Shown here in pieces: positions 1-64,000 of a stretch of DNA of 64,000 bases. The notes below the pieces were generated by a model. That model saw nothing but the letters and a program-made list of their open reading frames with translations. It searched no databases and was not told where the DNA came from. The position numbers were made by a program, and so were the translations under genes. The stretch lies in assembly GCA_023818965.1 (NCBI GenBank), contig JAMWCD010000003.1:1-64000 (forward strand), written 5' to 3'. The first letter of the stretch is position 1. Every line of letters begins with the position of its first letter. The stretch is from Candidatus Omnitrophota bacterium. GTDB lineage: Bacteria > Ratteibacteria > UBA8468 > B48-G9 > DTJG01.

Positions 1-127
1 CTCCTTCTTTCTTTATCGGTGTAAATGGTGGGTATACCTTCCTTGACTTCCCTAAATCGTTATGCTCCCATTCAAATACCTTCCTCTCAAATCTCCTCAC
101 TACTTCACCTTCAGGTACATTTTCACC
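1..127. repeat. Exact repeat, copy 1 (matches 4148-4274)
   Basis: Base-by-base comparison shows 127 identical bases starting at the first base of the window. The match ends at base 128 (G here, C in the other copy). It lies in the coding region of two paralogous genes, at the codons for GENVPEGEVVRRFERK and onward. The repeat probably continues to the left of the window. Confidence 0.95.
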
Positions 128-1396
128 GACTGCCTTAACTGCAATCTCATATACTCCATTCAAGTCAGGCAGGTCAATTAGTTTTTCACATTTCCAATTC
201 TTGAATTCATCCTTCTCAAAAGTAATTTTTTTTATCTCTTTTTTTGTTTGCTCTTCTCTAATGACAAAATTCAGTTTTTCAATTTTTGCTTTTCCTTCAC
301 TTCCTGTGATATCCGCTAAAATTTTCATCTTCTTCAGATACGGATAATGACTGAAACTAAAATTTACTACAGGGATTTCCTTTTGTTTGCCTGAACTAAT
401 TGACCATTTTTCCTTTGGTTGCTTCCAGTTGTCAAAGGTATATTTTCTTGAAAAATAGGTTTTTGAGTCATCAAGGGATGTAACAAAAGTATCAAGTCCC
501 ATTTTCATTGATGTATCATCTTCAACCTCAAATTTGATATATTTTTGTTCTTCTGGATTTAATAAGAATTTTTCTGTCTTTGAAACCTCAGGCATTAAAT
601 CTCTGTGCAATAAGATTCTTACTTTTCCTTCGATTTTTTTATTCAATGGGTTATATAATTCAACAATATAGTCAATTTTTCCCAGATAAGGGTCTTTCAG
701 GTGTTTCTGTCTTACAATGATTCCATCGTCTCTTGAAAAATTAAAAATTATTCTATTTACAGATGTAAAAACATATTTTTCTTCTCCTATTGCAGACCAC
801 CCACCTGGCCTTTTATAGTCCCTGCATATATTTATTAACCATTCCCTGTCTGTTGTTTTTGATACTTTATATAAGTTTTTTACAGGTATTTCAATTTCAC
901 AATGCCAGAAACCATCATGTAAACCATTTTTTATATTGTAATTTCCTTTCCATCCATAAATCTCTTCTGGTTTTATGTTTCCCCTCAAATGTGTCAGATA
1001 ATATGCGTATCCTTCAGAATTACAGAGCATCTGATACGTAACTCCATCTTCTTTTCCAGCATATGGGTCTAACCAGACCTCTACAGCATCATCATATACA
1101 ATTTTCTCTGTGGATGACTTTATATTTGTTATTAGTTTCCCATCAGGCGGGAGTTCAGAAAGTATTGCGACATAAACTGTATCCTCTGTTGCCCCAATAA
1201 ATCCAACTGTTTTTCTTGGTTGCAATCTCCCATCAAAACTAAAGCCGTCAAATCTAATTGCTTCTTTCCATTCATTTTCATCGATGTACCCATCGATTTT
1301 CGGAACATTTTTCAGCAGCGGCACAATATAGTTATCTCCAGCAAAAACAAAAACAGTGATTAGTAAAAAAAACAATCCTGCAAGTGTCTTCCTCAT
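1..1396 (-). CDS. Secreted CBM9-like/DUF6067-type carbohydrate-active protein (3' end beyond window)
   Basis: The frame is open from an ATG at 1396 to the window edge, so about 465 N-terminal residues are visible and the C-terminus is missing. It starts with a signal peptide (MRKTLAGLFFLLITVFVFAG) followed by a CBM9-like fold: the motif IDGYIDENEW, then VGFIGATEDTVYVAILSE and DDAVEVWLDP. It is a paralog of the gene at 2157-5570 with the same domain order. The first 127 bases of the window are identical to 4148-4274 in that gene, although the upstream parts of the two are clearly diverged. Its ATG overlaps the stop of the preceding gene by four bases (ATGA), so translation is probably coupled. 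A role in binding and degrading extracellular polysaccharide is inferred from the family; substrate unknown. Confidence 0.8.
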   Translation of the reverse strand, partial: MRKTLAGLFFLLITVFVFAGDNYIVPLLKNVPKIDGYIDENEWKEAIRFDGFSFDGRLQPRKTVGFIGATEDTVYVAILSELPPDGKLITNIKSSTEKIVYDDAVEVWLDPYAGKEDGVTYQMLCNSEGYAYYLTHLRGNIKPEEIYGWKGNYNIKNGLHDGFWHCEIEIPVKNLYKVSKTTDREWLINICRDYKRPGGWSAIGEEKYVFTSVNRIIFNFSRDDGIIVRQKHLKDPYLGKIDYIVELYNPLNKKIEGKVRILLHRDLMPEVSKTEKFLLNPEEQKYIKFEVEDDTSMKMGLDTFVTSLDDSKTYFSRKYTFDNWKQPKEKWSISSGKQKEIPVVNFSFSHYPYLKKMKILADITGSEGKAKIEKLNFVIREEQTKKEIKKITFEKDEFKNWKCEKLIDLPDLNGVYEIAVKAVGENVPEGEVVRRFERKVFEWEHNDLGKSRKVYPPFTPIKKEG

Positions 1397-2145
1397 ATTT
1401 CCCTCCCCTTTTTGTATTCGTAATAAACTTTCTTCATATTGTAATAATCTTTAATTTCATTCAAATCAACTGGCCTGTCTAATATTAAAATATCATCAAT
1501 CAAAATTTCTATTTTTCCTTGATCCCCGATAAAAATTTGTTTAAATCCATCATTTTCATTTATTGGTCTTTTTGATGTAATATCTACCACAAGCTGGCTA
1601 TTCTGATACAATTTAATTTCTAATCCACCTGCTGAGAATGTAATAACAGTGTTTTTAATCTCTGTTTTATATGGATTTGCGTTAAATCGACCTACTTGAG
1701 GTTTTGTCCCTTTCAAAGAAAAATTGAACTGTCCCCAGTTTTCTTCTTGAAGTGCACAACTAAAATTACCATTTTCTCCTCTAAAAACAAATAATGTAAA
1801 CGGGAACACTTTCTTTTCTTTGAATCTCCACCAGAATGATATTGTTAATCCTCTTTCTGGAGAAAACTTATTCGATTTCAAAATCATTGTTTCATCGCCA
1901 TATCCTGTTTTTGGTGGTGGTTTCAAGGAAGAGACATAAGATTTTTCAAAAATTTCATCCTGGATTATCCTTGATGAAATAATCTGTTCTTCGATATTCC
2001 ACAAATTAATTTCTGCTTTGCCATTTTCAGTTTCAAAACTATTAAGGTAAACCACATTATTTTTCAATCTTTCAGGCAATACAAAATCTCCAGAAAAAAG
2101 ATTTGACAAAAAAATAAAACAAACCAGGAAGAAATATCTTTTCAT
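1393..2145 (-). CDS. Secreted LamG/concanavalin-like protein, function unknown
   Basis: About 250 residues with a signal peptide (MKRYFFLVCFIFLSNLFSG). The body looks like a LamG/concanavalin A-type beta sandwich: LTISFWWRFKEK, a central FSAGGLEIKLYQNSQLV strand pair, and a terminal IDDILILDRPVDLNEI segment typical of LamG_3 proteins. I chose the second ATG at 2145 because the AAGGAGT ribosome site touches the first ATG (2151) but lies about 7 bases from the second. The gene sits between two DUF6067-type genes in the same operon and overlaps the downstream one by ATGA. A carbohydrate-binding or surface role is inferred from fold and context only. Confidence 0.65.
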   Translation of the reverse strand: MKRYFFLVCFIFLSNLFSGDFVLPERLKNNVVYLNSFETENGKAEINLWNIEEQIISSRIIQDEIFEKSYVSSLKPPPKTGYGDETMILKSNKFSPERGLTISFWWRFKEKKVFPFTLFVFRGENGNFSCALQEENWGQFNFSLKGTKPQVGRFNANPYKTEIKNTVITFSAGGLEIKLYQNSQLVVDITSKRPINENDGFKQIFIGDQGKIEILIDDILILDRPVDLNEIKDYYNMKKVYYEYKKGREI

Positions 2146-2156
2146 AATCATACTCC

Positions 2157-5100
2157 TTAATTTTTGATAATTCTGAATACTTTCAAATCATGTTTTTTGA
2201 TGTTTAATTTGAATGTATTATTCTCAACTGGTATCTCCTGATTTGTATCAATATCTATCACCTTGTATCTGCTTAAACCTAATTTATCCGACTCTATGAA
2301 TACTGTCTCCTCTGCATCTTCCTTTAAATATGAAACTACACCATAAAGCGCCTCTTTCCCTCCAACTGAATAAACTATCCCGGGTAAATCTTTGTTCTTT
2401 GTGTATACCGGCTGCTGCCTTTCATCCCAGTACCTGTACACAACTAAATCTTTGTTATCCTTCGCCATATCTATAAATGGCTTCCTGTATTTGTTAAATA
2501 AGTTTGACATCGGTCTATCCATCAAATCATGCACCAGCGATACTCCTATGTATGACTTCTGTATCCTGTTTCTTTCTCCTTCTGCTACCTTTCCCATATC
2601 ACCTATCAAAATCGGCCATGTCCCGGATATGTCCCCACTCGACACCAACCTCAAATACTCCCTGCTAAACCTGTTCTGCATATCCCCTTCTCCATACCTC
2701 CACTCTAAATCAAACTGTATCGTAGCAAATGAATATAATGGCAGTATCTGGGTGCTTGTCATATGCACCATCGTCATCGGCTCTACCCCCATCTCATTCA
2801 TCATCACAAATGTCCTCTTCACAAGTTCCCTTAACCCCCATAAACCTGTCGATGGCATTATACTTCCATCTTCCTTCTTATACGCTGATGTCATCATTGT
2901 GTTATACGATGGAATGAAAAAGTAATTGTCCCAGTATATCACCTTTGCCCCTGCTACCTCTATCGCCTTCTTATACCACCACAATGCATGATCTATATAT
3001 GAATCCGTGGGAACAATATCTAACTCCCATACTCCATCAATTCCGATATCCCAGATTCCATATGGTCTATAAACACTGTTATATCCTGTAAATGCCCATT
3101 CATCCATAAATGTTTGAAATTCTTCAGCAGCAGGAAAACTTGCTCTGTTAAAATAAAATACTGTGTTTCTAATATTCCTCTGCATCCCTATCTTCGCCAT
3201 CATACTACCTGTATATCTCTCCACCATCTCCTTACCATATGGCTCTGTGTATTTAATCAGCTTCTCCTTCAATGTCTCTATCTCTCCTTCTGTTATCTTT
3301 TCCCCCCTGTGTGCCTTACCAAGTATCTCCCATAAGTATATGTCCCTGCCCAGAGGATATACACTGCAACATGATGGATATCCAAACCATGCTGAATCTG
3401 TCGCTATTAAATCAAATTTCTCACTTATCCACCTGTACCTCCATCCCTCTACCCTCGGCTTCACAGGCGCTGCCATTATACCAAATGTTATTGTCTGTGC
3501 CTTCGTTATCCTCGTCGGCTTATTTATCAGGTTTATCTCTAACTTCAATACATCTTTTTCCCTCACTATCTGTAAGTTCGGCTTCTTATTATCCCAGCTC
3601 CATCCTCTGTCATTCTCACTAAACCAGCTTATACCTCTGTGTTCATCCCCTAAATATATGTATGTGCAAAAATTCGAGGGGAATGCAGAAGGCATAATTT
3701 TTGTTGCATCCCACACCAAACCCTGTCCTGATGGAATTTGTCCTGTCAAAATTGGACTCCTGATACCATCTGCCATTGCATGCATTAATTTTGCTATGTC
3801 ATTTCTTATCGGTATCTCAAGTATCAATTCATCTATCTGCTCTTCACATGGATTTAATGTTAAATCAACCTTCAACATCCCATCATATTCAAGATATGAA
3901 ACAGAATTAACTTCAATATCCCCTATCTTAAATTTACTCTCCATTATCACCCTGTCTTCTGAAACCTCTTTGTATCTTAACTCCCCTTTTCTCGACTTTA
4001 TCTCTTTATTACCTGCCTTCCCCCTGTATCCCATATCCCCTGCAAGTACCTCCTTCTTATTTATCCGTTGCTGATCCTCTGTAATTACCGATGATAATAA
4101 TCCTAAATTATTTATCCTGTATTCCTTTAATACAGTGTATATCTTGTCTCCTTCTTTCTTTATCGGTGTAAATGGTGGGTATACCTTCCTTGACTTCCCT
4201 AAATCGTTATGCTCCCATTCAAATACCTTCCTCTCAAATCTCCTCACTACTTCACCTTCAGGTACATTTTCACCCATAAGTTTCATAATAATTTTGTATC
4301 TTCCAGAAAAAGGTGGTAAATTAATTGTTTTTTCACATAATCCATTTTCAAATTCATCACTACCAACATTGAATTCTTCTTCTATTTTTCCTGTTTCTAT
4401 GTTTTTTATTCTGAAATTCACTCTTTCAACTTTTCCTCCTCTTTCCAGAACATTTAAAATTGAAACAAATAATTTCATTTTATTTAAGTAAGGATAGTAA
4501 GAAAACATAAAATCAGCGCCAGGAATTTTTTCATTATAAGAAATCCATTTTTCTTCTTTATCTTTCCAGTTTAAAACAGACCAGTTTTTCCAGTGAACTG
4601 GACCTCTTGAAAACAATATTTCATTATCATCCATTGATTTAACTGATGTCTCAAGCAAAAACCTATATTCTTTACTATCATTCATCTGCAATCTTGCTTC
4701 TTTTTCCTCGCCAGGTTTAAGAATGAATTCTTCTTTTTTTGTAAACCCCACAACATCAGTCCTTCTTTTTAATGTAATATTTACTTCAACTTTTATTTCT
4801 TTGTTTAATGGATTATAAAGGTTGCAAACATAATCAATATCTCCGAAAAATGGGTCTTTTAAATGTTTTTCTTTTACGATAATTCCTTTGTCCTTTGAAA
4901 ATTCAAATATGTTTTCATTTTTGTTAGATATAAAATCAGAAAATTCACCGGCAATACTTGCGAATGAACACGGTTGCTTGAAATCCCTTACAATATTTAT
5001 TTTCCATTTCCCTATCGGAGTTTTTCTATTTTTATCAATGTTGTCAACTGGTATTTCTATCTCACAATGCCACAATTTATTCTGGAAACCATTTTTAACC

Positions 5101-5570
5101 TTATATTTTCCATCCCACTTCAAAATTTGTTGGTCATCTTTTGATTTTGAACAAATTGAATAATATATTGCTCCAATAGAATTACAAATCATTTTGTAAA
5201 TGTATCCATTTTCTTTTTCTGGGTCAGGATCTATCCATATTTCTATTGCATCATCATAAATTATTTTTTCATTATTTTGTTTCTGTTGTGCAATTAAATC
5301 AAAGTTGGTCGGCATTTCAGATAATACTGAGACATAAATTTTGTTTTCTGTTGCTCCAATAAATCCAATTGCTTTTCTTGGTTCAAGAAGACAATAACTT
5401 CCAACGAAATTATTACCGAATCCATCAAATCTTACTGCACCTTTCCATTCATTTTCGTCAATATACCCATCAATTGTTGGTGTGTTTTTCATCAAGGGAA
5501 TAATGTAATGACCTGCACCGAAGCCGAATATTGAAAAAAACAAATATACTCCTGCGATAAATTTCTTCAT
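2157..5570 (-). CDS. Secreted CBM9-like + DUF6067-type putative glycoside hydrolase
   Basis: About 1137 residues: signal peptide (MKKFIAGVYLFFSIFGFGAG), CBM9-like domain at about 20-230 (IDGYIDENEW, DDAIEIWIDP), a middle beta-rich part, and a C-terminal 600-residue region starting near EYRINNLGLLSSVI that resembles DUF6067 glycoside-hydrolase-like proteins. I start at ATG 5570, preceded by GGAGACATCA; the longer frame to 5621 would bury the signal peptide. Codon use changes sharply inside the gene. The 5' part uses ATT, AAA, GAA and AGA like its neighbours. Much of the region below about 4274 uses ATA, AAG, GAG and AGG. The boundary coincides with the 127-base identity to the gene at the window start. 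The enzymatic activity is inferred and I could not identify catalytic residues. Confidence 0.75.
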   Translation of the reverse strand: MKKFIAGVYLFFSIFGFGAGHYIIPLMKNTPTIDGYIDENEWKGAVRFDGFGNNFVGSYCLLEPRKAIGFIGATENKIYVSVLSEMPTNFDLIAQQKQNNEKIIYDDAIEIWIDPDPEKENGYIYKMICNSIGAIYYSICSKSKDDQQILKWDGKYKVKNGFQNKLWHCEIEIPVDNIDKNRKTPIGKWKINIVRDFKQPCSFASIAGEFSDFISNKNENIFEFSKDKGIIVKEKHLKDPFFGDIDYVCNLYNPLNKEIKVEVNITLKRRTDVVGFTKKEEFILKPGEEKEARLQMNDSKEYRFLLETSVKSMDDNEILFSRGPVHWKNWSVLNWKDKEEKWISYNEKIPGADFMFSYYPYLNKMKLFVSILNVLERGGKVERVNFRIKNIETGKIEEEFNVGSDEFENGLCEKTINLPPFSGRYKIIMKLMGENVPEGEVVRRFERKVFEWEHNDLGKSRKVYPPFTPIKKEGDKIYTVLKEYRINNLGLLSSVITEDQQRINKKEVLAGDMGYRGKAGNKEIKSRKGELRYKEVSEDRVIMESKFKIGDIEVNSVSYLEYDGMLKVDLTLNPCEEQIDELILEIPIRNDIAKLMHAMADGIRSPILTGQIPSGQGLVWDATKIMPSAFPSNFCTYIYLGDEHRGISWFSENDRGWSWDNKKPNLQIVREKDVLKLEINLINKPTRITKAQTITFGIMAAPVKPRVEGWRYRWISEKFDLIATDSAWFGYPSCCSVYPLGRDIYLWEILGKAHRGEKITEGEIETLKEKLIKYTEPYGKEMVERYTGSMMAKIGMQRNIRNTVFYFNRASFPAAEEFQTFMDEWAFTGYNSVYRPYGIWDIGIDGVWELDIVPTDSYIDHALWWYKKAIEVAGAKVIYWDNYFFIPSYNTMMTSAYKKEDGSIMPSTGLWGLRELVKRTFVMMNEMGVEPMTMVHMTSTQILPLYSFATIQFDLEWRYGEGDMQNRFSREYLRLVSSGDISGTWPILIGDMGKVAEGERNRIQKSYIGVSLVHDLMDRPMSNLFNKYRKPFIDMAKDNKDLVVYRYWDERQQPVYTKNKDLPGIVYSVGGKEALYGVVSYLKEDAEETVFIESDKLGLSRYKVIDIDTNQEIPVENNTFKLNIKKHDLKVFRIIKN
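4148..4274. repeat. Exact repeat, copy 2 (matches 1-127)
   Basis: Identical over 127 bases to the left edge of the window, in the same orientation and reading frame of a paralogous gene. The 5' limit of identity on the coding strand is sharp: upstream residues diverge (KLMGEN here, KAVGEN in the other copy) before GENVPEGE becomes identical at the DNA level. Confidence 0.95.
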
Positions 5571-5596
5571 TGATGTCTCCTCTAATTTTCTGCTAA

Positions 5597-6313
5597 TTAA
5601 GGTACTTGAATTATCACCCAACTACAATTTGAATATGGAACTGCTTCAACATGGCCATCAACAAAAAATATGTTCGTTGTATTGTTATGTTTAAATCTGG
5701 TTGGTTGATTAGCCAAACCTCCAAAATGCAAATAAAAAACTCCTCTATTTGCAGTCATTGTTGCTTCGCCAACAAGCAGCGTTTGCGATGGCTTCTTGAT
5801 CATTGAAATTTTCATTGATTGATAATAAGGTGCTGGTCCTCTTGCCATGATATATTGATTGACTCCGTAACTACCATACTGATTGCCAGTCCAGTAAAGA
5901 TTATCATTGGATGAACCGAGTTTATATGTATTTTTTTTAAGGTCAGTGGGACATACCCATACACATGGCATTTTAGGATTTTTTCCTGCAGAAGCTTGAG
6001 ATGTAAGTTTATAGTATTCATTCAAAGGAATGTATTTTAATTGACAGATCCCTCTCTGCCAGAACTCCTGACCTCCAGCAGTTGGACCATACGCAAGAGG
6101 TGGAAAATATTCATTCCAGTCCTGGGTATACATTAAATAAGCCATACCTAATTGTTTTAAGTTATTCATGCATGTTGCCTGTCTTGCTTTCTCCATTACA
6201 TTTCCCAAAACTGGCAAGAGCATTGCTGCAAGAATCGCAATAATCGCTATCACCACAAGTAGTTCAATCAAAGTAAATCCAGCCCTTCCTTCACGATATA
6301 TTTTTATATTCAT
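5597..6313 (-). CDS. Type II secretion/type IV pilin-like pseudopilin with H-x9-DG C-terminus
   Basis: 238 residues. The N-terminus has a prepilin peptidase site, with cleavage expected after Gly12 in [16 protein letters not shown], followed by the hydrophobic helix. The C-terminus has [15 protein letters not shown], the H-x9-DG type ending seen in the pseudopilin-like proteins expanded in Planctomycetes and Lentisphaerae. A good ribosome site (AAAGGAGGAATAGA) precedes the ATG at 6313. It is first in the run downstream of the LacI gene and is followed after 26 bases by the DUF6067-type gene, so it probably helps display or secrete these hydrolases (inference). Confidence 0.85.
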
Positions 6314-6355
6314 TCTATTCCTCCTTTTAGAAGGCTAAATTTGTCTTTATGTAAA

Positions 6356-6387
6356 CAGAACCCCAGAAAAAATTTTCTGTCGTTCTG
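6356..6387. promoter_or_regulatory. Nested 32-bp dyad, candidate LacI-family operator
   Basis: The sequence is symmetric on two levels. An inner palindrome, CAGAAAA-AA-TTTTCTG (6364-6379), is flanked at exactly 3 bases on each side by CAGAA (6356-6360) and TTCTG (6383-6387). It lies 43-74 bases upstream of the pseudopilin ATG and 21 bases after the LacI-type gene's stop. No T-run follows on the minus strand, so it is a poor intrinsic terminator; an operator is the better reading. It lacks the central CG step common in LacI-family operators. Confidence 0.5.
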
Positions 6388-6407
6388 GCTGAAAAAATTC
6401 CACATAT

Positions 6408-7409
6408 CTATCCCCTGAAATGTTTTGTTGTTTTTCTTAATACAAGTTCGGGTTCAATCAGAATAACAGATTTTTCAATCTTTTTGTTTTCAAGTATCTT
6501 TAGCAATGTATCAATTGCAATTTTTGCTCTTTGCCTGAGCCTTGTATCAATACTTGTCATCAAGGGATTTGTGTATAAACATACATCAGTATTATCACAA
6601 CTTATTACTGAAATTTCTTCAGGAATTTTTATTCCATTTTCAACAAATTCAGAAATTAACGCAGAACCTACAAGGTCATTGAAGGCAAAAATTCCATCAG
6701 GTAAATTTTTCATTCTCAAAATCTTTTTTGCAAATTTTAATCCATCATCATAATAACCAGAAAAAGGTTTCTCTACAATTGTTTCTACTTTAAAGCCAAG
6801 TTCATTGGCTCTTTTAATAAATCCCTGACACCTGCCAAAATTCAGGTCCCCTCCTACAATACATAATTTTTTGCATCCCGTCTTAATCAAATATTCAGCA
6901 GCAATTCTTCCTGCCTTGACCTCATCAAAATGAACACTGACCAATCCATCAATTGGTTGTGTCATATTAAGAATTTTTAAATTATATGGAGGCATTGAAA
7001 ATTTTTTATACCTGACTTCACTTCCTTCTGTGAATCCAGTGATTATTACTGCGTCAACCCTTCCATCTGCCATTGTTTCAAGAAATTGTTCCTCCTTCTC
7101 AGGAATGCCCTCTGTGAGATACAAAATAATGTCATATCCTTTTGAAAATGATGCTTTCTGGAGTTGTTCAACAAGGGATGAAAAATAAGGAGTAAGTAAT
7201 TGGGCAATAACACCTATTGTGTTTGTTCTACCTGTGATAAGTTCTCTTGCACTTTTTCTCGGGAAAAATCCCAATTTTTTGGAAAGTTCAAGGATTTTTT
7301 TCTTTTTCTCTTCGCTGACGAAAATCTTCTGATTGTCTTTTTTGTTCAATACAGCAGAGACAACTGTTTTCGAGACACCTACCTGCTTTGCAATATCTCG
7401 TAATGTCAT
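6408..7409 (-). CDS. LacI-family transcriptional regulator
   Basis: 333 residues, the normal family length. The N-terminal helix-turn-helix is TLRDIAKQVGVSKTVVSAVL (about 2-21), followed by a hinge region (SARELITGRTNTIGVIAQ) and a periplasmic-binding-protein-like sugar sensor domain running through FAFNDLVGSALISEF and VISCDNTDVC. LacI regulators bind operator DNA and respond to a sugar or sugar phosphate. It lies between a Gfo/Idh dehydrogenase gene and the pseudopilin/DUF6067 genes on the same strand, so it probably controls this locus. A promoter with a small CG-centred dyad precedes it, suggesting autoregulation. Confidence 0.95.
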   Translation of the reverse strand: MTLRDIAKQVGVSKTVVSAVLNKKDNQKIFVSEEKKKKILELSKKLGFFPRKSARELITGRTNTIGVIAQLLTPYFSSLVEQLQKASFSKGYDIILYLTEGIPEKEEQFLETMADGRVDAVIITGFTEGSEVRYKKFSMPPYNLKILNMTQPIDGLVSVHFDEVKAGRIAAEYLIKTGCKKLCIVGGDLNFGRCQGFIKRANELGFKVETIVEKPFSGYYDDGLKFAKKILRMKNLPDGIFAFNDLVGSALISEFVENGIKIPEEISVISCDNTDVCLYTNPLMTSIDTRLRQRAKIAIDTLLKILENKKIEKSVILIEPELVLRKTTKHFRG

Positions 7410-7432
7410 ATTTCGCCCTTACATTTACGATT

Positions 7433-7460
7433 AATATAACACGTTTAATAAATTTGTCAA
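7433..7460 (-). promoter_or_regulatory. Sigma70-type promoter of the LacI-family gene
   Basis: On the minus strand TTGACA (7460-7455) is followed after 16 bases by TATATT (7438-7433), 23 bases before the LacI-type ATG. The spacer contains AAC-GT-GTT inside a longer imperfect dyad (ATTAA...TTAAT). That is a reasonable place for a LacI-family operator, because a bound repressor would block the promoter. Confidence 0.6.
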
Positions 7461-7495
7461 GTCCCTACCAGACGAATCTAAAATTTATGAAAAAA

Positions 7496-8467
7496 TTAGA
7501 TTTCTACAGGTTTGCCTTCAAGCATCGAAATATGGCTTTTCAAAGTGACCTCGAGTGTCTTCAAAGCATCAGCATAGGATGACTTAATAAGTTCGGGTTT
7601 TGATTTTTTTATTGCTTCAATAAATCTTTTGTCTTCTTCAAGCATCGGGTCAATTGAATCAACAAAAATTTCCTTTTTGTTTCCCCTGTCAATTGTCAGG
7701 GTATTACCTTCGTAGTTTATGATAATACCCTTGCCAACAACTTCGACACCTGAATGATAGCCATTCCACAACCATGTGCAGGTAAGATTTCCAATAACAC
7801 CATTTTTAAATTTCATAACCACAATGCTTGCATCTTCGACATCATACCCTTTATAAATTTTATTGTTGATACCTTCAAATTTATATGCAAAGACCTCAGC
7901 AACATCTCCTGCAAAATATCTCATCATATCAACAGTATGTGTTGCCTGCTCAATCAATTGCCCACCTGAAAATTCTTTTTTAATCAACCAGCTTCCTTCT
8001 CCTCCTGGAACCTGTCCATAATATTTTCCTCTGACAATCGCAATTTTCTCGTTTTTTATAATTTCTCTTGCCTTTTCAATTATTTCAAAATTTCTTAACA
8101 CATACCCAACCGAAGTGAGCAATTTTTTTTCTTCTACTTTCTTTGCGATTCCTCTTGCCTTTTTCAAATCAAGATGAATGGGTTTCTCAACAAAAAAAGG
8201 AATATTTTTTTCAATGCAGAGTTCTTCCTGACCCTGGTGGGCAAATGGAGGAACGCAGATAAAACATGCATCAAATTTCTCTTTATCAAACATTTCTCTA
8301 AAATCAGTATATACCTTTCCTCCATACTGGTTTGCTTTTGCCTCTGCCTTTTCTTTAACAACATCGCAGAATGCAGTAAATTCAACATCATCTTTCAATA
8401 TTGCAAGCCGTGCAATGTGAGCCGAAGCAATTCCACCACAACCGATCACTGAAACTTTTATCTTCAT
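7496..8467 (-). CDS. Gfo/Idh/MocA-family NAD(P)-dependent oxidoreductase
   Basis: 323 residues. The N-terminal Rossmann fold has the dinucleotide motif VIGCGGIASAH (about 7-17), followed by the family EKP motif in PFFVEKPIHLDL and the C-terminal alpha/beta domain with GGQLIEQATHTVDMMRYF, whose His lies in the usual catalytic region. The family oxidises or reduces sugars, inositols or their derivatives. It is cytoplasmic with no signal peptide. A divergent promoter region lies upstream and the LacI-type gene lies downstream. The substrate cannot be read from the sequence. Confidence 0.92.
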   Translation of the reverse strand: MKIKVSVIGCGGIASAHIARLAILKDDVEFTAFCDVVKEKAEAKANQYGGKVYTDFREMFDKEKFDACFICVPPFAHQGQEELCIEKNIPFFVEKPIHLDLKKARGIAKKVEEKKLLTSVGYVLRNFEIIEKAREIIKNEKIAIVRGKYYGQVPGGEGSWLIKKEFSGGQLIEQATHTVDMMRYFAGDVAEVFAYKFEGINNKIYKGYDVEDASIVVMKFKNGVIGNLTCTWLWNGYHSGVEVVGKGIIINYEGNTLTIDRGNKKEIFVDSIDPMLEEDKRFIEAIKKSKPELIKSSYADALKTLEVTLKSHISMLEGKPVEI

Positions 8468-8497
8468 TTTTCCTCCCTCTCAGTTTTAATTGAAAAG

Positions 8498-8525
8498 ATT
8501 ATACCCTCTACGATAAAAATTTCAA
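8498..8525 (-). promoter_or_regulatory. Promoter of the Gfo/Idh gene
   Basis: On the minus strand TTGAAA (8525-8520) and a perfect TATAAT (8503-8498) are separated by 16 bases. A GGGAGG ribosome site lies further down before the ATG at 8467. The -35 bases overlap those of the opposing promoter. Confidence 0.6.
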
Positions 8526-8548
8526 CTTCCAAAATTTTATGATAGAAT
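8521..8548 (+). promoter_or_regulatory. Promoter of the CBM9-like gene
   Basis: TTCAAC (8521-8526) and TAGAAT (8543-8548) are 16 bases apart, followed by AGGAGG and the ATG at 8573. The -35 is weak on its own and occupies the same bases as the minus-strand -35. Confidence 0.45.
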
Positions 8549-8572
8549 GTTAGAAATTGATAGGAGGACGTT

Positions 8573-9295
8573 ATGGAAAAAATTTTTTACATCTTTTTGT
8601 TTTTTATTTTTTTGTTCGAAAATTCTGCAATGGCACAAAGAGAAATTTTTGTTATTAAAAAAATCAATAAAGAAATCACAATTGATGGAAATATCACACC
8701 TGAGGAATGGGGAACAAAACCAACAATAACCAGATTTTATAGAGCCGACAACATTGAAAAGCCAGTTAACTCAAAAACTTCTGTATGGATTCTATATGAT
8801 CATCAATACCTCTATGTGGCAGCTCATATAGAAGATAAGGACATTATCGCAAACTGCACAAAGAAAGATAGTTTCGGACTTTTCTCTGATGATGTTTTTG
8901 AACTTTTCATAAAACCAAACTTTAAATCAAAATATTTTTACGAGATAGATGTCAATCCTGTTGGAACTGTTTTTGACGCATGCCTTCAGTTCAGACACTT
9001 ATACCTTCATAATGCCATTGAATTTTCATCTGGTGTTGTTTGTGCAATAAAAATATATGGAACACTGAACAACATGAAAGATACAGATGCTGGTTGGGAT
9101 ATTGAATTAAAAATACCTTTTTCTTCTTTTGATGGAATCTGTCCACCCAAAAAAGGTGATACATGGTATTTTGCTGTTTGCAGAACTGAATATTCAGTTT
9201 TCTTACCAAATGGCAAGGAATATTCAAGTTCGGCAAGATTGAGGAAACTTGACTTTCATTCTTACGATGACTATGACATCATGCTTTTTAAATAA
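8573..9295 (+). CDS. Secreted CBM9-like carbohydrate-binding protein
   Basis: 240 residues with a signal peptide ending near SAMAQ. The rest is a single CBM9-like domain: ITIDGNITPEEWG, YDHQYLYVAAHIEDKDI, SDDVFELFIKP and GWDIELKIPFSSF are the typical strands of carbohydrate-binding family 9-like proteins. No catalytic domain is present, so it is likely a binding protein or accessory module. An AGGAGG ribosome site lies 6 bases before the ATG. It is transcribed away from the Gfo/Idh gene. Confidence 0.8.
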   Translation: MEKIFYIFLFFIFLFENSAMAQREIFVIKKINKEITIDGNITPEEWGTKPTITRFYRADNIEKPVNSKTSVWILYDHQYLYVAAHIEDKDIIANCTKKDSFGLFSDDVFELFIKPNFKSKYFYEIDVNPVGTVFDACLQFRHLYLHNAIEFSSGVVCAIKIYGTLNNMKDTDAGWDIELKIPFSSFDGICPPKKGDTWYFAVCRTEYSVFLPNGKEYSSSARLRKLDFHSYDDYDIMLFK

Positions 9296-9326
9296 CATCC
9301 AACCCAGCCTCCGCAGTGGAAAAAAT

Positions 9327-9354
9327 TTGACACCCTGGTTAATAAGTATAAAAT
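9327..9354 (+). promoter_or_regulatory. Promoter of the papain-like protease gene
   Basis: A perfect TTGACA (9327-9332) is followed after 16 bases by TAAAAT (9349-9354), 20 bases before the chosen ATG. Upstream of this promoter, GCCTCCG (9307-9313) is fully complementary to the ribosome-site region CGGAGGC (9364-9370), which could matter for transcripts reading in from the gene before. Confidence 0.65.
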
Positions 9355-9374
9355 TATGGTAATCGGAGGCAATG

Positions 9375-11999
9375 ATGAAAAATAAAAAATTTATCTGGAT
9401 TTTCGGAGCATTCCTTGTTTTCCTGTCATCGCTTTTTGCGCAAACAATTGAAATCGCCCCTTTCAATTCAAAGTTTCTGAATTATTCTAATGAAAACCAA
9501 TCATCAATTGAAATTCCATCACCAATGTCTCTTCCTCCTGCACTTTATTCATCTGCACTGCCATCTTTTGATTTGCGGTCGTATAAAAGGACCACGCCTG
9601 TAAAGGACCAGGGAACTGCAGGAAGTTGCTGGGCTTTTGCTACATATGCATCTCTTGAATCATATCTTCTTTCAAATGGTGAAACATGGGATTTTTCAGA
9701 AAATCATATGAAAAACACATTGAGTTCTTCATATGCAGAAGGATTTGATAGAAAAGCATCTGATGGTGGTAACCAGTTTATGTCAACTGCTTACCTTGTA
9801 AGATGGTCAGGACCAATTTCTGAACTTGATGACCCGTACAATGCAAATTCAAGCACTTCCCCTGAAAATATTAAACCAGTAAAACATGTTCAGGAAGTGG
9901 TTTTCATTCCTGATAGACAAAGTCCAGTAGATAATAATGGCATCAAACAGGCAGTGATGAAATACGGAGCAATTTACACAACAATGTATTACAATAATGC
10001 ATTTCTTGCAAAAGGGAAAAACTATTATTACAATGGTTCTGCAACATCAAATCACGCTGTTTCAATAGTTGGATGGATTGATAATTACAGCAGAACAAAT
10101 TTCTATGGAAGTGCATCAGGAATTCCGCCTGGTGATGGAGCATTTATTGTGAAAAATAGCTGGGGTACATTGTGGGGAGAATCAGGATATTTTTATATCT
10201 CTTACTATGATTCAAATATTGGAAAAAATTGCGTTGTATTTAATAATGCTGAACCAACAAATAACTATGAAACAATATATCAGTATGATCCGCTTGGATG
10301 GGTGACATCGGTTGGATTCAACAGTGACACAGCACATTTTGCAAACATTTACACAGCAAACAGTAATGGATTAATTCAGGCAGTTGGTTTTTATACACCT
10401 GTACAAAATTCTCAATACGAAGTGAAAATTTATAAAAATGTTTCTCAAAATTCACCTGTGGATGGTGTTGTTGCCACAGCAAAAACAGGAATTATTTCAG
10501 ACCCAGGATATCATACGATAAAACTTTCAGAAGATGTCAGTGTTTCAAAAAATGAAAAATTCTCTGCTGTGGTAAAACTCAAAACACCAAATTACAATTA
10601 TCCAATACCTGTTGAAATGCCATTTTCTGGATACAGTAGCAAAGCAAATGCAACACCAGGACAGAGTTTTGTTAGTAAGGATGGTATCAACTGGCAGGAT
10701 ATTACAACATCAATGTCAGGTACAAATGTATGCATAAAGGTTTATGGTTCAGGCAGAGGTATCCAGGTAATCAGTCCTAATGGTAAAGAAATATGGGAAC
10801 AGGGCAGTACTCAAACAATTGCGTGGTCTTACAATGGCGCAGTCAAAGGAAAAATAAAAATTGAACTGCTGAAAAACGAAAAACTTGTTGCAATTATCGC
10901 AACAAATGTATTCATAGGTCTTAATGGAAATGGCTCGTATCAATGGAAAATACCTGCTTCAATGGGTGTCTCGGATTCGTATAAAATCAGGATTACAAAC
11001 ACAGACAATCCTGCCATTACTGACTCAAGTGATGAAACATTCTCCATTATCTCTGGCAAAATCATCGTTGAACATCCTTATGAAAAAGCAAGTTTTTCAA
11101 GGGGAGCAAGTCAGTTGATACAGTGGAAATCATCAGGAAATATCGGCAGTTATGTAAAAATTTATCTTTTAAAATCAGGCATTCCCACAGGAAACATTGC
11201 TACAAGTGCCCCATCAAAAACAAATGGAACAAGTACCTACCTGTGGAGAATTCCACCAAACATAATGCCAGGTGATGATTATTCAATAAAAATTGTCAGT
11301 GTAACAAACACAGAAGTTTATGCAATAAGCCCGGTATTCAGCATTTCTGGTCCTTCTATTAAGGTAACATCACCAGATGGTGGAGAAACATGGTACACAG
11401 GCACGAAACAAAACATTACATGGACATTTAATGGAAATACCGGCTGTTATGTGAAAATTGAATGTTTGAAAGGAACTACTTCAACAATGGTTGCACAGAT
11501 TTTTAATTCAGGATCTTCTGGTTTGTATCAGTGGTCAATCCCTGCTACATTGAAACCATCCTCTGACTATAAAATAAAAATCACATCTGTAAATGAACCA
11601 TATATCACAGATACAAGCGATGAAACATTTTCAATTTCTTCTGGCTCAATAAACGTTATCTCGCCTTCTGCAGGAGAAATATGGAAAACTGGAGAAGTGA
11701 AAACGATTGTGTGGAAATACGAAGGAAATCCAGGTAGTTACGTCAATATTCAACTGACGAAAGATACACAAACATTTATGACAGTAGCAAATTATGTACC
11801 TATCGGTAATGGTGGAACAGGTTCTTATAAATGGAAAATACCAGCAATATTAACTCCTGGTTCTTCGTATAGAATCAAAATTGTCGTAAGCACAAATCCT
11901 CAAATTTCATCAGTAAGTGATAATTTCTCAATTTCTTCAACTACTGTAAATAATATGTTCAACAACAAATATCTTGAGAACTATCACGACGATTATTAA
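9375..11999 (+). CDS. Secreted papain-like (C1A) cysteine protease with lectin-like domain and four Kre9/KNH-type repeats
   Basis: 874 residues. A signal peptide ends near SLFAQ. The peptidase C1A domain (about 62-285) has PVKDQGTAGSCWAF with catalytic Cys85 and the oxyanion Gln, the His in SNHAVSIVGW, and the Asn in VKNSWGTLWGESGYFYISY. A lectin-like region typical of bacterial C1A proteases follows (about 295-455). Then come four tandem domains of about 98 residues built on SP-GGE-W-TG-I-W...YQW-IP...YKIKI, resembling Kre9/KNH (Ser-Thr-rich GPI-anchored type) domains. I start at the second ATG, 5 bases after GGAGG; 9372 is an alternative. It likely acts at the cell surface or outside; the repeats may bind glycans or cell wall. 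Confidence 0.88.
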   Translation: MKNKKFIWIFGAFLVFLSSLFAQTIEIAPFNSKFLNYSNENQSSIEIPSPMSLPPALYSSALPSFDLRSYKRTTPVKDQGTAGSCWAFATYASLESYLLSNGETWDFSENHMKNTLSSSYAEGFDRKASDGGNQFMSTAYLVRWSGPISELDDPYNANSSTSPENIKPVKHVQEVVFIPDRQSPVDNNGIKQAVMKYGAIYTTMYYNNAFLAKGKNYYYNGSATSNHAVSIVGWIDNYSRTNFYGSASGIPPGDGAFIVKNSWGTLWGESGYFYISYYDSNIGKNCVVFNNAEPTNNYETIYQYDPLGWVTSVGFNSDTAHFANIYTANSNGLIQAVGFYTPVQNSQYEVKIYKNVSQNSPVDGVVATAKTGIISDPGYHTIKLSEDVSVSKNEKFSAVVKLKTPNYNYPIPVEMPFSGYSSKANATPGQSFVSKDGINWQDITTSMSGTNVCIKVYGSGRGIQVISPNGKEIWEQGSTQTIAWSYNGAVKGKIKIELLKNEKLVAIIATNVFIGLNGNGSYQWKIPASMGVSDSYKIRITNTDNPAITDSSDETFSIISGKIIVEHPYEKASFSRGASQLIQWKSSGNIGSYVKIYLLKSGIPTGNIATSAPSKTNGTSTYLWRIPPNIMPGDDYSIKIVSVTNTEVYAISPVFSISGPSIKVTSPDGGETWYTGTKQNITWTFNGNTGCYVKIECLKGTTSTMVAQIFNSGSSGLYQWSIPATLKPSSDYKIKITSVNEPYITDTSDETFSISSGSINVISPSAGEIWKTGEVKTIVWKYEGNPGSYVNIQLTKDTQTFMTVANYVPIGNGGTGSYKWKIPAILTPGSSYRIKIVVSTNPQISSVSDNFSISSTTVNNMFNNKYLENYHDDY
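10758..11945 (+). repeat. Four tandem protein-domain repeats (Kre9/KNH-like)
   Basis: Units of about 295-300 bases start near 10758, 11058, 11353 and 11647. Each encodes an opening ISPNGKEIW-like strand, a central IAW/ITW/IVW strand, a YQWKIP turn and a closing YKIKITS...DTSDETFSI strand. They are diverged at the DNA level, so they are old duplications. Confidence 0.75.
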
Positions 12000-12009
12000 A
12001 TTGCTATCA

Positions 12010-12027
12010 CTCATCCCCTATGATGAG
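12010..12027. other. Small intergenic hairpin
   Basis: CTCATC and GATGAG form a perfect 6-bp stem around a 6-base loop just after the protease stop codon. No T-run follows, so I do not call it a terminator. It could protect the 3' end of the upstream mRNA or be chance. Confidence 0.3.
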
Positions 12028-12052
12028 GAGAACTTGAAAAAAAGGAGAAAAG

Positions 12053-13189
12053 ATGTTTGATATTTCAAGAATTAGAAAAGGAAAAACAGGTCGGTTTTCT
12101 TCATGGGATAAAACAGGAAGGAATCAGGACTACTGGATAATTCCACCAGAATCATCAAAAGTTCTTGCTGATATTAAAGGACCAGGAAAAATTACTCATA
12201 TATGGATGACACAGGGAAAAAATTACAGGGAATGTCTGCTGAAAATTACATGGGATGATGCTGGCTATCCTTCTGTACTTGTTCCACTTGGTGATTTCTT
12301 TTGTCTTGGTCATGGCATTGTAAATTCCTTTCAATCACTGTTTTTCACTGCTTCAACAAGGGAAAATAATAAATTTAATAAGGGCTGTGCACTCAACTGT
12401 TATGTTCCGATGCCATTCAGGAAACGTGCCATCATTGAACTTATTAATGAAAGCAAAGAAAAACATTTGCAGTATTTTTATATTGATTACGAAACATACG
12501 ATGAAATTGAAGATGACCAGGGTTATTTCCATGCTGAATTCAGAAGAGCAAATCCATTTGGTGGATGGGGTCCTGAAATTATTGTTAACACACCACAGGC
12601 AGAAATTATGAACAAAGAAAAACTTGCATGGAATAATAATTATGTGATTCTTGAGACAAAAGGAACAGGCCATTATATTGGCTGTAATATCAGTGTTACA
12701 AATTTCCAGGGCACATGGTGGGGCGAAGGAGATGATATGATCTGGGTCGATGGATATAAATGGCCACCTGATTTACACGGCACTGGAAGTGAGGACTATT
12801 TCAATCAGGCATGGGGAATGCAAAAAAATGCCTTTTTGAGAAATGGTTCTTCAATCCATGAACAGGACACTGGTGGATACCAAACATCTTACATCTTTCA
12901 TGTTGAAAATCCAGTAAGATTTCAGAAAGAAATCAAGGTAACCATTGAACACGGTCATGGAAATCATCTTGCAAATGAGTATTCATCTGTGGCATACTGG
13001 TACGCAAGTAAACCAACAAAAATCATTGAGCCACCACCTGTTGAAAAAAGAATGCCTGTGATGAAAAACTATATCACTCATCAATGGATATTCGACAAAA
13101 ATCAACAGTTTACTCCATTCAAAGTAAAACTAACAGACGAAATGAAAAAAATGAAAAGTGAATGGAAAAAGAAACAAACAAAAAAATGA
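12053..13189 (+). CDS. DUF2961 protein (glycoside hydrolase family 172-like)
   Basis: 378 residues. The opening SSWDKTGRNQDYWIIPP, the middle KGPGKITHIWMT and the core DLHGTGSEDYFNQAWG are hallmarks of DUF2961, the family later grouped as GH172 (fructofuranosidase/arabinofuranosidase-type enzymes). The Glu in GSEDYF is in the conserved catalytic region. There is no signal peptide, so it should act in the cytoplasm, unlike many secreted relatives. It is preceded by AAGGAG and overlaps the next gene by ATGA. The exact furanoside substrate is unknown. Confidence 0.88.
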   Translation: MFDISRIRKGKTGRFSSWDKTGRNQDYWIIPPESSKVLADIKGPGKITHIWMTQGKNYRECLLKITWDDAGYPSVLVPLGDFFCLGHGIVNSFQSLFFTASTRENNKFNKGCALNCYVPMPFRKRAIIELINESKEKHLQYFYIDYETYDEIEDDQGYFHAEFRRANPFGGWGPEIIVNTPQAEIMNKEKLAWNNNYVILETKGTGHYIGCNISVTNFQGTWWGEGDDMIWVDGYKWPPDLHGTGSEDYFNQAWGMQKNAFLRNGSSIHEQDTGGYQTSYIFHVENPVRFQKEIKVTIEHGHGNHLANEYSSVAYWYASKPTKIIEPPPVEKRMPVMKNYITHQWIFDKNQQFTPFKVKLTDEMKKMKSEWKKKQTKK

Positions 13190-13836
13190 ATATTCTCCTG
13201 ATATCATCAAGTCCAAGAAAAGAAAAAAGCCAGACATTTGCACTGGCAAAAAAGGTTCTTGCAGGATGTAATCCAGAACAATCAGAAATCATTCATCTTT
13301 GTGATCATGAAATAAAGTTCTGTAAACATTGTGAATTGTGTCATAAAAAAATTATGAATTGCCCGATAAAAGATGATGTCTTGATGATATTGAAAAAGAT
13401 GCTTGATGCTGATGGTATTATTCTTGCAACCCCAAATTACATTAACCAGGTTACGGCTTCCATGAAGGCATTGTTTGACCGTTCAAGCCATTTCATCCAT
13501 TGCAAAAGATTACTGGGTAAATATGTTGGAGGTGTTGTTTCTTCAGGCAGTGGCATGGATAAACCTGTCATTGATTACTTAAAACACTACAGTTTTACCT
13601 GTGGAGCACAATTTGCTGGTAGTGTTTATTCAAAGGTTCCTTTAAGTGAAGAAAAAATGGAAGAGGCATTTATTCTCGGACAAAAACTTGCCACTGCGAT
13701 CAAAAACAAAAAAATTTTTAGCAATCAAATGAAAATTATCGAACAGGGAAAAGATCATTTCAGAAACATCATTATTGCAAGAAAACATGATTGGCAGGAA
13801 GAATATGAATACTGGAAAAACAAAAACTGGTTATAA
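13186..13836 (+). CDS. NADPH-dependent FMN reductase/iron-sulfur flavoprotein-like
   Basis: 216 residues from the ATG at 13186, which overlaps the preceding stop as ATGA; an in-frame ATG at 13162 would add eight residues. It has a flavodoxin-like fold with the phosphate loop MNILLISSSPRKEKSQT and LATPNYINQVTASMKALFDR. A compact cysteine motif, C-x2-C-x2-C-x6-C (CKHCELCHKKIMNC), matches the [4Fe-4S]-binding pattern of iron-sulfur flavoproteins. It is a cytoplasmic electron-transfer flavoprotein. Its place between a GH172-like gene and a sialidase-like gene suggests a redox step in sugar processing, but no partner is evident. Confidence 0.8.
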   Translation: MNILLISSSPRKEKSQTFALAKKVLAGCNPEQSEIIHLCDHEIKFCKHCELCHKKIMNCPIKDDVLMILKKMLDADGIILATPNYINQVTASMKALFDRSSHFIHCKRLLGKYVGGVVSSGSGMDKPVIDYLKHYSFTCGAQFAGSVYSKVPLSEEKMEEAFILGQKLATAIKNKKIFSNQMKIIEQGKDHFRNIIIARKHDWQEEYEYWKNKNWL

Positions 13837-13864
13837 CTTACTACCAATAAAATATCAAAGAACA

Positions 13865-14908
13865 ATGCTTGTCATCAACAATCAGTATGTGAAAAAAATC
13901 GACTATGATAAACTTCCTGTCATTAAACCTTCAAGACATATCATAATCAGCAATGAGCATCCATCATGGCAATTTCAACTTCATAATTATCTCATTTACC
14001 ATGAAGGAAAATTCTGGTGTATGTGGAGTTTTGGACCAGAAGAAGAGGCACGTGTTGGACAAACTGTTATGTATTCAACAAGCAAGGACGGAATTTCCTG
14101 GGAAAGACCAGAAATTCTTGCTCAACCAAAAGATGAAGGTTTTGGTTATATTGCAAGGGGTTTCTGGATTTACAAAAACCAGTTCCTTGCACTTGCTGCT
14201 TATTTCACTGGTCCTGGGGCTTTTGGAAAAGGAAAGAAACTTCAACTTCATGCATACAGGTGGCAATACAGAAAATGGAAGTATATTGGAATTGTTTTTG
14301 ATGACGCTATTAACAATTTTCCGCCGCAATTATTACCCGATGGAAAATGGATGATGACACGAAGGGATGTATTGATGAATGTTTATGTTCTTAAAGGAGG
14401 AGAATCTCTTGACCAATGGGAGTGTTATCCTGTTGTAAAAAGTAAAAACAGATTTAATTTTTTACCTGATGAACCATTCTGGTGGGTACTGGAAGATGGA
14501 AACATTGCAATGTTTTTACGAGACAATAAAGGTGGAAGAAAAATTTTCGGATGTTTTTCCATTGACAATGGAAAAACATGGACAGATCCGGTAAAAACAA
14601 ATTTTCCGAATGCCACGAGTAAATTTTTCGGGTTGAAGACAGGAAAGAATTTTAGAGTATTTATTTCAAATGCCAATAGAAATATGAATGTATTGAGAAA
14701 GCAAATGCATCTATCAGTTTCACTTGACGGCAGGGTTTTTACTGGCATTGCACGACTTGATATTCCAACTGATGGTATGTCAACACTTCAATATCCGCAT
14801 GCAATTGAGTATGATGGAAATTTGCTGATCGCATTTTCCAGAAACAAAAGAATCATTGAATTAATCACAGTTCCTGTTGAAAGAATTGAAAAATTGTTTA
14901 ACATTTAA
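13865..14908 (+). CDS. Sialidase-like (BNR/Asp-box) beta-propeller protein
   Basis: About 347 residues from the ATG at 13865; an open frame reaches back to 13775 but would overlap the previous gene by 62 bases. Asp-box-like motifs occur at STSKDGISW and SIDNGKTWTDP. The pattern of WCMWSFGPE, RGFWIYKNQFLALAAY and MSTLQYPHAIEYDGNLLIAFSRN is like exo-sialidase/BNR_2 propellers. The absence of a signal peptide suggests cytoplasmic action. No clear ribosome site is seen, so translation may depend on the upstream gene. It could be a glycoside hydrolase of another propeller family. Confidence 0.7.
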   Translation: MLVINNQYVKKIDYDKLPVIKPSRHIIISNEHPSWQFQLHNYLIYHEGKFWCMWSFGPEEEARVGQTVMYSTSKDGISWERPEILAQPKDEGFGYIARGFWIYKNQFLALAAYFTGPGAFGKGKKLQLHAYRWQYRKWKYIGIVFDDAINNFPPQLLPDGKWMMTRRDVLMNVYVLKGGESLDQWECYPVVKSKNRFNFLPDEPFWWVLEDGNIAMFLRDNKGGRKIFGCFSIDNGKTWTDPVKTNFPNATSKFFGLKTGKNFRVFISNANRNMNVLRKQMHLSVSLDGRVFTGIARLDIPTDGMSTLQYPHAIEYDGNLLIAFSRNKRIIELITVPVERIEKLFNI

Positions 14909-14930
14909 TGTTGCATGTTAAGGAGGAAGC

Positions 14931-17900
14931 ATGAGAAAAATATTTGTTCTACTTGCAGTGTCAACAATTTCCTGTTTTTCACAAACTCCCTCATTATTCA
15001 AACAGGAAATATTTCCCATTACAAATCCTGGTTTTGAACAGATGTCTGCGGGCTGGAATATCAGGGTTACTGAAAAAGGTCAGGTTGTTCCAGATATTGT
15101 TTATTCTTTTGAAAGTATAGCTGCAGAAGGAAAGTATTCCCTTGCCATAACATTGAACAAAAGAACTGGAACCTATATACCAAGAGCATTCCAGGTTGAA
15201 AAGGGGAAAAAATACTATCTCTGCGCAAAGATAAAAACTGTTGGTGAAATAACAGCAGCCATCAGAGTTGTTTATGGAGCAGTCGGCGAACCATATTCAA
15301 ATAGAATTGGTTATGACTCTGATTGGTCAACAGCAGGAGTAACTTTTGTCGGCGGCAAACATATTTACGGGTATGGAGAACCAAAAAATCCTGACCCAAA
15401 AATTTCTTACTGTGAGTTGCGTCTTGAAGCAAATGGACTCGGAACTGCCTATTTTGATGACATCAGAATCTATGAAATGAAGGAATACGGAGAATATATC
15501 AGATTTAACCTTGTGAAACCTGAAGGCAAACAATATAAAGTAAAAATTCATGGTGTTTGTGGCGCACCAAAATGGTATTTTACAGTTTATCCTGCAAAGA
15601 ATGTTTTTTCTTCTGGAACCCCAGGTCAGTGGATTGACCTCGGGCAATTTGACGAATTCAAAGGTAGAGGCACTGTTTATGCAGGCATTTATTTTGAACC
15701 TGTTTCAGAAAAATTCAATGAAATAGAAGCAATTATTGACTTTGCCTACATGCCTGATGAGTCGTGTATTATAAAAACTTTTCAAAGGAAGACACCTGGA
15801 AATATCATTGGCTTAATCCTGCCAAAAACAGAAAACAACCCTGATTCCTTCCTTTCAGGATTTCATCTTCTTGATGACGATATAAAAAAAAGGAATGAAT
15901 TTGTAAAGTCGCTGAACCTTCCACCAGTAAATTTGAAAAAGTTTTATATTGAAGCACATCTAAAAGGATTTGGCAGTGTTTTCTCAGATCCTGTCATGGT
16001 TGAAACAGAAATTGACACCATCAAAACTATGGGCTTTAATGCCCTTGACACCCAGTATTCTGGGCTCGCAGGTGTCTACAGGCAAATTGCAGAAAAATAT
16101 AACATCAAACAAACACACCATACATTCAGACTCAGTAATCTTCCAAAAGATCCTCAAACAAAAAAGGTTATATGTGACTGGCAAAAAATAAAAGATACAT
16201 GCTCATCTTTCATTGAAAATACACTTGAAAACTTAAGAAAACAGGATCCAGAACAAATACCATTAATAAAATTCATTGATACAGGAGACGAAATTGCAGG
16301 AGAGGTATTTGGTGGTTTTGAATACGAAAATGGGTATAGAGAATATCTTAAATCCCAGGGATTAAAAGAACAGGATTTGAAAATAAAGAACTGGAATGAA
16401 CTGAAAATTTATGGTTTTTGGTCATGGAGGGATTCATGGAAAATGAGACCAACAGATAGAACTGCCGTGGATTCCTGTATCAACTATTACTGGACACTGA
16501 GATACTGGAACTGGTGTACAGCAAAAACATACAGAATACTGGCTGAAGAAATTATTAAAAGAATGCCTGATGTAAGTATTAGAGTAAATTTTGGACCACC
16601 ATGGGCATATGGATACTGTTCTTATATGAGGGGTGCTGAAATATGGGAATTTGCAAGGCAAAATAGTGTGACTGATTTCTGGAATGAGGACTGGCTAAAT
16701 ACTTCGGGCTGGAGAAATGCTGGAATTCAGATGGTTTCATATCTTGTTGATTTAAGCAGAAGTTGTGCAAAAATTAATAATGCTCAACTGAGTGCATTTG
16801 TTATGCCTGTTGGTGGAGAAGCAAATATCCAGTTAAAACTTGCTTCTGTTATTGGAAAAGGAGCAAAAAAAATCGATATCTATCGTTATGGACCTGCCTA
16901 TTATTCGCCTGATAACTGGTCGGGTAGTACTGATATGACATCAGGAGTTGCAAAATTTACAAGGAAACTTGAAAAAGCAGAAAATATTCTTTTTCCGGGT
17001 AAGCCAAGAAATCCTGAGGTTGCCATAATATGGTCAGCAAGTGAACCTGTCTGGGCTACTGATGACGCAAGTATGTGGAATCAACAATTGATTTATCTTG
17101 CACTTCAACACAAACAAATTCCGGTTGACATTGTGGATGAATTTCTTGTTGAAAAAGGCGCTTTGAAAAACTACAAAGTCGCAATATTATCCAGCCAGTA
17201 TCTGAGAAAATCATCAAAAAAGGCAATTGCAGAATGGGTCGCAAATGGTGGAAATTTATTCGTTGATGGAATTCCTGCAACAGGTGATGAATATGGACAG
17301 AATTGCGAATTACTTTTACCTGTTATTGGAATCAATGATATTACAATTGTTGATAGTGCCATTGGAAGGTCATTGAACCCTCAAAATGGTGTGTCTGATG
17401 CAATAAAAACAGGTGTAATAAAAATGAAAAATTCACAGGATTCAATTTATGGGGTTGGAAGAAAAATTCAGTTTAAAATCAGAAACCCTGAGAAAACAAA
17501 AATCATTGGAGAATGGGAAGATGGTAGCCCTGCAATTATTGAACACAGATATGGAAAAGGAAAAGTTTATTATGCTGGTACTTATACAGGGCATTCTTAC
17601 AATGTTCCTGTGATAAGAATCCCAGGAAAAATTGAGACAGGATACAGGGAAAGCGAAAGAAAAATTATTACTGACTTTATCCTTGGTTGTGGTATTAACA
17701 GACCTGTGTGGTGCAATGTTGACTGCATTCAGGCAGACCTGCTTGAAAGTGATTCTGGGTGTGGAATTGTTCTATCCAATTATTCAGGCAGCCCACAAAA
17801 TCAGGTTGAAATTAATATTGATGCGAAAAAAACCATTTCATCAGTAGAATCAGTTCAATACGGACAGTTAAAGTTTACTCAGGATACAAAAACAAAAATT

Positions 17901-17951
17901 GTCAAAATAAATTTGCCTGTTGATGTTTTTGATTTTATTCTCCTGAAATAA
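14931..17951 (+). CDS. Secreted GH42-like glycoside hydrolase with N-terminal jelly-roll module
   Basis: 1006 residues: signal peptide (MRKIFVLLAVSTISCFSQ), a CBM4/9/22-like jelly roll at about 25-185 (NPGFEQMSAGW to TAYFDDIRIYEM), a TIM-barrel region at about 330-660, and a beta-galactosidase-trimerisation-like domain with VAIIWSASEPVWA and WVANGGNLFVDG. Candidate acidic catalytic residues lie in FIDTGDEIAGE and DFWNEDW. The latter matches the paralog at 57781-60213 (MWTEDW). Strong AAGGAGGAAGC precedes the ATG. I place it near GH42 by architecture; the exact family is unsure. Confidence 0.75.
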   Translation: MRKIFVLLAVSTISCFSQTPSLFKQEIFPITNPGFEQMSAGWNIRVTEKGQVVPDIVYSFESIAAEGKYSLAITLNKRTGTYIPRAFQVEKGKKYYLCAKIKTVGEITAAIRVVYGAVGEPYSNRIGYDSDWSTAGVTFVGGKHIYGYGEPKNPDPKISYCELRLEANGLGTAYFDDIRIYEMKEYGEYIRFNLVKPEGKQYKVKIHGVCGAPKWYFTVYPAKNVFSSGTPGQWIDLGQFDEFKGRGTVYAGIYFEPVSEKFNEIEAIIDFAYMPDESCIIKTFQRKTPGNIIGLILPKTENNPDSFLSGFHLLDDDIKKRNEFVKSLNLPPVNLKKFYIEAHLKGFGSVFSDPVMVETEIDTIKTMGFNALDTQYSGLAGVYRQIAEKYNIKQTHHTFRLSNLPKDPQTKKVICDWQKIKDTCSSFIENTLENLRKQDPEQIPLIKFIDTGDEIAGEVFGGFEYENGYREYLKSQGLKEQDLKIKNWNELKIYGFWSWRDSWKMRPTDRTAVDSCINYYWTLRYWNWCTAKTYRILAEEIIKRMPDVSIRVNFGPPWAYGYCSYMRGAEIWEFARQNSVTDFWNEDWLNTSGWRNAGIQMVSYLVDLSRSCAKINNAQLSAFVMPVGGEANIQLKLASVIGKGAKKIDIYRYGPAYYSPDNWSGSTDMTSGVAKFTRKLEKAENILFPGKPRNPEVAIIWSASEPVWATDDASMWNQQLIYLALQHKQIPVDIVDEFLVEKGALKNYKVAILSSQYLRKSSKKAIAEWVANGGNLFVDGIPATGDEYGQNCELLLPVIGINDITIVDSAIGRSLNPQNGVSDAIKTGVIKMKNSQDSIYGVGRKIQFKIRNPEKTKIIGEWEDGSPAIIEHRYGKGKVYYAGTYTGHSYNVPVIRIPGKIETGYRESERKIITDFILGCGINRPVWCNVDCIQADLLESDSGCGIVLSNYSGSPQNQVEINIDAKKTISSVESVQYGQLKFTQDTKTKIVKINLPVDVFDFILLK

Positions 17952-17952
17952 T

Positions 17953-18972
17953 ATGGCAAAAAATTTTCTTCAAATTGTTTTGTTCGGGGATTCAATGACA
18001 TGGTCGCCAGGTGTTCCAGTTGGCGCAAGATACGTTGATTTTATCGAAGAAAAACTACTCAATTTCTATGGAAATGAATGGATTATTGATGTTGCTGCAT
18101 GTGGTGATGGAGGTAATACTGCTGAAGAAGGTTTCGCACGAATTCAACGTGATTGCATTTCATACCAGCCCCATATTGTTGTGATTCATTTTGGAGCAAA
18201 TGATTGTATCAGGGCTCCTGATAGAGAAAATTTCAAATCATACTACAGGAAAATTTTGAAAGAAATCAAAAACAATGCAACAAAGTATATGATTCTTGAA
18301 ACCATTCCTACTCTTGACGAACAATGGCACAGTCAGAGAAATAATCCAAAAGCACTATTTTATGGTGGACTTGAAAACTACTTAGAATTTTTCAGCCACT
18401 CATTTATAAGAGAAACTGCAGAAAATGAAAATCTTCCATTACACGATAGATTCAAAATTTATCATAAAATCATACAGGATGATCCATCTTTAAGGGAAAA
18501 ATTGATTCAAAAGGATGGAGTGCATCTTACTGAACAGGGTAATAAATTTTTCGCTGAAACTCTTGTTTCAATAATTCAAGACATTGTTCCGCAGATTAAT
18601 CAATTTCCAGGAAATCCAGAAATATGGCTTGAGCAGGCAGAATTAAATCCTGTTTACATTGATTGCCTTCAGAAAATAGAAAATGCTTCATTAAAAGAAT
18701 ACCTTACAGAAACTCCAAACCTGAAAAGATTAATGATACAGAAAACAAGATCATTTTCAAAAAGGGCAATGGCTTTTGCAGATGATGAAGAAACAAAAAA
18801 TCGTGCGATAGTAGTAGAATCTCTTGCTTCAGGACTGATGGCTGCTGAAAGAATTTTTAATAATCCTGATAATATTGAACTGAAAGAAAAAAGCAGAAAT
18901 TGGGCAATTTCCCACCTTGCTAAAATATCAGAAAATCCATCAACAATCGGACTAATGAAATTATTAAAATAA
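17953..18972 (+). CDS. SGNH/GDSL-family hydrolase
   Basis: 339 residues. Block I is VLFGDSMTWSPG with the nucleophile Ser14. Block III is VIHFGANDC (Gly and Asn of the oxyanion hole) and block V is DGVHLTEQG (catalytic Asp/His). Such enzymes remove acyl groups such as acetyl esters from sugars. About 130 residues after block V form an additional helical region. There is no signal peptide. It begins one base after the preceding stop and has no ribosome site of its own, so it is probably translationally coupled to the GH42-like gene and works on its products. Confidence 0.88.
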   Translation: MAKNFLQIVLFGDSMTWSPGVPVGARYVDFIEEKLLNFYGNEWIIDVAACGDGGNTAEEGFARIQRDCISYQPHIVVIHFGANDCIRAPDRENFKSYYRKILKEIKNNATKYMILETIPTLDEQWHSQRNNPKALFYGGLENYLEFFSHSFIRETAENENLPLHDRFKIYHKIIQDDPSLREKLIQKDGVHLTEQGNKFFAETLVSIIQDIVPQINQFPGNPEIWLEQAELNPVYIDCLQKIENASLKEYLTETPNLKRLMIQKTRSFSKRAMAFADDEETKNRAIVVESLASGLMAAERIFNNPDNIELKEKSRNWAISHLAKISENPSTIGLMKLLK

Positions 18973-18987
18973 TCCTGTTGATGCACT

Positions 18988-19297
18988 TCAGGAAATTTTA
19001 TACAAAATTTCTTTAAATTCGTTTATCAAACCCCAGCATCTTTTTTGAAAGGAAAAAATCCTATAAACATCGGTGCTACAATTGAAGCATATCCTTTTTT
19101 TAAAATCGTTTTCATCAGGTATATAACCAGCACAGTCATTTGCATATCCTGTGAGAAAATTATATTGGAATTGCCAAAACCTTCTGATTTATAATCAGAA
19201 CTTTTTCAAATATTTCTCCACCAGCAATGAAAAATGCACAGGTATCTCCAAAGGTAATAGCCTGAATCCCTGTTAGAAGAAGCAAAATAGTGGTATC
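18988..19297 (-). pseudogene. Decayed 3' remnant of a neutral/alkaline ceramidase-like gene
   Basis: Minus-strand translation gives successive fragments in different frames: LTGIQAITFGDTCAFFIAGG then EIFEKV, EGFGNSNIIFSQ, TGYANDCAGYIPDENDF, KKGYASIVAPMFIGF and LINEFKEILYKIS before a stop at 18988-18990. Read in order they resemble the C-terminus of neutral/alkaline ceramidase-type proteins (IGD...PGE.F...G...GYANG..GYIP....GGYE). At least three frame changes are needed, so it cannot be functional. The start and N-terminal two-thirds are gone. It fills most of the 407-base gap between 18972 and 19380; the rest of the gap holds the next gene's promoter. Confidence 0.6.
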
Positions 19298-19344
19298 CTA
19301 ACTTTGTTACCAGTAAAATTTTATCTTTCCAACTACAAGTGATA

Positions 19345-19373
19345 TTGACAAAAAAAATGGGAGTGGGTAAAAT
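19345..19373 (+). promoter_or_regulatory. Strong promoter giving a probable leaderless transcript
   Basis: A perfect TTGACA (19345-19350) and TAAAAT (19368-19373) are separated by 17 bases. Only 6 bases lie between the -10 and the ATG at 19380, so the expected start of transcription falls on or next to the A of the start codon. There is no ribosome site. Confidence 0.75.
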
Positions 19374-19379
19374 ACGACT

Positions 19380-20084
19380 ATGGACAAAATAAGAAATTTT
19401 TATAAAAACCTTCCGAAACAGAAAAGAATTATTTTCTGGGTTGCTGTTGCAGTGATTGTTCTTTCCCTCCTTGCAATTGGCAGGACAATTTATAGAGCCA
19501 CAACAAGTAAAAATCCCACAGTAGAAAATTATATGAAGCTAATCAGAAGTAAAGACCCGAAAAAAAGGGAAACAGGGGTTTATACTATCGGATTATACAG
19601 GGTCAAAGAAATGGCTGATACCCTTGAAAATATCATTAAGACAGACCCTGAAATCAGTGTAAGAAAAGTGGCAGCATGGGCTCTTGGAACAATAGACATC
19701 AACAGATTAGTAAAATTTCTTGATGCTCAGGATAAAGATATAAAAGAGATTGCAATGGATGCACTAATCAAATTAGACAAAAATAACGTCTCATATATGA
19801 TGGAGCGATTTAACAATGAAAATGAAGAAGTGAAAAGGAAAATTATTGGAATTGCGGCATCAGTAAAAAATCCGTCGCTCAATGAGAAACTGATGGAAAT
19901 CGCTGAAAATAAGGATGAAAATATTGAAATAAGAATTTCAGCACTTAATATTTTGAAGGAAACAGGAACAATGGATTTAGAAGGAAGATTAAACGCAATT
20001 TATTATAGTGACCCTGTGTCTGAAATAAAGGACGCAGCAAAACAAACACTTGATTTTATCAAAAACAAGGAGAAGAAACAATGA
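19380..20084 (+). CDS. Membrane-anchored HEAT-repeat protein
   Basis: 234 residues. An N-terminal transmembrane helix at about 18-40 (RIIFWVAVAVIVLSLLAIG) anchors a run of HEAT-like alpha repeats, for example DPEISVRKVAAWALG and DKDIKEIAMDALIKL. HEAT repeats form protein-binding solenoids, here probably in the periplasm or cytoplasm depending on topology. The gene has its own strong promoter with no leader and overlaps the pseudopilin gene by ATGA, so the two products probably work together, for example in pilus or secretion assembly (inference). Confidence 0.75.
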   Translation: MDKIRNFYKNLPKQKRIIFWVAVAVIVLSLLAIGRTIYRATTSKNPTVENYMKLIRSKDPKKRETGVYTIGLYRVKEMADTLENIIKTDPEISVRKVAAWALGTIDINRLVKFLDAQDKDIKEIAMDALIKLDKNNVSYMMERFNNENEEVKRKIIGIAASVKNPSLNEKLMEIAENKDENIEIRISALNILKETGTMDLEGRLNAIYYSDPVSEIKDAAKQTLDFIKNKEKKQ

Positions 20085-20758
20085 AACGCGGGTTTACACT
20101 TGTTGAGCTTCTTGTGGTAATAGCGATTATTTCTATGCTGGCAGGGCAGATTATGCCTTCGCTATCTACTGCAAGAGAAAAAGGAAGGCAGGCAAACTGC
20201 ATAAATAATTTTCATCAGATTGGACTTGCGATTGAGATGTATTACCAGGATTATGATGACTATCCTACATGGCTTTCAATTATGGTACCTTCATACCTTG
20301 GAACAGACAAAGTATTTATATGCCTTACTGACAGATACAGGGGTGTATCAGGACATGGCAATACATTGTTCCCTGGAGCAAATGATATTCCACCAAATCA
20401 AATACCAGGATATACTCCACCCTATGAACCAGAATTTGCGTACCGTAATCCAAATGTTACTGCCTGCAGTTATACATATGAATTCAGCCCATGTCGGTGT
20501 GAATGGTTCATGCAGGGTTATGCAAGTGGAACATACACTGATACTGATTTGAATATGGCAGATACAAATCGGGATGGAACGGTTTCCTGGAAAGAAGCAA
20601 AAATGTGGCAGGCAAGTACACAGGGACTTTCTGATACACTGCCAATTGTCAGGTGTTTCTGGCATTATTACAACTATGGACAAAAAGTATTAAATCTTGC
20701 ATACAAGGACTACCACGTATTTACAAGCAGACCTTACTGGGAAAATTCCTCTGATTGA
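20081..20758 (+). CDS. Pseudopilin with an EF-hand calcium-binding loop
   Basis: 225 residues. The prepilin site is [14 protein letters not shown] with Gly4 at the cleavage point. A segment near residues 161-172, DTNRDGTVSWKE, has the canonical EF-hand spacing (positions 1, 3, 5, 7, 9 and 12 are D, N, D, T, S and E), unusual in this position. Two CxC-type cysteines occur at SPCRCEW. It has an AAGGAG ribosome site inside the end of the HEAT gene. Major pseudopilins such as GspG are stabilised by calcium, so a calcium role here is plausible. Confidence 0.82.
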   Translation: MKRGFTLVELLVVIAIISMLAGQIMPSLSTAREKGRQANCINNFHQIGLAIEMYYQDYDDYPTWLSIMVPSYLGTDKVFICLTDRYRGVSGHGNTLFPGANDIPPNQIPGYTPPYEPEFAYRNPNVTACSYTYEFSPCRCEWFMQGYASGTYTDTDLNMADTNRDGTVSWKEAKMWQASTQGLSDTLPIVRCFWHYYNYGQKVLNLAYKDYHVFTSRPYWENSSD

Positions 20759-20759
20759 G

Positions 20760-22397
20760 TTATTTGAATTTTTTTAATATACACTGGACAAAAGTAACAT
20801 CAGGAGTAAATAAATTTTCCCACCATAACAGAAAAGATTTCTCATCACCAACCCATTTGAGGTAATATTTTTTTAATGACTTTTTCAATTTCTCAATTTT
20901 TACCATAATCAACTGCATTCTTTTTTTCATATTCTTTTTCATTTCCACAGGCATCTGATCTCTTGTTGAATACCACCACCTTGCTTCTTCGATAATGTAC
21001 CTGAGTTGATGCTGTAATAATTCAGCTGAAAGACATCTTTTCAGTCCCTCACCGAAACAACCTGAAATTTTTTCTTTTTCAATTGTTTCAAAAACATTTT
21101 CATTTAATGAATTTTTTGCTGAAACCATCCACAATATATCATCAAGAGTCCATTGCCCATCAAAAATTTCAGGCATATCAAGTTCAGATGCAATTTCTTT
21201 TGTGGCTTTTCTAAAATCTTCAGGTCGTGTTTTACCTGTCCAGGAAACCCTTGCAAATTGAACAATGTTGTAAAGTGCAAGAGTCCACGGAGCATTGATT
21301 GGTGCAAAGGAATGACCTCTTGCCCACATTGTTCCAATAATGCCTTCTCCATTGTAATCAATGATTGCCCTGCACATTCCTGCTGGATTTAATAGTCCCC
21401 TGATATAGTCAGGATGAAATGCCCTATCAGCACTCATATACAAACCGCATGCTCCATAGAATTTTCTGCCTGTGGTTGCCATCAATCTCAATTGTGAAAA
21501 ACTTAAAGGATAACCTGTGTTTTCATCCATACCAATCTGTGTGATTTCTTTCTCATCAAGGTCTTCAAAAAATTTTCCATTTTCTGGAAACTGTAAAATG
21601 GTTCCTGGCTCCTGATACTGATGATAAAATTGTTTTTTTGCTGGTCTGAAACCTTTATAAAAAACAAATTTTGATGTATTGCCTGTTGATTGATAATCCC
21701 ATGGCACAAGTATTACCCTTTTGTCAATATCTCTCACAAGGTCAAGCCGACCACTGCCAGTAAACATATCAGCCCATGCCATTGGAATTTTATTATGTTT
21801 AAATACCTCGTTCCACACAAAATTAACATGTTCAAGATAAAGTTCAATTTTTCCACCAAGTTTTTTCATTTTATTTGAACATTGCCTGCACAATCCTAAT
21901 TGCCTTGTTTCATCCTGTCCTACATGAATATATTTTGATTCAGGATGAAGCATACAAATAATGTCAATCAGGTTTTCAATGTATTTTCTTACTTCTTTCT
22001 TTGATGGACATAATTGTGATGGATACTGAGGGTTTTCAAACAAAATTTCTGTTCCTTTTAATCTTGAAAGATACTCAACATGGCCGAATGTCTGAACAAG
22101 AGGAATCCATTCAATCCCGAGTGCTTTTGCCTTTTCAATCAATGTTCTTATTTCTTTTTCAGTGTATCTTTCGTATTCAGGAAACTGATGTGGCAAAGGA
22201 AGACAGGGTAACCTGTGTTCGTATTCAACAATGACTCCATTAATTCCCCATCTTGCAATCTGTTCAAGAAGATGAGAAAAAACGCGATACGGAATTTTTG
22301 GACCTTTCAGGTCAATATGTAAAAATCTGTTCTTGATTGCAGGAACTTGAAATTCAACTCTCCACGAAGGAAGATTTTTTTTATCACTAAAAATCAT
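20760..22397 (-). CDS. GH20-type beta-N-acetylhexosaminidase-like protein
   Basis: 545 residues. The TIM barrel begins at FLHIDLKGPKIPYRVF and contains KYIHVGQDETRQLG with the paired Asp162-Glu163 characteristic of GH20 substrate-assisted catalysis. WIPLVQTFGHVEYLSRL and QLCPS are also typical. No signal peptide and no N-terminal zincin-like domain are visible, so it should act in the cytoplasm on imported amino-sugar oligosaccharides. AGGGAG lies before the ATG. The gene ends one base from the convergent pseudopilin gene. A cluster of GTAATC hexamers sits upstream. Confidence 0.82.
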   Translation of the reverse strand: MIFSDKKNLPSWRVEFQVPAIKNRFLHIDLKGPKIPYRVFSHLLEQIARWGINGVIVEYEHRLPCLPLPHQFPEYERYTEKEIRTLIEKAKALGIEWIPLVQTFGHVEYLSRLKGTEILFENPQYPSQLCPSKKEVRKYIENLIDIICMLHPESKYIHVGQDETRQLGLCRQCSNKMKKLGGKIELYLEHVNFVWNEVFKHNKIPMAWADMFTGSGRLDLVRDIDKRVILVPWDYQSTGNTSKFVFYKGFRPAKKQFYHQYQEPGTILQFPENGKFFEDLDEKEITQIGMDENTGYPLSFSQLRLMATTGRKFYGACGLYMSADRAFHPDYIRGLLNPAGMCRAIIDYNGEGIIGTMWARGHSFAPINAPWTLALYNIVQFARVSWTGKTRPEDFRKATKEIASELDMPEIFDGQWTLDDILWMVSAKNSLNENVFETIEKEKISGCFGEGLKRCLSAELLQHQLRYIIEEARWWYSTRDQMPVEMKKNMKKRMQLIMVKIEKLKKSLKKYYLKWVGDEKSFLLWWENLFTPDVTFVQCILKKFK

Positions 22398-22429
22398 TTA
22401 AAACTCCCTGTAAAATGTTCATTGTACCT

Positions 22430-22477
22430 GATTACTTTTCGTAATCTATGTAATCCAATTTTTTATTCAGTGTAATC
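22430..22477. promoter_or_regulatory. Cluster of four GTAATC/GATTAC hexamers upstream of the GH20 gene
   Basis: GATTAC at 22430-22435 and GTAATC at 22441-22446 form an inverted repeat around TTTTC. Further GTAATC copies lie at 22450-22455 and 22472-22477. The copies start 9 and 22 bases apart. On the minus strand a TACAAT -10-like hexamer (22426-22421) lies next to the cluster, so it occupies the -35 region of the GH20 gene. It is a candidate site for an unknown regulator. Confidence 0.4.
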
Positions 22478-23135
22478 AAAAAGGAAACCATGAAATTATT
22501 TCATTTGCAACAATTTGATGACCCTGCCTGTTCGGATGATTTACCCATGAAAGAAGTGATTCAGGTGGAATTCCTGAAGATACTGCCTTTTCAAATGCAT
22601 TAAAACTATCAACAAGTCCAACTTCTTCTTCAGATGCAATTGTCCTGATAATTTCTGCAATTTGTCTTAAAGGTTTTCCATATTCCTGGTTCGGATCAAA
22701 AACACTTATATCCCATGTCGGAGTTAAAAGTATTACGAAAGACCCGTATTCTTTTGCCTCTTTTACCATTTGTTTCCAAGCACATATCACTGTGTTATGG
22801 TCAAATTTTCTATCATTAAGCCCATAGTCAATCAATACAAGGTCAGGTCTATGGCACAAAACATCCTTTGAAAATCTTTTTGCACCTGAAACTGAATCTT
22901 CTCCACCAATAGCAGTAACAATTATATTAATAACAGCAAAAGGAAATCTTTCTTTAAGTTTTTGATGAACAATGTGTGGGTATGCATTAAAAGTGTCAAC
23001 GTGTGAATTGGCAAAATATCCAGAAGGAACACTGTGACCGTGAAATACAATATTAACTGTCCTGTTTTCAGGCCATGGTTTTCTCAACAAATTTGAAAGT
23101 CCAGCAAGATATATTTTCTTATCTGCCATCGCCAT
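22476..23135 (-). CDS. SGNH-family hydrolase (GHS variant)
   Basis: 219 residues. Block I reads VFHGHSVPSGYF, so the usual GDS Asp is His34 while the nucleophile Ser35 remains. LIDYGLNDRKFDHN supplies the block III Gly/Asn and NHPNRQGHQ the catalytic His near the C-terminus. Probably a carbohydrate esterase or deacylase in the cytoplasm. A GGAGGAGAAAA ribosome site lies within the upstream gene, which it overlaps by 17 bases. It belongs to the UroD-like/TIM-barrel/SGNH/GH20 operon. Confidence 0.82.
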   Translation of the reverse strand: MAMADKKIYLAGLSNLLRKPWPENRTVNIVFHGHSVPSGYFANSHVDTFNAYPHIVHQKLKERFPFAVINIIVTAIGGEDSVSGAKRFSKDVLCHRPDLVLIDYGLNDRKFDHNTVICAWKQMVKEAKEYGSFVILLTPTWDISVFDPNQEYGKPLRQIAEIIRTIASEEEVGLVDSFNAFEKAVSSGIPPESLLSWVNHPNRQGHQIVANEIISWFPF

Positions 23136-24528
23136 TTTTCTCCTCCAGTATTTTCATCTCAAAAGGATTTAACTCCCAGATATTATTGATTTCTCCTGTC
23201 TCAACATTCTGCCATGGTTGACTTAAAATAAGTGTATCTTTTTCATTAAGATAGTTTGCAATAACAAGAGAAAAATTGTCATTAACATATGCTGTTAAAA
23301 CCAGTCCTGGCCATTTTCTACCAGAAATAAGTGTTCCATCTTCTATGTCAATAAACACATGGGTTGCTGGCTTTGTCATATTTTTGTAAAACTCAAAATA
23401 ATGGAAATAGTTTTCAATCGTTTTTGGATTTCCAGGAACAGAATCCCATGGAGAATAAACAGGAAAATCTTCAGGATGTTTAGAATAATGTTGTCTGATA
23501 ACATCAGGATGAGCAACTGCAAGGGAACCTTTCTTATATTTCAGTTTATCGCCTTCATACATTTTCCCAAGAATTGGTCTACCATGATAAAGAACAGGAA
23601 ATTGCAGATAAGGAATTGTAAGTACATAAAGTTTGTTCTGGTCTTCAACAGGTACAACACGCCAGTCAGGTATATAGAAAACAAATGGTGGAAGGTTTTT
23701 TACTGTTTTTCTCATCTGGTTCATATCTTTTATGCCTTCCCCTACATAAAGATAATCCCAGCATTTAAAAAATGGTGCTGAAGAAATCTCTGGATTACAG
23801 AATTCCCATGCATGCAATGTAAAAATCCCATTGTATCTTTTCACAATTGTGTATATTTCCTGAATCAAGTCCTCAAATGCTCCATGATGTGTGGCTGACT
23901 CTTCAAATGCATCAATGTGTCCCTGTTGCGCTTCAGGCGGATCAAGAAATGCAAGTGGGTCATATCCAACATCATCATAAAGACCATCAATTTCATACTC
24001 TTCAAAAAGTTTTTCAATATTATTTAAAAGAAAAGCCCTCCAATCAGGACTCCTTGGTGAACACAACGCATAATTGAAATAACCCTCATTAAGACAGAGT
24101 GCTTTGCCTTTGTAATAAGAAACCCAGTTCGGATTGAAATTTTTACTTCTCATGTCATAATAACCGCTTGAAATATAAGGAATAATCTTCAATCCATTTT
24201 CATGGGCAAGAGAAATCATTTTTTTAAAACCCTCTAAGTTATTCGGTGTAAATTTATCTCCACCGAAGATTTCTAATGCATCATTCCATTCCTCATGAAT
24301 TTTCACCAGTCCCATGCCCTTTTCCCTGTAAAGTTTAAAATTTTTCTCATCATACTCATTGGGCATCGGACATTTCTCTGCAGGATATTCACCCCAGTTA
24401 TACCATACATGCCCAGCAATATAATCAATTAACACCTCGTGTTTTTTACATTTTCTGATAAACATCCTTGCCTTCTTTAAATTTTCAAGTCGTCTTTTCT
24501 CTTTTTCATATTCCCAGATTTTTATCAT
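23119..24528 (-). CDS. Putative TIM-barrel glycoside hydrolase, family not identified
   Basis: 469 residues with no signal peptide. The pattern of strands and helices (VKIHEEWNDALEIFGG, ENGLKIIPYISSGYYD, YEIDGLYDDVGYDP, GIFTLHAWEF, YLYVGEGIKDMNQ) is that of an alpha-amylase or GH36-like barrel with a C-terminal beta domain. The Asp pair in GLYDDVGYDP is a candidate nucleophile region. A good GGAGGAGAAA precedes the ATG. It lies second in an operon with UroD-like, SGNH and GH20 genes. I cannot name a family; activity is inferred from fold and context. Confidence 0.65.
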   Translation of the reverse strand: MIKIWEYEKEKRRLENLKKARMFIRKCKKHEVLIDYIAGHVWYNWGEYPAEKCPMPNEYDEKNFKLYREKGMGLVKIHEEWNDALEIFGGDKFTPNNLEGFKKMISLAHENGLKIIPYISSGYYDMRSKNFNPNWVSYYKGKALCLNEGYFNYALCSPRSPDWRAFLLNNIEKLFEEYEIDGLYDDVGYDPLAFLDPPEAQQGHIDAFEESATHHGAFEDLIQEIYTIVKRYNGIFTLHAWEFCNPEISSAPFFKCWDYLYVGEGIKDMNQMRKTVKNLPPFVFYIPDWRVVPVEDQNKLYVLTIPYLQFPVLYHGRPILGKMYEGDKLKYKKGSLAVAHPDVIRQHYSKHPEDFPVYSPWDSVPGNPKTIENYFHYFEFYKNMTKPATHVFIDIEDGTLISGRKWPGLVLTAYVNDNFSLVIANYLNEKDTLILSQPWQNVETGEINNIWELNPFEMKILEEKNGDGR

Positions 24529-24552
24529 TTTCTCCTCCGCGATAAACCATTT

Positions 24553-25566
24553 TCAAAGATTCATTGCCTCATCAATCATCGCAAAAAGGTTTTCAGCAGG
24601 AACATCAGATTGAATGGTAATGCCTGGTTCAAGAATATAACCACCGTTTTTTCCCATAATGTCTTTTAATTTTTTTACTTCATCACGCACCTGCTGTGGA
24701 GTACCACTAACCAGCAAATCCTGTGTCCTTATTCCGCCACAGAAACATAGATCCATCCCAAATTCCTTCTTAAGATAAAAAATATCCATTGCTTCCGGCT
24801 GTATTGGATGAAGAATATCAAGACCAAGTTCAATCAGGTCAGGAATCACTGGAATGATATTTCCACAGGAATGTTGAAAAATTTTTTTATTGTTTTTCTG
24901 TGCATAACTGTAAATTTTCCAGAGAAATGGTTTGATAAATTTTCTCCACGCATCAGGAGAAATCAACATTCCTTTCTGTGTGCCATAGTCATCACTTAAG
25001 GCAATTGCTTCAAATTCAAATCTTTCAAATAAAATTTCCATTGTCTGCAAAATATAGTCAGTAATACCTGAAAGAAGTTCAATCACAAATTCAGGATTAT
25101 AAACAGTATCAATGAGTAAATTTTCCATTCCCCTCATAAATGTTGCTCTTTCCCATAAATCCCCAACCCATATAATCCGATAATGTTCTTTTTGCTTTTC
25201 GCACCATAATCCAATATCTTCAAATCTGTACGGAAGCCCTGGGTCAGGAAATCTGTATCCAGCAAGTGATGGTTCTTTGAGTACTGGCCCTATGGGAGCA
25301 CCCCTGTCTATCTTATTCGTTGACCATTTGACACCATATTCATCAATTGCTTCTGGACCAAAAATTGATGGGTCTGCATACAATGGCTTGATGGATTTTG
25401 GAGAAGTCATCCGTATCGGTAAATTAATCGCATCAGCAATGGGTGAACCATATCTCTGTTCAGCAATTTGCAGTGAAACAGGAGAAAACATAAAATTATA
25501 TGGAACAGCCATCTCCCTGTGATTTATAACTGCTTCAATCCATTTTCTATCGTTTGGTGGTCTCAT
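24553..25566 (-). CDS. Uroporphyrinogen decarboxylase-like protein, probable corrinoid/zinc methyltransferase type
   Basis: 337 residues in the UroD superfamily: RMTSPKSIKPLYADPS, a central barrel, and a C-terminal GGIRTQDLL...GGYILEPGITIQSDVPAENLFAMIDE. The protein has His232-x-Cys234 (QHSCGN) and Cys274/Cys276 (LCFCGG). An H-x-C-xn-C zinc site marks the MtaA/MtbA-type methyltransferases and is absent from true heme-pathway UroD. No ribosome site is visible before the ATG. It heads a sugar-hydrolase operon, which fits methyl transfer from a methylated substrate better than heme synthesis (inference). Confidence 0.8.
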   Translation of the reverse strand: MRPPNDRKWIEAVINHREMAVPYNFMFSPVSLQIAEQRYGSPIADAINLPIRMTSPKSIKPLYADPSIFGPEAIDEYGVKWSTNKIDRGAPIGPVLKEPSLAGYRFPDPGLPYRFEDIGLWCEKQKEHYRIIWVGDLWERATFMRGMENLLIDTVYNPEFVIELLSGITDYILQTMEILFERFEFEAIALSDDYGTQKGMLISPDAWRKFIKPFLWKIYSYAQKNNKKIFQHSCGNIIPVIPDLIELGLDILHPIQPEAMDIFYLKKEFGMDLCFCGGIRTQDLLVSGTPQQVRDEVKKLKDIMGKNGGYILEPGITIQSDVPAENLFAMIDEAMNL

Positions 25567-25596
25567 CGGGAATTAGATTATCATATATTTTTTTTG

Positions 25597-25639
25597 TTTC
25601 AAGTTAAAATACACCTGGTGGTATAATAGTGGTATAATA
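25597..25639. promoter_or_regulatory. Divergent promoter region with a tandem TATAAT repeat
   Basis: The 11-base unit GTGGTATAATA occurs twice in direct tandem (25618-25628 and 25629-25639), giving two perfect TATAAT boxes at 25622-25627 and 25633-25638. The second lies 6 bases from the aldolase ATG at 25645, so its transcript would be leaderless; there is no ribosome site. TTCAAG (25598-25603) could serve as a -35 for the first box. On the minus strand the same bases read TTGAAA (25602-25597) facing the UroD-like gene, 16 bases from a weak TAATCT. Confidence 0.55.
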
Positions 25640-25644
25640 AACTT

Positions 25645-26578
25645 ATGCTACAGAGTCGACTTGCAGAACTTATCAGACAGAGAAAACCATCGCTCGGAGG
25701 ATGGATAAACCTGTGTGACCCAGCCATAGCAGTAATAATGGCTCATGCTGGATACGACTGGGTTTTGATTGACAATGAACACAATCCATTCACAGAAACA
25801 CAGATTCAATCCATAATTTATGCTATCAGACCAACCTCAGTAACACCAGTCATCAGGGTCAGGGGAAATGACCCATCACATATTAAGTGGGTGCTTGATT
25901 CAGGAGCAGGTGGAATCATGGTTCCTATGATTGAAAACATTGAGGACGCAAAAAAAGCAATTTATTATTCAAAATATCCACCTGTTGGAAATCGTGGATA
26001 CAGTCCTTTGCGTGCAACTGATTTCTGGACATTCAAAAAAGAATATGAAGAAACAGCCAATAGAACAATCCTTTTGATATGCCAGATAGAACAGTTTTCT
26101 GCTGTGAAAGACATAGAAAAAATCGTGCAGCTTGATGGAATTGATGGAATATGGATCGGGTATACAGACCTTGCTTTTTCAATGGGATTTCAGGGAAATT
26201 TCAAACATCCTGAAGTACAAAAAGCAATTGAAAAAGTTATTGAAACTAATTTGCCGTCAAAATTATAGGAATACCGAATTGAGTTCGCCAGAGAGCAAGG
26301 CGGCAAGGAGAAGGCAACGAGGCATACTGATGTATGTTGAGGAAGCCGACGACGCAGCCAACGATGCTATATGGATGAAATCAATTCGGTATGAAATTGC
26401 AAATAAATATCAAAAACCATGGGGTATGCCTGCCCAAACACCAGAAGATTTTGCAAAAATGATCGGTAAAGGAGCATTGTTGATGATTTCAGGCTCAGAT
26501 TCATCTTTTATCACTGCTGGTGCTTCAGAAAGAGTAAGACAATGCCGCGATGCAATTATGAAAATCAAAAATACTTAA
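25645..26578 (+). pseudogene. HpcH/HpaI-type aldolase interrupted by a small insertion
   Basis: The first 200 codons encode a normal HpcH/HpaI (2-keto-3-deoxy-sugar acid/4-hydroxy-2-oxoheptanedioate) aldolase: LGGWINLCDPAIAVIMAHAG, DWVLIDNEHNPF, GAGGIMVPMIEN, GNRGYSPLRA, QIEQFSAVKDIEKI and GIWIGYTDLAFSMG. The frame then stops at 26268. The missing C-terminus (NKYQKPWGMPAQTPEDF, ISGSDSSFITAGASERVRQ) continues from 26393 in another frame to a TAA at 26576-26578. Deleting 26242-26392 joins GTTATT to GAAATTGCAAAT exactly in frame. The truncated 207-residue product lacks the end of the barrel and is probably inactive. Confidence 0.88.
26245..26392. mobile_element. Small non-autonomous palindromic element (MITE/REP-like)
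   Basis: The element has perfect 12-bp terminal inverted repeats, ATACCGAATTGA (26271-26282) and TCAATTCGGTAT (26381-26392). Its interior is visibly richer in G and C than the surrounding genes and contains a hairpin core, CATAC-TGAT-GTATG. GAA occurs on both sides of the 148-base insert (26242-26244 and 26393-26395), which fits a 3-base target duplication. The 26 bases from 26245 to 26270 lie outside the inverted repeats but must have arrived with the insertion, because removing them is needed to restore the frame. It encodes no transposase. Confidence 0.75.
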
Positions 26579-27114
26579 GTTTTCCTTAACCCCTCATTAA
26601 TTCTTTTTGCCGTCTTTATTGCATCTTTTATAGCAAATCCAGCACCACCTACCATAAGAATCAAACCAACCAAAGTAAATGCAACATATTTTTTGGGAAT
26701 GTATTTCGTAATTGATTCTTCCTTTTTGGTTTCCTTCTTTTCTTCCTGGGCTTTTTGTTCCTTCTCAACTTCTTCCATCACAATTCCTTCTTCTGTCATT
26801 GGTACGGGCTTTTCTGAACCAATCCCAGTACCTTCAGAAACCGTGCTCATCTCATGAGACCCACCAAACGATCTTATTTCCTTTACTGTGACAATAAGAC
26901 CCCACAGAAAAAGTACAAGTCCCACAACCACAGTAATGAAAAATAATGCTCCTTTTCCAAATTGACCATTATAAACCTGCCCAAGACCTGGACATAATGT
27001 TGAAAGTACTGCTGCTGCTCCTGTGGATTTTTGCTCATATTTTCTTCTAACAGATGCCCTGATTTCTTCTTCTTCAATAATTCTCGCTTTTTCTTCTTCG
27101 CTTAAAATTCCCAT
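26575..27114 (-). CDS. TM2-domain membrane protein
   Basis: 179 residues. A charged N-terminus is followed by a TM2-type region at about 31-80: AAAVLSTLCPGLGQVYNGQF with the conserved GLGQxYNGQ, then KGALFFITVVVGLVLFLWG. A Glu/Lys-rich linker (about 100-145) leads to a third hydrophobic helix (AFTLVGLILMVGGAGFAI). TM2 proteins are small membrane proteins of mostly unknown role. The ribosome site is AAAGGAGGGAAT. It ends overlapping the convergent broken aldolase gene by a shared TTAA. Confidence 0.78.
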   Translation of the reverse strand: MGILSEEEKARIIEEEEIRASVRRKYEQKSTGAAAVLSTLCPGLGQVYNGQFGKGALFFITVVVGLVLFLWGLIVTVKEIRSFGGSHEMSTVSEGTGIGSEKPVPMTEEGIVMEEVEKEQKAQEEKKETKKEESITKYIPKKYVAFTLVGLILMVGGAGFAIKDAIKTAKRINEGLRKT

Positions 27115-27215
27115 ATTCCCTCCTTTTAAGTTTATTTAAAAGGAATCAATCCCATCTCTATTTCCCTTTTTCAATATTTCCTTCATCTCCTTTTAATTTC
27201 TCCCTTTCATTCCTA

Positions 27216-28010
27216 TCACTCATAAACCCATTTTACTGACTTTATTTCTTCAAAAATTGCAGGTAATTTCTTGAAATCCTTTGATATCGGCATTGTAATG
27301 AAGAATACCTCAATAAATTCATTTTTCTTCAACTGTTTTTTCTGTGGAACTGAATTAATAAAAATAAAATCTTCTCCTTTACCCAGGACGCCTCCACATA
27401 TGAGTCCTGCACCCTCTCCTTTTCCATCATGAGCATAAAGCCATTTGACAGCCCCAATTTTATTGCTCTGTGTACTCTTCAATGGACCGAGTTTATAATT
27501 CATAATTTTGTCACCTTCAGGATAGGCATAGTATTTAAACTTGTTTGCTTCTGAATTACCACTCATACCCCAGTTAATTCCACAAATATGTGTTCCTTCT
27601 CCCACATATGTAAATCTTGAGTCAACCGCAATAAATGGATATTTTTTCCTTATCTCAAGGAAAATAACGTGCAGATAATCATTGTCAATTACCTTGTTTT
27701 GATTTTCTACTGAAAAAATTGCTTTCACAACTTTTCTATCAGGCTTATCCACAACAAGTTTTGCTTCTTTCATCTTTCCTGTAATAAGGTCCTTATTCGC
27801 AGTGAAATCTTTTGCACCAAAATACATCATATAACCAGCTGAATATATCCCGTCAGAAGAAACATCATATAGGGCACCTTCTGTGGCAAGCAAAACATCA
27901 TGCTCTTTAATTTCAACATACAATCTTTCCTTTGCAGCATTCAAAGAGGAAACTGAAAAAAACAAGAAGGCACAAAGCACACACATCAATACTTCTTTTT
28001 TTCTTTTCAT
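27216..28010 (-). CDS. Secreted protein of unknown function
   Basis: 264 residues with a signal peptide (VLMCVLCAFLFFSVSSLNAA). The remainder is beta-rich and has no motif I recognise: YVEIKEHDVLLATEGALYDV, GINWGMSGNSEANKFKYYAY and GAVKWLYAHDGKGEGAGLI are the most distinctive parts. The general look, a sheet-rich domain with an aromatic sugar-contact-like strand, recalls secreted carbohydrate-binding folds. AAAGGAGGGAGT precedes the ATG. It follows the DUF4838 gene on the same strand after 62 bases and may be part of the same degradation unit. Confidence 0.6.
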   Translation of the reverse strand: MKRKKEVLMCVLCAFLFFSVSSLNAAKERLYVEIKEHDVLLATEGALYDVSSDGIYSAGYMMYFGAKDFTANKDLITGKMKEAKLVVDKPDRKVVKAIFSVENQNKVIDNDYLHVIFLEIRKKYPFIAVDSRFTYVGEGTHICGINWGMSGNSEANKFKYYAYPEGDKIMNYKLGPLKSTQSNKIGAVKWLYAHDGKGEGAGLICGGVLGKGEDFIFINSVPQKKQLKKNEFIEVFFITMPISKDFKKLPAIFEEIKSVKWVYE

Positions 28011-28072
28011 ACTCCCTCCTTTCCAGGATTTGATATTGCCTGTTTATAGTTTTTCACAAGATTATTTTGATG

Positions 28073-30325
28073 TCAATCCTGTACCGCATAAATCATCACA
28101 GGTGCAGTGATACCGCCTGTTCCAAGTTCATTTAATCTTTGATTTGTAATTTTCACTGCAACATAATTTTCTCTTCCACAAATCACATAATCTGTGATAT
28201 CAAATTCAAATGGAACAAATGCCTTACCGTGGCTAATTCCAACTTCTTTTCCATTAACCCAGACCCTGGCAAGTTCATCAACACCACCAAACCATAAAAA
28301 CAATTTCTTTCCTTTGAATTTTTCAGGAATCATCACTGAACTTCTGTACCAGGCATCACCTTTATAATATCTGAGTCCCTGATCACTCCACGACAGTGTC
28401 TTTGTCTTTATCTTTGTCCAGTTTCCACCAATTTTTCCTGTCCTGAAATAACCAAGTTCTTCTCCAAGGGATTCAGGGTCAATAAGAAAGTCCCATTCAT
28501 CATCAAATCCTGCAACAAAAACATTCTTACCGGTTGTTCTTTCATATCCCTGTTCCACACATGGAGAAAAAAATCTTCTCATGTAAGATGTTGCTGCCTT
28601 TTCAGCAAACATTTGAGGATTATATTTAAAAGCAATCTGCTGAATTTGTTTAAGTTTCTCAAGGTCTTTCATCGCAGAGACAAAATCAAATTTATTTCTG
28701 TTTTCAAGCATTGAAAGAAATGACTGGAGATAGTCATAAGAAAGTCGGAAAATAGCAACCTTTTCAGCATATTTTGTATTCTTTGTGAGTGCTTCTGCTC
28801 TTTTAAGATACTGGTCAGCAGTTTTCATAACCTGCTGATTATAGATAAAAGGAAGATCATATGAACAACCCGTATGATAATCTGCATCTTTTAATGCAGA
28901 ATCCATCAAAATGATATACTTTTCCATTTCTCCTGCAGCAGGACCAAAAAAGTTTACTGCAAAATCATGTATCAGTGCATCAACATCTGCCTTATGATTC
29001 CAGAAAAGTTTTGTGGCAATATAAATTGTTGGAGTCATACTTGCCCAGTGGGGTATTGTTTCAATCCTCCATCCCTTGACCCCGAGTTCCTTTGCAACAG
29101 GAATTTCATCCCTGATTGCATGAACTTTGCTGAAAGGAAAACCAGGGTCAGCAAGATTAAAAAGATATCCTCTTTCGTATGTTTCAGGAAGTATTTTTCC
29201 CCATGCTTCCATTATTTTTCTGTAATAACTTCTCTCAGGACATATTGGATTTGACATCCCATGAATTCTGCACAAACTGATTGGTGCAAATAAAGGAACA
29301 ATTCTCGAGTCAGGTTTTACCTTCACAGGTGGTTTCATGTAACAGGAATAACAATAGAAAACAATTTTTTTGTTCGGGAATTCATCAGAAATACCTTCAA
29401 GAACCTTATTAAAAAACCAGATGTATCTATCTGTCATTGATACCCTGTGCTCAAACTTATCAAAATCTCCTGCATCAAGGGCTTTACAGTTTTCACACTC
29501 ACAGAAGCCACCACCATCGTTCGGTCCCATCCCAATCCAGGGAGCATCAGGATTTTTTCTGAAAAAATTCTTTGTTTCCTGAATTGCTCTTTTAAGAACC
29601 TCTGGATTTGAAATACATAGTTGCGAGGTCTGTCTTTTCCCATTAACAAGTGCAAATAACTCAGGCTCTTTATTTATGTCTGCTTTCCCAATATTTATTC
29701 CGTGCGCGGCTGGAAGATTTGGACCACCAAGTTTCATCCTTCTGTACCAGGTTTTATCAACAGCCATCTGAAGATGTCTTGCAGAAAAAGAAGGAACCTG
29801 AACATTATCCTGCTGTTCAACAGTAATTGTCTTTTTCTCTGGAATCACTGTTCCAATATCTCCTGGCATATACCATCGTACACCGATTTGTTCAAGGAGT
29901 TCGTACACCCCGAAAAGTGTTCCTTCAGGAGAAAGCCCGGCAATCCTGATATAACTGATACCAGAAGGATTTGATTCTGCCTTAATCATGAAACTTGCAG
30001 GATCATCACCTTTTGCACGAATTGCCTTCTCCATATCAGGTGTCATACCTGCTTTTCCAAGGAATATATAGCAAACTTTTTTATCCAGTGAAGGATTAAT
30101 TTGCCATGTTTTTTCTGGTGTTTGCTGAACAATTTCAATTTTACAACCTGAGATTTTTTCAATGTGCTCGGCAAGTTCTTTTGCAGCAAACTGTTCATCT
30201 GGATCTGGCTGGGATGGAATAAGAATTACTGATTTTGGATTTCCCTTCTCCACAATTGTAACTGATTTTGCTAAACACAAATTCACAAGCACAAAAAAAG
30301 ATAATACTGCCGCGATTATTTTCAT
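28073..30325 (-). CDS. Secreted DUF4838/alpha-glucuronidase-like glycoside hydrolase
   Basis: 750 residues: signal peptide (IIAAVLSFFVLVNLCLA); an N-terminal GH67-N/GH20b-like domain (VILIPSQPDPDEQFAAKELAEHI, GTLFGVYELLEQIGVRWYMPG); a central DUF4838 barrel with CISNPEVLKRAIQETKNFF and WIGMGPNDGGGFCECENCKA; and a C-terminal galactose-binding-like beta domain (LFLWFGGVDELARVWVNGKE). DUF4838 proteins are predicted glycoside hydrolases related to the GH67/GH115 type. It overlaps the upstream isomerase gene by ATGA. Secreted or periplasmic; substrate unknown. Confidence 0.82.
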   Translation of the reverse strand: MKIIAAVLSFFVLVNLCLAKSVTIVEKGNPKSVILIPSQPDPDEQFAAKELAEHIEKISGCKIEIVQQTPEKTWQINPSLDKKVCYIFLGKAGMTPDMEKAIRAKGDDPASFMIKAESNPSGISYIRIAGLSPEGTLFGVYELLEQIGVRWYMPGDIGTVIPEKKTITVEQQDNVQVPSFSARHLQMAVDKTWYRRMKLGGPNLPAAHGINIGKADINKEPELFALVNGKRQTSQLCISNPEVLKRAIQETKNFFRKNPDAPWIGMGPNDGGGFCECENCKALDAGDFDKFEHRVSMTDRYIWFFNKVLEGISDEFPNKKIVFYCYSCYMKPPVKVKPDSRIVPLFAPISLCRIHGMSNPICPERSYYRKIMEAWGKILPETYERGYLFNLADPGFPFSKVHAIRDEIPVAKELGVKGWRIETIPHWASMTPTIYIATKLFWNHKADVDALIHDFAVNFFGPAAGEMEKYIILMDSALKDADYHTGCSYDLPFIYNQQVMKTADQYLKRAEALTKNTKYAEKVAIFRLSYDYLQSFLSMLENRNKFDFVSAMKDLEKLKQIQQIAFKYNPQMFAEKAATSYMRRFFSPCVEQGYERTTGKNVFVAGFDDEWDFLIDPESLGEELGYFRTGKIGGNWTKIKTKTLSWSDQGLRYYKGDAWYRSSVMIPEKFKGKKLFLWFGGVDELARVWVNGKEVGISHGKAFVPFEFDITDYVICGRENYVAVKITNQRLNELGTGGITAPVMIYAVQD

Positions 30326-31215
30326 TTTTTTTCCTTTTTAATTTCTTCCAGAATTTCTGCCACAAGTTTTTCTATTCTTCTTCCATACTCAATATAATTT
30401 CTGTATCTGAATTCTGCCTCAGATTTTATTGACGGGTCATGGTAAACAACAGCCATATGTGGTTCAATCGAGATTCCGCCATCATAACCGTTTTTAAATA
30501 AGTCGGTGAGAACTTCCTTTACCATCCCCTTACCTTCGCCTGGAAATGTACACACGTGTTTACCATCTTGTTTTACATACCCATCCTTAATATGAACGTA
30601 AACAATGTGTTCCTTCACATGAGTATAAAATTCCCACGGATCCTGCATTTTATACGGCTTTGGTCCTCGCACATCAGGATGAAACAGTGGATTGCCTGTA
30701 TCATAAACAAGTTTCAGGGCAGGTGAATTAACTCCCTCAAGGAGTCTGAGAGTATGTTCCCAGGAAAGAGCACCCCAGCCCGAACAGTTCTCATGCACAC
30801 ACAGGACTCCACCATCTTCAGCCATTTTCACAATTGTCTTAACCCTTTTGATTGCTTCAGATTCCCAGTCCCTATCAAGAACTTCTTCAGGAATTGCAAA
30901 ACTCATAATTCTTATCATTTTCGTGCCAAGTCGATGCATTCTTGGTATTGCTCTTTTCATTTCCTCATAACTTCTGTCGGGTGGCTCTGTAATTTTCTGA
31001 GACCAGTTTGCAACCCCACTTCCAAAACAATTGATTTTTATTCCTGCCTGTTCAAGTTTTGCAACCACCTCATCAAATTTCCTATCATCAATCATCGTAA
31101 GATTAACACCATCAATTCCCCTTGCCTCAATGTATTTCCATCCAAGTTCTTTTGTTGCCCTGATCTGACCATCAATATCAGGCGCTGCCTCATCTGCAAA
31201 ACCTGTAAAATACAT
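30322..31215 (-). CDS. Sugar phosphate isomerase/epimerase (xylose isomerase-like TIM barrel)
   Basis: 297 residues. The AP-endonuclease-2/xylose-isomerase-like barrel starts FADEAAPDIDGQIRATKELG and includes CVHENCSGWGALSW, LKLVYDTGNPLFHPDVRG, VYVHIKDGYVK and GISIEPHM, whose Glu, His and Asp residues form the expected metal site. Probably acts on a sugar or sugar acid released by the overlapping DUF4838 hydrolase. It lies 17 bases after RmuC. Confidence 0.85.
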   Translation of the reverse strand: MYFTGFADEAAPDIDGQIRATKELGWKYIEARGIDGVNLTMIDDRKFDEVVAKLEQAGIKINCFGSGVANWSQKITEPPDRSYEEMKRAIPRMHRLGTKMIRIMSFAIPEEVLDRDWESEAIKRVKTIVKMAEDGGVLCVHENCSGWGALSWEHTLRLLEGVNSPALKLVYDTGNPLFHPDVRGPKPYKMQDPWEFYTHVKEHIVYVHIKDGYVKQDGKHVCTFPGEGKGMVKEVLTDLFKNGYDGGISIEPHMAVVYHDPSIKSEAEFRYRNYIEYGRRIEKLVAEILEEIKKEKK

Positions 31216-31232
31216 ATTCCCTCCCTGTAAGG

Positions 31233-32522
31233 TTATGTTCCTTCAATGTTTTCAGGTAAATGGATTGTACTGTCAACACTCTGTACTTTCTCTATTTCTT
31301 TTGGTGATACTCCAAGTTCCTGAAGTTTTTTTATTGATGGCATCAATCTCGCTTCAAAAGAACCTATAGTATTATTATAATTTTTTACAACACTGTCAAT
31401 TGCTTTACCTGTGTCCTTTAGATGTTCAACAAAAATTGTCATTCGTTCGTATAACTGGTGTCCAATCGTGGCAATTGCGCGGGCATTTTCAGTAATGGAG
31501 TACTGCTGCCAGCCAAAGGCAATGGCTTTCAATAAACCAAGAAGTGTTACTGGTGTTGCAATAAGAACTTTATTTTCAGCAGCAAACTCAAGTAAACCAG
31601 GGTCAATTTCATACGCAGCACTTATTGACGCTTCATTTGGTACAAACATGATAACAACCTCTGGTGCCTGTTTAAACTGTGACCAGTATTTCTTGCTCGC
31701 AAGATTCTGGATTGTGTCGCGAACCTTTTTCGAAAAAATACGAAGTTTCTGCTCTCTTTGGGAAGATTCAGCATTCATCGCTTCAAGATATGCACTCATA
31801 GGACTTTTTGCATCAACCGGAAGAATGCCGCCGTTTGGTAAGTGAATTACCATATCAGGTCTTCCTTCTTCAGAACTCCATTGTTCATCATAATCAACAT
31901 GCTTTGTCATTCCTGCTAGTTCCACAACCCTTCTTAACTGAATTTGCCCCCACTGACCACGTACCTCTGTGCTTTTAAGTGCCTGATTTAACTGAACCGT
32001 AAGCATCCTCAACTGGTCCTGAGCATTGAACAAATGCTGAAGTTGTTTTTGAAGCCCTTCATAGGAAGATTCTCTTTTCTTTTCAATCTCACGAATTTCA
32101 TCGTCCATTTTTTTCAATGTTTCTGAAAGGGGTTCAAAAAGTTTCTGAAGTTCAACCTTATGAGTGGTCCAGTCACCGCGAACCTGCTGAAGAATGGATT
32201 CAAGGGATTGCTTTGCAGTTTTCAAAAAATCCTCTGCATTTCCCCTTAATGCCTGACTTGCAAGGGAACTGAAAGCATCTTTCAATTGTTCCTGTGCCTT
32301 TTCTGTCCATAAAATCTTTTCGTTATTCAGTTGATTTTCTTTTTTCAATTCTGCAATTTCCACCATCAAGCGGGCATTTTCATCAGTAAGTTTTTGTATC
32401 GCAGTTTCAAGTTCAGAAATTTTTTTATCCTTTTCCCTGAGAGATTTTGAATTCTCGCGGACAAAGACAAAATACATTGCAGTGACTACAAAAATAACAA
32501 CGATATAAATCAAATGACTCAT
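31233..32522 (-). CDS. rmuC: DNA recombination protein RmuC
   Basis: 429 residues. An N-terminal membrane helix is followed by a long coiled coil (about 25-190, LREKDKKISELETAIQKL...) and then the RmuC core: RGQWGQIQLRRVVELAGM, PDMVIHLPNGGILPVDAKSP, VVIMFVPNEASISAAYE and VLIATPVTLLGLLKAIAFGW. The core belongs to the PD-(D/E)xK nuclease-like fold; RmuC restrains rearrangements at short inverted repeats. It overlaps the GGDEF gene by ATGA, which places a DNA-stability gene in the cyclic-di-GMP operon. Confidence 0.95.
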   Translation of the reverse strand: MSHLIYIVVIFVVTAMYFVFVRENSKSLREKDKKISELETAIQKLTDENARLMVEIAELKKENQLNNEKILWTEKAQEQLKDAFSSLASQALRGNAEDFLKTAKQSLESILQQVRGDWTTHKVELQKLFEPLSETLKKMDDEIREIEKKRESSYEGLQKQLQHLFNAQDQLRMLTVQLNQALKSTEVRGQWGQIQLRRVVELAGMTKHVDYDEQWSSEEGRPDMVIHLPNGGILPVDAKSPMSAYLEAMNAESSQREQKLRIFSKKVRDTIQNLASKKYWSQFKQAPEVVIMFVPNEASISAAYEIDPGLLEFAAENKVLIATPVTLLGLLKAIAFGWQQYSITENARAIATIGHQLYERMTIFVEHLKDTGKAIDSVVKNYNNTIGSFEARLMPSIKKLQELGVSPKEIEKVQSVDSTIHLPENIEGT

Positions 32523-34306
32523 ATTTCACCTCTTTGATTATTATACATCTTTTTTCTCTTGTCTTCATACATTAATCTGTCTGCCTGAGAAAGAAGTTCA
32601 TCAATTGAAGATTCCACTGATGGGTCATATTTCAATACTCCAGCACTCAATGAAATCTCTGTTTTTTGTCCTGATTGTTTGTTTCTCCTATCAATTGCTT
32701 CAGAAAGACGTTTCAGCAAAAGTTCCCTATCATCTCCTGTGGCTTCTGAAGCAATCACAGCAAACTCATCTCCACCAATCCTTCCAATGACATCAGATTT
32801 CCTGAAAACCTTTTGTAAAATTAAAGCGGTTTCCTTAAGAACCCTGTCACCTTCCTGGTGTCCAAATGTATCATTGATATTCTTCAATCCATCAACATCA
32901 ATGAATACAAGATAGAAACCTCGTCCTGTCCTTTTTGCTCTTTTCATCTCATGCTCAGCAAGTAAGAAAAAGCCCCTTCTATTATAAAGACCTGTAAGTT
33001 CGTCTGTTATTGAAAGTGCTCTCAATTTTTCTTCAAGGATTTTTCTTTCTGTAATATCAATACCTGAACTGATAGTACCTGTAATTCTCTTGAATCTATC
33101 AAATATTACAGTATTTCTCCACGCAATAATTCTCTCCTGTCCATTCTTTGTCAAAACAGGATTTTCTATGTATTTAACGCTTTTTTTGATTTTTCCTGAT
33201 ATCAGACGAAAATGTGCGCTACGTATTTTTTCTCTGTAATGCTCAGGTAAAACTGTATCAAACCAGTTTTTTCCAATTAATTCTTTTTGTGAATACCCAA
33301 GGACTTCAAGACCTGCTCTATTGATGAGCTTTATGTTCCCTTTTCTATCAAGAACAACGATTATTGAACCGGCTATATCAAGATATTTTTTTGCAATGTC
33401 TCTTTCTTCTTTAATAATTGTTTTTGTTTTTCTAAGATTCGTCCAGACCCTGATGTTGGATATTGAAAGTTCTGCAACTTTTACTATTGATTCCGCAAGA
33501 TATCTGCGATAGTCATCATAATTATCTGTCATAAAATTATCAAGTTTTAAAACCCCATATTCCTGTTTTCGGTGAGATATTAGAAGATAAAGACAGTTGC
33601 TTTCAATAAGTGATTTTCTCGAACTGTTTCTGAGTTTTTTTAAAATATCTGGTTGTACATCACAGGGATAAAAAAATTGAACTTCTTCAGGATGAAAAAC
33701 AACTGTATAAATGTCAATGATTGTCTCAATTACCTGTTTTTCTGTTGCTATGGCACTGAAATTTCCAAGAAGGTCAAATGTAAGAGAAAGTTCTGAAAGC
33801 TTCCTTTTAAGAACAGAACTTTCACTGGATAGACAATCATTTTTGAAACTCAAAATGCAGTTTTCAATTCGTGATAAAAAATAATTTATCCCTGCATGAA
33901 AAATCTGATACTTTGATTTTACTTTTGAACTTATCCTGTATATGCCGGTATCAATCACAACAATGTTTTTTTTCTCAAAACTGCCTTTATCTTTCAACTG
34001 ACAGGGCAACAGAAATTTTGCCGCAGATTTTCTCACCATGTATGGGTCAACAAGTAATTCCCAGCATCCTTTGAGATTCGTCAATGAAATTTTTTCGTTC
34101 TCAACCATTTCAGGTAATTCCATGCAGGGACTGTAGAAAATAAATATTTTTGAAAATTCGGGATTTGTGATAGTTTCCAGTATTTCACTTTTTGAACAAA
34201 CTGAAACAATTTTAAAATAAGGGCTATCAATGCTTTTATTTGCATACTCTGCTTCCTTTTTCAAATGCCTGCATACAATAATGCACAATTTATTTTCACC
34301 ATTCAT
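32519..34306 (-). CDS. PAS-GGDEF diguanylate cyclase
   Basis: About 595 residues from the ATG at 34306; an upstream in-frame TTG at 34318 overlaps the previous stop. The N-terminal half has no clear motif (possibly GAF-like). A PAS domain follows (KYLDIAGSIIVVLDRKGN ... YSQKELIGKNWFDTVLPE), then a GGDEF domain from about residue 430: DELTGLYNRRGF, FIDVDGLKNINDTFGH and the active site GRIGGDEF. The inhibitory RxxD site is present (RKSD, five residues before GGDEF). It makes cyclic-di-GMP in the cytoplasm and follows an HD-GYP phosphodiesterase gene. Confidence 0.92.
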   Translation of the reverse strand: MNGENKLCIIVCRHLKKEAEYANKSIDSPYFKIVSVCSKSEILETITNPEFSKIFIFYSPCMELPEMVENEKISLTNLKGCWELLVDPYMVRKSAAKFLLPCQLKDKGSFEKKNIVVIDTGIYRISSKVKSKYQIFHAGINYFLSRIENCILSFKNDCLSSESSVLKRKLSELSLTFDLLGNFSAIATEKQVIETIIDIYTVVFHPEEVQFFYPCDVQPDILKKLRNSSRKSLIESNCLYLLISHRKQEYGVLKLDNFMTDNYDDYRRYLAESIVKVAELSISNIRVWTNLRKTKTIIKEERDIAKKYLDIAGSIIVVLDRKGNIKLINRAGLEVLGYSQKELIGKNWFDTVLPEHYREKIRSAHFRLISGKIKKSVKYIENPVLTKNGQERIIAWRNTVIFDRFKRITGTISSGIDITERKILEEKLRALSITDELTGLYNRRGFFLLAEHEMKRAKRTGRGFYLVFIDVDGLKNINDTFGHQEGDRVLKETALILQKVFRKSDVIGRIGGDEFAVIASEATGDDRELLLKRLSEAIDRRNKQSGQKTEISLSAGVLKYDPSVESSIDELLSQADRLMYEDKRKKMYNNQRGEI

Positions 34307-34310
34307 TTTT

Positions 34311-35687
34311 TTATCCAATTTCTTTCATTTCCTTTTCAAGTATTTCAATAAAAACATTAACGATTTTAGGATTAAATTGTGTCCCACTATTCTGTTTCAA
34401 TTCATCTATTGCTGCTGATTGAGACATTGGTGTTCTGTATGCCCTTGCAGAACGCATTGCATCATAAGCATCTGCGACAGTTAGTATTTGAGCCAGAAAA
34501 TTAATACTGTCCCCTGCCAAACCATCAGGATACCCTGTACCATCAAATCTTTCATGGTGTTGCCTTACAATATCAAGGGCATCTTTTTCAAAAAACACAG
34601 GTCTGAGAATTTCCTCTCCAATAGATGGATGTTTTCTGATCATTTCTCTTTCTTCCTCAGTCAGAGGTTCGATTTTTTGTAAGATGCTTTCACTTATTCC
34701 AAGTTTTCCTATGTCATGCAATAAAGCAATTTCCCTGAGCATTTTTATTTTCTTTTCAGGCACGTTCATTTTTCTTGCTATCATTTCTGAATAAAAAGCA
34801 ACACGTTCAGAATGCCCTTTTGTATAAGAATCCCTTGCTTCAAGAATGGTTACCAGAGAACGCATTGTTCTGTAAAGATAAGTATCAAGTAATTTCCTTG
34901 ATGTTTTAAGTCCTGTGGTCATCTGATTGAAAGCACGAGCAAGCTGTCCGAACTCATCATTGTCCCTGACGGGTATGTGAGATTCAAAATTCCCTTTTTG
35001 AACATCCCTTATACCCTGCACAAGGTCAGTTAATGGCACTGAAATTTGACGCGAGATAAAAAAACCTGCTACTGCCACAAGTATGGTCAGAACAATTACA
35101 ATGCCGAGTACCTGGGAATAAATCATTCTGTAAACTTTTGTAATATTTGTTACGTCATAATCCATTTTCAATACTGCAAATGGTTTTCCTTCTGAATCCC
35201 TCACAGGAACGTATGCAGTCATATAACGAAATTTACCATAACTGTATATCCTGTTTGTTACAAAGGGAACAACAAGCCCCATCATAATTCCCGGAAAATT
35301 TTCAGCAGCATAGGAATTCCCTGCGAGAATCGTTTTATTATCATTTCCTGTAGAAGCACCCGCAACAACATAAAAATCTTCATCGTTTTTCCTCACCATT
35401 ATATAAACTGAACGCACTTGCCCAATATTTCCTAAAAATCTCTTCACCTTCATATCAAGAGCAGAAAAATCCATTGTTTTCTCAGATGAATCTGGCATAA
35501 AGCGCTCTATTTCTATTGATGTTGCAAAAGTATTTGCAATACTGAGTAATTCTGTTTCCAGTATCTTTCTGTGAACCTTTTTCATGTAATATGCAAGAAG
35601 AATGTTACCCGAAAGGATAATAATAAATAATGGGAGAGTAAGAGTATAAAATATTTTCGCACGAAAACTTTTTCTTCTTAATGGCAT
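34311..35687 (-). CDS. Membrane HAMP-HD-GYP cyclic-di-GMP phosphodiesterase
   Basis: About 458 residues from the ATG at 35687; a TTG at 35699 is the alternative. Two transmembrane helices (IFYTLTLPLFIIILSGNILL and ILVAVAGFFISRQ) flank a periplasmic sensor region. A HAMP linker (QISVPLTDLVQGIRDV) leads to the HD-GYP domain with LLHDIGKLGISESIL, HPSIGEEIL and RQHHERFDGTGYPDGL. HD-GYP proteins hydrolyse cyclic-di-GMP. It follows the PilZ gene and precedes the diguanylate cyclase gene. Confidence 0.92.
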   Translation of the reverse strand: MPLRRKSFRAKIFYTLTLPLFIIILSGNILLAYYMKKVHRKILETELLSIANTFATSIEIERFMPDSSEKTMDFSALDMKVKRFLGNIGQVRSVYIMVRKNDEDFYVVAGASTGNDNKTILAGNSYAAENFPGIMMGLVVPFVTNRIYSYGKFRYMTAYVPVRDSEGKPFAVLKMDYDVTNITKVYRMIYSQVLGIVIVLTILVAVAGFFISRQISVPLTDLVQGIRDVQKGNFESHIPVRDNDEFGQLARAFNQMTTGLKTSRKLLDTYLYRTMRSLVTILEARDSYTKGHSERVAFYSEMIARKMNVPEKKIKMLREIALLHDIGKLGISESILQKIEPLTEEEREMIRKHPSIGEEILRPVFFEKDALDIVRQHHERFDGTGYPDGLAGDSINFLAQILTVADAYDAMRSARAYRTPMSQSAAIDELKQNSGTQFNPKIVNVFIEILEKEMKEIG

Positions 35688-35705
35688 CGTTTTTGTCAAA
35701 TAAGT

Positions 35706-36302
35706 TTATGATTTTGCCACAATTGTGAGATATTTATCAAGTGAGAGTGCATCCGCTGGTGATATACTAACAATCTGGCATCCATAATAGAATATTGGGC
35801 CAATCCGTGTTTCATTTAACACAACACATTCAGCTTTCACAATTGAAGAGAAATGTTTAATTACAAGGTGCATCTCCACTATGTACGTTTTTCCAACCTT
35901 CAATTGTTGCCTTGTTTCAATCCTTAAACCTGACCTGCTGACATTGATAATACTGATATCAATGCTTCCACCAAGAATCCCTTTCTCTATTATTTTACCA
36001 CCTAACAGCCCTGTATCATAACGATATTCTTTCCTGCTATCAATTGCAATGGGAGATGTTCTTACTACTGTCATCCTTCGCAAAGATGGACAGAATATTT
36101 TGCATGTAAAGTAATGCCATTTACCTTCCCATAGAAAAAATGCAGTTCCATTTTTCCCCATTCCGCTTTCGCCGGGTGATTGATCTGTCAATTCAAGAAA
36201 AATCTCACCCTGTTTCCCTGTACCAATGGCGCGGGCAGTATGCTGGCGGTTTTCAACCCGTATGATAAAATCTTTCACACTTCTGAGGTCAAGTGGTGCC
36301 AT
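35706..36302 (-). CDS. PilZ-domain cyclic-di-GMP receptor
   Basis: 198 residues. A YcgR-N-like first half is followed by a PilZ domain with the RxxxR motif (RKEYR, 90-94) and the D/NxSxxG motif (NVSRSG, 120-125), the residues that clamp cyclic-di-GMP. It is soluble. It is the first gene of a PilZ/HD-GYP/GGDEF/RmuC run and so encodes the sensor beside the enzymes that make and break its ligand. GGGG lies before the ATG. Confidence 0.85.
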   Translation of the reverse strand: MAPLDLRSVKDFIIRVENRQHTARAIGTGKQGEIFLELTDQSPGESGMGKNGTAFFLWEGKWHYFTCKIFCPSLRRMTVVRTSPIAIDSRKEYRYDTGLLGGKIIEKGILGGSIDISIINVSRSGLRIETRQQLKVGKTYIVEMHLVIKHFSSIVKAECVVLNETRIGPIFYYGCQIVSISPADALSLDKYLTIVAKS

Positions 36303-36316
36303 ATTACCCCATAATT

Positions 36317-36345
36317 ACTTTACCTTTTTACACAAAATCAGTCAA
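36317..36345 (-). promoter_or_regulatory. Promoter of the PilZ/HD-GYP/GGDEF operon
   Basis: On the minus strand TTGACT (36345-36340) and TAAAGT (36322-36317) are separated by 17 bases. The -10 ends 14 bases before the PilZ ATG. Confidence 0.5.
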
Positions 36346-36368
36346 TACTCACGATTTTTTCATAAGTA

Positions 36369-36377
36369 TGTTATAAT
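36369..36377 (+). promoter_or_regulatory. Extended -10 promoter of the AEC transporter gene
   Basis: TGT followed by TATAAT (36372-36377) forms an extended -10 element 19 bases before the ATG. No good -35 is visible, which is usual for extended -10 promoters. GGAGG lies between it and the start. Confidence 0.6.
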
Positions 36378-36396
36378 CCAGAGAAATGGAGGTGTT

Positions 36397-37356
36397 ATGT
36401 TTTTTGAGATTTTCACCAGGGTACTTGCAATTTTTTTAATAATATTTCTTGGGGCTATTGCAAGGAAAAATAATTTTTTGACCGCCGAAACAACAAGCAA
36501 AATCTCCCTGTGTGTTACAAATTTCTTTTATCCAGCCCTGATTATATCATCAATTACATCTAACTTTTCAGCACATTCTCTTCTTTCACATCTTGTGCTT
36601 CCTGCAGGAACAATCATCATTATGACTGCTGGATACATTACTGGTATGCTTTTTTTGAATTTTCTCACATTTGAAAGTGACAAACAAAAAAATACATTTC
36701 TGTTTCAGAGTACAATCAATAACTATTTTTTCCTACCACTTCCGATCATTGCAATGTTTTTTGGAGATAAAGGGGTTGCATATCTTGTTTTTTCTTCTCT
36801 TGGTTCTGAAATTTCTGTATGGACCATTGGTATTCTCGGGCTCACAGGAAATCAACTTGGGAAAAAGTCATTAAAAAATCTTATCAGTGTCCCCATCATA
36901 TCTCTCATTTTGTCAATCGCAATTGTTTTTTTAAAAGATAGTTTTGTTCTATCATCCCTGTCAAATAATAAACTGTTGAAAACAATACTTACAGAAATTT
37001 CTGGTTCTATTGAAATGTTTGGTAAGGCAACTGTTCCACTTGCTCTTTTTACTGCTGGAAGTAGAATGTCTGAATTTCCAATACAAAAAGTAAGAACACA
37101 AAAAATATTATGGATTGTGTTTCTGCGTTTGATTTTTATTCCAGCATTATCATGCGCAATTTTAACATTTTTACGAATAGAAAAAGAAATATTTTTTGTT
37201 CTCGCGACTGTCGCAATAATGCCATCTGCAATCGCAAGCATTATCCTGAGTGATACATATAACGCAGATATTGAATTTGCTTCTTCAAGCGTACTTGCAA
37301 CACACATTGTTTCGCTTTTCACAATTCCTGCATGGCTAACATTTCTAATGCGATAG
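36397..37356 (+). CDS. AEC-family (auxin efflux carrier-like) transporter
   Basis: 319 residues and about ten hydrophobic helices, the normal layout of bacterial AEC/BART permeases that export or exchange organic acids. Typical features are the opening FLIIFLGAIARKNNFLT, the conserved NNYFFLPLPIIAMFFG in the middle and ATVAIMPSAIASIILSDTY near the end. I start at the ATG at 36397 because GGAGGTGTT precedes it; the frame is open upstream to 36226 but that part would overlap the opposite-strand PilZ gene and promoter. Confidence 0.9.
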   Translation: MFFEIFTRVLAIFLIIFLGAIARKNNFLTAETTSKISLCVTNFFYPALIISSITSNFSAHSLLSHLVLPAGTIIIMTAGYITGMLFLNFLTFESDKQKNTFLFQSTINNYFFLPLPIIAMFFGDKGVAYLVFSSLGSEISVWTIGILGLTGNQLGKKSLKNLISVPIISLILSIAIVFLKDSFVLSSLSNNKLLKTILTEISGSIEMFGKATVPLALFTAGSRMSEFPIQKVRTQKILWIVFLRLIFIPALSCAILTFLRIEKEIFFVLATVAIMPSAIASIILSDTYNADIEFASSSVLATHIVSLFTIPAWLTFLMR

Positions 37357-37367
37357 AATCTTAAAAA

Positions 37368-37376
37368 TGGTATAAT
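37368..37376 (+). promoter_or_regulatory. Extended -10 promoter of the 37400 gene
   Basis: TGG followed by TATAAT (37371-37376) starts 12 bases after the AEC stop. An AGGAGG ribosome site follows at 37389-37394. The two-gene unit after it can therefore be expressed independently of the transporter. Confidence 0.6.
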
Positions 37377-37399
37377 AAAGTACCCTCTAGGAGGTTCAA

Positions 37400-37729
37400 A
37401 TGATTCAGTTAACCGGGAAAATTGTCAAGGTTAGATTTAAGAAATACTTTGAGGAACAGAGATTATGGGTATTTGTTGGGAAGGTTCTTGATTTTTCTGA
37501 AAACTGGATAATGGTCGAAGGTAGAGGATTGATTATCTCAAAAGGTAAACTTACTCCTGTGGAAATAGACGAACAGATACGTACACTTTTAATACCAAGG
37601 GATAATATCGCTCACATAAGAATTCTTCCTGATGATTTTGATATTGAAAATATTGAGATTGAAGAACGTGGAATTCGTTATTTCATCAGGGTTAAAGGTG
37701 GACCACACACAAGTATAGGAGAAATCTAA
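37400..37729 (+). CDS. Small beta-rich protein of unknown function (possible Sm-like fold)
   Basis: 109 residues, well translated (AGGAGG six bases before the ATG). The predicted strand order in LTGKIVKVRFKKYFEEQ, LWVFVGKVLDFSENWIMVEG and LIPRDNIAHIRILPDDF resembles an Sm/SH3-like barrel, where the last segment would be the second Sm motif. This is a weak fold guess with no decisive residue. It lies 6 bases before the RNase HII-like gene and shares its promoter, so a nucleic-acid role is suggested by context only. Confidence 0.6.
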   Translation: MIQLTGKIVKVRFKKYFEEQRLWVFVGKVLDFSENWIMVEGRGLIISKGKLTPVEIDEQIRTLLIPRDNIAHIRILPDDFDIENIEIEERGIRYFIRVKGGPHTSIGEI

Positions 37730-37735
37730 TTCTGT

Positions 37736-38608
37736 ATGTTTCTTGCACTGGATGAAAATGGTTATGGACCGATTCTCGGTCCACTGGTTGCAACAGGGAT
37801 CGCAGGGTCATCGGATTTAAGAAAAAACTGGCCTGGTGATATATCCGACAGCAAAAAATTGTTTTCATCTGCCACAAAACTGGCAAAGATAGAAAAAATA
37901 GCGCTTTCCATTTTTATGATTTCAAACAGTAGAATGCCAAAAAACATTTTTGAACTTTTTGAACCAGTTACAGATAACAAATCCTGCAAGCCAGATGGAT
38001 GTTTATGCTGGAATACCCTGCCTGACATCCCATTTTGCGCAAAAAAATCAGAAATTGAATCGTATGCAGAATACCTTGAAAGTTTTTTAAAAAAAAATTC
38101 TATCAGCATCACATCTATCACATCTATGGCTCTGTGTGTAAAGGAATTCAACAATCTCTGCAGGAAAAACTTTAAAAAGGACTACATTAATTATCTGCTG
38201 TTTGAAAAAATTATGAACCGATACAAAAATTGCGGGAATATGCTTACCATTATGGCAGGAAAAATTGGGGGTCGAAAGACCTACACTGAATTTTTAAAGT
38301 ATGGTTTTGTGGACTGGAAAATCATCAAAAAAAATGAATACCCTGAAATTTCCACCTATTTACTTTCAAACAACAATTCCCTGATGACAATAAATTTCAT
38401 CAAGGATTTAGAATCAAAATCATTTCTTGGTGTCCTGTCAGGTATCTATGGTAAATACGTGAGAGAACTTCTTATGACAGGTATTAACAAATCACTATGC
38501 ACAGAAACATTCATATCCGGTTACAGGGATAAAAATACAAAGGAGTTTATAAGGAAACTTCAGTTAAAAATGCCGGCATTCATTGATTGTATCATCAGAA
38601 TAAAGTAG
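37736..38608 (+). CDS. Divergent RNase HII-like protein, probably altered in catalysis
   Basis: 290 residues. The start FLALDENGYGPILGPLVATG matches RNase HII (DEAGRGPLAGPVV), keeping Asp6 and Glu7. DISDSKKLF (about 35-43) matches the family NDSKKLS. The expected third Asp is absent: the corresponding strand reads TIMAGKIGGRKTY. The expected fourth acidic position appears as Glu in KKNEYPEISTYLLS. It is longer than normal RNase HII and has an inserted Cys-containing loop (KSCKPDGCLCW). It probably descends from RNase HII but may bind rather than cut RNA-DNA hybrids. No other RNase H gene is in the window. Confidence 0.6.
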   Translation: MFLALDENGYGPILGPLVATGIAGSSDLRKNWPGDISDSKKLFSSATKLAKIEKIALSIFMISNSRMPKNIFELFEPVTDNKSCKPDGCLCWNTLPDIPFCAKKSEIESYAEYLESFLKKNSISITSITSMALCVKEFNNLCRKNFKKDYINYLLFEKIMNRYKNCGNMLTIMAGKIGGRKTYTEFLKYGFVDWKIIKKNEYPEISTYLLSNNNSLMTINFIKDLESKSFLGVLSGIYGKYVRELLMTGINKSLCTETFISGYRDKNTKEFIRKLQLKMPAFIDCIIRIK

Positions 38609-38610
38609 CA

Positions 38611-39549
38611 TTAACTCACACCAGCCATTTGTTTGAGAATCATAATTCTTTTTTTGATTGGTGGGTGCGTACCAAATAATTCAGAAAAAAATGATTCGCT
38701 ATCGTTCAATTTTGATCCTTTTGGATCTGAAATAAAAAGATGGGCGGTCCCTGTACTCGCTCTATCAACCACATGATCATAATGTTTGCTGATTTTTTCC
38801 AGAGCAGAAGCAAGAGCAAGTGGATTTCTTGTAAATTCTGCTGATGCTGCATCAGCCATATATTCCCTTGACCTTGAAACAGCAAGAGCCATGATTCTTG
38901 CAATGAGAGGAGCAATAATGCTAATTACGAGTAAAAAGAGCAAAATCAATCCTGAAGAAGAACCCTTACCTGATTTTCTTTTGCCTGATGTGTCTGAATA
39001 AAAAAATGTTCTTCTTGCCCAATCAGAAAGCAATACGATTGCCCCAACAATTGCAGACACCATTGTCATCGTGAGAATATCCCTGTTTCTGATATGTCCG
39101 AATTCATGAGCAATAACACCCTGAAGTTCTTCCCTGTTCATCGTATCAAGAAGACCTGTAGTTACACATATTGAAGCATGATTCTGGTCCCTGCCCGTAG
39201 CAAAGGCATTTGGAGATGTTTCATCCATTATATAAACATGTGGTGGTTGAATACCAGCAGCAATTGACATTTCCTGTACGATATTAACAAGTTGTTGTTC
39301 TTTTAAATTAGAGGTATCAGGCAGTCGTGCCTTTACACTTGCAAGGACAAGTTTGTCACCGTGATAATATGCAATGATACTGTTGATTGTGGCAACAATT
39401 ACTGCTAACAGCGTCATCACAGGAAATTGATTTTTCATATAAAATCGATCAATTGCATAACCGATAACTGCAAAGATAATAATCGATTGGAATATAATGA
39501 GAAATGTTTTTTGTGCGTTTTTTCTCTGAAACTGAAAAAAATCAATCAT
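38611..39549 (-). CDS. htpX: HtpX-family M48 membrane zinc metalloprotease
   Basis: 312 residues. Two N-terminal transmembrane helices, the zinc motif HEFGH in GVIAHEFGHIRNRDIL, a further pair of membrane segments (MVSAIVGAIVLLSDW and LILLFLLVISIIAPLIA), and the third zinc ligand Glu in SREYMADAASAEFTRNP. HtpX degrades misfolded membrane proteins. Its start overlaps the LemA stop, the classic LemA-HtpX pairing. The gene lies at the end of the envelope block. Confidence 0.95.
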   Translation of the reverse strand: MIDFFQFQRKNAQKTFLIIFQSIIIFAVIGYAIDRFYMKNQFPVMTLLAVIVATINSIIAYYHGDKLVLASVKARLPDTSNLKEQQLVNIVQEMSIAAGIQPPHVYIMDETSPNAFATGRDQNHASICVTTGLLDTMNREELQGVIAHEFGHIRNRDILTMTMVSAIVGAIVLLSDWARRTFFYSDTSGKRKSGKGSSSGLILLFLLVISIIAPLIARIMALAVSRSREYMADAASAEFTRNPLALASALEKISKHYDHVVDRASTGTAHLFISDPKGSKLNDSESFFSELFGTHPPIKKRIMILKQMAGVS

Positions 39550-40103
39550 ATGTCAAGATTTACCTGTGGAACTGATTTTTCTGTCTCTGGTATTTCAAAA
39601 AATTCTTTTTTACTAAAAGAAAACCATGATGCAACAATGTTGCCTGGAAATGTTTGAATCTTTGTATTGTAAATCATCACAGAATCATTGTAGTGCTGTC
39701 GTGCAAAGGCAATCTGATTTTCAGTTGTCGTTAATTGCTCCTGTAATTGCAAAACATTCTGGCTTGCCTTCAAATCAGGATAATTCTCAAAAAGAGCAAA
39801 TAATCTGGTCAACAGTCCTGTTAATTCTCCTTCGGCTCTTGCTCTATCTCCCAGTGCTGTGGCTGAAATGGCTCTATTTCTTGCTTCAACAATTTTTGAT
39901 AGTGTTTCCTGTTCATATTTCATATAACCCTTTACAGCATTGACAAGATTTGGAATTAAATCATGTCTTCTTTTTAATTGCGTTTCAATTTGAGCCCATG
40001 CATTTTCAACCTGAATTTTCGAGCGTACAAGAGAATTGTAAATACCAATTAAAACCAATACCAGAAACCCCACAACAGCAAAGAAAATTATCAACCCTGC
40101 CAT
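39546..40103 (-). CDS. lemA: LemA family membrane protein
   Basis: About 185 residues from the ATG at 40103, which has GGAGGAAAAC in front; a longer start at 40115 would begin inside the ribosome site. An N-terminal transmembrane helix (LIIFFAVVGFLVLVLIGI) precedes a helical domain with the family motif ENAWAQIETQLKRRHDLIPNL. LemA proteins accompany HtpX and are thought to help it or anchor it. Overlaps htpX by four bases. Confidence 0.95.
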   Translation of the reverse strand: MAGLIIFFAVVGFLVLVLIGIYNSLVRSKIQVENAWAQIETQLKRRHDLIPNLVNAVKGYMKYEQETLSKIVEARNRAISATALGDRARAEGELTGLLTRLFALFENYPDLKASQNVLQLQEQLTTTENQIAFARQHYNDSVMIYNTKIQTFPGNIVASWFSFSKKEFFEIPETEKSVPQVNLDI

Positions 40104-40124
40104 GTTTTCCTCCATAAAAATATT

Positions 40125-40637
40125 TTACTGCCAGAATTCATAACATACAAGTTCTTCAATAAGTTTCCTTTTCTTTTCCCGCGGGCTATCTGCTGGATAT
40201 CCTAAAGGAGTAAAGGCAATGGGTTCAACATCATCAGGTATCTTTAAAATTTTTCTTGCCTGACAGGGGTCAAAAGCACAAATCCAGCAGGTGCCAAGTC
40301 CAAGGTCTGTCGCTGCAAGGACTAAATGATCCATTGCAATTGCACAATCAATATCAACGTGGTTTTTTCCATCGTTTCTTTTCCATGCTAAATTTTTTAT
40401 GCCACATATACAGATGACAATGGGTGCTTGAACAAACCATTCAGCAGAATAAATCTTTTTAAGTTCTTCCTGGCGTCCTTCAGTATGTATTATAATAATT
40501 TTGTAGGGTTGCCTGTTTGCAGCAGAAGGAGACATTTGAACTGCTTCAAGAATCTTTTTGATTTTCCATTCTTCCACAGGGATATTTTTATAGGAGCGAA
40601 CACTATATCTTTTCTTTATCAGTTCCATAAATTCCAT
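40125..40637 (-). CDS. Nitroreductase-family flavoprotein
   Basis: 170 residues, at the short end for the family. The FMN-binding parts are RYSVRSYKNIPVEEWKI at the start, the loop SPSAANRQPYKIIII, AMDHLVLAATDLGLGTCWI in the middle and FTPLGYPAD near the end. Likely an NAD(P)H-dependent FMN reductase of quinones or nitro compounds. It has an AAAAGGAGG ribosome site and lies between lpxA and lemA on the same strand. Confidence 0.92.
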   Translation of the reverse strand: MEFMELIKKRYSVRSYKNIPVEEWKIKKILEAVQMSPSAANRQPYKIIIIHTEGRQEELKKIYSAEWFVQAPIVICICGIKNLAWKRNDGKNHVDIDCAIAMDHLVLAATDLGLGTCWICAFDPCQARKILKIPDDVEPIAFTPLGYPADSPREKKRKLIEELVCYEFWQ

Positions 40638-40652
40638 TGTAACCTCCTTTTT

Positions 40653-41438
40653 TCAATCCCTTTCTCTTGCAATTCCCCTTTCGGACGATTTCAAAAATGT
40701 TATCATCTCCTGGATTTCAGAGAATTTTATAAGTTCTGAGGAATTCAGTTCATCAATTGCCTGTTGAACTGTCAATCCTTTATTAAATACGATTTTGTAA
40801 GCATTTTCAATAGCAGAAATAACCTCTGGTGGGAAATTTCTTCTTTTCAGTCCAATAGTGTTGATACCATGTGGTCTTGCAGGATGCCCATCAGCAGTAA
40901 TAAAAGGAACAATATCCTTTGTAATTTTTGAGCATCCGCCGACAATAGAATGTTTCCCCACCCTTGAAAATTGATGAATACCTACCAGTCCTCCAATAAT
41001 GGCATAATCATCAATTATCACGTGTCCTGCAATTGTTGCGGCATTGGCAATAATACAATGATTTCCAATTACACAATTGTGCGCAACATGAACATAAGCC
41101 ATCAAAAGATTATTATCGCCAATAATGGTTGACTGATTTTCTCCAGTTGCAGTATTAATAGTGACAAATTCACGAATTATATTGTTTTTACCTATTTTTG
41201 CGAAGGAAACCTCACCTTTGTACTTTAAATCCTGTGGTGGATTACCAATAGCAGCGCCTGTAAAAATCTTGCAATGATCTCCTATTTCAACATTTGAGGA
41301 AATGTGTACCATCGGTCCAATTTTACATCCTTGACCAATTTTTGCATTTCCTTCAATGACAACAAATGGACCAATGGTTGTGTCCTGACCGATTTCAGCA
41401 GTTTTTGAAATAACTGCAGTTGGATGTATTTGTGGCAT
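40653..41438 (-). CDS. lpxA: UDP-N-acetylglucosamine acyltransferase LpxA
   Basis: About 261 residues of left-handed beta-helix hexapeptide repeats (IGDHCKIFTGAAIG, IIGDNNLLMAYVHVAHNC with the catalytic His in VHVAHN, and VGIHQFSRVGKHSIVGG), followed by a helical C-terminus. It adds 3-hydroxyacyl to UDP-GlcNAc, the first step of lipid A synthesis. I start at the ATG giving MPQIHPTAVIS, the usual family start, 7 bases after the lpxC-fabZ stop. An ATG at 41453 overlapping lpxC-fabZ is possible, and neither has a clear ribosome site. Confidence 0.95.
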   Translation of the reverse strand: MPQIHPTAVISKTAEIGQDTTIGPFVVIEGNAKIGQGCKIGPMVHISSNVEIGDHCKIFTGAAIGNPPQDLKYKGEVSFAKIGKNNIIREFVTINTATGENQSTIIGDNNLLMAYVHVAHNCVIGNHCIIANAATIAGHVIIDDYAIIGGLVGIHQFSRVGKHSIVGGCSKITKDIVPFITADGHPARPHGINTIGLKRRNFPPEVISAIENAYKIVFNKGLTVQQAIDELNSSELIKFSEIQEMITFLKSSERGIARERD

Positions 41439-41445
41439 TTGATCA

Positions 41446-42765
41446 TTAACCATCCACGAGTGCAAACATTAAAATTGCCTCACAGGCAACTTTATCTCCA
41501 ACATATGCCTTCCCCTGAACCTGTCCGACCCTGCTTTTCAATTTACTTACTTCAATCTTCAACACAAGCTGATCTCCGGGTCTTACTGCACGTCGAAATT
41601 TTGCCTGTTCAATACTCATAAAATAAGCAAGTTTACCTTTGTTTTCAGCCTTGCTTAACATCAGTACCCCTGCAACCTGGGCAATGGCTTCTACTATCAG
41701 TACTCCAGGCATTACAGGCCTGCCCGGGAAATGTCCCTGAAAGAACCATTCATTCATTGATACATTTTTTATCCCGATAGCCCTTTTATCTTCCTCAAGT
41801 TCAATAATCCTGTCAACAAGGAGAAAAGGAAATCTGTGGGGAATAATTTTTTCAATGTCTTCAATTTCAAGAATTGCTTTTCTTTTTTCAATTGTTGATT
41901 CTGAAGAATAAACAGCACTTACCTTTTCTCTCTGAATGAGATTTTTCAGTCCTTTCACAAGTCTTGTGTTCAATGCGTGCCCACTTCTTATTCCAATGAT
42001 ATGTGCCTTAATAGGAACTCCGAGAAGAGCAATATCTCCAATAAGATCACAAATTTTATGCCTGACAGGTTCATTCGGGAACCTGAATTTATTATTTATC
42101 ACACCATCTTTACCTATCACAACAGTATTGTTAAAATCAGAACCCTTTCCAAGTCCTATCATCTTTAACTTTTCAACTTCTTCCTGCAGACAAAATGTTC
42201 TTGCAGGTGCTATTTCACTGGCATACAAATCAGGGCTGATTTCAAACGAAGCATACTGGGACTTGATAAGTGAATTTGGATAATCAAGGGTATAGGATAT
42301 TTTGAATGTTTCAGATGGAAGGGCTACTATATGTGAAGAATTTTCTGATATATAAACTGGTTCTTTGACCTTATAAAATTTTTTTGGCTCATTCTGTTCT
42401 ACAATCCCTGACTCAAGAAATTTTTCAACAAAAACAACGGAACTTCCGTCAAGCCCGGGACATTCATTTCCGTTTATTTCAACAATCAGATTATCAAGAC
42501 CGATTCCGTATATTGCAGACATCAAATGTTCAATAGTATGAATGTGGACATTTCCATTGGAAATTGAAGAACGTCTTGGATATTTTTCAACATCAAGAAG
42601 ATAATCAATTTCTGCTCTTATTGATGGAGTATCCGGAAGATCCTTGCGGATAAATATTACGCCTGTGTTTACCGGGGCAGGTTTTACTGTAAGAGAGACA
42701 TGTTCTCCAGTGTGCAGACCAACTCCTTCAATTGAAAAAGGCCGTTCAATGGTCTTCTGGTTCAT
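41446..42765 (-). CDS. lpxC-fabZ: LpxC-FabZ fusion (UDP-3-O-acyl-GlcNAc deacetylase/3-hydroxyacyl-ACP dehydratase)
   Basis: 439 residues. LpxC (about 1-285) has the zinc ligands His80 in TIEHLMSAIYG and His236/Asp240 in NEPVRHKICDLIGD, and the catalytic His263 in SGHALN. FabZ (about 298-439) has the active-site His345 in QGHFPGRPVMPGV and Glu359 in IVEAIAQ. LpxC commits the cell to lipid A synthesis, while FabZ draws the same 3-hydroxyacyl-ACP pool into fatty acids, so the fusion joins two competing steps. This fusion occurs in Bacteroidota and some PVC/Omnitrophota-like bacteria. It overlaps lpxD by 20 bases. Confidence 0.96.
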   Translation of the reverse strand: MNQKTIERPFSIEGVGLHTGEHVSLTVKPAPVNTGVIFIRKDLPDTPSIRAEIDYLLDVEKYPRRSSISNGNVHIHTIEHLMSAIYGIGLDNLIVEINGNECPGLDGSSVVFVEKFLESGIVEQNEPKKFYKVKEPVYISENSSHIVALPSETFKISYTLDYPNSLIKSQYASFEISPDLYASEIAPARTFCLQEEVEKLKMIGLGKGSDFNNTVVIGKDGVINNKFRFPNEPVRHKICDLIGDIALLGVPIKAHIIGIRSGHALNTRLVKGLKNLIQREKVSAVYSSESTIEKRKAILEIEDIEKIIPHRFPFLLVDRIIELEEDKRAIGIKNVSMNEWFFQGHFPGRPVMPGVLIVEAIAQVAGVLMLSKAENKGKLAYFMSIEQAKFRRAVRPGDQLVLKIEVSKLKSRVGQVQGKAYVGDKVACEAILMFALVDG

Positions 42766-43807
42766 TTTTTAACTTTTGAAGTTTTCTTTCAAGTTCAGCA
42801 ATACGCTTTTCAAACTCCCTCAATTTCTCAAAGACCTCAGGAGATCTTCTTAAGTAAGCAGCGCACTTCATATCTTCCCATTTTTCTCTTGCAGGAAATC
42901 CCGAAACATTTGCACCTGGAGGAACATTTTTTGTCACCCCTGCTTTACCACCAATGATTGCATTATCGCCAACTTCAATATGTCCAATCAAGCCTGCCTG
43001 ACCTGCAATAATAACATTTTTCCCTATCCTGGTACTACCTGAAATTCCAACCTGTGCCACAATGATGGTATTATCACCAATGACCACATTATGGGCAATT
43101 TGAACAAGATTATCTATTTTCACACCATTACCAATATATGTTTTTTCAAATCTTGCACGATCAATAGTTACATTTGAACCAATTTCAACATCATCTCCAA
43201 TTTCCACTGTTCCTATCTGAGGAATTTTATGATGAACTCCTTTGACAGTGGCAAAGCCAAAACCATCCCCCCCAATGACTGTTCCTGAATGAATGTTGAC
43301 TCGATTTCCAATTGTTATTCTTTCCCTGATAATTACATGCGGATAAATAAAACAATCACTTCCTATCTTTGTATAATGACCAATGTATCCACACGCACCA
43401 ATCACTGTTCTATCTCCAATAACAACATTGTCCTCAATAACAGTATATGGCTGTACAGAAACATCTTTACCTATCATTACATTTTTACCTATTATTGCTG
43501 TTGGATGAATCCCTGGTTTAAATTTTATCGGCTCTGGTCCTATTAAAGCAATGATTTTTGAAAATGCAAGAGATGGGTTTTCAACCTTGATAAGCGTAAG
43601 ATCAGAATTTACTGAGTAATGATTGTTTCTGGAAACAATCACAGCACTTGCCTCGGTTGATTTCAACAGTACAAGATATTTTGGATTGGCAACGAATGTA
43701 ATAGATCCCTTTTTTGCTTCTTTAATACCCTGTACATCAGTAATTACTGTGTCAGGATCACCAACAATCTCACCGCCCACTATCTGGGCAATTTCGCGTA
43801 CAGTCAT
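42746..43807 (-). CDS. lpxD: UDP-3-O-acylglucosamine N-acyltransferase LpxD
   Basis: About 353 residues. An N-terminal uridine-binding domain (TVREIAQIVGGEIVGDPD, GSITFVANPKYL) is followed by hexapeptide repeats with the active-site His in QIAHNVVIGDNTIIVAQVG, and a C-terminal coiled helix (VFEKLREFEKRIAELERKL). It performs the third step of lipid A synthesis. I start at the ATG at 43807 because AAGGAA touches the earlier ATG at 43816. It is preceded by skp and followed by lpxC-fabZ. Confidence 0.95.
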   Translation of the reverse strand: MTVREIAQIVGGEIVGDPDTVITDVQGIKEAKKGSITFVANPKYLVLLKSTEASAVIVSRNNHYSVNSDLTLIKVENPSLAFSKIIALIGPEPIKFKPGIHPTAIIGKNVMIGKDVSVQPYTVIEDNVVIGDRTVIGACGYIGHYTKIGSDCFIYPHVIIRERITIGNRVNIHSGTVIGGDGFGFATVKGVHHKIPQIGTVEIGDDVEIGSNVTIDRARFEKTYIGNGVKIDNLVQIAHNVVIGDNTIIVAQVGISGSTRIGKNVIIAGQAGLIGHIEVGDNAIIGGKAGVTKNVPPGANVSGFPAREKWEDMKCAAYLRRSPEVFEKLREFEKRIAELERKLQKLKNEPEDH

Positions 43808-43820
43808 TTTAAACATTTCC

Positions 43821-44360
43821 TTACTTTTTCTCTTTATTCAAAAATTTTATTACCTGTTCTGTAATATCTGTTCCTTCCGGGCCATAAAGAACTGCCTGGG
43901 AACTTAATATAAAATCATATTTTTCCTGAATTGCAAAATCTTTTATTGCCTGCTGGATTTCATTAAGTCGTGCCTCAATCAATTGATTCTTTTTCTCATC
44001 AAGTTTCTGATTGGCTGCACCAACAAAACTGTAGAATTCCTGCTGCAACCTCTGGATTTCTTCTTCACTCTTTTTCTTTTCTTCTGGCTTCAAAACATCC
44101 TTTTGTTTTTCGTATGACTCCTGAGCTTTTCTGAGTTCTTCCTGCTTTTTTGCTATCTCTTTTTGCTGTAAGTCCCTTTCTTTTTCAAATTCACTTCTAC
44201 TTTCAGCAGTTTTCTTGTACTGGTCAAAAACTATTTCAAGATTCACATATCCAATTTTCACTGCTTTTGGAGTATCTTTTGTTGCAGGTGCTGAAATTAC
44301 ATTACCTGCAACAAAAAATGCAAATGCCACCACCATTGCTGCTTTCAAAAAAAATCTCAT
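43821..44360 (-). CDS. skp: Periplasmic chaperone Skp/OmpH
   Basis: 179 residues: signal peptide (MVVAFAFFVAGNVISA), the start VKIGYVNLEIVFDQYKKTAE typical of OmpH, a long Lys/Glu/Gln coiled coil (about 60-130) and the end EKYDFILSSQAVLYGPEGTDIT. Skp holds unfolded outer-membrane proteins for BamA, whose gene lies just upstream. The ribosome site is AAAGGAGAGACA. Confidence 0.92.
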   Translation of the reverse strand: MRFFLKAAMVVAFAFFVAGNVISAPATKDTPKAVKIGYVNLEIVFDQYKKTAESRSEFEKERDLQQKEIAKKQEELRKAQESYEKQKDVLKPEEKKKSEEEIQRLQQEFYSFVGAANQKLDEKKNQLIEARLNEIQQAIKDFAIQEKYDFILSSQAVLYGPEGTDITEQVIKFLNKEKK

Positions 44361-44373
44361 TGTCTCTCCTTTG

Positions 44374-46632
44374 TTAAAAACCCATCGTAAAACCTATATG
44401 CAAACGTCCTTTGTCCTGATATGGTTCAGGATTGATTGCCCACCCATAATCAACCTGTATGGGAACAGGCATAATCGGAACCTTTATTCTTATTCCGATA
44501 CCTGCTGATTGTTTTAAATCACTAAAATCAAAATCATTTGCCCATACATTGCCGATATCGTAAAAAACTGCACCCCAGAGAATCTCATTTTCTCCAGATA
44601 AAGGATACAACAATTCTAAATTTTGTGCAAATATTGACTTTCCACCAATATAATCTTTCCCATTTATACTTCTTGGACCAAGTTCTCTTTCTTTGTATCC
44701 TCTCACGGTTCCAATACCACCGCCAAAAAATCTTTCATACAGTGGAACATCTTTTGTAGAGCCAAAACTGTTAACTGCTCCTGCGTATGTTTTGCTGTGA
44801 AAAACAAATTTTCCAAGTTCCTTATAATAATCATTTTCAATCGTTGCCTTCCAGTATTCAATATCACTACCAAGGATTGAACCTGCGTATTCAATGGCAA
44901 ACTGTACTTTATCTCCTTTTTTTGGCATAATCTTTCTATCAAGTTTTTGAAAACCAAACGTTGTGGTTAAACTATTAACCCTGTTACTACCCTGCTGACT
45001 TTGAAACTCAGGAATCTCAATATTTGAAAGTTTAATGTCGTCTGTCATCAGTTTAAATCCCAATGAAAAATTTTCCCATCTGCGTCCTACTCTAATATCA
45101 AATGCATTATGTTTTTCATCATATGTGTCCCAGTTCTGTTCAGTAATAAAGATATCAGGACCAAAAGAAATAGGTCTGTCAAAAAGATATGGTTCTGTAA
45201 AACTGAATATAAAATGTTTCGTAACCCCACCCAAACTTGCAGAAAGTCGTAAATCCTGGCCTGCACCCCTGAAATATGGAGGATTGGATATATCAAAGTT
45301 CCTCTGTTCAATACTGGCAAAACCAATTCCTGATTCCAGAGAACTATAACCGAGCCCAAATGTAAACAGCCCGGTTCTTTCTCTATCTTTCACTGATACA
45401 TTCAAATTTACAAATTTTTCATCATCTGTTCGTTCTGGTTTAATACTTATTTCATCAAAAAATTGAAGGTCTGAAAGATTGTTGAAACTTTTGGTAATTT
45501 TTTCCCCTGAAAACAAATCCCCTGGATGAATTTCCAGTTCACGCCGTATCACCTTATCCTTTGTCACAGTATTTCCTGTTATATTTATTTCATTGATTTT
45601 GACTTCTATTCCTGGAACAATCTTGAAGGTAAAATCTATGCTTGATTGTTTTTTTTCGGGAACCGGCACTACTTCACAGTAGAGATAACCGTGGTCTGAA
45701 TATAGCTGACCGATGGCTGATACGCTTGTCATCAATTTATTTTCAGAATACACATCCCCTTCTTTAAACTTCAGCAATTTTCTCAATCTATCAATATCAA
45801 AAATCAAATTTCCTGAAAAATCTATTTTCCCAAAATAAAATTTTTCCCCTTCACTGACAATAATATTGATTATGACAGAACCTTTATCAATTGAAACATT
45901 TTTTTCAAGTCTACAGTCAGGATAGCCATTGTCATGATAAAAATCTTCAAGTCGTTTGATATCCTGCTGGAGAATTTCAGGTTTAAACGAACCCCTGATA
46001 AATGGCATTTTTCTCTGTTTTATTTTCATTTTTCTTCTGAGGACATCCGAATTAAAAGCACTGTTTCCTGAAAAATTAATCTCTCTGACAACCAATTGTT
46101 TTTCTCCTTCATCAATATTAAAAGTCAGAATCACCCGGTTGCCAGGTAAGACCTGTGTTGTTGCTGATACTTCAGTATAGAAAATGTTTTTTTCTTCATA
46201 TCTCTGTTTTATCTTTTCAATTGCGTTATTAACAAGATCATCAGTGCAATAATCACCTTTTTTTATTTCAAGAAGTTTTTCAATTTCGGCTTTTTTAAAA
46301 GATTTCAACCCTTTAAACTTTATTTGTTCTATTACAGGATTTTCAACAAGAATTAAAGTAATATCAAGTCCTTTTTCTGTTTTCTTTATCTCATATTTCA
46401 CTGAAGAAAAATACCCTGTTTCCATCAAACCCTGAATATCTTTTTTCCACAGTTGCTCATCAAAAACTTCTCCAGGTTTTGTCCTGAGCATTAAATTAAT
46501 TCTCGTTGATGAAACATTAATGTTTCCCTTTATAGAAATACTTGAGACAGTGCTGGTTTGTGCGAATAAAAAAACTGAAAAGCAAAAACTAATCAGGAGT
46601 AACAGGACTTTTATCAGTCGTAGTGGTAACAT
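44374..46632 (-). CDS. bamA: Outer-membrane assembly factor BamA
   Basis: About 752 residues from the ATG at 46632 (AAGGAGAAGAAC in front, signal peptide [20 protein letters not shown]). Five POTRA domains follow (for example VSSISIKGNINVSSTRI, VREINFSGNSAFNSDVLRRK). The C-terminal 16-strand barrel carries ERFFGGGIGTVRGYKE, the conserved VRGY motif in loop 6. The last residue is Phe, as in other outer-membrane proteins. It folds beta-barrel proteins into the outer membrane. The gene begins inside the end of clpC (44 bases overlap). Confidence 0.96.
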   Translation of the reverse strand: MLPLRLIKVLLLLISFCFSVFLFAQTSTVSSISIKGNINVSSTRINLMLRTKPGEVFDEQLWKKDIQGLMETGYFSSVKYEIKKTEKGLDITLILVENPVIEQIKFKGLKSFKKAEIEKLLEIKKGDYCTDDLVNNAIEKIKQRYEEKNIFYTEVSATTQVLPGNRVILTFNIDEGEKQLVVREINFSGNSAFNSDVLRRKMKIKQRKMPFIRGSFKPEILQQDIKRLEDFYHDNGYPDCRLEKNVSIDKGSVIINIIVSEGEKFYFGKIDFSGNLIFDIDRLRKLLKFKEGDVYSENKLMTSVSAIGQLYSDHGYLYCEVVPVPEKKQSSIDFTFKIVPGIEVKINEINITGNTVTKDKVIRRELEIHPGDLFSGEKITKSFNNLSDLQFFDEISIKPERTDDEKFVNLNVSVKDRERTGLFTFGLGYSSLESGIGFASIEQRNFDISNPPYFRGAGQDLRLSASLGGVTKHFIFSFTEPYLFDRPISFGPDIFITEQNWDTYDEKHNAFDIRVGRRWENFSLGFKLMTDDIKLSNIEIPEFQSQQGSNRVNSLTTTFGFQKLDRKIMPKKGDKVQFAIEYAGSILGSDIEYWKATIENDYYKELGKFVFHSKTYAGAVNSFGSTKDVPLYERFFGGGIGTVRGYKERELGPRSINGKDYIGGKSIFAQNLELLYPLSGENEILWGAVFYDIGNVWANDFDFSDLKQSAGIGIRIKVPIMPVPIQVDYGWAINPEPYQDKGRLHIGFTMGF

Positions 46633-49114
46633 GTTCTTCTCCTTCAGTGATTGTGAAAATAAGACGATTTTCTCCAGCACTAACAGTAATATGAGCTCCC
46701 TGTGGAATATTTTCTCTTAATATCTCTTCTGAAAGAGGATCTTCAAGATATCTTGAGATTGCTCTTCTAAGAGGCCTTGCACCAAACTGTGGGTCAGTAC
46801 CCATATTTTTCAAAAATTCCCTTGCGCTATCAGTCAGAGAAATTGAAAAACCCTGCTCTTTTAACCTTTGGGCAACCTTTTCAACTTCAAGGTCAACAAT
46901 CTTAAGTAAATGGTTCTGGTCAAGTGGATGAAAAACTATGATTTCATCAAGACGATTGAGAAATTCAGGTCTGAATGTTCTTTTCACTTCTTCAAGAATC
47001 TTTTCCTTTACCACGTTGTAGGGTAATGATTCACTGGTTTCCTGAAAACCGATTGTTGAACGGTTCTTCAGATGCTGGGTACCCAGATTTGAAGTAAGAA
47101 TTAATATACCATTTTGAAAACTTACGTTCCTGCCAAAACTATCTGTGAGACGTCCCTCTTCAAGAACCTGTAAAAGCAAATTGAAAACATCAGGATGCGC
47201 CTTTTCAATTTCATCAAGAAGAACAACGGAGTAAGGTCTTCTCCTAACTTTTTCGGTCAATTGTCCACCCTCTTCATATCCTACATATCCAGGAGGGGCT
47301 CCAATCAATCTGCTGATGGCAAATTTTTCCATATATTCAGACATATCAATCTGAATCAGTGCCTGTTCGTCGCCAAATAGAAATTCAGCCAGAGCCCTTG
47401 CCAGAAGGGTTTTACCAACTCCTGTTGGTCCAAGGAATAAAAATGAACCAATAGGACGTCTCTGGTCTTTGATTCCTGCCCTCGAACGTCTGATTGCCCT
47501 GCTAACAGCAGAAATTGCTTCATCCTGCCCAACAACAATTCTGTGAAGATATTCTTCCATCTCAAGAAGTTTTTCTCTTTCTTCCTTGCATAACTGGGAA
47601 AGCGGGATACCTGTCCACTTTGAAACAATTTCTGCAATTTCTTTACCAGTAACCTGCCTCTGAGAATCAGGTATAGATTTTTCCCGGGATGCTTTTAACT
47701 CATTGATACGACTGCGTATTTCTCTGATTCTATCCCTTATTCTTGCTACCTTTTCATAATCCTGCTGGATTGCTGCCTGTTCCTGAAGTGAAGCCAGCTG
47801 CAGTGCCCTTTTCTCCAGTTCTTCAATTTCACCTGGAACAGTTGAAAATAAAAGCCGCTGTTTACTTGCTGCTTCATCAACAAGGTCTATGGCTTTATCA
47901 GGCAGGTATCTGCCGGCAATATATCTGTCAGCAAGTTTTGCTGCAAGAACCAGTGCCTCATCTGTGATTTTAAGTTTATGATGTTCTTCATATTTTGGTC
48001 GAAGCCCTCTCAAGATTTCAATTGTTTCCTGAACTGTTGGTGGATTTACAATCACAGGTTGAAATCTTCTTTCAAGTGCAGCATCTTTTTCAATATACTT
48101 GCGGTACTCATCAAAGGTTGTTGCACCAATACACTGTATTTCGCCACGTGAAAGTGCTGGTTTCAGTATGTTTGATGCGTCTATTGCTCCTTCTGCACCA
48201 CCTGCTCCTACAAGAGTGTGAAGTTCATCAATGAAGATAATAATATTTTTGTTCTGCCTGATTTCATCAAGAAGAAGTTTTACCCTCTGTTCAAATTCTC
48301 CACGATATTTTGTCCCTGCCACAAGACTTGCAAGGTCTATCATAATAATTCTTTTGTTCTTTAAAATTTCAGGAATATTTCCAGAAGCAATCCTCTGTGC
48401 AAATCCCTCAACAATTGCTGTTTTTCCAACACCTGCTTCTCCAAGAAGCACTGGATTATTCTTTTTCCTTCTACATAAAATCTGTGTTACCCTTTCTATT
48501 TCTTTTTCCCTTCCAATAACAGGATCAAGTTTTTTTTCTTCTGCGAGTTGAGTTAAATCCCTTCCGTATGCATCAATCGTGGGTGTTTTTGATTTTGTAT
48601 GAACCTGAGAAACATGAGATTGTGAGTGCTGTTTGTTTTTTGAAATATTTTCTGGTTCGCCCCATAAAAGGGTTTCAACTGCCTTTCTTATATTCTCCAC
48701 AGTAAGTCCAAAACGTGTGAGAATCTTTGAAGCAAGGCCATCTTCCTCAGCAACCAGCCCGATGAGCAAGTGTTCTGTGCCAACATAGTTATGTCCAAAA
48801 TATTGTGCCTGACGATAGGAAAGAGCAAGAACCCTTTTCACGCCTGGACTTAATGGAATTTCTCCTGAAGAAAGAAGGGGTATCCCAATTCTTATACTTT
48901 TTTCAATTTCGAATTTTATATGTTCGGGGTCAATCTTCAGAAATTGCAATACTGCTACCCCCATGCCCTGACCCTCATCAATCAACGCAAGAAGTACATC
49001 CTCTGTTTCAATCTGGCTGTGCCCATATCGAATGGCATTCTGCCTTGCGAGTTCAAGGACTGTCTTTACTCTTTTTGTAAACCTTTCAAAATATTGTTCA
49101 AACATAAAGTCCAA
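46589..49114 (-). CDS. clpC: ClpC AAA+ protease ATPase
   Basis: 841 residues. Two Clp N-terminal repeats (about 4-150), a first AAA+ domain with Walker A GEAGVGKT (225-232), a middle coiled coil with a UVR-like motif ([17 protein letters not shown]), and a second AAA+ domain with [11 protein letters not shown] and [16 protein letters not shown]. It unfolds substrates for ClpP, and in Gram-positives recognises proteins phosphorylated on arginine by McsB, whose gene lies directly upstream. The start is uncertain: TTG at 49114 has AAAGGAG at good distance; ATG at 49105 is the alternative. clpP is not in the window. Confidence 0.96.
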
Positions 49115-50135
49115 CCAGCTCCTTTCTTAAAATTTGTAATCTTAATATATCCCGTTCTTTTTCCTGTAATAACCTGCCCATTTCAAATTGTATCGACCCA
49201 GGCAATATCCTGTAAATCATCTTTTTCAATGTGCACCTATCTACTTTTATAATACCTAAATTTTTTCCAAAAATCAAAATTGAAATACCTTTTATTGCAT
49301 CATCAGATGAAATACCTTCATTTGAATCGTATATACGGTCAAAAAATTTCTTAATCAATTCCTTGATGGAAGATGTTCTCACTCTCTCCATTGCCGATAA
49401 TTCCTGTTTTTCTGTGGCACTTAACACTGCATCAAATTCACTGCAAATCTCTGTTTCTTTTTTCCCGAGTGCAGGACCTGTTGAAATCTGATAAAAGTTT
49501 GCGATACTTGCAGAACCTTCTCCATAGAATCCCCTGATGATACACCCAAGTTTACAGACGGTATTAAATATCACTTTAATCCTTCCTGTTAATTTCAGAG
49601 ATGGAAGAAAGACCAGAGACGAAACCCTCAAACCAGGTCCTACATTTGTTGGACAACTTGTCAGATAACCAAATTCTCTGTCAAACGCATAGTTTATGTG
49701 TTGAGAAAGATTGTCATCAAAATCATTCAGGATTTGCCATAATTTCTCAATTTCATTCTTCTTCCCGAAAGCAGATATCCTGAGATGGTCTTCTTCATTA
49801 ACAAGAATCTTCAAACCTGATTGAACAAGCCATATTAATGTTTTTCCAAAAGAATCTTCTGCAAATTCAGGACTTATTATATGTCGTTCAACAAGAACCT
49901 GGCGAATAATTTTATCCGTATCTTTCATATGAAGGATTAATGGAGTGTCCTGTGAAAAATTTTTTATGGCATCAATAACGTGCTCAACAAGCTGCTCTGC
50001 CTGTTTTTCACCCATCTGATGGGGAAATGGATATTTTCTAAAGTTCCTTGCCAGTCTTAATCTAACAGTAAAAACAACTGATTCATCATCAACATCGGGC
50101 TGGTTTAATATGAAATTTTTCAAATCACTATTCAT
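49098..50135 (-). CDS. mcsB: Protein arginine kinase McsB
   Basis: 345 residues, guanido-kinase catalytic family. Evidence includes VVFTVRLRLARNFRKYPFPHQM, the conserved CPTNVGPGLRVSSLVFLPSL, and GFYGEGSASIANFYQIS, which matches the McsB RGxxGE-type region. It phosphorylates arginines on misfolded proteins, marking them for ClpCP. It overlaps both clpC (17 bases) and mcsA (8 bases), so the three are translated as a unit. The Thr of the usual CPTNVGTGLR is Pro here. Confidence 0.93.
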   Translation of the reverse strand: MNSDLKNFILNQPDVDDESVVFTVRLRLARNFRKYPFPHQMGEKQAEQLVEHVIDAIKNFSQDTPLILHMKDTDKIIRQVLVERHIISPEFAEDSFGKTLIWLVQSGLKILVNEEDHLRISAFGKKNEIEKLWQILNDFDDNLSQHINYAFDREFGYLTSCPTNVGPGLRVSSLVFLPSLKLTGRIKVIFNTVCKLGCIIRGFYGEGSASIANFYQISTGPALGKKETEICSEFDAVLSATEKQELSAMERVRTSSIKELIKKFFDRIYDSNEGISSDDAIKGISILIFGKNLGIIKVDRCTLKKMIYRILPGSIQFEMGRLLQEKERDILRLQILRKELVGLYV

Positions 50136-50580
50136 TTTTTATAAATTTGTTAAGATACCTTTTTATGTTTTTAATCTCTTCGATATTAGAAGTCATAACT
50201 GCGCGTCTCATTTTATCTTCAATGTCCTCTGTAAAATCTGTTTTCACCCCTGCCCCATAAGGAATCTTGCCCCTGTGGAAAGAACCTGTATGATACTTTT
50301 TTATTTCCTTTTTTATTTGCTGCCTGAAAATTTTATAGCAATAAGCACATCCAGCAAAGCAAGATTGTCTCCATTCCTGCAATGTTAACCCGCATAATGG
50401 ACAGATCTTCCTTTTACTTTTTGATAATTTTTCTTTAACAAAGGATTCAAAAATCGCACTCATTTCAGGGTTTTTCTTCAAGCAATCAATACAACAATAG
50501 GTACTGCTTACCTTTCCATTAAATGAAATTTCAATACACAGAAGGTTTGCACTATTTTTATTACAGTATTTGCAGAGCAT
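50128..50580 (-). CDS. mcsA: McsA, UVR-motif zinc protein activating McsB
   Basis: 150 residues. It has repeated CxxC pairs, CKYCNKNSANLLC, CCIDC, CPLCG and CAYC, as in McsA zinc domains, and a C-terminal UVR motif (IEDKMRRAVMTSNIEEIKNI). McsA stimulates McsB and links it to ClpC. It is the first of the mcsA-mcsB-clpC run and begins two bases after ilvE. No CtsR repressor gene, the usual first gene in Firmicutes, is present nearby. Confidence 0.88.
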   Translation of the reverse strand: MLCKYCNKNSANLLCIEISFNGKVSSTYCCIDCLKKNPEMSAIFESFVKEKLSKSKRKICPLCGLTLQEWRQSCFAGCAYCYKIFRQQIKKEIKKYHTGSFHRGKIPYGAGVKTDFTEDIEDKMRRAVMTSNIEEIKNIKRYLNKFIKNE

Positions 50581-50582
50581 GT

Positions 50583-51455
50583 TTAAAAAATCTCACCCTC
50601 AGTAAGCGTGAGTTTGTGAAATGCCTTTCTTATTTTATCAGTCATTTCTCCAGGGCTACCTGAACCAATCTTGCGTCCATCAATGATTGTCACAGGAATG
50701 ATTTCTGCTGCTGTTCCTGTAAGAAAACATTCATCCGCATTATACAGATCATACCGTGTAAGTAGTTCTTCCCTTGTTTCCATGCCAAGTTCTTTGCCCA
50801 GTTGAAGTACAGCATCCCTTGTTATACCATCAAGAGCCCCTGCTGATATCGGTGGGGTACTTAAAATGTTTTCCCTGATGATAAAAATGTTCTCACCTGT
50901 GCACTCAGCAACATACCCTTCATTATTTAGAAAAAGTCCCTCCATGGCTCCTGCATTTGTTGCTTCAATCTTTGCAAGAATGTTGTTGAGATAATTTAAT
51001 GATTTTATCGCAGGATTAATACTTTCAGTCAGATTTCTTCTTGTAGGAATTGTAACAACAGTGAGCCCCTTTTCATAAAACTCTTCAGGATAAAGTTTTA
51101 TTTTGCTTGCGATCACAAAAATTGTTGGTTTTGGACATTTCCTCGGGTCAAGTCCTAAATCTCCAACACCCCTTGTTACAACAACCCTGACATAGGAATC
51201 CTTCAATTTATTCTTCTTTACTGTTTTTACAACAATATCTATCATCTCTTCCATTGAAACAGGGATTTCAAGCATTATTGCCTTTGCTGATTTATACAAT
51301 CTTTGAATATGCTGACGAAGACGAAAAAATCTTCCGTCATAAGTTCGCAAACCTTCAAAAACTCCGTCTCCATAAAGCAAACCATGGTCAAACACAGAAA
51401 TCTTTGCCTGTTTTTCATTCACAAATTTCCCATCGAGATAAATCCATAATCCCAT
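50583..51455 (-). CDS. ilvE: Branched-chain amino acid aminotransferase (IlvE/fold IV)
   Basis: 290 residues, PLP fold type IV. Signature segments are GLLYGDGVFEGLRTYDGR at the start, the PLP Lys in PAIKSLNYLNNILAK, EGLFLNNEGYVAECTGENIF and DECFLTGTAAEIIPV. It most likely transfers amino groups to branched-chain 2-oxo acids; D-amino acid transaminase or 4-amino-4-deoxychorismate lyase cannot be fully excluded. It sits between lolD and mcsA with only a few bases on each side. Confidence 0.88.
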   Translation of the reverse strand: MGLWIYLDGKFVNEKQAKISVFDHGLLYGDGVFEGLRTYDGRFFRLRQHIQRLYKSAKAIMLEIPVSMEEMIDIVVKTVKKNKLKDSYVRVVVTRGVGDLGLDPRKCPKPTIFVIASKIKLYPEEFYEKGLTVVTIPTRRNLTESINPAIKSLNYLNNILAKIEATNAGAMEGLFLNNEGYVAECTGENIFIIRENILSTPPISAGALDGITRDAVLQLGKELGMETREELLTRYDLYNADECFLTGTAAEIIPVTIIDGRKIGSGSPGEMTDKIRKAFHKLTLTEGEIF

Positions 51456-51458
51456 TTT

Positions 51459-52196
51459 TCACTCCCTGTTAATAATTTTGCCACCTGATAAGTATACGAC
51501 ATTTGTAGCAATTTTCAAAAAGTTTTCATTATGCGTGGCTATTACAAAAGTCTTTCCCTTTGTTCTGTTTAAATGCTCAATAATTGATATCAGTTCTGAA
51601 GCAGATTCTCTATCAAGATTTCCTGTGGGTTCATCAGCAAAAATAATATTCGGATTTCCAGCAAGACTTCTACAAATGCTCACCTTTTGTTTTTCACCTC
51701 CTGAAAGTTTGTTCGGATACTGATTTTTTTTATTTTCAAGATGAAAATCAGCAAGAAGATTATAAACCCTTTCTCTGTGTTCATTGAATGAATTATAAGG
51801 ATTTCTTATCATCAAAGGAACCATAATATTTTCTTCAACTGTGAGTTCTGGAATCAGATGAAAAAATTGAAAAACAAATCCAAACATTTTATTCCTGATT
51901 ATGGCTGCCTCTTTCTCAGAAAGCATGGAAATATCCTTTCCTTCAAGCGTGATTTTACCTGAATCAGGTTTATCTAACAGCGCCAGGATATTCAACAGTG
52001 TAGTTTTACCAGAACCAGAAGGACCGAGTATCACAGTGATTTTTTCCTTTTGAATGGACACCGACACATTATCAAGAGCTTTAGTTCCTGGCTCATATGT
52101 CTTTGTGATATTAAAGGCAGAAATTACCATAACATTTTCTAACATATTTTTCCCTGTATCATTCATTTCCTTGCTCTGTTCAATCCTCTCATTCAT
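51459..52196 (-). CDS. lolD: Lipoprotein-release ABC transporter ATPase LolD
   Basis: Up to 245 residues; the first 25 look like an extended leader and a later ATG before VISAFNITKTYEPGTKAL is possible. Walker A is GPSGSGKTTLLN, the signature is LSGGEKQKVSICRSL and Walker B is IIFADEPTGNLD. MacB/LolD-type ATPases power extraction of lipoproteins from the inner membrane. It overlaps the permease gene by 8 bases. Confidence 0.92.
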   Translation of the reverse strand: MNERIEQSKEMNDTGKNMLENVMVISAFNITKTYEPGTKALDNVSVSIQKEKITVILGPSGSGKTTLLNILALLDKPDSGKITLEGKDISMLSEKEAAIIRNKMFGFVFQFFHLIPELTVEENIMVPLMIRNPYNSFNEHRERVYNLLADFHLENKKNQYPNKLSGGEKQKVSICRSLAGNPNIIFADEPTGNLDRESASELISIIEHLNRTKGKTFVIATHNENFLKIATNVVYLSGGKIINRE

Positions 52197-53370
52197 ATCT
52201 CAATGCTGTTGCAGGTTCAAGATTTCCTGCTCTGTAAGCAGGAAAAATAGAAGCAGCAAGTGTCGTGATAAAAACTGCTACACATATTGAAACAATCTCA
52301 ACCCATGAAATCTCAACAGGTAAATATGAAATACTGTAAATGTATTCGGGAAGATGAATGATATTGTATCGTTTCAAAATCCACATAATAATTCCACCGA
52401 GAATAAGTCCTGAAACCAGTCCCCGGATTCCAAGCAACATTCCCTGAATTAAAAAAACAGTCCGAATCTGTGTCCTTGTTAAGCCAAGTGCCCGCAGCAC
52501 CCCTATTTCCCTGATTTTTCTGTATACAGTCATCATCAAACTGCTTGCAATATTAAATGAAGCCACCAGCATAATAATGGTCAAAATCAACATCATTGCT
52601 TTTTTCTCAAGTGCAAGGGCTGCAAATAAAATTTTGTTTCTTCTTATCCATGTACTTACCTTTGCTTCGACTGGAACAATGTTTTTGATTTTTTCGGCAA
52701 TCTGCTCGCACCGATAAATATCATTGACTGTCAAACCTATACCTGCAAGGTGTCTTCCTGAAAGAAATTTTTTTTGAAAATCCTGAAGAGATGTTATTCC
52801 AATTGAAACATCAATGTTATAAACGCCATATTCCACAATTCCTGTAACCGTAAAGAGAAACTGCTGTGGCGGAAGTCCTCCAATAACCGATATTGTATCC
52901 CCAACAGATACTTCAAGTTCTTTTGCAAGTTCGCTGCCAAGTATTATTCCACCAGAATCTGGAAAATCAATTTTTCCCTGTTTGAGAAACTTTTTTAAAT
53001 TTATAATTTCACTGTCTCCCTGTACACCTCTGAGAAAACCGCCAATCATGTAATAGGAAGATTTATAAATTACCTGCATCTGCGCGAAATAACTGATACC
53101 TGTAATTTCCGGAATTGTTTTCAAATCCTCAGAAATTTTTTCATAGTTAGTTAAATATGGGTCTCCATCAATAATAATGTGTGGATTTGCTCCAATGATT
53201 TTTCTTTTAAGGTCATTGCTGAATCCATTCATAATGCCAAGGACAAGCATAAGACTTGCGACACCAAGAGCAATCCCGACGACACTAACAAAACTTGTAA
53301 AGTAAATGAAGCTTTCCTGATGTCTTCTGCCAATAAACCTTCGCGCAAGGAAAAACAGACATTTATTCAT
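52189..53370 (-). CDS. lolC: Lipoprotein-release permease LolC/LolE
   Basis: 393 residues. A cytoplasmic N-terminus and first helix (YFTSFVSVVGIALGVASLML), a large periplasmic domain, and three C-terminal helices including MLILTIIMLVASFNIASSL and the conserved REIGVLRALGLTRTQIRTVF. Only one permease gene is present, so the transporter would be a homodimer, as in LolF-type systems. It is the first gene of the envelope block and shares a short divergent region with the gene at 53450. Confidence 0.9.
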   Translation of the reverse strand: MNKCLFFLARRFIGRRHQESFIYFTSFVSVVGIALGVASLMLVLGIMNGFSNDLKRKIIGANPHIIIDGDPYLTNYEKISEDLKTIPEITGISYFAQMQVIYKSSYYMIGGFLRGVQGDSEIINLKKFLKQGKIDFPDSGGIILGSELAKELEVSVGDTISVIGGLPPQQFLFTVTGIVEYGVYNIDVSIGITSLQDFQKKFLSGRHLAGIGLTVNDIYRCEQIAEKIKNIVPVEAKVSTWIRRNKILFAALALEKKAMMLILTIIMLVASFNIASSLMMTVYRKIREIGVLRALGLTRTQIRTVFLIQGMLLGIRGLVSGLILGGIIMWILKRYNIIHLPEYIYSISYLPVEISWVEIVSICVAVFITTLAASIFPAYRAGNLEPATALRYE

Positions 53371-53392
53371 AATAAATTTGACAAATCCTTTT

Positions 53393-53421
53393 TTCGCAAT
53401 AAATTATAAGTAAGGTATAAT
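53393..53421 (+). promoter_or_regulatory. Promoter of the 53450 gene, overlapping an opposing -10
   Basis: TTCGCA (53393-53398) and a perfect TATAAT (53416-53421) are 17 bases apart, then GGGAGG and the ATG. On the minus strand another perfect TATAAT (53408-53403) faces lolC but lacks a good -35. The two would cover the same DNA, so RNA polymerase could use only one at a time. Confidence 0.55.
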
Positions 53422-53449
53422 ATTTTATCATAACTCACAGGGAGGAATT

Positions 53450-54415
53450 ATGAAATTAGGAGTGTTTTTGGTTCTGTTCAGCGGTAAAAAATTTGAAGAA
53501 GCCCTTGACATTGCAAAGAACTTAGGGCTTGAAGCAGTGGAAATTGGCACAGGAAATTATCCTGGGAATGCCCATTGTAATCCAGATGAATTGCTTTCTG
53601 ACGAAGGAAAAATAAAGGCATTCAAACAGGCAGTTGAAAAAAGAGGGCTGGAAATCAGTGCACTATCCTGTCACGGAAATCCACTTCATCCTGATAAAAA
53701 AATCGCTCAGGAGCACAGACGTGTTCAGAGGCAAACAATACTTCTTGCAGAAAAACTTGGAGTGAAAAGAATCATTACATTTTCCGGTTGCCCTGGAGAT
53801 AATGAAAATGCAAAATATCCAAACTGGGTCACATGTCCCTGGCCTACTGATTTCTCAGAAATTCTAAAATGGCAGTGGGAAAATTGTGTGATTCCATACT
53901 GGAAGGAAGAAGTTGAATTTGCCAGAAAACACAATGTCAATGAAATCTGTCTTGAAATGCATCCTGGGTTTGTGGTCTATAATCCAGAAACACTGTTGAA
54001 ATTGAGAAATGCTGTAGGCGAAGTCATCGGAGCAAACTTTGACCCCAGTCATCTGTTCTGGCAGGGCATAGACCCTGTATGTGCGGTAAGAAAACTTTCT
54101 GGCGCAATTTACCATGTCCATGCAAAGGATACAAAAATTGACAACCTTAATACAAGTGTCAATGGTGTTCTTGACACAAAAACATACCTTGATGAAATCA
54201 ACAGGTCATGGATTTTCAGAACTGTTGGATACGGCCACGGTGAAGATTTCTGGAGAAATTTTGTCAGTAATCTGCGACTTGTTGGATATGATGGTGTTTT
54301 AAGCATTGAACATGAAGATAGTTTAATGAGTATTGAGGAAGGGTTGAAAAAAGCGATTTCATTCCTGAAAGGAATTCTTATTAGCGAGCCAAAGCCAAAG
54401 GCATGGTGGACATAA
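53450..54415 (+). CDS. Sugar phosphate isomerase/epimerase (xylose isomerase-like)
   Basis: 321 residues of the AP-endonuclease-2/xylose-isomerase-like barrel: GLEAVEIGTGNYPGN, ISALSCHGNPLHPD, ICLEMHPGFVVYNPETLL, VIGANFDPSHLFWQG, IYHVHAKDTKIDN and GVLSIEHEDSLMS. Each carries a metal ligand expected in this family (Glu, Asp, His, Glu). A good GGGAGGAATT precedes the ATG. The substrate is unknown. Its end overlaps the next gene by 13 bases although the products are unrelated. Confidence 0.88.
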   Translation: MKLGVFLVLFSGKKFEEALDIAKNLGLEAVEIGTGNYPGNAHCNPDELLSDEGKIKAFKQAVEKRGLEISALSCHGNPLHPDKKIAQEHRRVQRQTILLAEKLGVKRIITFSGCPGDNENAKYPNWVTCPWPTDFSEILKWQWENCVIPYWKEEVEFARKHNVNEICLEMHPGFVVYNPETLLKLRNAVGEVIGANFDPSHLFWQGIDPVCAVRKLSGAIYHVHAKDTKIDNLNTSVNGVLDTKTYLDEINRSWIFRTVGYGHGEDFWRNFVSNLRLVGYDGVLSIEHEDSLMSIEEGLKKAISFLKGILISEPKPKAWWT

Positions 54416-54978
54416 AAAATAATAATCAAAAAATCTGGAAAATTATCCTCGGTGGTTCTGGTGGGCAGGGTATTATCACACTTGGCAGGGTACTGGCATA
54501 TACAGGAGTTTCAGCAAAATTGAATGTAACATTTCTTCCTGCCTATGGAGCAGAAATGCGTGGCGGATATGTTTACAGTATGCTCTCTTTTTCATCAAAG
54601 GAACTTGTTTCACCTGTGATTTCTCAGGCTGATTATGGGGTTTTTTTGAACGAAAATTCACTGCAAATGTTGAATCAATATCTTAAAGAAAAATCATGGA
54701 TTCTATGGAACAGTTCCCTGATAAAAAACAGACTGGAATTAAAACAAAATGATATAGGAATTCCTGCGAGTGAAATTGCTGAAAAACTTGGTACAATTAA
54801 AGTAGCAAATATGGTAATGCTCGGCGGACTTTTGAAACTGATGGAAAAATCAGGTTTTCCTGTGAAAGAAAAAAATATTATTTCTGCTCTAAAAGAAACA
54901 ATCAATGATGGAAAAAGTTTATCTATAAATTTACAGGCAGTATCTGAAGGAAAAAGAATTATTGAGGAAGTGTTGTAA
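54403..54978 (+). CDS. Orphan 2-oxoacid:ferredoxin oxidoreductase gamma subunit
   Basis: 191 residues, POR/KOR gamma domain: IILGGSGGQGIITLGRVLAYTG, YGAEMRGGYVYSMLSFSSKE, and GVFLNENSLQML. In complete enzymes this subunit works with alpha and beta (thiamine diphosphate) and a ferredoxin-like delta to decarboxylate 2-oxoacids. None of the other subunits is encoded within the window. The gene lies between an isomerase and RtcB with overlap on one side and one base on the other. It may serve a remote complex. Confidence 0.88.
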   Translation: MVDIKNNNQKIWKIILGGSGGQGIITLGRVLAYTGVSAKLNVTFLPAYGAEMRGGYVYSMLSFSSKELVSPVISQADYGVFLNENSLQMLNQYLKEKSWILWNSSLIKNRLELKQNDIGIPASEIAEKLGTIKVANMVMLGGLLKLMEKSGFPVKEKNIISALKETINDGKSLSINLQAVSEGKRIIEEVL

Positions 54979-54979
54979 A

Positions 54980-56428
54980 ATGGTTGACTGGAAATCAAAA
55001 ATAAAACAGATTTCAGAATGTAAGTGGATGATACCGCAGGAAGGTAATATGCGGGTGCCCGGCATTATTTATATTTCTTCCAGTATGCTTGAAAAAGCAT
55101 TTGAAGATAATGTCATGCTTCAGGTATCAAATGTTGCCTGCCTTCCAGGAATTATAAACTACAGCCTTGCAATGCCTGATGTACACTGGGGATATGGCGC
55201 TCCAATTGGTGGGGTTGCTGCTTTCAGAAAACAGGATGGTGTCATTGCTCCTGGCTTCGTAGGCTACGACATCAACTGTGGGGTGAGGCTCATTCGTTCG
55301 AATTTATCATTTTCCGATATTAATGAAAAACTCGATACAATTGTCAATTGTCTTTATGCAAATATCCCATCAGGTGTTGGTTCAACTGGAAAAATCATTC
55401 TCAAAGGAAAACAACTTGATGAAGTTTTACAGCAGGGAGCAATGTATGCTGTCAAACAGGGTTATGGATGGCAGTCAGATATTGTAAACACTGAGGAAAA
55501 TGGTTGTATGAAAAATGCAGATGCATCCAATGTGAGTGACAAAGCAAAAGAAAGAGGGTCTGATCAGCTTGGAACACTCGGTTCAGGAAATCATTTTCTT
55601 GAAATTCAAAAGGTTGTAGAAATTTATGACAAAAATATTGCTGATGCGTTTGGACTTTTCCAGTCACAGATTACAATTATGATTCATACTGGAAGTAGAG
55701 GACTTGGTTATCAGGTTTGCGATGATTATCTTATGAAATTTGGAAAGGTTTCTTCGAAATATGGAATAAAACTTCCTGACAGACAACTTGCCTGTGCACC
55801 CATTGATTCACCTGAAGGACAACAATACTTTTCTGCAATGTGTGCCGCTGCAAATTTTGCATGGGCAAACCGCCAGATTATCACACACTGGATCAGGGAA
55901 TGCTTTGAGAAAACATTTTCAATACCTGCAGAAAAATTAGGTCTTTTTGTTGTTTATGATGTTGCACACAATATTGCCAAGTATGAGCGGCATCAATTCG
56001 AAGAAAAGGAAGAAAATGTTTATGTCCATCGAAAAGGAGCAACAAGGGCATTTCCTGAAGGACATCCTGATATTTGCGAATCATACAGGCATATTGGTCA
56101 ACCTGTTATTATTCCAGGAACAATGGGAACTGCTTCCTATGTCCTAGTCGGAACAAGAAGGGCACTTGAAGAAACATGGGGTTCAACATGTCATGGTGCT
56201 GGAAGAATGATGTCAAGAACACAGGCAATCAAAAAAAGTAAAGGAAGAAAAATTGAAAGTGAACTTGCACAAAAGGGTATCATTGCAAGAGCAAAAAGCA
56301 GGGATGGACTTGCAGAGGAAATACCAGAGGCATATAAAGATGTTGATGAAATCGTTGCTGTTGTTGAAAAAGCAGGTTTATCAAAAAAAGTTGCAAAAAT
56401 GATACCGCTTGCTGTCATCAAGGGATAA
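54980..56428 (+). CDS. rtcB: RNA-splicing ligase RtcB
   Basis: 482 residues from the ATG at 54980, one base after the previous stop (GAGGAAGTG in front). Motifs are MPDVHWGYGAPIGGVAAF, GFVGYDINCGVRLI with the metal Cys, TLGSGNHFLEIQ, MIHTGSRGLGYQV and VVYDVAHNIAKYE with the guanylylated His region, then CHGAGRMMSRTQA. RtcB joins RNA 2',3'-cyclic phosphate ends to 5'-OH ends in tRNA splicing or RNA repair. No archease or RtcA gene is nearby. Confidence 0.95.
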   Translation: MVDWKSKIKQISECKWMIPQEGNMRVPGIIYISSSMLEKAFEDNVMLQVSNVACLPGIINYSLAMPDVHWGYGAPIGGVAAFRKQDGVIAPGFVGYDINCGVRLIRSNLSFSDINEKLDTIVNCLYANIPSGVGSTGKIILKGKQLDEVLQQGAMYAVKQGYGWQSDIVNTEENGCMKNADASNVSDKAKERGSDQLGTLGSGNHFLEIQKVVEIYDKNIADAFGLFQSQITIMIHTGSRGLGYQVCDDYLMKFGKVSSKYGIKLPDRQLACAPIDSPEGQQYFSAMCAAANFAWANRQIITHWIRECFEKTFSIPAEKLGLFVVYDVAHNIAKYERHQFEEKEENVYVHRKGATRAFPEGHPDICESYRHIGQPVIIPGTMGTASYVLVGTRRALEETWGSTCHGAGRMMSRTQAIKKSKGRKIESELAQKGIIARAKSRDGLAEEIPEAYKDVDEIVAVVEKAGLSKKVAKMIPLAVIKG

Positions 56429-56460
56429 TTAATATGAAAACTTTTTACAAGGGGGGAAAG

Positions 56461-57753
56461 ATGAAGTTGAAGATCGTAGGTGCAGTATTAATTTCGCTTC
56501 TTGCTGCGGCATATGGTGAAGTTGGTTGTGTTGTTGATAAGAATACTGTTTCGTTAAGTTCAGGAGATATTTTTGTCTTCACAGTTACAAATCCTCAACC
56601 AGTTGATATTGCAATCAAAGTTTATGACACAAACGGTAAATATGTCAGAACACTTTTTGAAAAATGCGCAACTGAAACACAGTTCAAGGTTCCATGGAAT
56701 CTTAAGGATTCTGATGGAAAACCAGTTTCAGCAGGGAAATATGCAGTAAAAATAAAGTCAGGATTAAAACTTACCCTTGATACATCCTTTGGTAAAAACG
56801 GGATCATCGGTGGGGATGATACTTTTATCAGTCCGAGGAATGTCAGGGTTGATAAAAATGGTTGCATATATGTACTTGATTATGGTGCAGGAATAATTTT
56901 CAAATTCAATCCTGATGGAAGCCCTGCCAATGATATTGCAGGGAAAAATAAAATAGTTGCTCCATCTGCACCTTACTGGGTGAATATCGCTGTTGATGAA
57001 GAGGGAAAAATTTATGGTTCTATTGGACACAGTGTGCTTGTATATGATGGAAAGACAGGTGCAAATATCTATTATATCGGTGAATTTTTTGGAGATGACG
57101 TTGGATGGAAAAATACAAAAGGCGGACTTGGCTGGCCAAACTGGGTTGGACTGAATAGTGACTATCGTCTTTATGCATCATGTCCTGGATACTCATATTT
57201 TGCTGCCTTTGATAGAAGGAAACCAAAGAAAGAAGGAGGACTGTGGAGATCAAGTGGTGGTGCTCCTGGAGAATCAGGAGATACTGACGGAAAAAAAGCA
57301 ATATATCTTGCAAATGCTTATTACACAAATAGAAATGGAATAACAAAATGGATTGATAAAGACACATCTGGCGAAATTGCGTATGCCATCACATCATTTT
57401 ATGATCCAGTAAAAAAGACAAATGAAATAATGCAAAATGTCTTTGGAGTGGCTTTTGACAGGGAATCAGGACTGTTTCTTGTTCAGAGAGACCCTGTAAG
57501 AATTATTAAAATCTCTGATAATGGGTTTGGATTTGATTTTGTCAAACAATTTGGTTCTCCTGGAAATGATGCTTCAAAACTTGAGTTTATGGCTCCAAAG
57601 GATGCGGTTGTCAGCCCTGACGGGAAATTTCTATATGTCATTGAGGATGGAGAACCAATCAGTAAAACAAATACAGCCCCTGGACTGGCAAGGGTTGTAA
57701 AATACAAAATTGAATATGATTCAGAAAAAGAGATTCAGGTAACAGTTAAATAA
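56461..57753 (+). CDS. Secreted FlgD-like Ig/NHL beta-propeller protein
   Basis: 430 residues from the ATG at 56461 (AAGGGGGGAAAG in front); an earlier ATG at 56434 would spoil the signal peptide (LKIVGAVLISLLAAAYG). A FlgD-type Ig domain (IAIKVYDTNGKYVRTLFE ... GKPVSAGKYAVKI) is followed by NHL-like propeller blades such as NVRVDKNGCIYVLDYGAG, VNIAVDEEGKIYG and DAVVSPDGKFLYVIED. It may bind sugars or form part of a surface assembly; no catalytic motif seen. It precedes the GH42-like gene by 27 bases. Confidence 0.75.
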   Translation: MKLKIVGAVLISLLAAAYGEVGCVVDKNTVSLSSGDIFVFTVTNPQPVDIAIKVYDTNGKYVRTLFEKCATETQFKVPWNLKDSDGKPVSAGKYAVKIKSGLKLTLDTSFGKNGIIGGDDTFISPRNVRVDKNGCIYVLDYGAGIIFKFNPDGSPANDIAGKNKIVAPSAPYWVNIAVDEEGKIYGSIGHSVLVYDGKTGANIYYIGEFFGDDVGWKNTKGGLGWPNWVGLNSDYRLYASCPGYSYFAAFDRRKPKKEGGLWRSSGGAPGESGDTDGKKAIYLANAYYTNRNGITKWIDKDTSGEIAYAITSFYDPVKKTNEIMQNVFGVAFDRESGLFLVQRDPVRIIKISDNGFGFDFVKQFGSPGNDASKLEFMAPKDAVVSPDGKFLYVIEDGEPISKTNTAPGLARVVKYKIEYDSEKEIQVTVK

Positions 57754-57780
57754 ATCAGGAAAAACCAAAAGGAGAATTTT

Positions 57781-60213
57781 ATGAAATTGAGAACCACAGT
57801 TTTTGTCTTGTTTTCACTTTTTTTAATGACAAACCTCTGGGGACAACAAAAGAAAAACCCTGAAAAAATTTACATTAGATTCAAACCCATATCTGCTGAT
57901 GGTGTCTTTGCTCTTGTAAGAAAAAATATTCATCGTTCTCCATGGTATGAAAGTTATCCAACGATACCAAGGGGTGGAGAAAATTATGCACGACTTCGGA
58001 TTAAACAAAATCAGTATTCTAAATGGTCTGAAATTGGCGGTGATTGGGGAACAATCATACTTGATTTCAGAAATCCTGAACCGATTGAAAATATTGAAGT
58101 CGAGATACAGTTATCAGATAAAGAAGATGAATCAGGAATTTTCAAAACAATGAATATCAAGGAAAAAAGTAGCATTGTAGGAATCAGTTTGCCTTATGAT
58201 TATTACTCAAATCCTGCAGGAATCTTAACTGTCAGAGAGGAGTCAGAAAAACATTTGAAAATGGCTCAATCACTCAATCTATCTCAGGATCATCTTCCAA
58301 AGAAATTTTCATTTTATACCGGCGCTTCAGGTTATGGAAGTTGTTATAAAGATCCTGAAATATGGAAAAACGAACTGAAAACATTAAGAATCCTTGGAAT
58401 AAATGGAACAAGTTTTCCTGCAAACATGGAACAATACAATATTTACAAAGAACTTGGTTTTGATAGGTTTGTAACATATAATCCTGGAAATCCAGCTCAG
58501 GCAAAAAATGAAAAAAATCTGTTAGATGCCTTTGAAAAAATTCAGGCAGTTGTAATGACAGATGAACCAGGGAACGAGGGTCTTTACCGAATTAATCAGG
58601 AACCGGTTGAAAATTTTCATAAATTTTTAGAAAGTAAAGGGCTGAAGCCAAAAGATTTTAATGCAACCAACTGGTCAGATATTAAACCAATCACAGACAG
58701 AAAAGAAATTGAAAAAATTGAATATAACTGGGGACCAAAATATGGCGAAGCAGCAAGAAAAACATATTACTGGACAATGAGGTATACTGAAAGCATTACA
58801 ACAAATCATTTCAAAAAAATGACAGAGGTAGTTGAAAAAGAATATAAATCTGGTGTTCTTACATTTGTCAATTATACTGACCATCCACTGATTCTTGGTG
58901 GAGTAATGCTACCAGGAAGCCCTGACTGGTTTGAAATGGGACTTGAAAGAGCAACAACATTGATGTGGACAGAGGACTGGATGTATGGTGGGATAAACTC
59001 ATGGGGAAATGGCCTTTATCAGCGACTTGGATTCCTTTGTGATATCCTTCGCAGTGCAGCAAGCAAACATAATCAACCGCTTGGTTTTTATAATACAATG
59101 GATGGTGAGGATGGCATAAGAATGAAGGGTTTCATCGTTATTGGTCATGGTGTGAAAATTATTGACTATTTCTATTATGGACCAACCTATTCAGCAACAG
59201 AAAATTACTGGTCTGACAGCATCTCACAGTATAAAGGAGTTGCAAAAGTTATAAGGGACATAGCGAAGGCAGAAGAACTTGTTTATCCTGGAAAGGTTCC
59301 GCCAAGACAGGTAGCAATTGTCTACAGTACAACGGATGAAATATGGAATAACAATGGTTCAAATGGTCATGAAAAACAATACCTTCACATTGGTTTAGCG
59401 CAGGAGATGTATCCAGCAGATGTCATTGATGAAAATATCATTGGTGAAAGGGACTTAAGTCAGTACAGGGTAATCTATTTAATGGATGTTTATTTACCTC
59501 TATTTGCATTAAAAAAATTAAAAACATATGTTGAAAATGGTGGAACACTTGTGCTTTTACCAGGTGCATGCGAAAAAGATGAATACAATAATTCTGTTGA
59601 CATTATTACCTCAATGCTCGGCATAAAGGTAAAAACCTCCTTCAGCAATGAAACTATCGGTAAAGACAAAATTTATATGGACAAAACAACTGGAATTGAC
59701 TCTGAAATACCTGTAAATATTCTTTTTAGAAAATCAGAATTTCAGGGAAATATTAAAGGACAGGTTCTTGCAAAATTTTCTGATGGAAGTCCTGCAATTA
59801 TTCTCAACAAAGTGAAAAAGGGAACAATTATTTACTACACCTTTATGCCAGGACATAATTTTTTCACCAGTGTAAGGGAAGCAAATCCTCAGGGATATGT
59901 AACAAAATTCCCTGAATTACAGAGGAAATTAATTTCATTTCCCTGTAAGATTGCAGGTGTGATAAAGGATGTTGAATTATCAGAAGGAGTGTTTGAAGCA
60001 AGTCCACTTGTATCAGAAAAAGGTGTGGCATTGGTAATGGTCAATTTAGGAAGAAATCCAATTCCAAAACTTGATATTAAGGTGAGACAGCAGGGAATAA
60101 AATCAGTTACATCAATAGAAAATGGAGATATTCAATTCAAAGAAGAAAATGGTTTTGTCCAGTTTTCAATGCCATTCAATGGACTTACTGATATTGTTTT
60201 GCTGAAAAAATAG
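57781..60213 (+). CDS. Secreted GH42-like glycoside hydrolase (paralog of 14931-17951)
   Basis: 810 residues: signal peptide (TTVFVLFSLFLMTNLWGQ), a barrel region and a beta-galactosidase-trimerisation-like C-terminal domain (VAIVYSTTDEIWN, YVENGGTLVLLPGACEK). It shares with the gene at 14931 the order of motifs: a KGLKPKDFNATNW-like helix, MWTEDW, YFYYGPTYSATENYW, and AKAEELVYPGK. It lacks the N-terminal jelly roll of that paralog. Candidate acids are in VVMTDEPGNEG and WTEDW. AAAAGGAG precedes the ATG. Confidence 0.75.
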   Translation: MKLRTTVFVLFSLFLMTNLWGQQKKNPEKIYIRFKPISADGVFALVRKNIHRSPWYESYPTIPRGGENYARLRIKQNQYSKWSEIGGDWGTIILDFRNPEPIENIEVEIQLSDKEDESGIFKTMNIKEKSSIVGISLPYDYYSNPAGILTVREESEKHLKMAQSLNLSQDHLPKKFSFYTGASGYGSCYKDPEIWKNELKTLRILGINGTSFPANMEQYNIYKELGFDRFVTYNPGNPAQAKNEKNLLDAFEKIQAVVMTDEPGNEGLYRINQEPVENFHKFLESKGLKPKDFNATNWSDIKPITDRKEIEKIEYNWGPKYGEAARKTYYWTMRYTESITTNHFKKMTEVVEKEYKSGVLTFVNYTDHPLILGGVMLPGSPDWFEMGLERATTLMWTEDWMYGGINSWGNGLYQRLGFLCDILRSAASKHNQPLGFYNTMDGEDGIRMKGFIVIGHGVKIIDYFYYGPTYSATENYWSDSISQYKGVAKVIRDIAKAEELVYPGKVPPRQVAIVYSTTDEIWNNNGSNGHEKQYLHIGLAQEMYPADVIDENIIGERDLSQYRVIYLMDVYLPLFALKKLKTYVENGGTLVLLPGACEKDEYNNSVDIITSMLGIKVKTSFSNETIGKDKIYMDKTTGIDSEIPVNILFRKSEFQGNIKGQVLAKFSDGSPAIILNKVKKGTIIYYTFMPGHNFFTSVREANPQGYVTKFPELQRKLISFPCKIAGVIKDVELSEGVFEASPLVSEKGVALVMVNLGRNPIPKLDIKVRQQGIKSVTSIENGDIQFKEENGFVQFSMPFNGLTDIVLLKK

Positions 60214-60230
60214 AGAAAAAAGGAGATATA

Positions 60231-61061
60231 ATGAAATTCAGTATTCAGACAATAATTCTTCCGTACAATGATCTAAAAGAAATCGGGGAAATTGCACATA
60301 AATATGGTTATAATGGTGTTGAATGGAGGGTCTTACCTGATGCATCATTAAAGGACTTTGGTCCAGAAGTAAAAAACAATCTTGCAGTATGCACACTTAA
60401 GAAGAATATCCCATTGATAAAAAAAATTTGTGCAGATTTCAATTTGGAAACTGCTGGTTTTTCATCATATGTTGAAATGGATCAGATTGAAGACATTAAA
60501 ATTATAAGAGATGCAGGATGTGAACTTGGATGCCCATTCTTTAGAATCAGAGGGCTTTACTACAGACGAGATAGAAATTATCACGAGATTATTGAGGAAG
60601 GATGGAGAAAGTTTGAAAAAGTGGAGAAAATTCTTGAAAATTACCCGATAAAAGCAGCAATTGAAATTCACAATGGTTTTGCTGTAAGTTCATGTGCTGC
60701 AGCATACCATTTTTGTTCAAAATTCACTCCCAAGCATCTCGGTGTCATTCACGACCCCGGGAATCAGGTTATTGAAGGAAGGGAAGATGCAAAAATGGGC
60801 ATTGAAATCCTTGGACCGTATCTTGTTCACGTTCATTTCAAAAATCTTATCTGGGAAAATGCAGGAAAAAGGGAAGATGGAACAACTGTCTGGAAACCTA
60901 AAAGTGTTCCTGTCAATGAAGGAATTATTGACTGGCGTGATTATCTCACTCAATTAAAGGCATTAAACTATAATGGTTTTCTTTCAAATGAAGATATGGA
61001 TGTATCAAGACCCATTGAAGAAAGATTGAAACAGATTGATTATCTTAAACAGTTTATTTGA
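60231..61061 (+). CDS. Sugar phosphate isomerase/epimerase (third paralog)
   Basis: 276 residues, xylose-isomerase-like barrel: YGYNGVEWRVLPD, AAIEIHNGFAVSSCAAAYHF, HLGVIHDPGNQVIEG, YLVHVHFKNLIWE and YNGFLSNEDMDVS. These supply the Glu, Asp, His and Glu metal ligands of the family. AAAAGGAGATATA precedes the ATG. It lies between the GH42-like and GH51 genes, so it may isomerise a sugar released from an arabinose polymer. Confidence 0.88.
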   Translation: MKFSIQTIILPYNDLKEIGEIAHKYGYNGVEWRVLPDASLKDFGPEVKNNLAVCTLKKNIPLIKKICADFNLETAGFSSYVEMDQIEDIKIIRDAGCELGCPFFRIRGLYYRRDRNYHEIIEEGWRKFEKVEKILENYPIKAAIEIHNGFAVSSCAAAYHFCSKFTPKHLGVIHDPGNQVIEGREDAKMGIEILGPYLVHVHFKNLIWENAGKREDGTTVWKPKSVPVNEGIIDWRDYLTQLKALNYNGFLSNEDMDVSRPIEERLKQIDYLKQFI

Positions 61062-61063
61062 AA

Positions 61064-62599
61064 ATGGATGCCACAATTATCATTGATGGGAAAAAAGTTA
61101 TTGGAAAGAAAAACCCGCTTCTTTTTGGTTCATTTATTGAACATGTCCACCAGTGTGTTTATCCTGGAATTTTTGATCCTGAATCATTACTATCGGATAT
61201 TGATGGCACAAGAAAGGATGTTATTGAAGAAACAAAAAAATTGAAATTGGGCACCATCAGATGGCCTGGTGGAAATTTTTCATCCTGGTATCACTGGATT
61301 GATGGGATTGGTCCAGCAAATAAAAGAAAAAGAAAACTCTCCTATGCCGATGATATCACAAGGGAAGAAAGTAATTTATTTGGAACAGATGAATATATAA
61401 ACTTTTGCAAAAAAATTGGAAGCCAGCCATATATCACTGTAAATGCAGGCAATGGCACTGCAGATGAAGCTGCAAACTGGGTTGAATATTGTAATTCAGA
61501 AGCAAATACTTTTTACGCGAATTTAAGAAGAGAAAATGGAAACAGAAATGCTTTTGGTGTGAAATACTGGGAAATAGGAAATGAAATATACGGTGACTGG
61601 CAGGTTGGAACAAAGACCGCAGTTCAATACAGTGAAATTGTGAAAGAATTTTCAAAGGCAATGAAAAGGGTTGACCCTGAAATAAAAGTCATTGCTGTTG
61701 GAATGGGAAGACATGACCCTGACTGGGACAGAATAATCCTTGAATCCTGCTGGGATTATATTGATGGTATTTCTGTTCATATTTATATTGGGAGACACGG
61801 CTATCTTGATTCTTTTGGCCAGGTTTTCACAATAGCAGATCACCTGAAAAAAATGGAATACGACATTATTGCGATGTCTGAAAAAAAGAAAAGTAACAAA
61901 AGAATAAGTTTAGCGCTGTCTGAATGGGGTGTCTGGTACAGAAAGGGCCACAAGGATGACCTTGATGAAATTTATAATCTCAAGGATGCCCTTGTTTTCG
62001 CAAGTTCAATGAATTTAATGCTACAGTTTTGCAGGAATCTTGATTTTTCACATCAATCAATGCTTGTTAACTGCCTTGGACTGCTGAGAACCAAAAAGGA
62101 TAAACTTGTGAGGCAAACAATATATTTCCCATTTTTATTGTTCGCTGCTGAAACAGGAAATATAGTTCTGTCTCCATGTGTTTTCAGTGAAACATTTTCC
62201 TGCAAGGACTATAGATATTTTCCCTGGCCCACATTTGATGTTGGTCAGGACAATTTTCAACTTGATGAAAAATCTGTTCCTGAAATTCACAATGTCCCGT
62301 ATCTTGATGTTTCGACCACTTACGATTCAGAAAAAAATTACCTCTGTATCATAACAGTCAACAGACATCCTGAAAAAAACATCACAGCAAAAATTCAACT
62401 GAGGGAATTTGAACATAATGGTATTGTTTCTGTTGCAATTATCAATGGCCCTGCCATTGATGCAACAAATGATTTTGGTGGCGAAAGAATTGGTATTGAA
62501 AGATTTCAGGAAAAAATAAAAAACAATGATTTTCAGTGGGATTTTCCTGTACATTCAATCACAATGCTAAAAATTCAGTTAAAAGACAAAAATGGTTAA
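61064..62599 (+). CDS. GH51 alpha-L-arabinofuranosidase
   Basis: 511 residues from the ATG at 61064. The GH51 features are LFGSFIEHVHQCVYPGIFDP, LGTIRWPGGNFSSWYHWIDG, the acid/base Glu174 in YWEIGNEIYGDW and the nucleophile Glu287 in LALSEWGVWYR, followed by a C-terminal beta domain. No signal peptide, so it cleaves terminal L-arabinofuranose from imported oligosaccharides in the cytoplasm. It starts two bases after the isomerase stop and overlaps the Gfo/Idh gene by 8 bases. This is the clearest substrate clue in the window. Confidence 0.93.
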   Translation: MDATIIIDGKKVIGKKNPLLFGSFIEHVHQCVYPGIFDPESLLSDIDGTRKDVIEETKKLKLGTIRWPGGNFSSWYHWIDGIGPANKRKRKLSYADDITREESNLFGTDEYINFCKKIGSQPYITVNAGNGTADEAANWVEYCNSEANTFYANLRRENGNRNAFGVKYWEIGNEIYGDWQVGTKTAVQYSEIVKEFSKAMKRVDPEIKVIAVGMGRHDPDWDRIILESCWDYIDGISVHIYIGRHGYLDSFGQVFTIADHLKKMEYDIIAMSEKKKSNKRISLALSEWGVWYRKGHKDDLDEIYNLKDALVFASSMNLMLQFCRNLDFSHQSMLVNCLGLLRTKKDKLVRQTIYFPFLLFAAETGNIVLSPCVFSETFSCKDYRYFPWPTFDVGQDNFQLDEKSVPEIHNVPYLDVSTTYDSEKNYLCIITVNRHPEKNITAKIQLREFEHNGIVSVAIINGPAIDATNDFGGERIGIERFQEKIKNNDFQWDFPVHSITMLKIQLKDKNG

Positions 62600-63776
62600 A
62601 TTAAATGTTACCGTCATTGGTGGTGGAATGATTACAAGGCAGGTAATTCTTCCTACCATCATTCAAGAAAAGAAAAAGGGAAAAATTTCTTCCATTGTGG
62701 TTGCATCAAGAACAAGAGATACCATTGAACAATTGATAAAATTGTTTCCTGACGTTAATATCAAGGGATATCCAGAAAAAGACCAGGACAGTCATGCATG
62801 GAAAACCGCCATTAAAGAAACAGAAAAACCATCTATTATAATCATTGCAACTCCTGACGACCTTCATGCTGAAATGGCACTTTTTGCCATTGAACACAGC
62901 CATCATGTTATTGTTCAAAAACCATTGTGCCTTACAGTCAATGATGCATACAATATTATGAACTCAGCAAAAGAAAAAGTCGTTTATGTTTTCACTGATT
63001 ACCATAAACGACATGATCTTTCATTGAGAGCGTGTCAGTATAAATACAGAAAAGGCGAAATGGGAGAGGTTCTTTGTGGTCATGCCTGGCATGAACAGAG
63101 AAGAGAGATTCCATTAAAATATTTCAGAAAATGGTGTGAAAAAAGTTCTCCATTTGAATACCTTGGTACACATTATATTGACATGTTTTACTTTATTACT
63201 GGTTTGAAGCCAGTAAAAGTGGTTGCCCAGGGACAGAAAAAACTTCTTGTTTCACACGGCATCAATGCCTTTGATTCATGCGAAGGCATGATTACCTGGA
63301 ACAATGGAGCAGTTTTATATCTTCAAACATCATGGATACTACCTGAAAAAAATCCATGTCTTTCAAATCAGGGCTTTCAAATTACCTGTACTGAGGGAGA
63401 ATTCAGGGCTGATAATGCTAACAGAAATTCAAATTTTTCAACAACAAAAGATGGTTATGAACTTTTCAATCCTTATTTCTTTAAACCATATCTTGACTGG
63501 AATTCCTTTGAAGATACAGAATATGCTGGATATGGTGCAGATAGCATTGTCCAGGCGATTGATGATTGCATCAAAATAACAGAACAAACGAAAAATCTGA
63601 ATAAAGAGCTGGCATTCGAAAAAAGACAAAAATTACTGTCTGAATTTGAAAAAACAAGACCACTACCGAACCAGGCAATTATTGGGGTTTCAGTAATTGA
63701 AGCAGGGAAAATGAGTATGATAAAAGAAGGAAAACCTGTTTTCCTTGATGATAAACTCTTCCCTCATTATGATTGA
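62592..63776 (+). CDS. Gfo/Idh/MocA-family oxidoreductase
   Basis: 394 residues. Rossmann fold NVTVIGGGMITRQV, the substrate loop IIIIATPDDLHAEMA, and the EKP-type motif as HHVIVQKPLCLTV (Gln instead of the usual Glu). FEYLGTHYIDMFYFIT supplies the conserved His/Asp of the second domain. It probably oxidises or reduces a sugar in the arabinofuranosidase operon. It overlaps the GH51 gene by 8 bases and ends overlapping the convergent UroD-like gene by 10 bases. Confidence 0.9.
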   Translation: MVKLNVTVIGGGMITRQVILPTIIQEKKKGKISSIVVASRTRDTIEQLIKLFPDVNIKGYPEKDQDSHAWKTAIKETEKPSIIIIATPDDLHAEMALFAIEHSHHVIVQKPLCLTVNDAYNIMNSAKEKVVYVFTDYHKRHDLSLRACQYKYRKGEMGEVLCGHAWHEQRREIPLKYFRKWCEKSSPFEYLGTHYIDMFYFITGLKPVKVVAQGQKKLLVSHGINAFDSCEGMITWNNGAVLYLQTSWILPEKNPCLSNQGFQITCTEGEFRADNANRNSNFSTTKDGYELFNPYFFKPYLDWNSFEDTEYAGYGADSIVQAIDDCIKITEQTKNLNKELAFEKRQKLLSEFEKTRPLPNQAIIGVSVIEAGKMSMIKEGKPVFLDDKLFPHYD

Positions 63777-64000
63777 AATTGTTTCACTGCCTCATACATT
63801 GCCATGATATTTTCTGGTGGAACATCCGGCTGTATATTATGAATCTGACAAAAAACAAATCCACCACCTGAATAAAGTTTTCCAATACACTGTCTCACAT
63901 GCTGTTTTACTTTTTCTACTGAGGCATAAGGAAGGATATGCTGCGTATCACAGCCACCACCCCAGAAAGTAATATCCCTGCCAAATTCCTTTTTCAATTT
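63767..64000 (-). CDS. UroD-like protein, C-terminal part (5' end beyond window)
   Basis: The last 77 residues of a uroporphyrinogen decarboxylase-superfamily protein, open to the window edge: ITFWGGGCDTQHILPYAS, SGGGFVFCQIHNIQPDVP and PENIMAMYEAV. They align with the C-terminus of the protein at 24553-25566 (GGIRTQDLL ... QSDVPAENLFAMIDEA). The Cys in GGGCDTQ could be a metal ligand. Like the other copy, it lies next to sugar-degradation genes. Confidence 0.85.
   Translation of the reverse strand, partial: KLKKEFGRDITFWGGGCDTQHILPYASVEKVKQHVRQCIGKLYSGGGFVFCQIHNIQPDVPPENIMAMYEAVKQFQS

Follow-up and report, generated by a model that had tools for sequence, protein, structure and literature searches.

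The known system closest to the element described here is that of Geobacter metallireducens, in which 24 copies were named "predicted short RNA elements" in 2009 (PMC2700814, Additional file 4). These elements are multicopy, intergenic and form a hairpin. The palindrome published for their centre, GRCGTAGCGCTGCTACGCC, equals the reverse complement of the middle part of two Geobacteraceae copies in our collection (L117 and L127). The Geobacter metallireducens elements appear to belong to the same hairpin family. The copy at our locus carries a homologous apical stem, GGCATAC/GTATGTT, in place of GRCGTAGCGCTGCTACGCC. The Geobacter group and the Ratteibacteria share one core structure, and a single covariance model finds both (its alignment, A1, holds three Desulfobacterota copies). 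The elements differ in that those of 2009 were described as RNA, whereas the version in Ratteibacteria carries a left end of 26 nt and is located within a gene. Within our partial coverage of the literature (PMC2700814), no description of the 2009 elements as mobile or as flanked by a target duplication was found.

Four other systems invite comparison. ERIC (127 bp; PMC2759123) is similar in size and likewise an imperfect palindrome, intergenic and non-autonomous, with no known mover, but it differs in sequence and hosts; the element here has no Rfam match. The Chunjie MITE of Geobacter uraniireducens is also multicopy and disrupts a metabolic operon (PMC10969869); it measures 178-235 bp. The palindromic elements of Rickettsia are about 150 bp long and lie within genes, but they are read through in frame (PMC10969869), whereas the element here brings a stop codon. 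REP sequences, with their RAYT (TnpA-REP) enzymes, are dispersed hairpins with strand polarity. The hairpin here is much longer, its target is duplicated, and no Y1 transposase is linked to it.

Results

The element and the interrupted aldolase gene

The window, the whole stretch of DNA analysed, comprises 64,000 nt (bases 1-64000 of contig C4) from a genome of 1.38 Mb in 12 contigs that is estimated to be 65% complete. All features are given on the + strand, except the target-site duplications, which have no strand. An HpcH/HpaI aldolase gene is split into a 5' part (25645-26243) and a 3' part (26395-26578), as evidenced by the reading frame (for the 3' part, the rejoined frame), the profile match and the orthologues. 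Between the two parts lies a mobile element of 148 nt (26244-26391), flanked by TGA on the left (26241-26243) and on the right (26392-26394), a target-site duplication of the type TNA. The right duplication was placed by flank comparison, frame restoration and the TNA count. The original prediction gave the correct length of the insert, but its boundaries had to be revised to those given here, the base after TNA belonging to the element. The GAA that it took for the flanking repeat is the TGA duplication in a reading shifted by one base; as a 3-bp duplication, GAA was rejected, its third base agreeing in only 3 of 11 copies.

Removal of 151 bases restores, as predicted, a single 260-aa frame that encodes a complete aldolase. 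The rejoined product matches PF03328 HpcH_HpaI (E 2.6e-35) and shows no gap at the junction when compared with HpaI 4b5s. Empty sites were sought in relatives and found: six congeneric orthologues, 68-74% identical, lack the element, are open over 258-277 codons and have no gap at the junction. Sequence and covariance-model searches revealed no element copy in any other genome of the same genus. Given the intact orthologues in six congeners and the lack of the element in the other same-genus genomes, the insertion is lineage-specific and the copies are young. The element almost certainly landed recently, its target being a TGA triplet close to the 3' end of the aldolase gene. The interrupted frame stops at a TAG within the element (26266-26268), after 207 residues. 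Judging from this truncation at residue ~207, the inserted copy very probably inactivates the aldolase.

The element begins with an asymmetric left end of 26 nt (26244-26269; consensus TACTAATTTGCCGTCAAAATTATAGT) and continues as a structured core (26270-26392), a hairpin whose purine internal loops are conserved. The base of the hairpin is formed by the perfect 12-bp inverted repeat that had been predicted, with the left arm ATACCGAATTGA at 26271-26282 and the right arm TCAATTCGGTAT at 26381-26392, the latter placed by repeat search and covariation. The repeat can be extended to 16 nt at 94%, and the last base of the right arm (26392) doubles as the initial T of the right TGA. The 26 bases that had been noted as unexplained are present, and they are the element's own left end: they occur in all 11 copies of the genome and in diverged copies from genomes of the same order and class, and are recognizable in other genera. 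The outer ends, TAC..AATTTG and TACCGAATTG, are alike only in part. When all flanks were compared, the copies followed one format, TNA followed by [T]ACTAATTTGCCG... on the left and ...CAATTCGGTA followed by TNA on the right. In size and ends the element corresponds to a MITE, a class of non-coding elements shorter than 500 bp with terminal inverted repeats: it is 148 nt long and non-coding, with hairpin arms.

Copies and target-site duplications

Ten more full-length copies (95-99% identity) were found in the same genome, which makes 11 with the window copy (95-100% identity). Eight of the 11 lie on the G-rich strand, and the replication-strand bias was not significant. A match to ACTAATTTGCCGTCAAAATT at C12:278614, with 2 mismatches and no hairpin after it, was set aside as chance. 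The absence of any second copy and the presence of the same interruption in all relatives had been named as arguments against a mobile element; both were checked, and neither was the case.

Among the 27 Ratteibacteria copies with a recognizable left end, equal TNA triplets stood on both sides in 15; across 10,000 shuffles the mean was 5.0 and the maximum 13. The Geobacterales copies are without the 26-nt left end. In the 35 of them with recognizable ends (T[AT]CC...GG[AT]A), an exact TNA duplication was present in 24 (shuffled mean 10.2, maximum 19; 20,000 shuffles), and the middle base agreed in 24 of the 24 with TNA on both flanks. The insertion rule, duplication of TNA, is the same in the Ratteibacteria and the Geobacterales. 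ERIC is reported to insert at TA, whereas the element here inserts at TNA.

Several copies depart from the common form. Two loci of genome G008 (L046 and L053) hold solo left ends, TATACTAATTTGTAGTCAAA(T/C)TT, without a hairpin, possibly remnants of excision or deletion; one of the two lies just before an apparent ribosomal protein S11 gene. Tandem or partly duplicated hairpins, with a short repeated spacer derived from the right flank, occur at L034, L016 and L142 (G016 and G015). At L028 and L041 (G024), the hairpin is interrupted or replaced by repeat-rich sequence of the ATTCCCTC...GAGGGGA type, which looks like the insertion of another element into the first.

Structure of the hairpin

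The 50 cores in alignment A1 are drawn from genomes of the Ratteibacteria class and from two Desulfobacterota MAGs, the latter contributing three copies. The RNAalifold structure of these 50 copies has 30 pairs, in which 92.9% of the cells are paired and 26 pairs show two-sided changes. The covariation score was 0.481, compared with 0.216 for shuffled alignments and at most 0.10 for slid partners. The helix formed by the 12-bp arms covaries, with two-sided changes in 8 of 8 pairs. The apical stem-loop, GGCATAC-TGAT-GTATGTT (26321-26338), is evident from the fold and from compensatory changes in columns 57-77 of A1. The internal loops contain several unpaired purines that vary little or not at all. 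In genome G015, the outer arms vary in sequence among copies while their complementarity is kept.

The predicted hairpin was borne out by RNA folding, with none of 200 shuffles equally stable. The window strand folds at -51.4 kcal/mol (z -5.7; 151 nt), compared with -37.4 kcal/mol (z -3.1; 148 nt) for the complement. Among the paired cells of A1, G-T (85) exceeds A-C (33). Because of this excess and the lower folding energy, the window strand is taken as the folding strand. The covariation, the near-invariant purines, the G-T excess and the folding energies together indicate selection on the structure of one strand, whether in RNA or in single-stranded DNA.

Distribution and gene context

Covariance model R1 was built from the 50 cores, including the three of Desulfobacterota. 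In the window's phylum (Ratteibacteria/Omnitrophota), it detected the core in 12 of 35 genomes, with up to 31 copies each. In the order to which the Geobacteraceae MAG JAMXLF belongs, 41 of 58 genomes held the core (up to 46 copies), so that the matches reach far past the three Desulfobacterota copies in the model. The same core lies on contigs of Candidatus Ratteibacteria and Omnitrophota MAGs. The hairpin family is mobile in at least two distant bacterial groups, at T-any-A sites. Rfam yielded nothing at gathering score and only weak, chance-like matches; plasmid and phage searches returned no copies; and no viral contig had the left end or the Geobacterales core, the two 19-mer matches there being unrelated. 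A second hairpin subfamily, GGAACGCG...CGCGTTCC with GTCAAGGCG...CAACGCAGAGATTGCG, was observed at L200-L208 (G061 and G062). It matches the model weakly and shares its Desulfobacterota genomes with the main family.

Most copies examined are intergenic, often between convergent genes, and they occur in both orientations relative to neighbouring transcription. By crude ORF calls, the gene read towards the element has its stop codon precisely at the right duplication in 13 copies (L029, L135, L021, L024, L032, L034, L162, L144, L145, L157, L158, L027 and L164); at L157, the element apparently sits where a stop and a start codon overlap in ATGA. The intergenic and stop-codon placement can be explained by short gaps between genes together with selection against disruption. 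On this view, the window copy, which interrupts a gene, is an exception to the usual placement.

Search for a mobilizing enzyme

The transposase that was expected to recognize the ends of the element was sought but not found. No gene for PF01609, PF01797 or PF13358 was detected in the element's own genome, which at 65% completeness gives weak evidence of absence. Nor did this genome contain inverted pairs of the end sequences 0.5-3 kb apart, and hence no autonomous candidate. The transposase loci of relatives showed neither the element nor matching ends. Further results for DDE and Y1 transposases are given below with the explanations on which they bear.

Discussion

We conclude with high confidence that the element belongs to the palindromic, ERIC-like sort of non-autonomous MITEs and has a structured core. 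This rests on the 11 copies in its own genome, the TNA duplications, the empty congeneric sites, the covarying core and the occurrence of the same core and duplication in Geobacterales, and it upholds the original prediction of a miniature, non-autonomous mobile element in a coding gene. The element is dispersed, its boundaries are precise, TNA is duplicated, and its structure is under selection. MITEs usually keep their ends conserved while the interior drifts; in this family, selection acts across phyla on the structure of an internal hairpin, and the arm sequences differ between copies of a single genome.

The IS1031-like group duplicates TNA, and the 3-bp TNA duplication and the short similar ends (TAC..AATTTG and TACCGAATTG) would suit an origin by deletion from a DDE insertion sequence whose transposase still serves the element, such as an IS1031-like member of the IS5 family. 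We regard this as a reasonable possibility that falls short of an even chance, because no DDE_Tnp_1 gene was found in G000, G016, G019 and G024 (the window's genome being incomplete), the DDE genes of G008, G015, G028 and G033 have no matching ends around them, and the conserved part is the inside, not the ends alone, unlike in a simple IS derivative. The strand-specific hairpin and the Y1_Tnp genes in several element-bearing relatives could instead suggest movement of a single-stranded DNA hairpin by an HUH/Y1 transposase of the IS200/IS605 or RAYT type. Insertion of IS200/IS605 produces no target duplication, whereas TNA is duplicated here. Moreover, no Y1 gene was found in the window's incomplete genome or in G008, G019 and G024, all of which hold element copies, and no element lies within 1.5 kb of the Y1 genes, which makes this mode of movement very unlikely.

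The strong covariation and the strand preference would also be expected if the hairpin were mainly a regulatory or structural RNA, or a terminator, of the host, and its dispersal a by-product. The frequent intergenic placement, often between convergent genes, and the annotation of the 24 G. metallireducens copies as predicted short RNAs in 2009 (PMC2700814) point the same way. We consider this improbable, since the copies stand in both orientations to neighbouring transcription, the aldolase site is species-specific and gene-breaking, and the TNA duplications mark insertion events. A regulatory role could exist on top of mobility.

For the MITE, we propose that an enzyme encoded elsewhere would cut at the TAC and GTA ends and, acting in trans, would insert the element at a TNA cut with a stagger of 3 nt. 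For its spread or persistence, the element probably needs the hairpin of the window strand, as RNA or single-stranded DNA. The 26-nt left end may have arisen from an ancestral TACC...GGTA element, of the form still present in Geobacterales, that sat at TAA, an end-like TACTAATTTG sequence 26-28 bp upstream then being taken up as the new left terminus. Most of the diverged copies have a buried TAA before the inner TACC (TAA followed directly by TACC), which fits this origin. A broader idea, which we put forward only tentatively and think rather unlikely to hold in full, is that in these cross-phylum mobile hairpins the strand-specific inner structure, with its invariant purine mismatches, is a mobility signal at TNA that is recognized by a perhaps host-encoded enzyme, the outer arms being free to change if they pair.

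The family, whose Geobacter members have carried a putative small-RNA annotation since 2009, is now seen to be mobile, with one TNA rule in two phyla. The question of what moves it, and of why the hairpin is needed, becomes testable. For Geobacterales, the interpretation of repeats that number dozens per genome is corrected.
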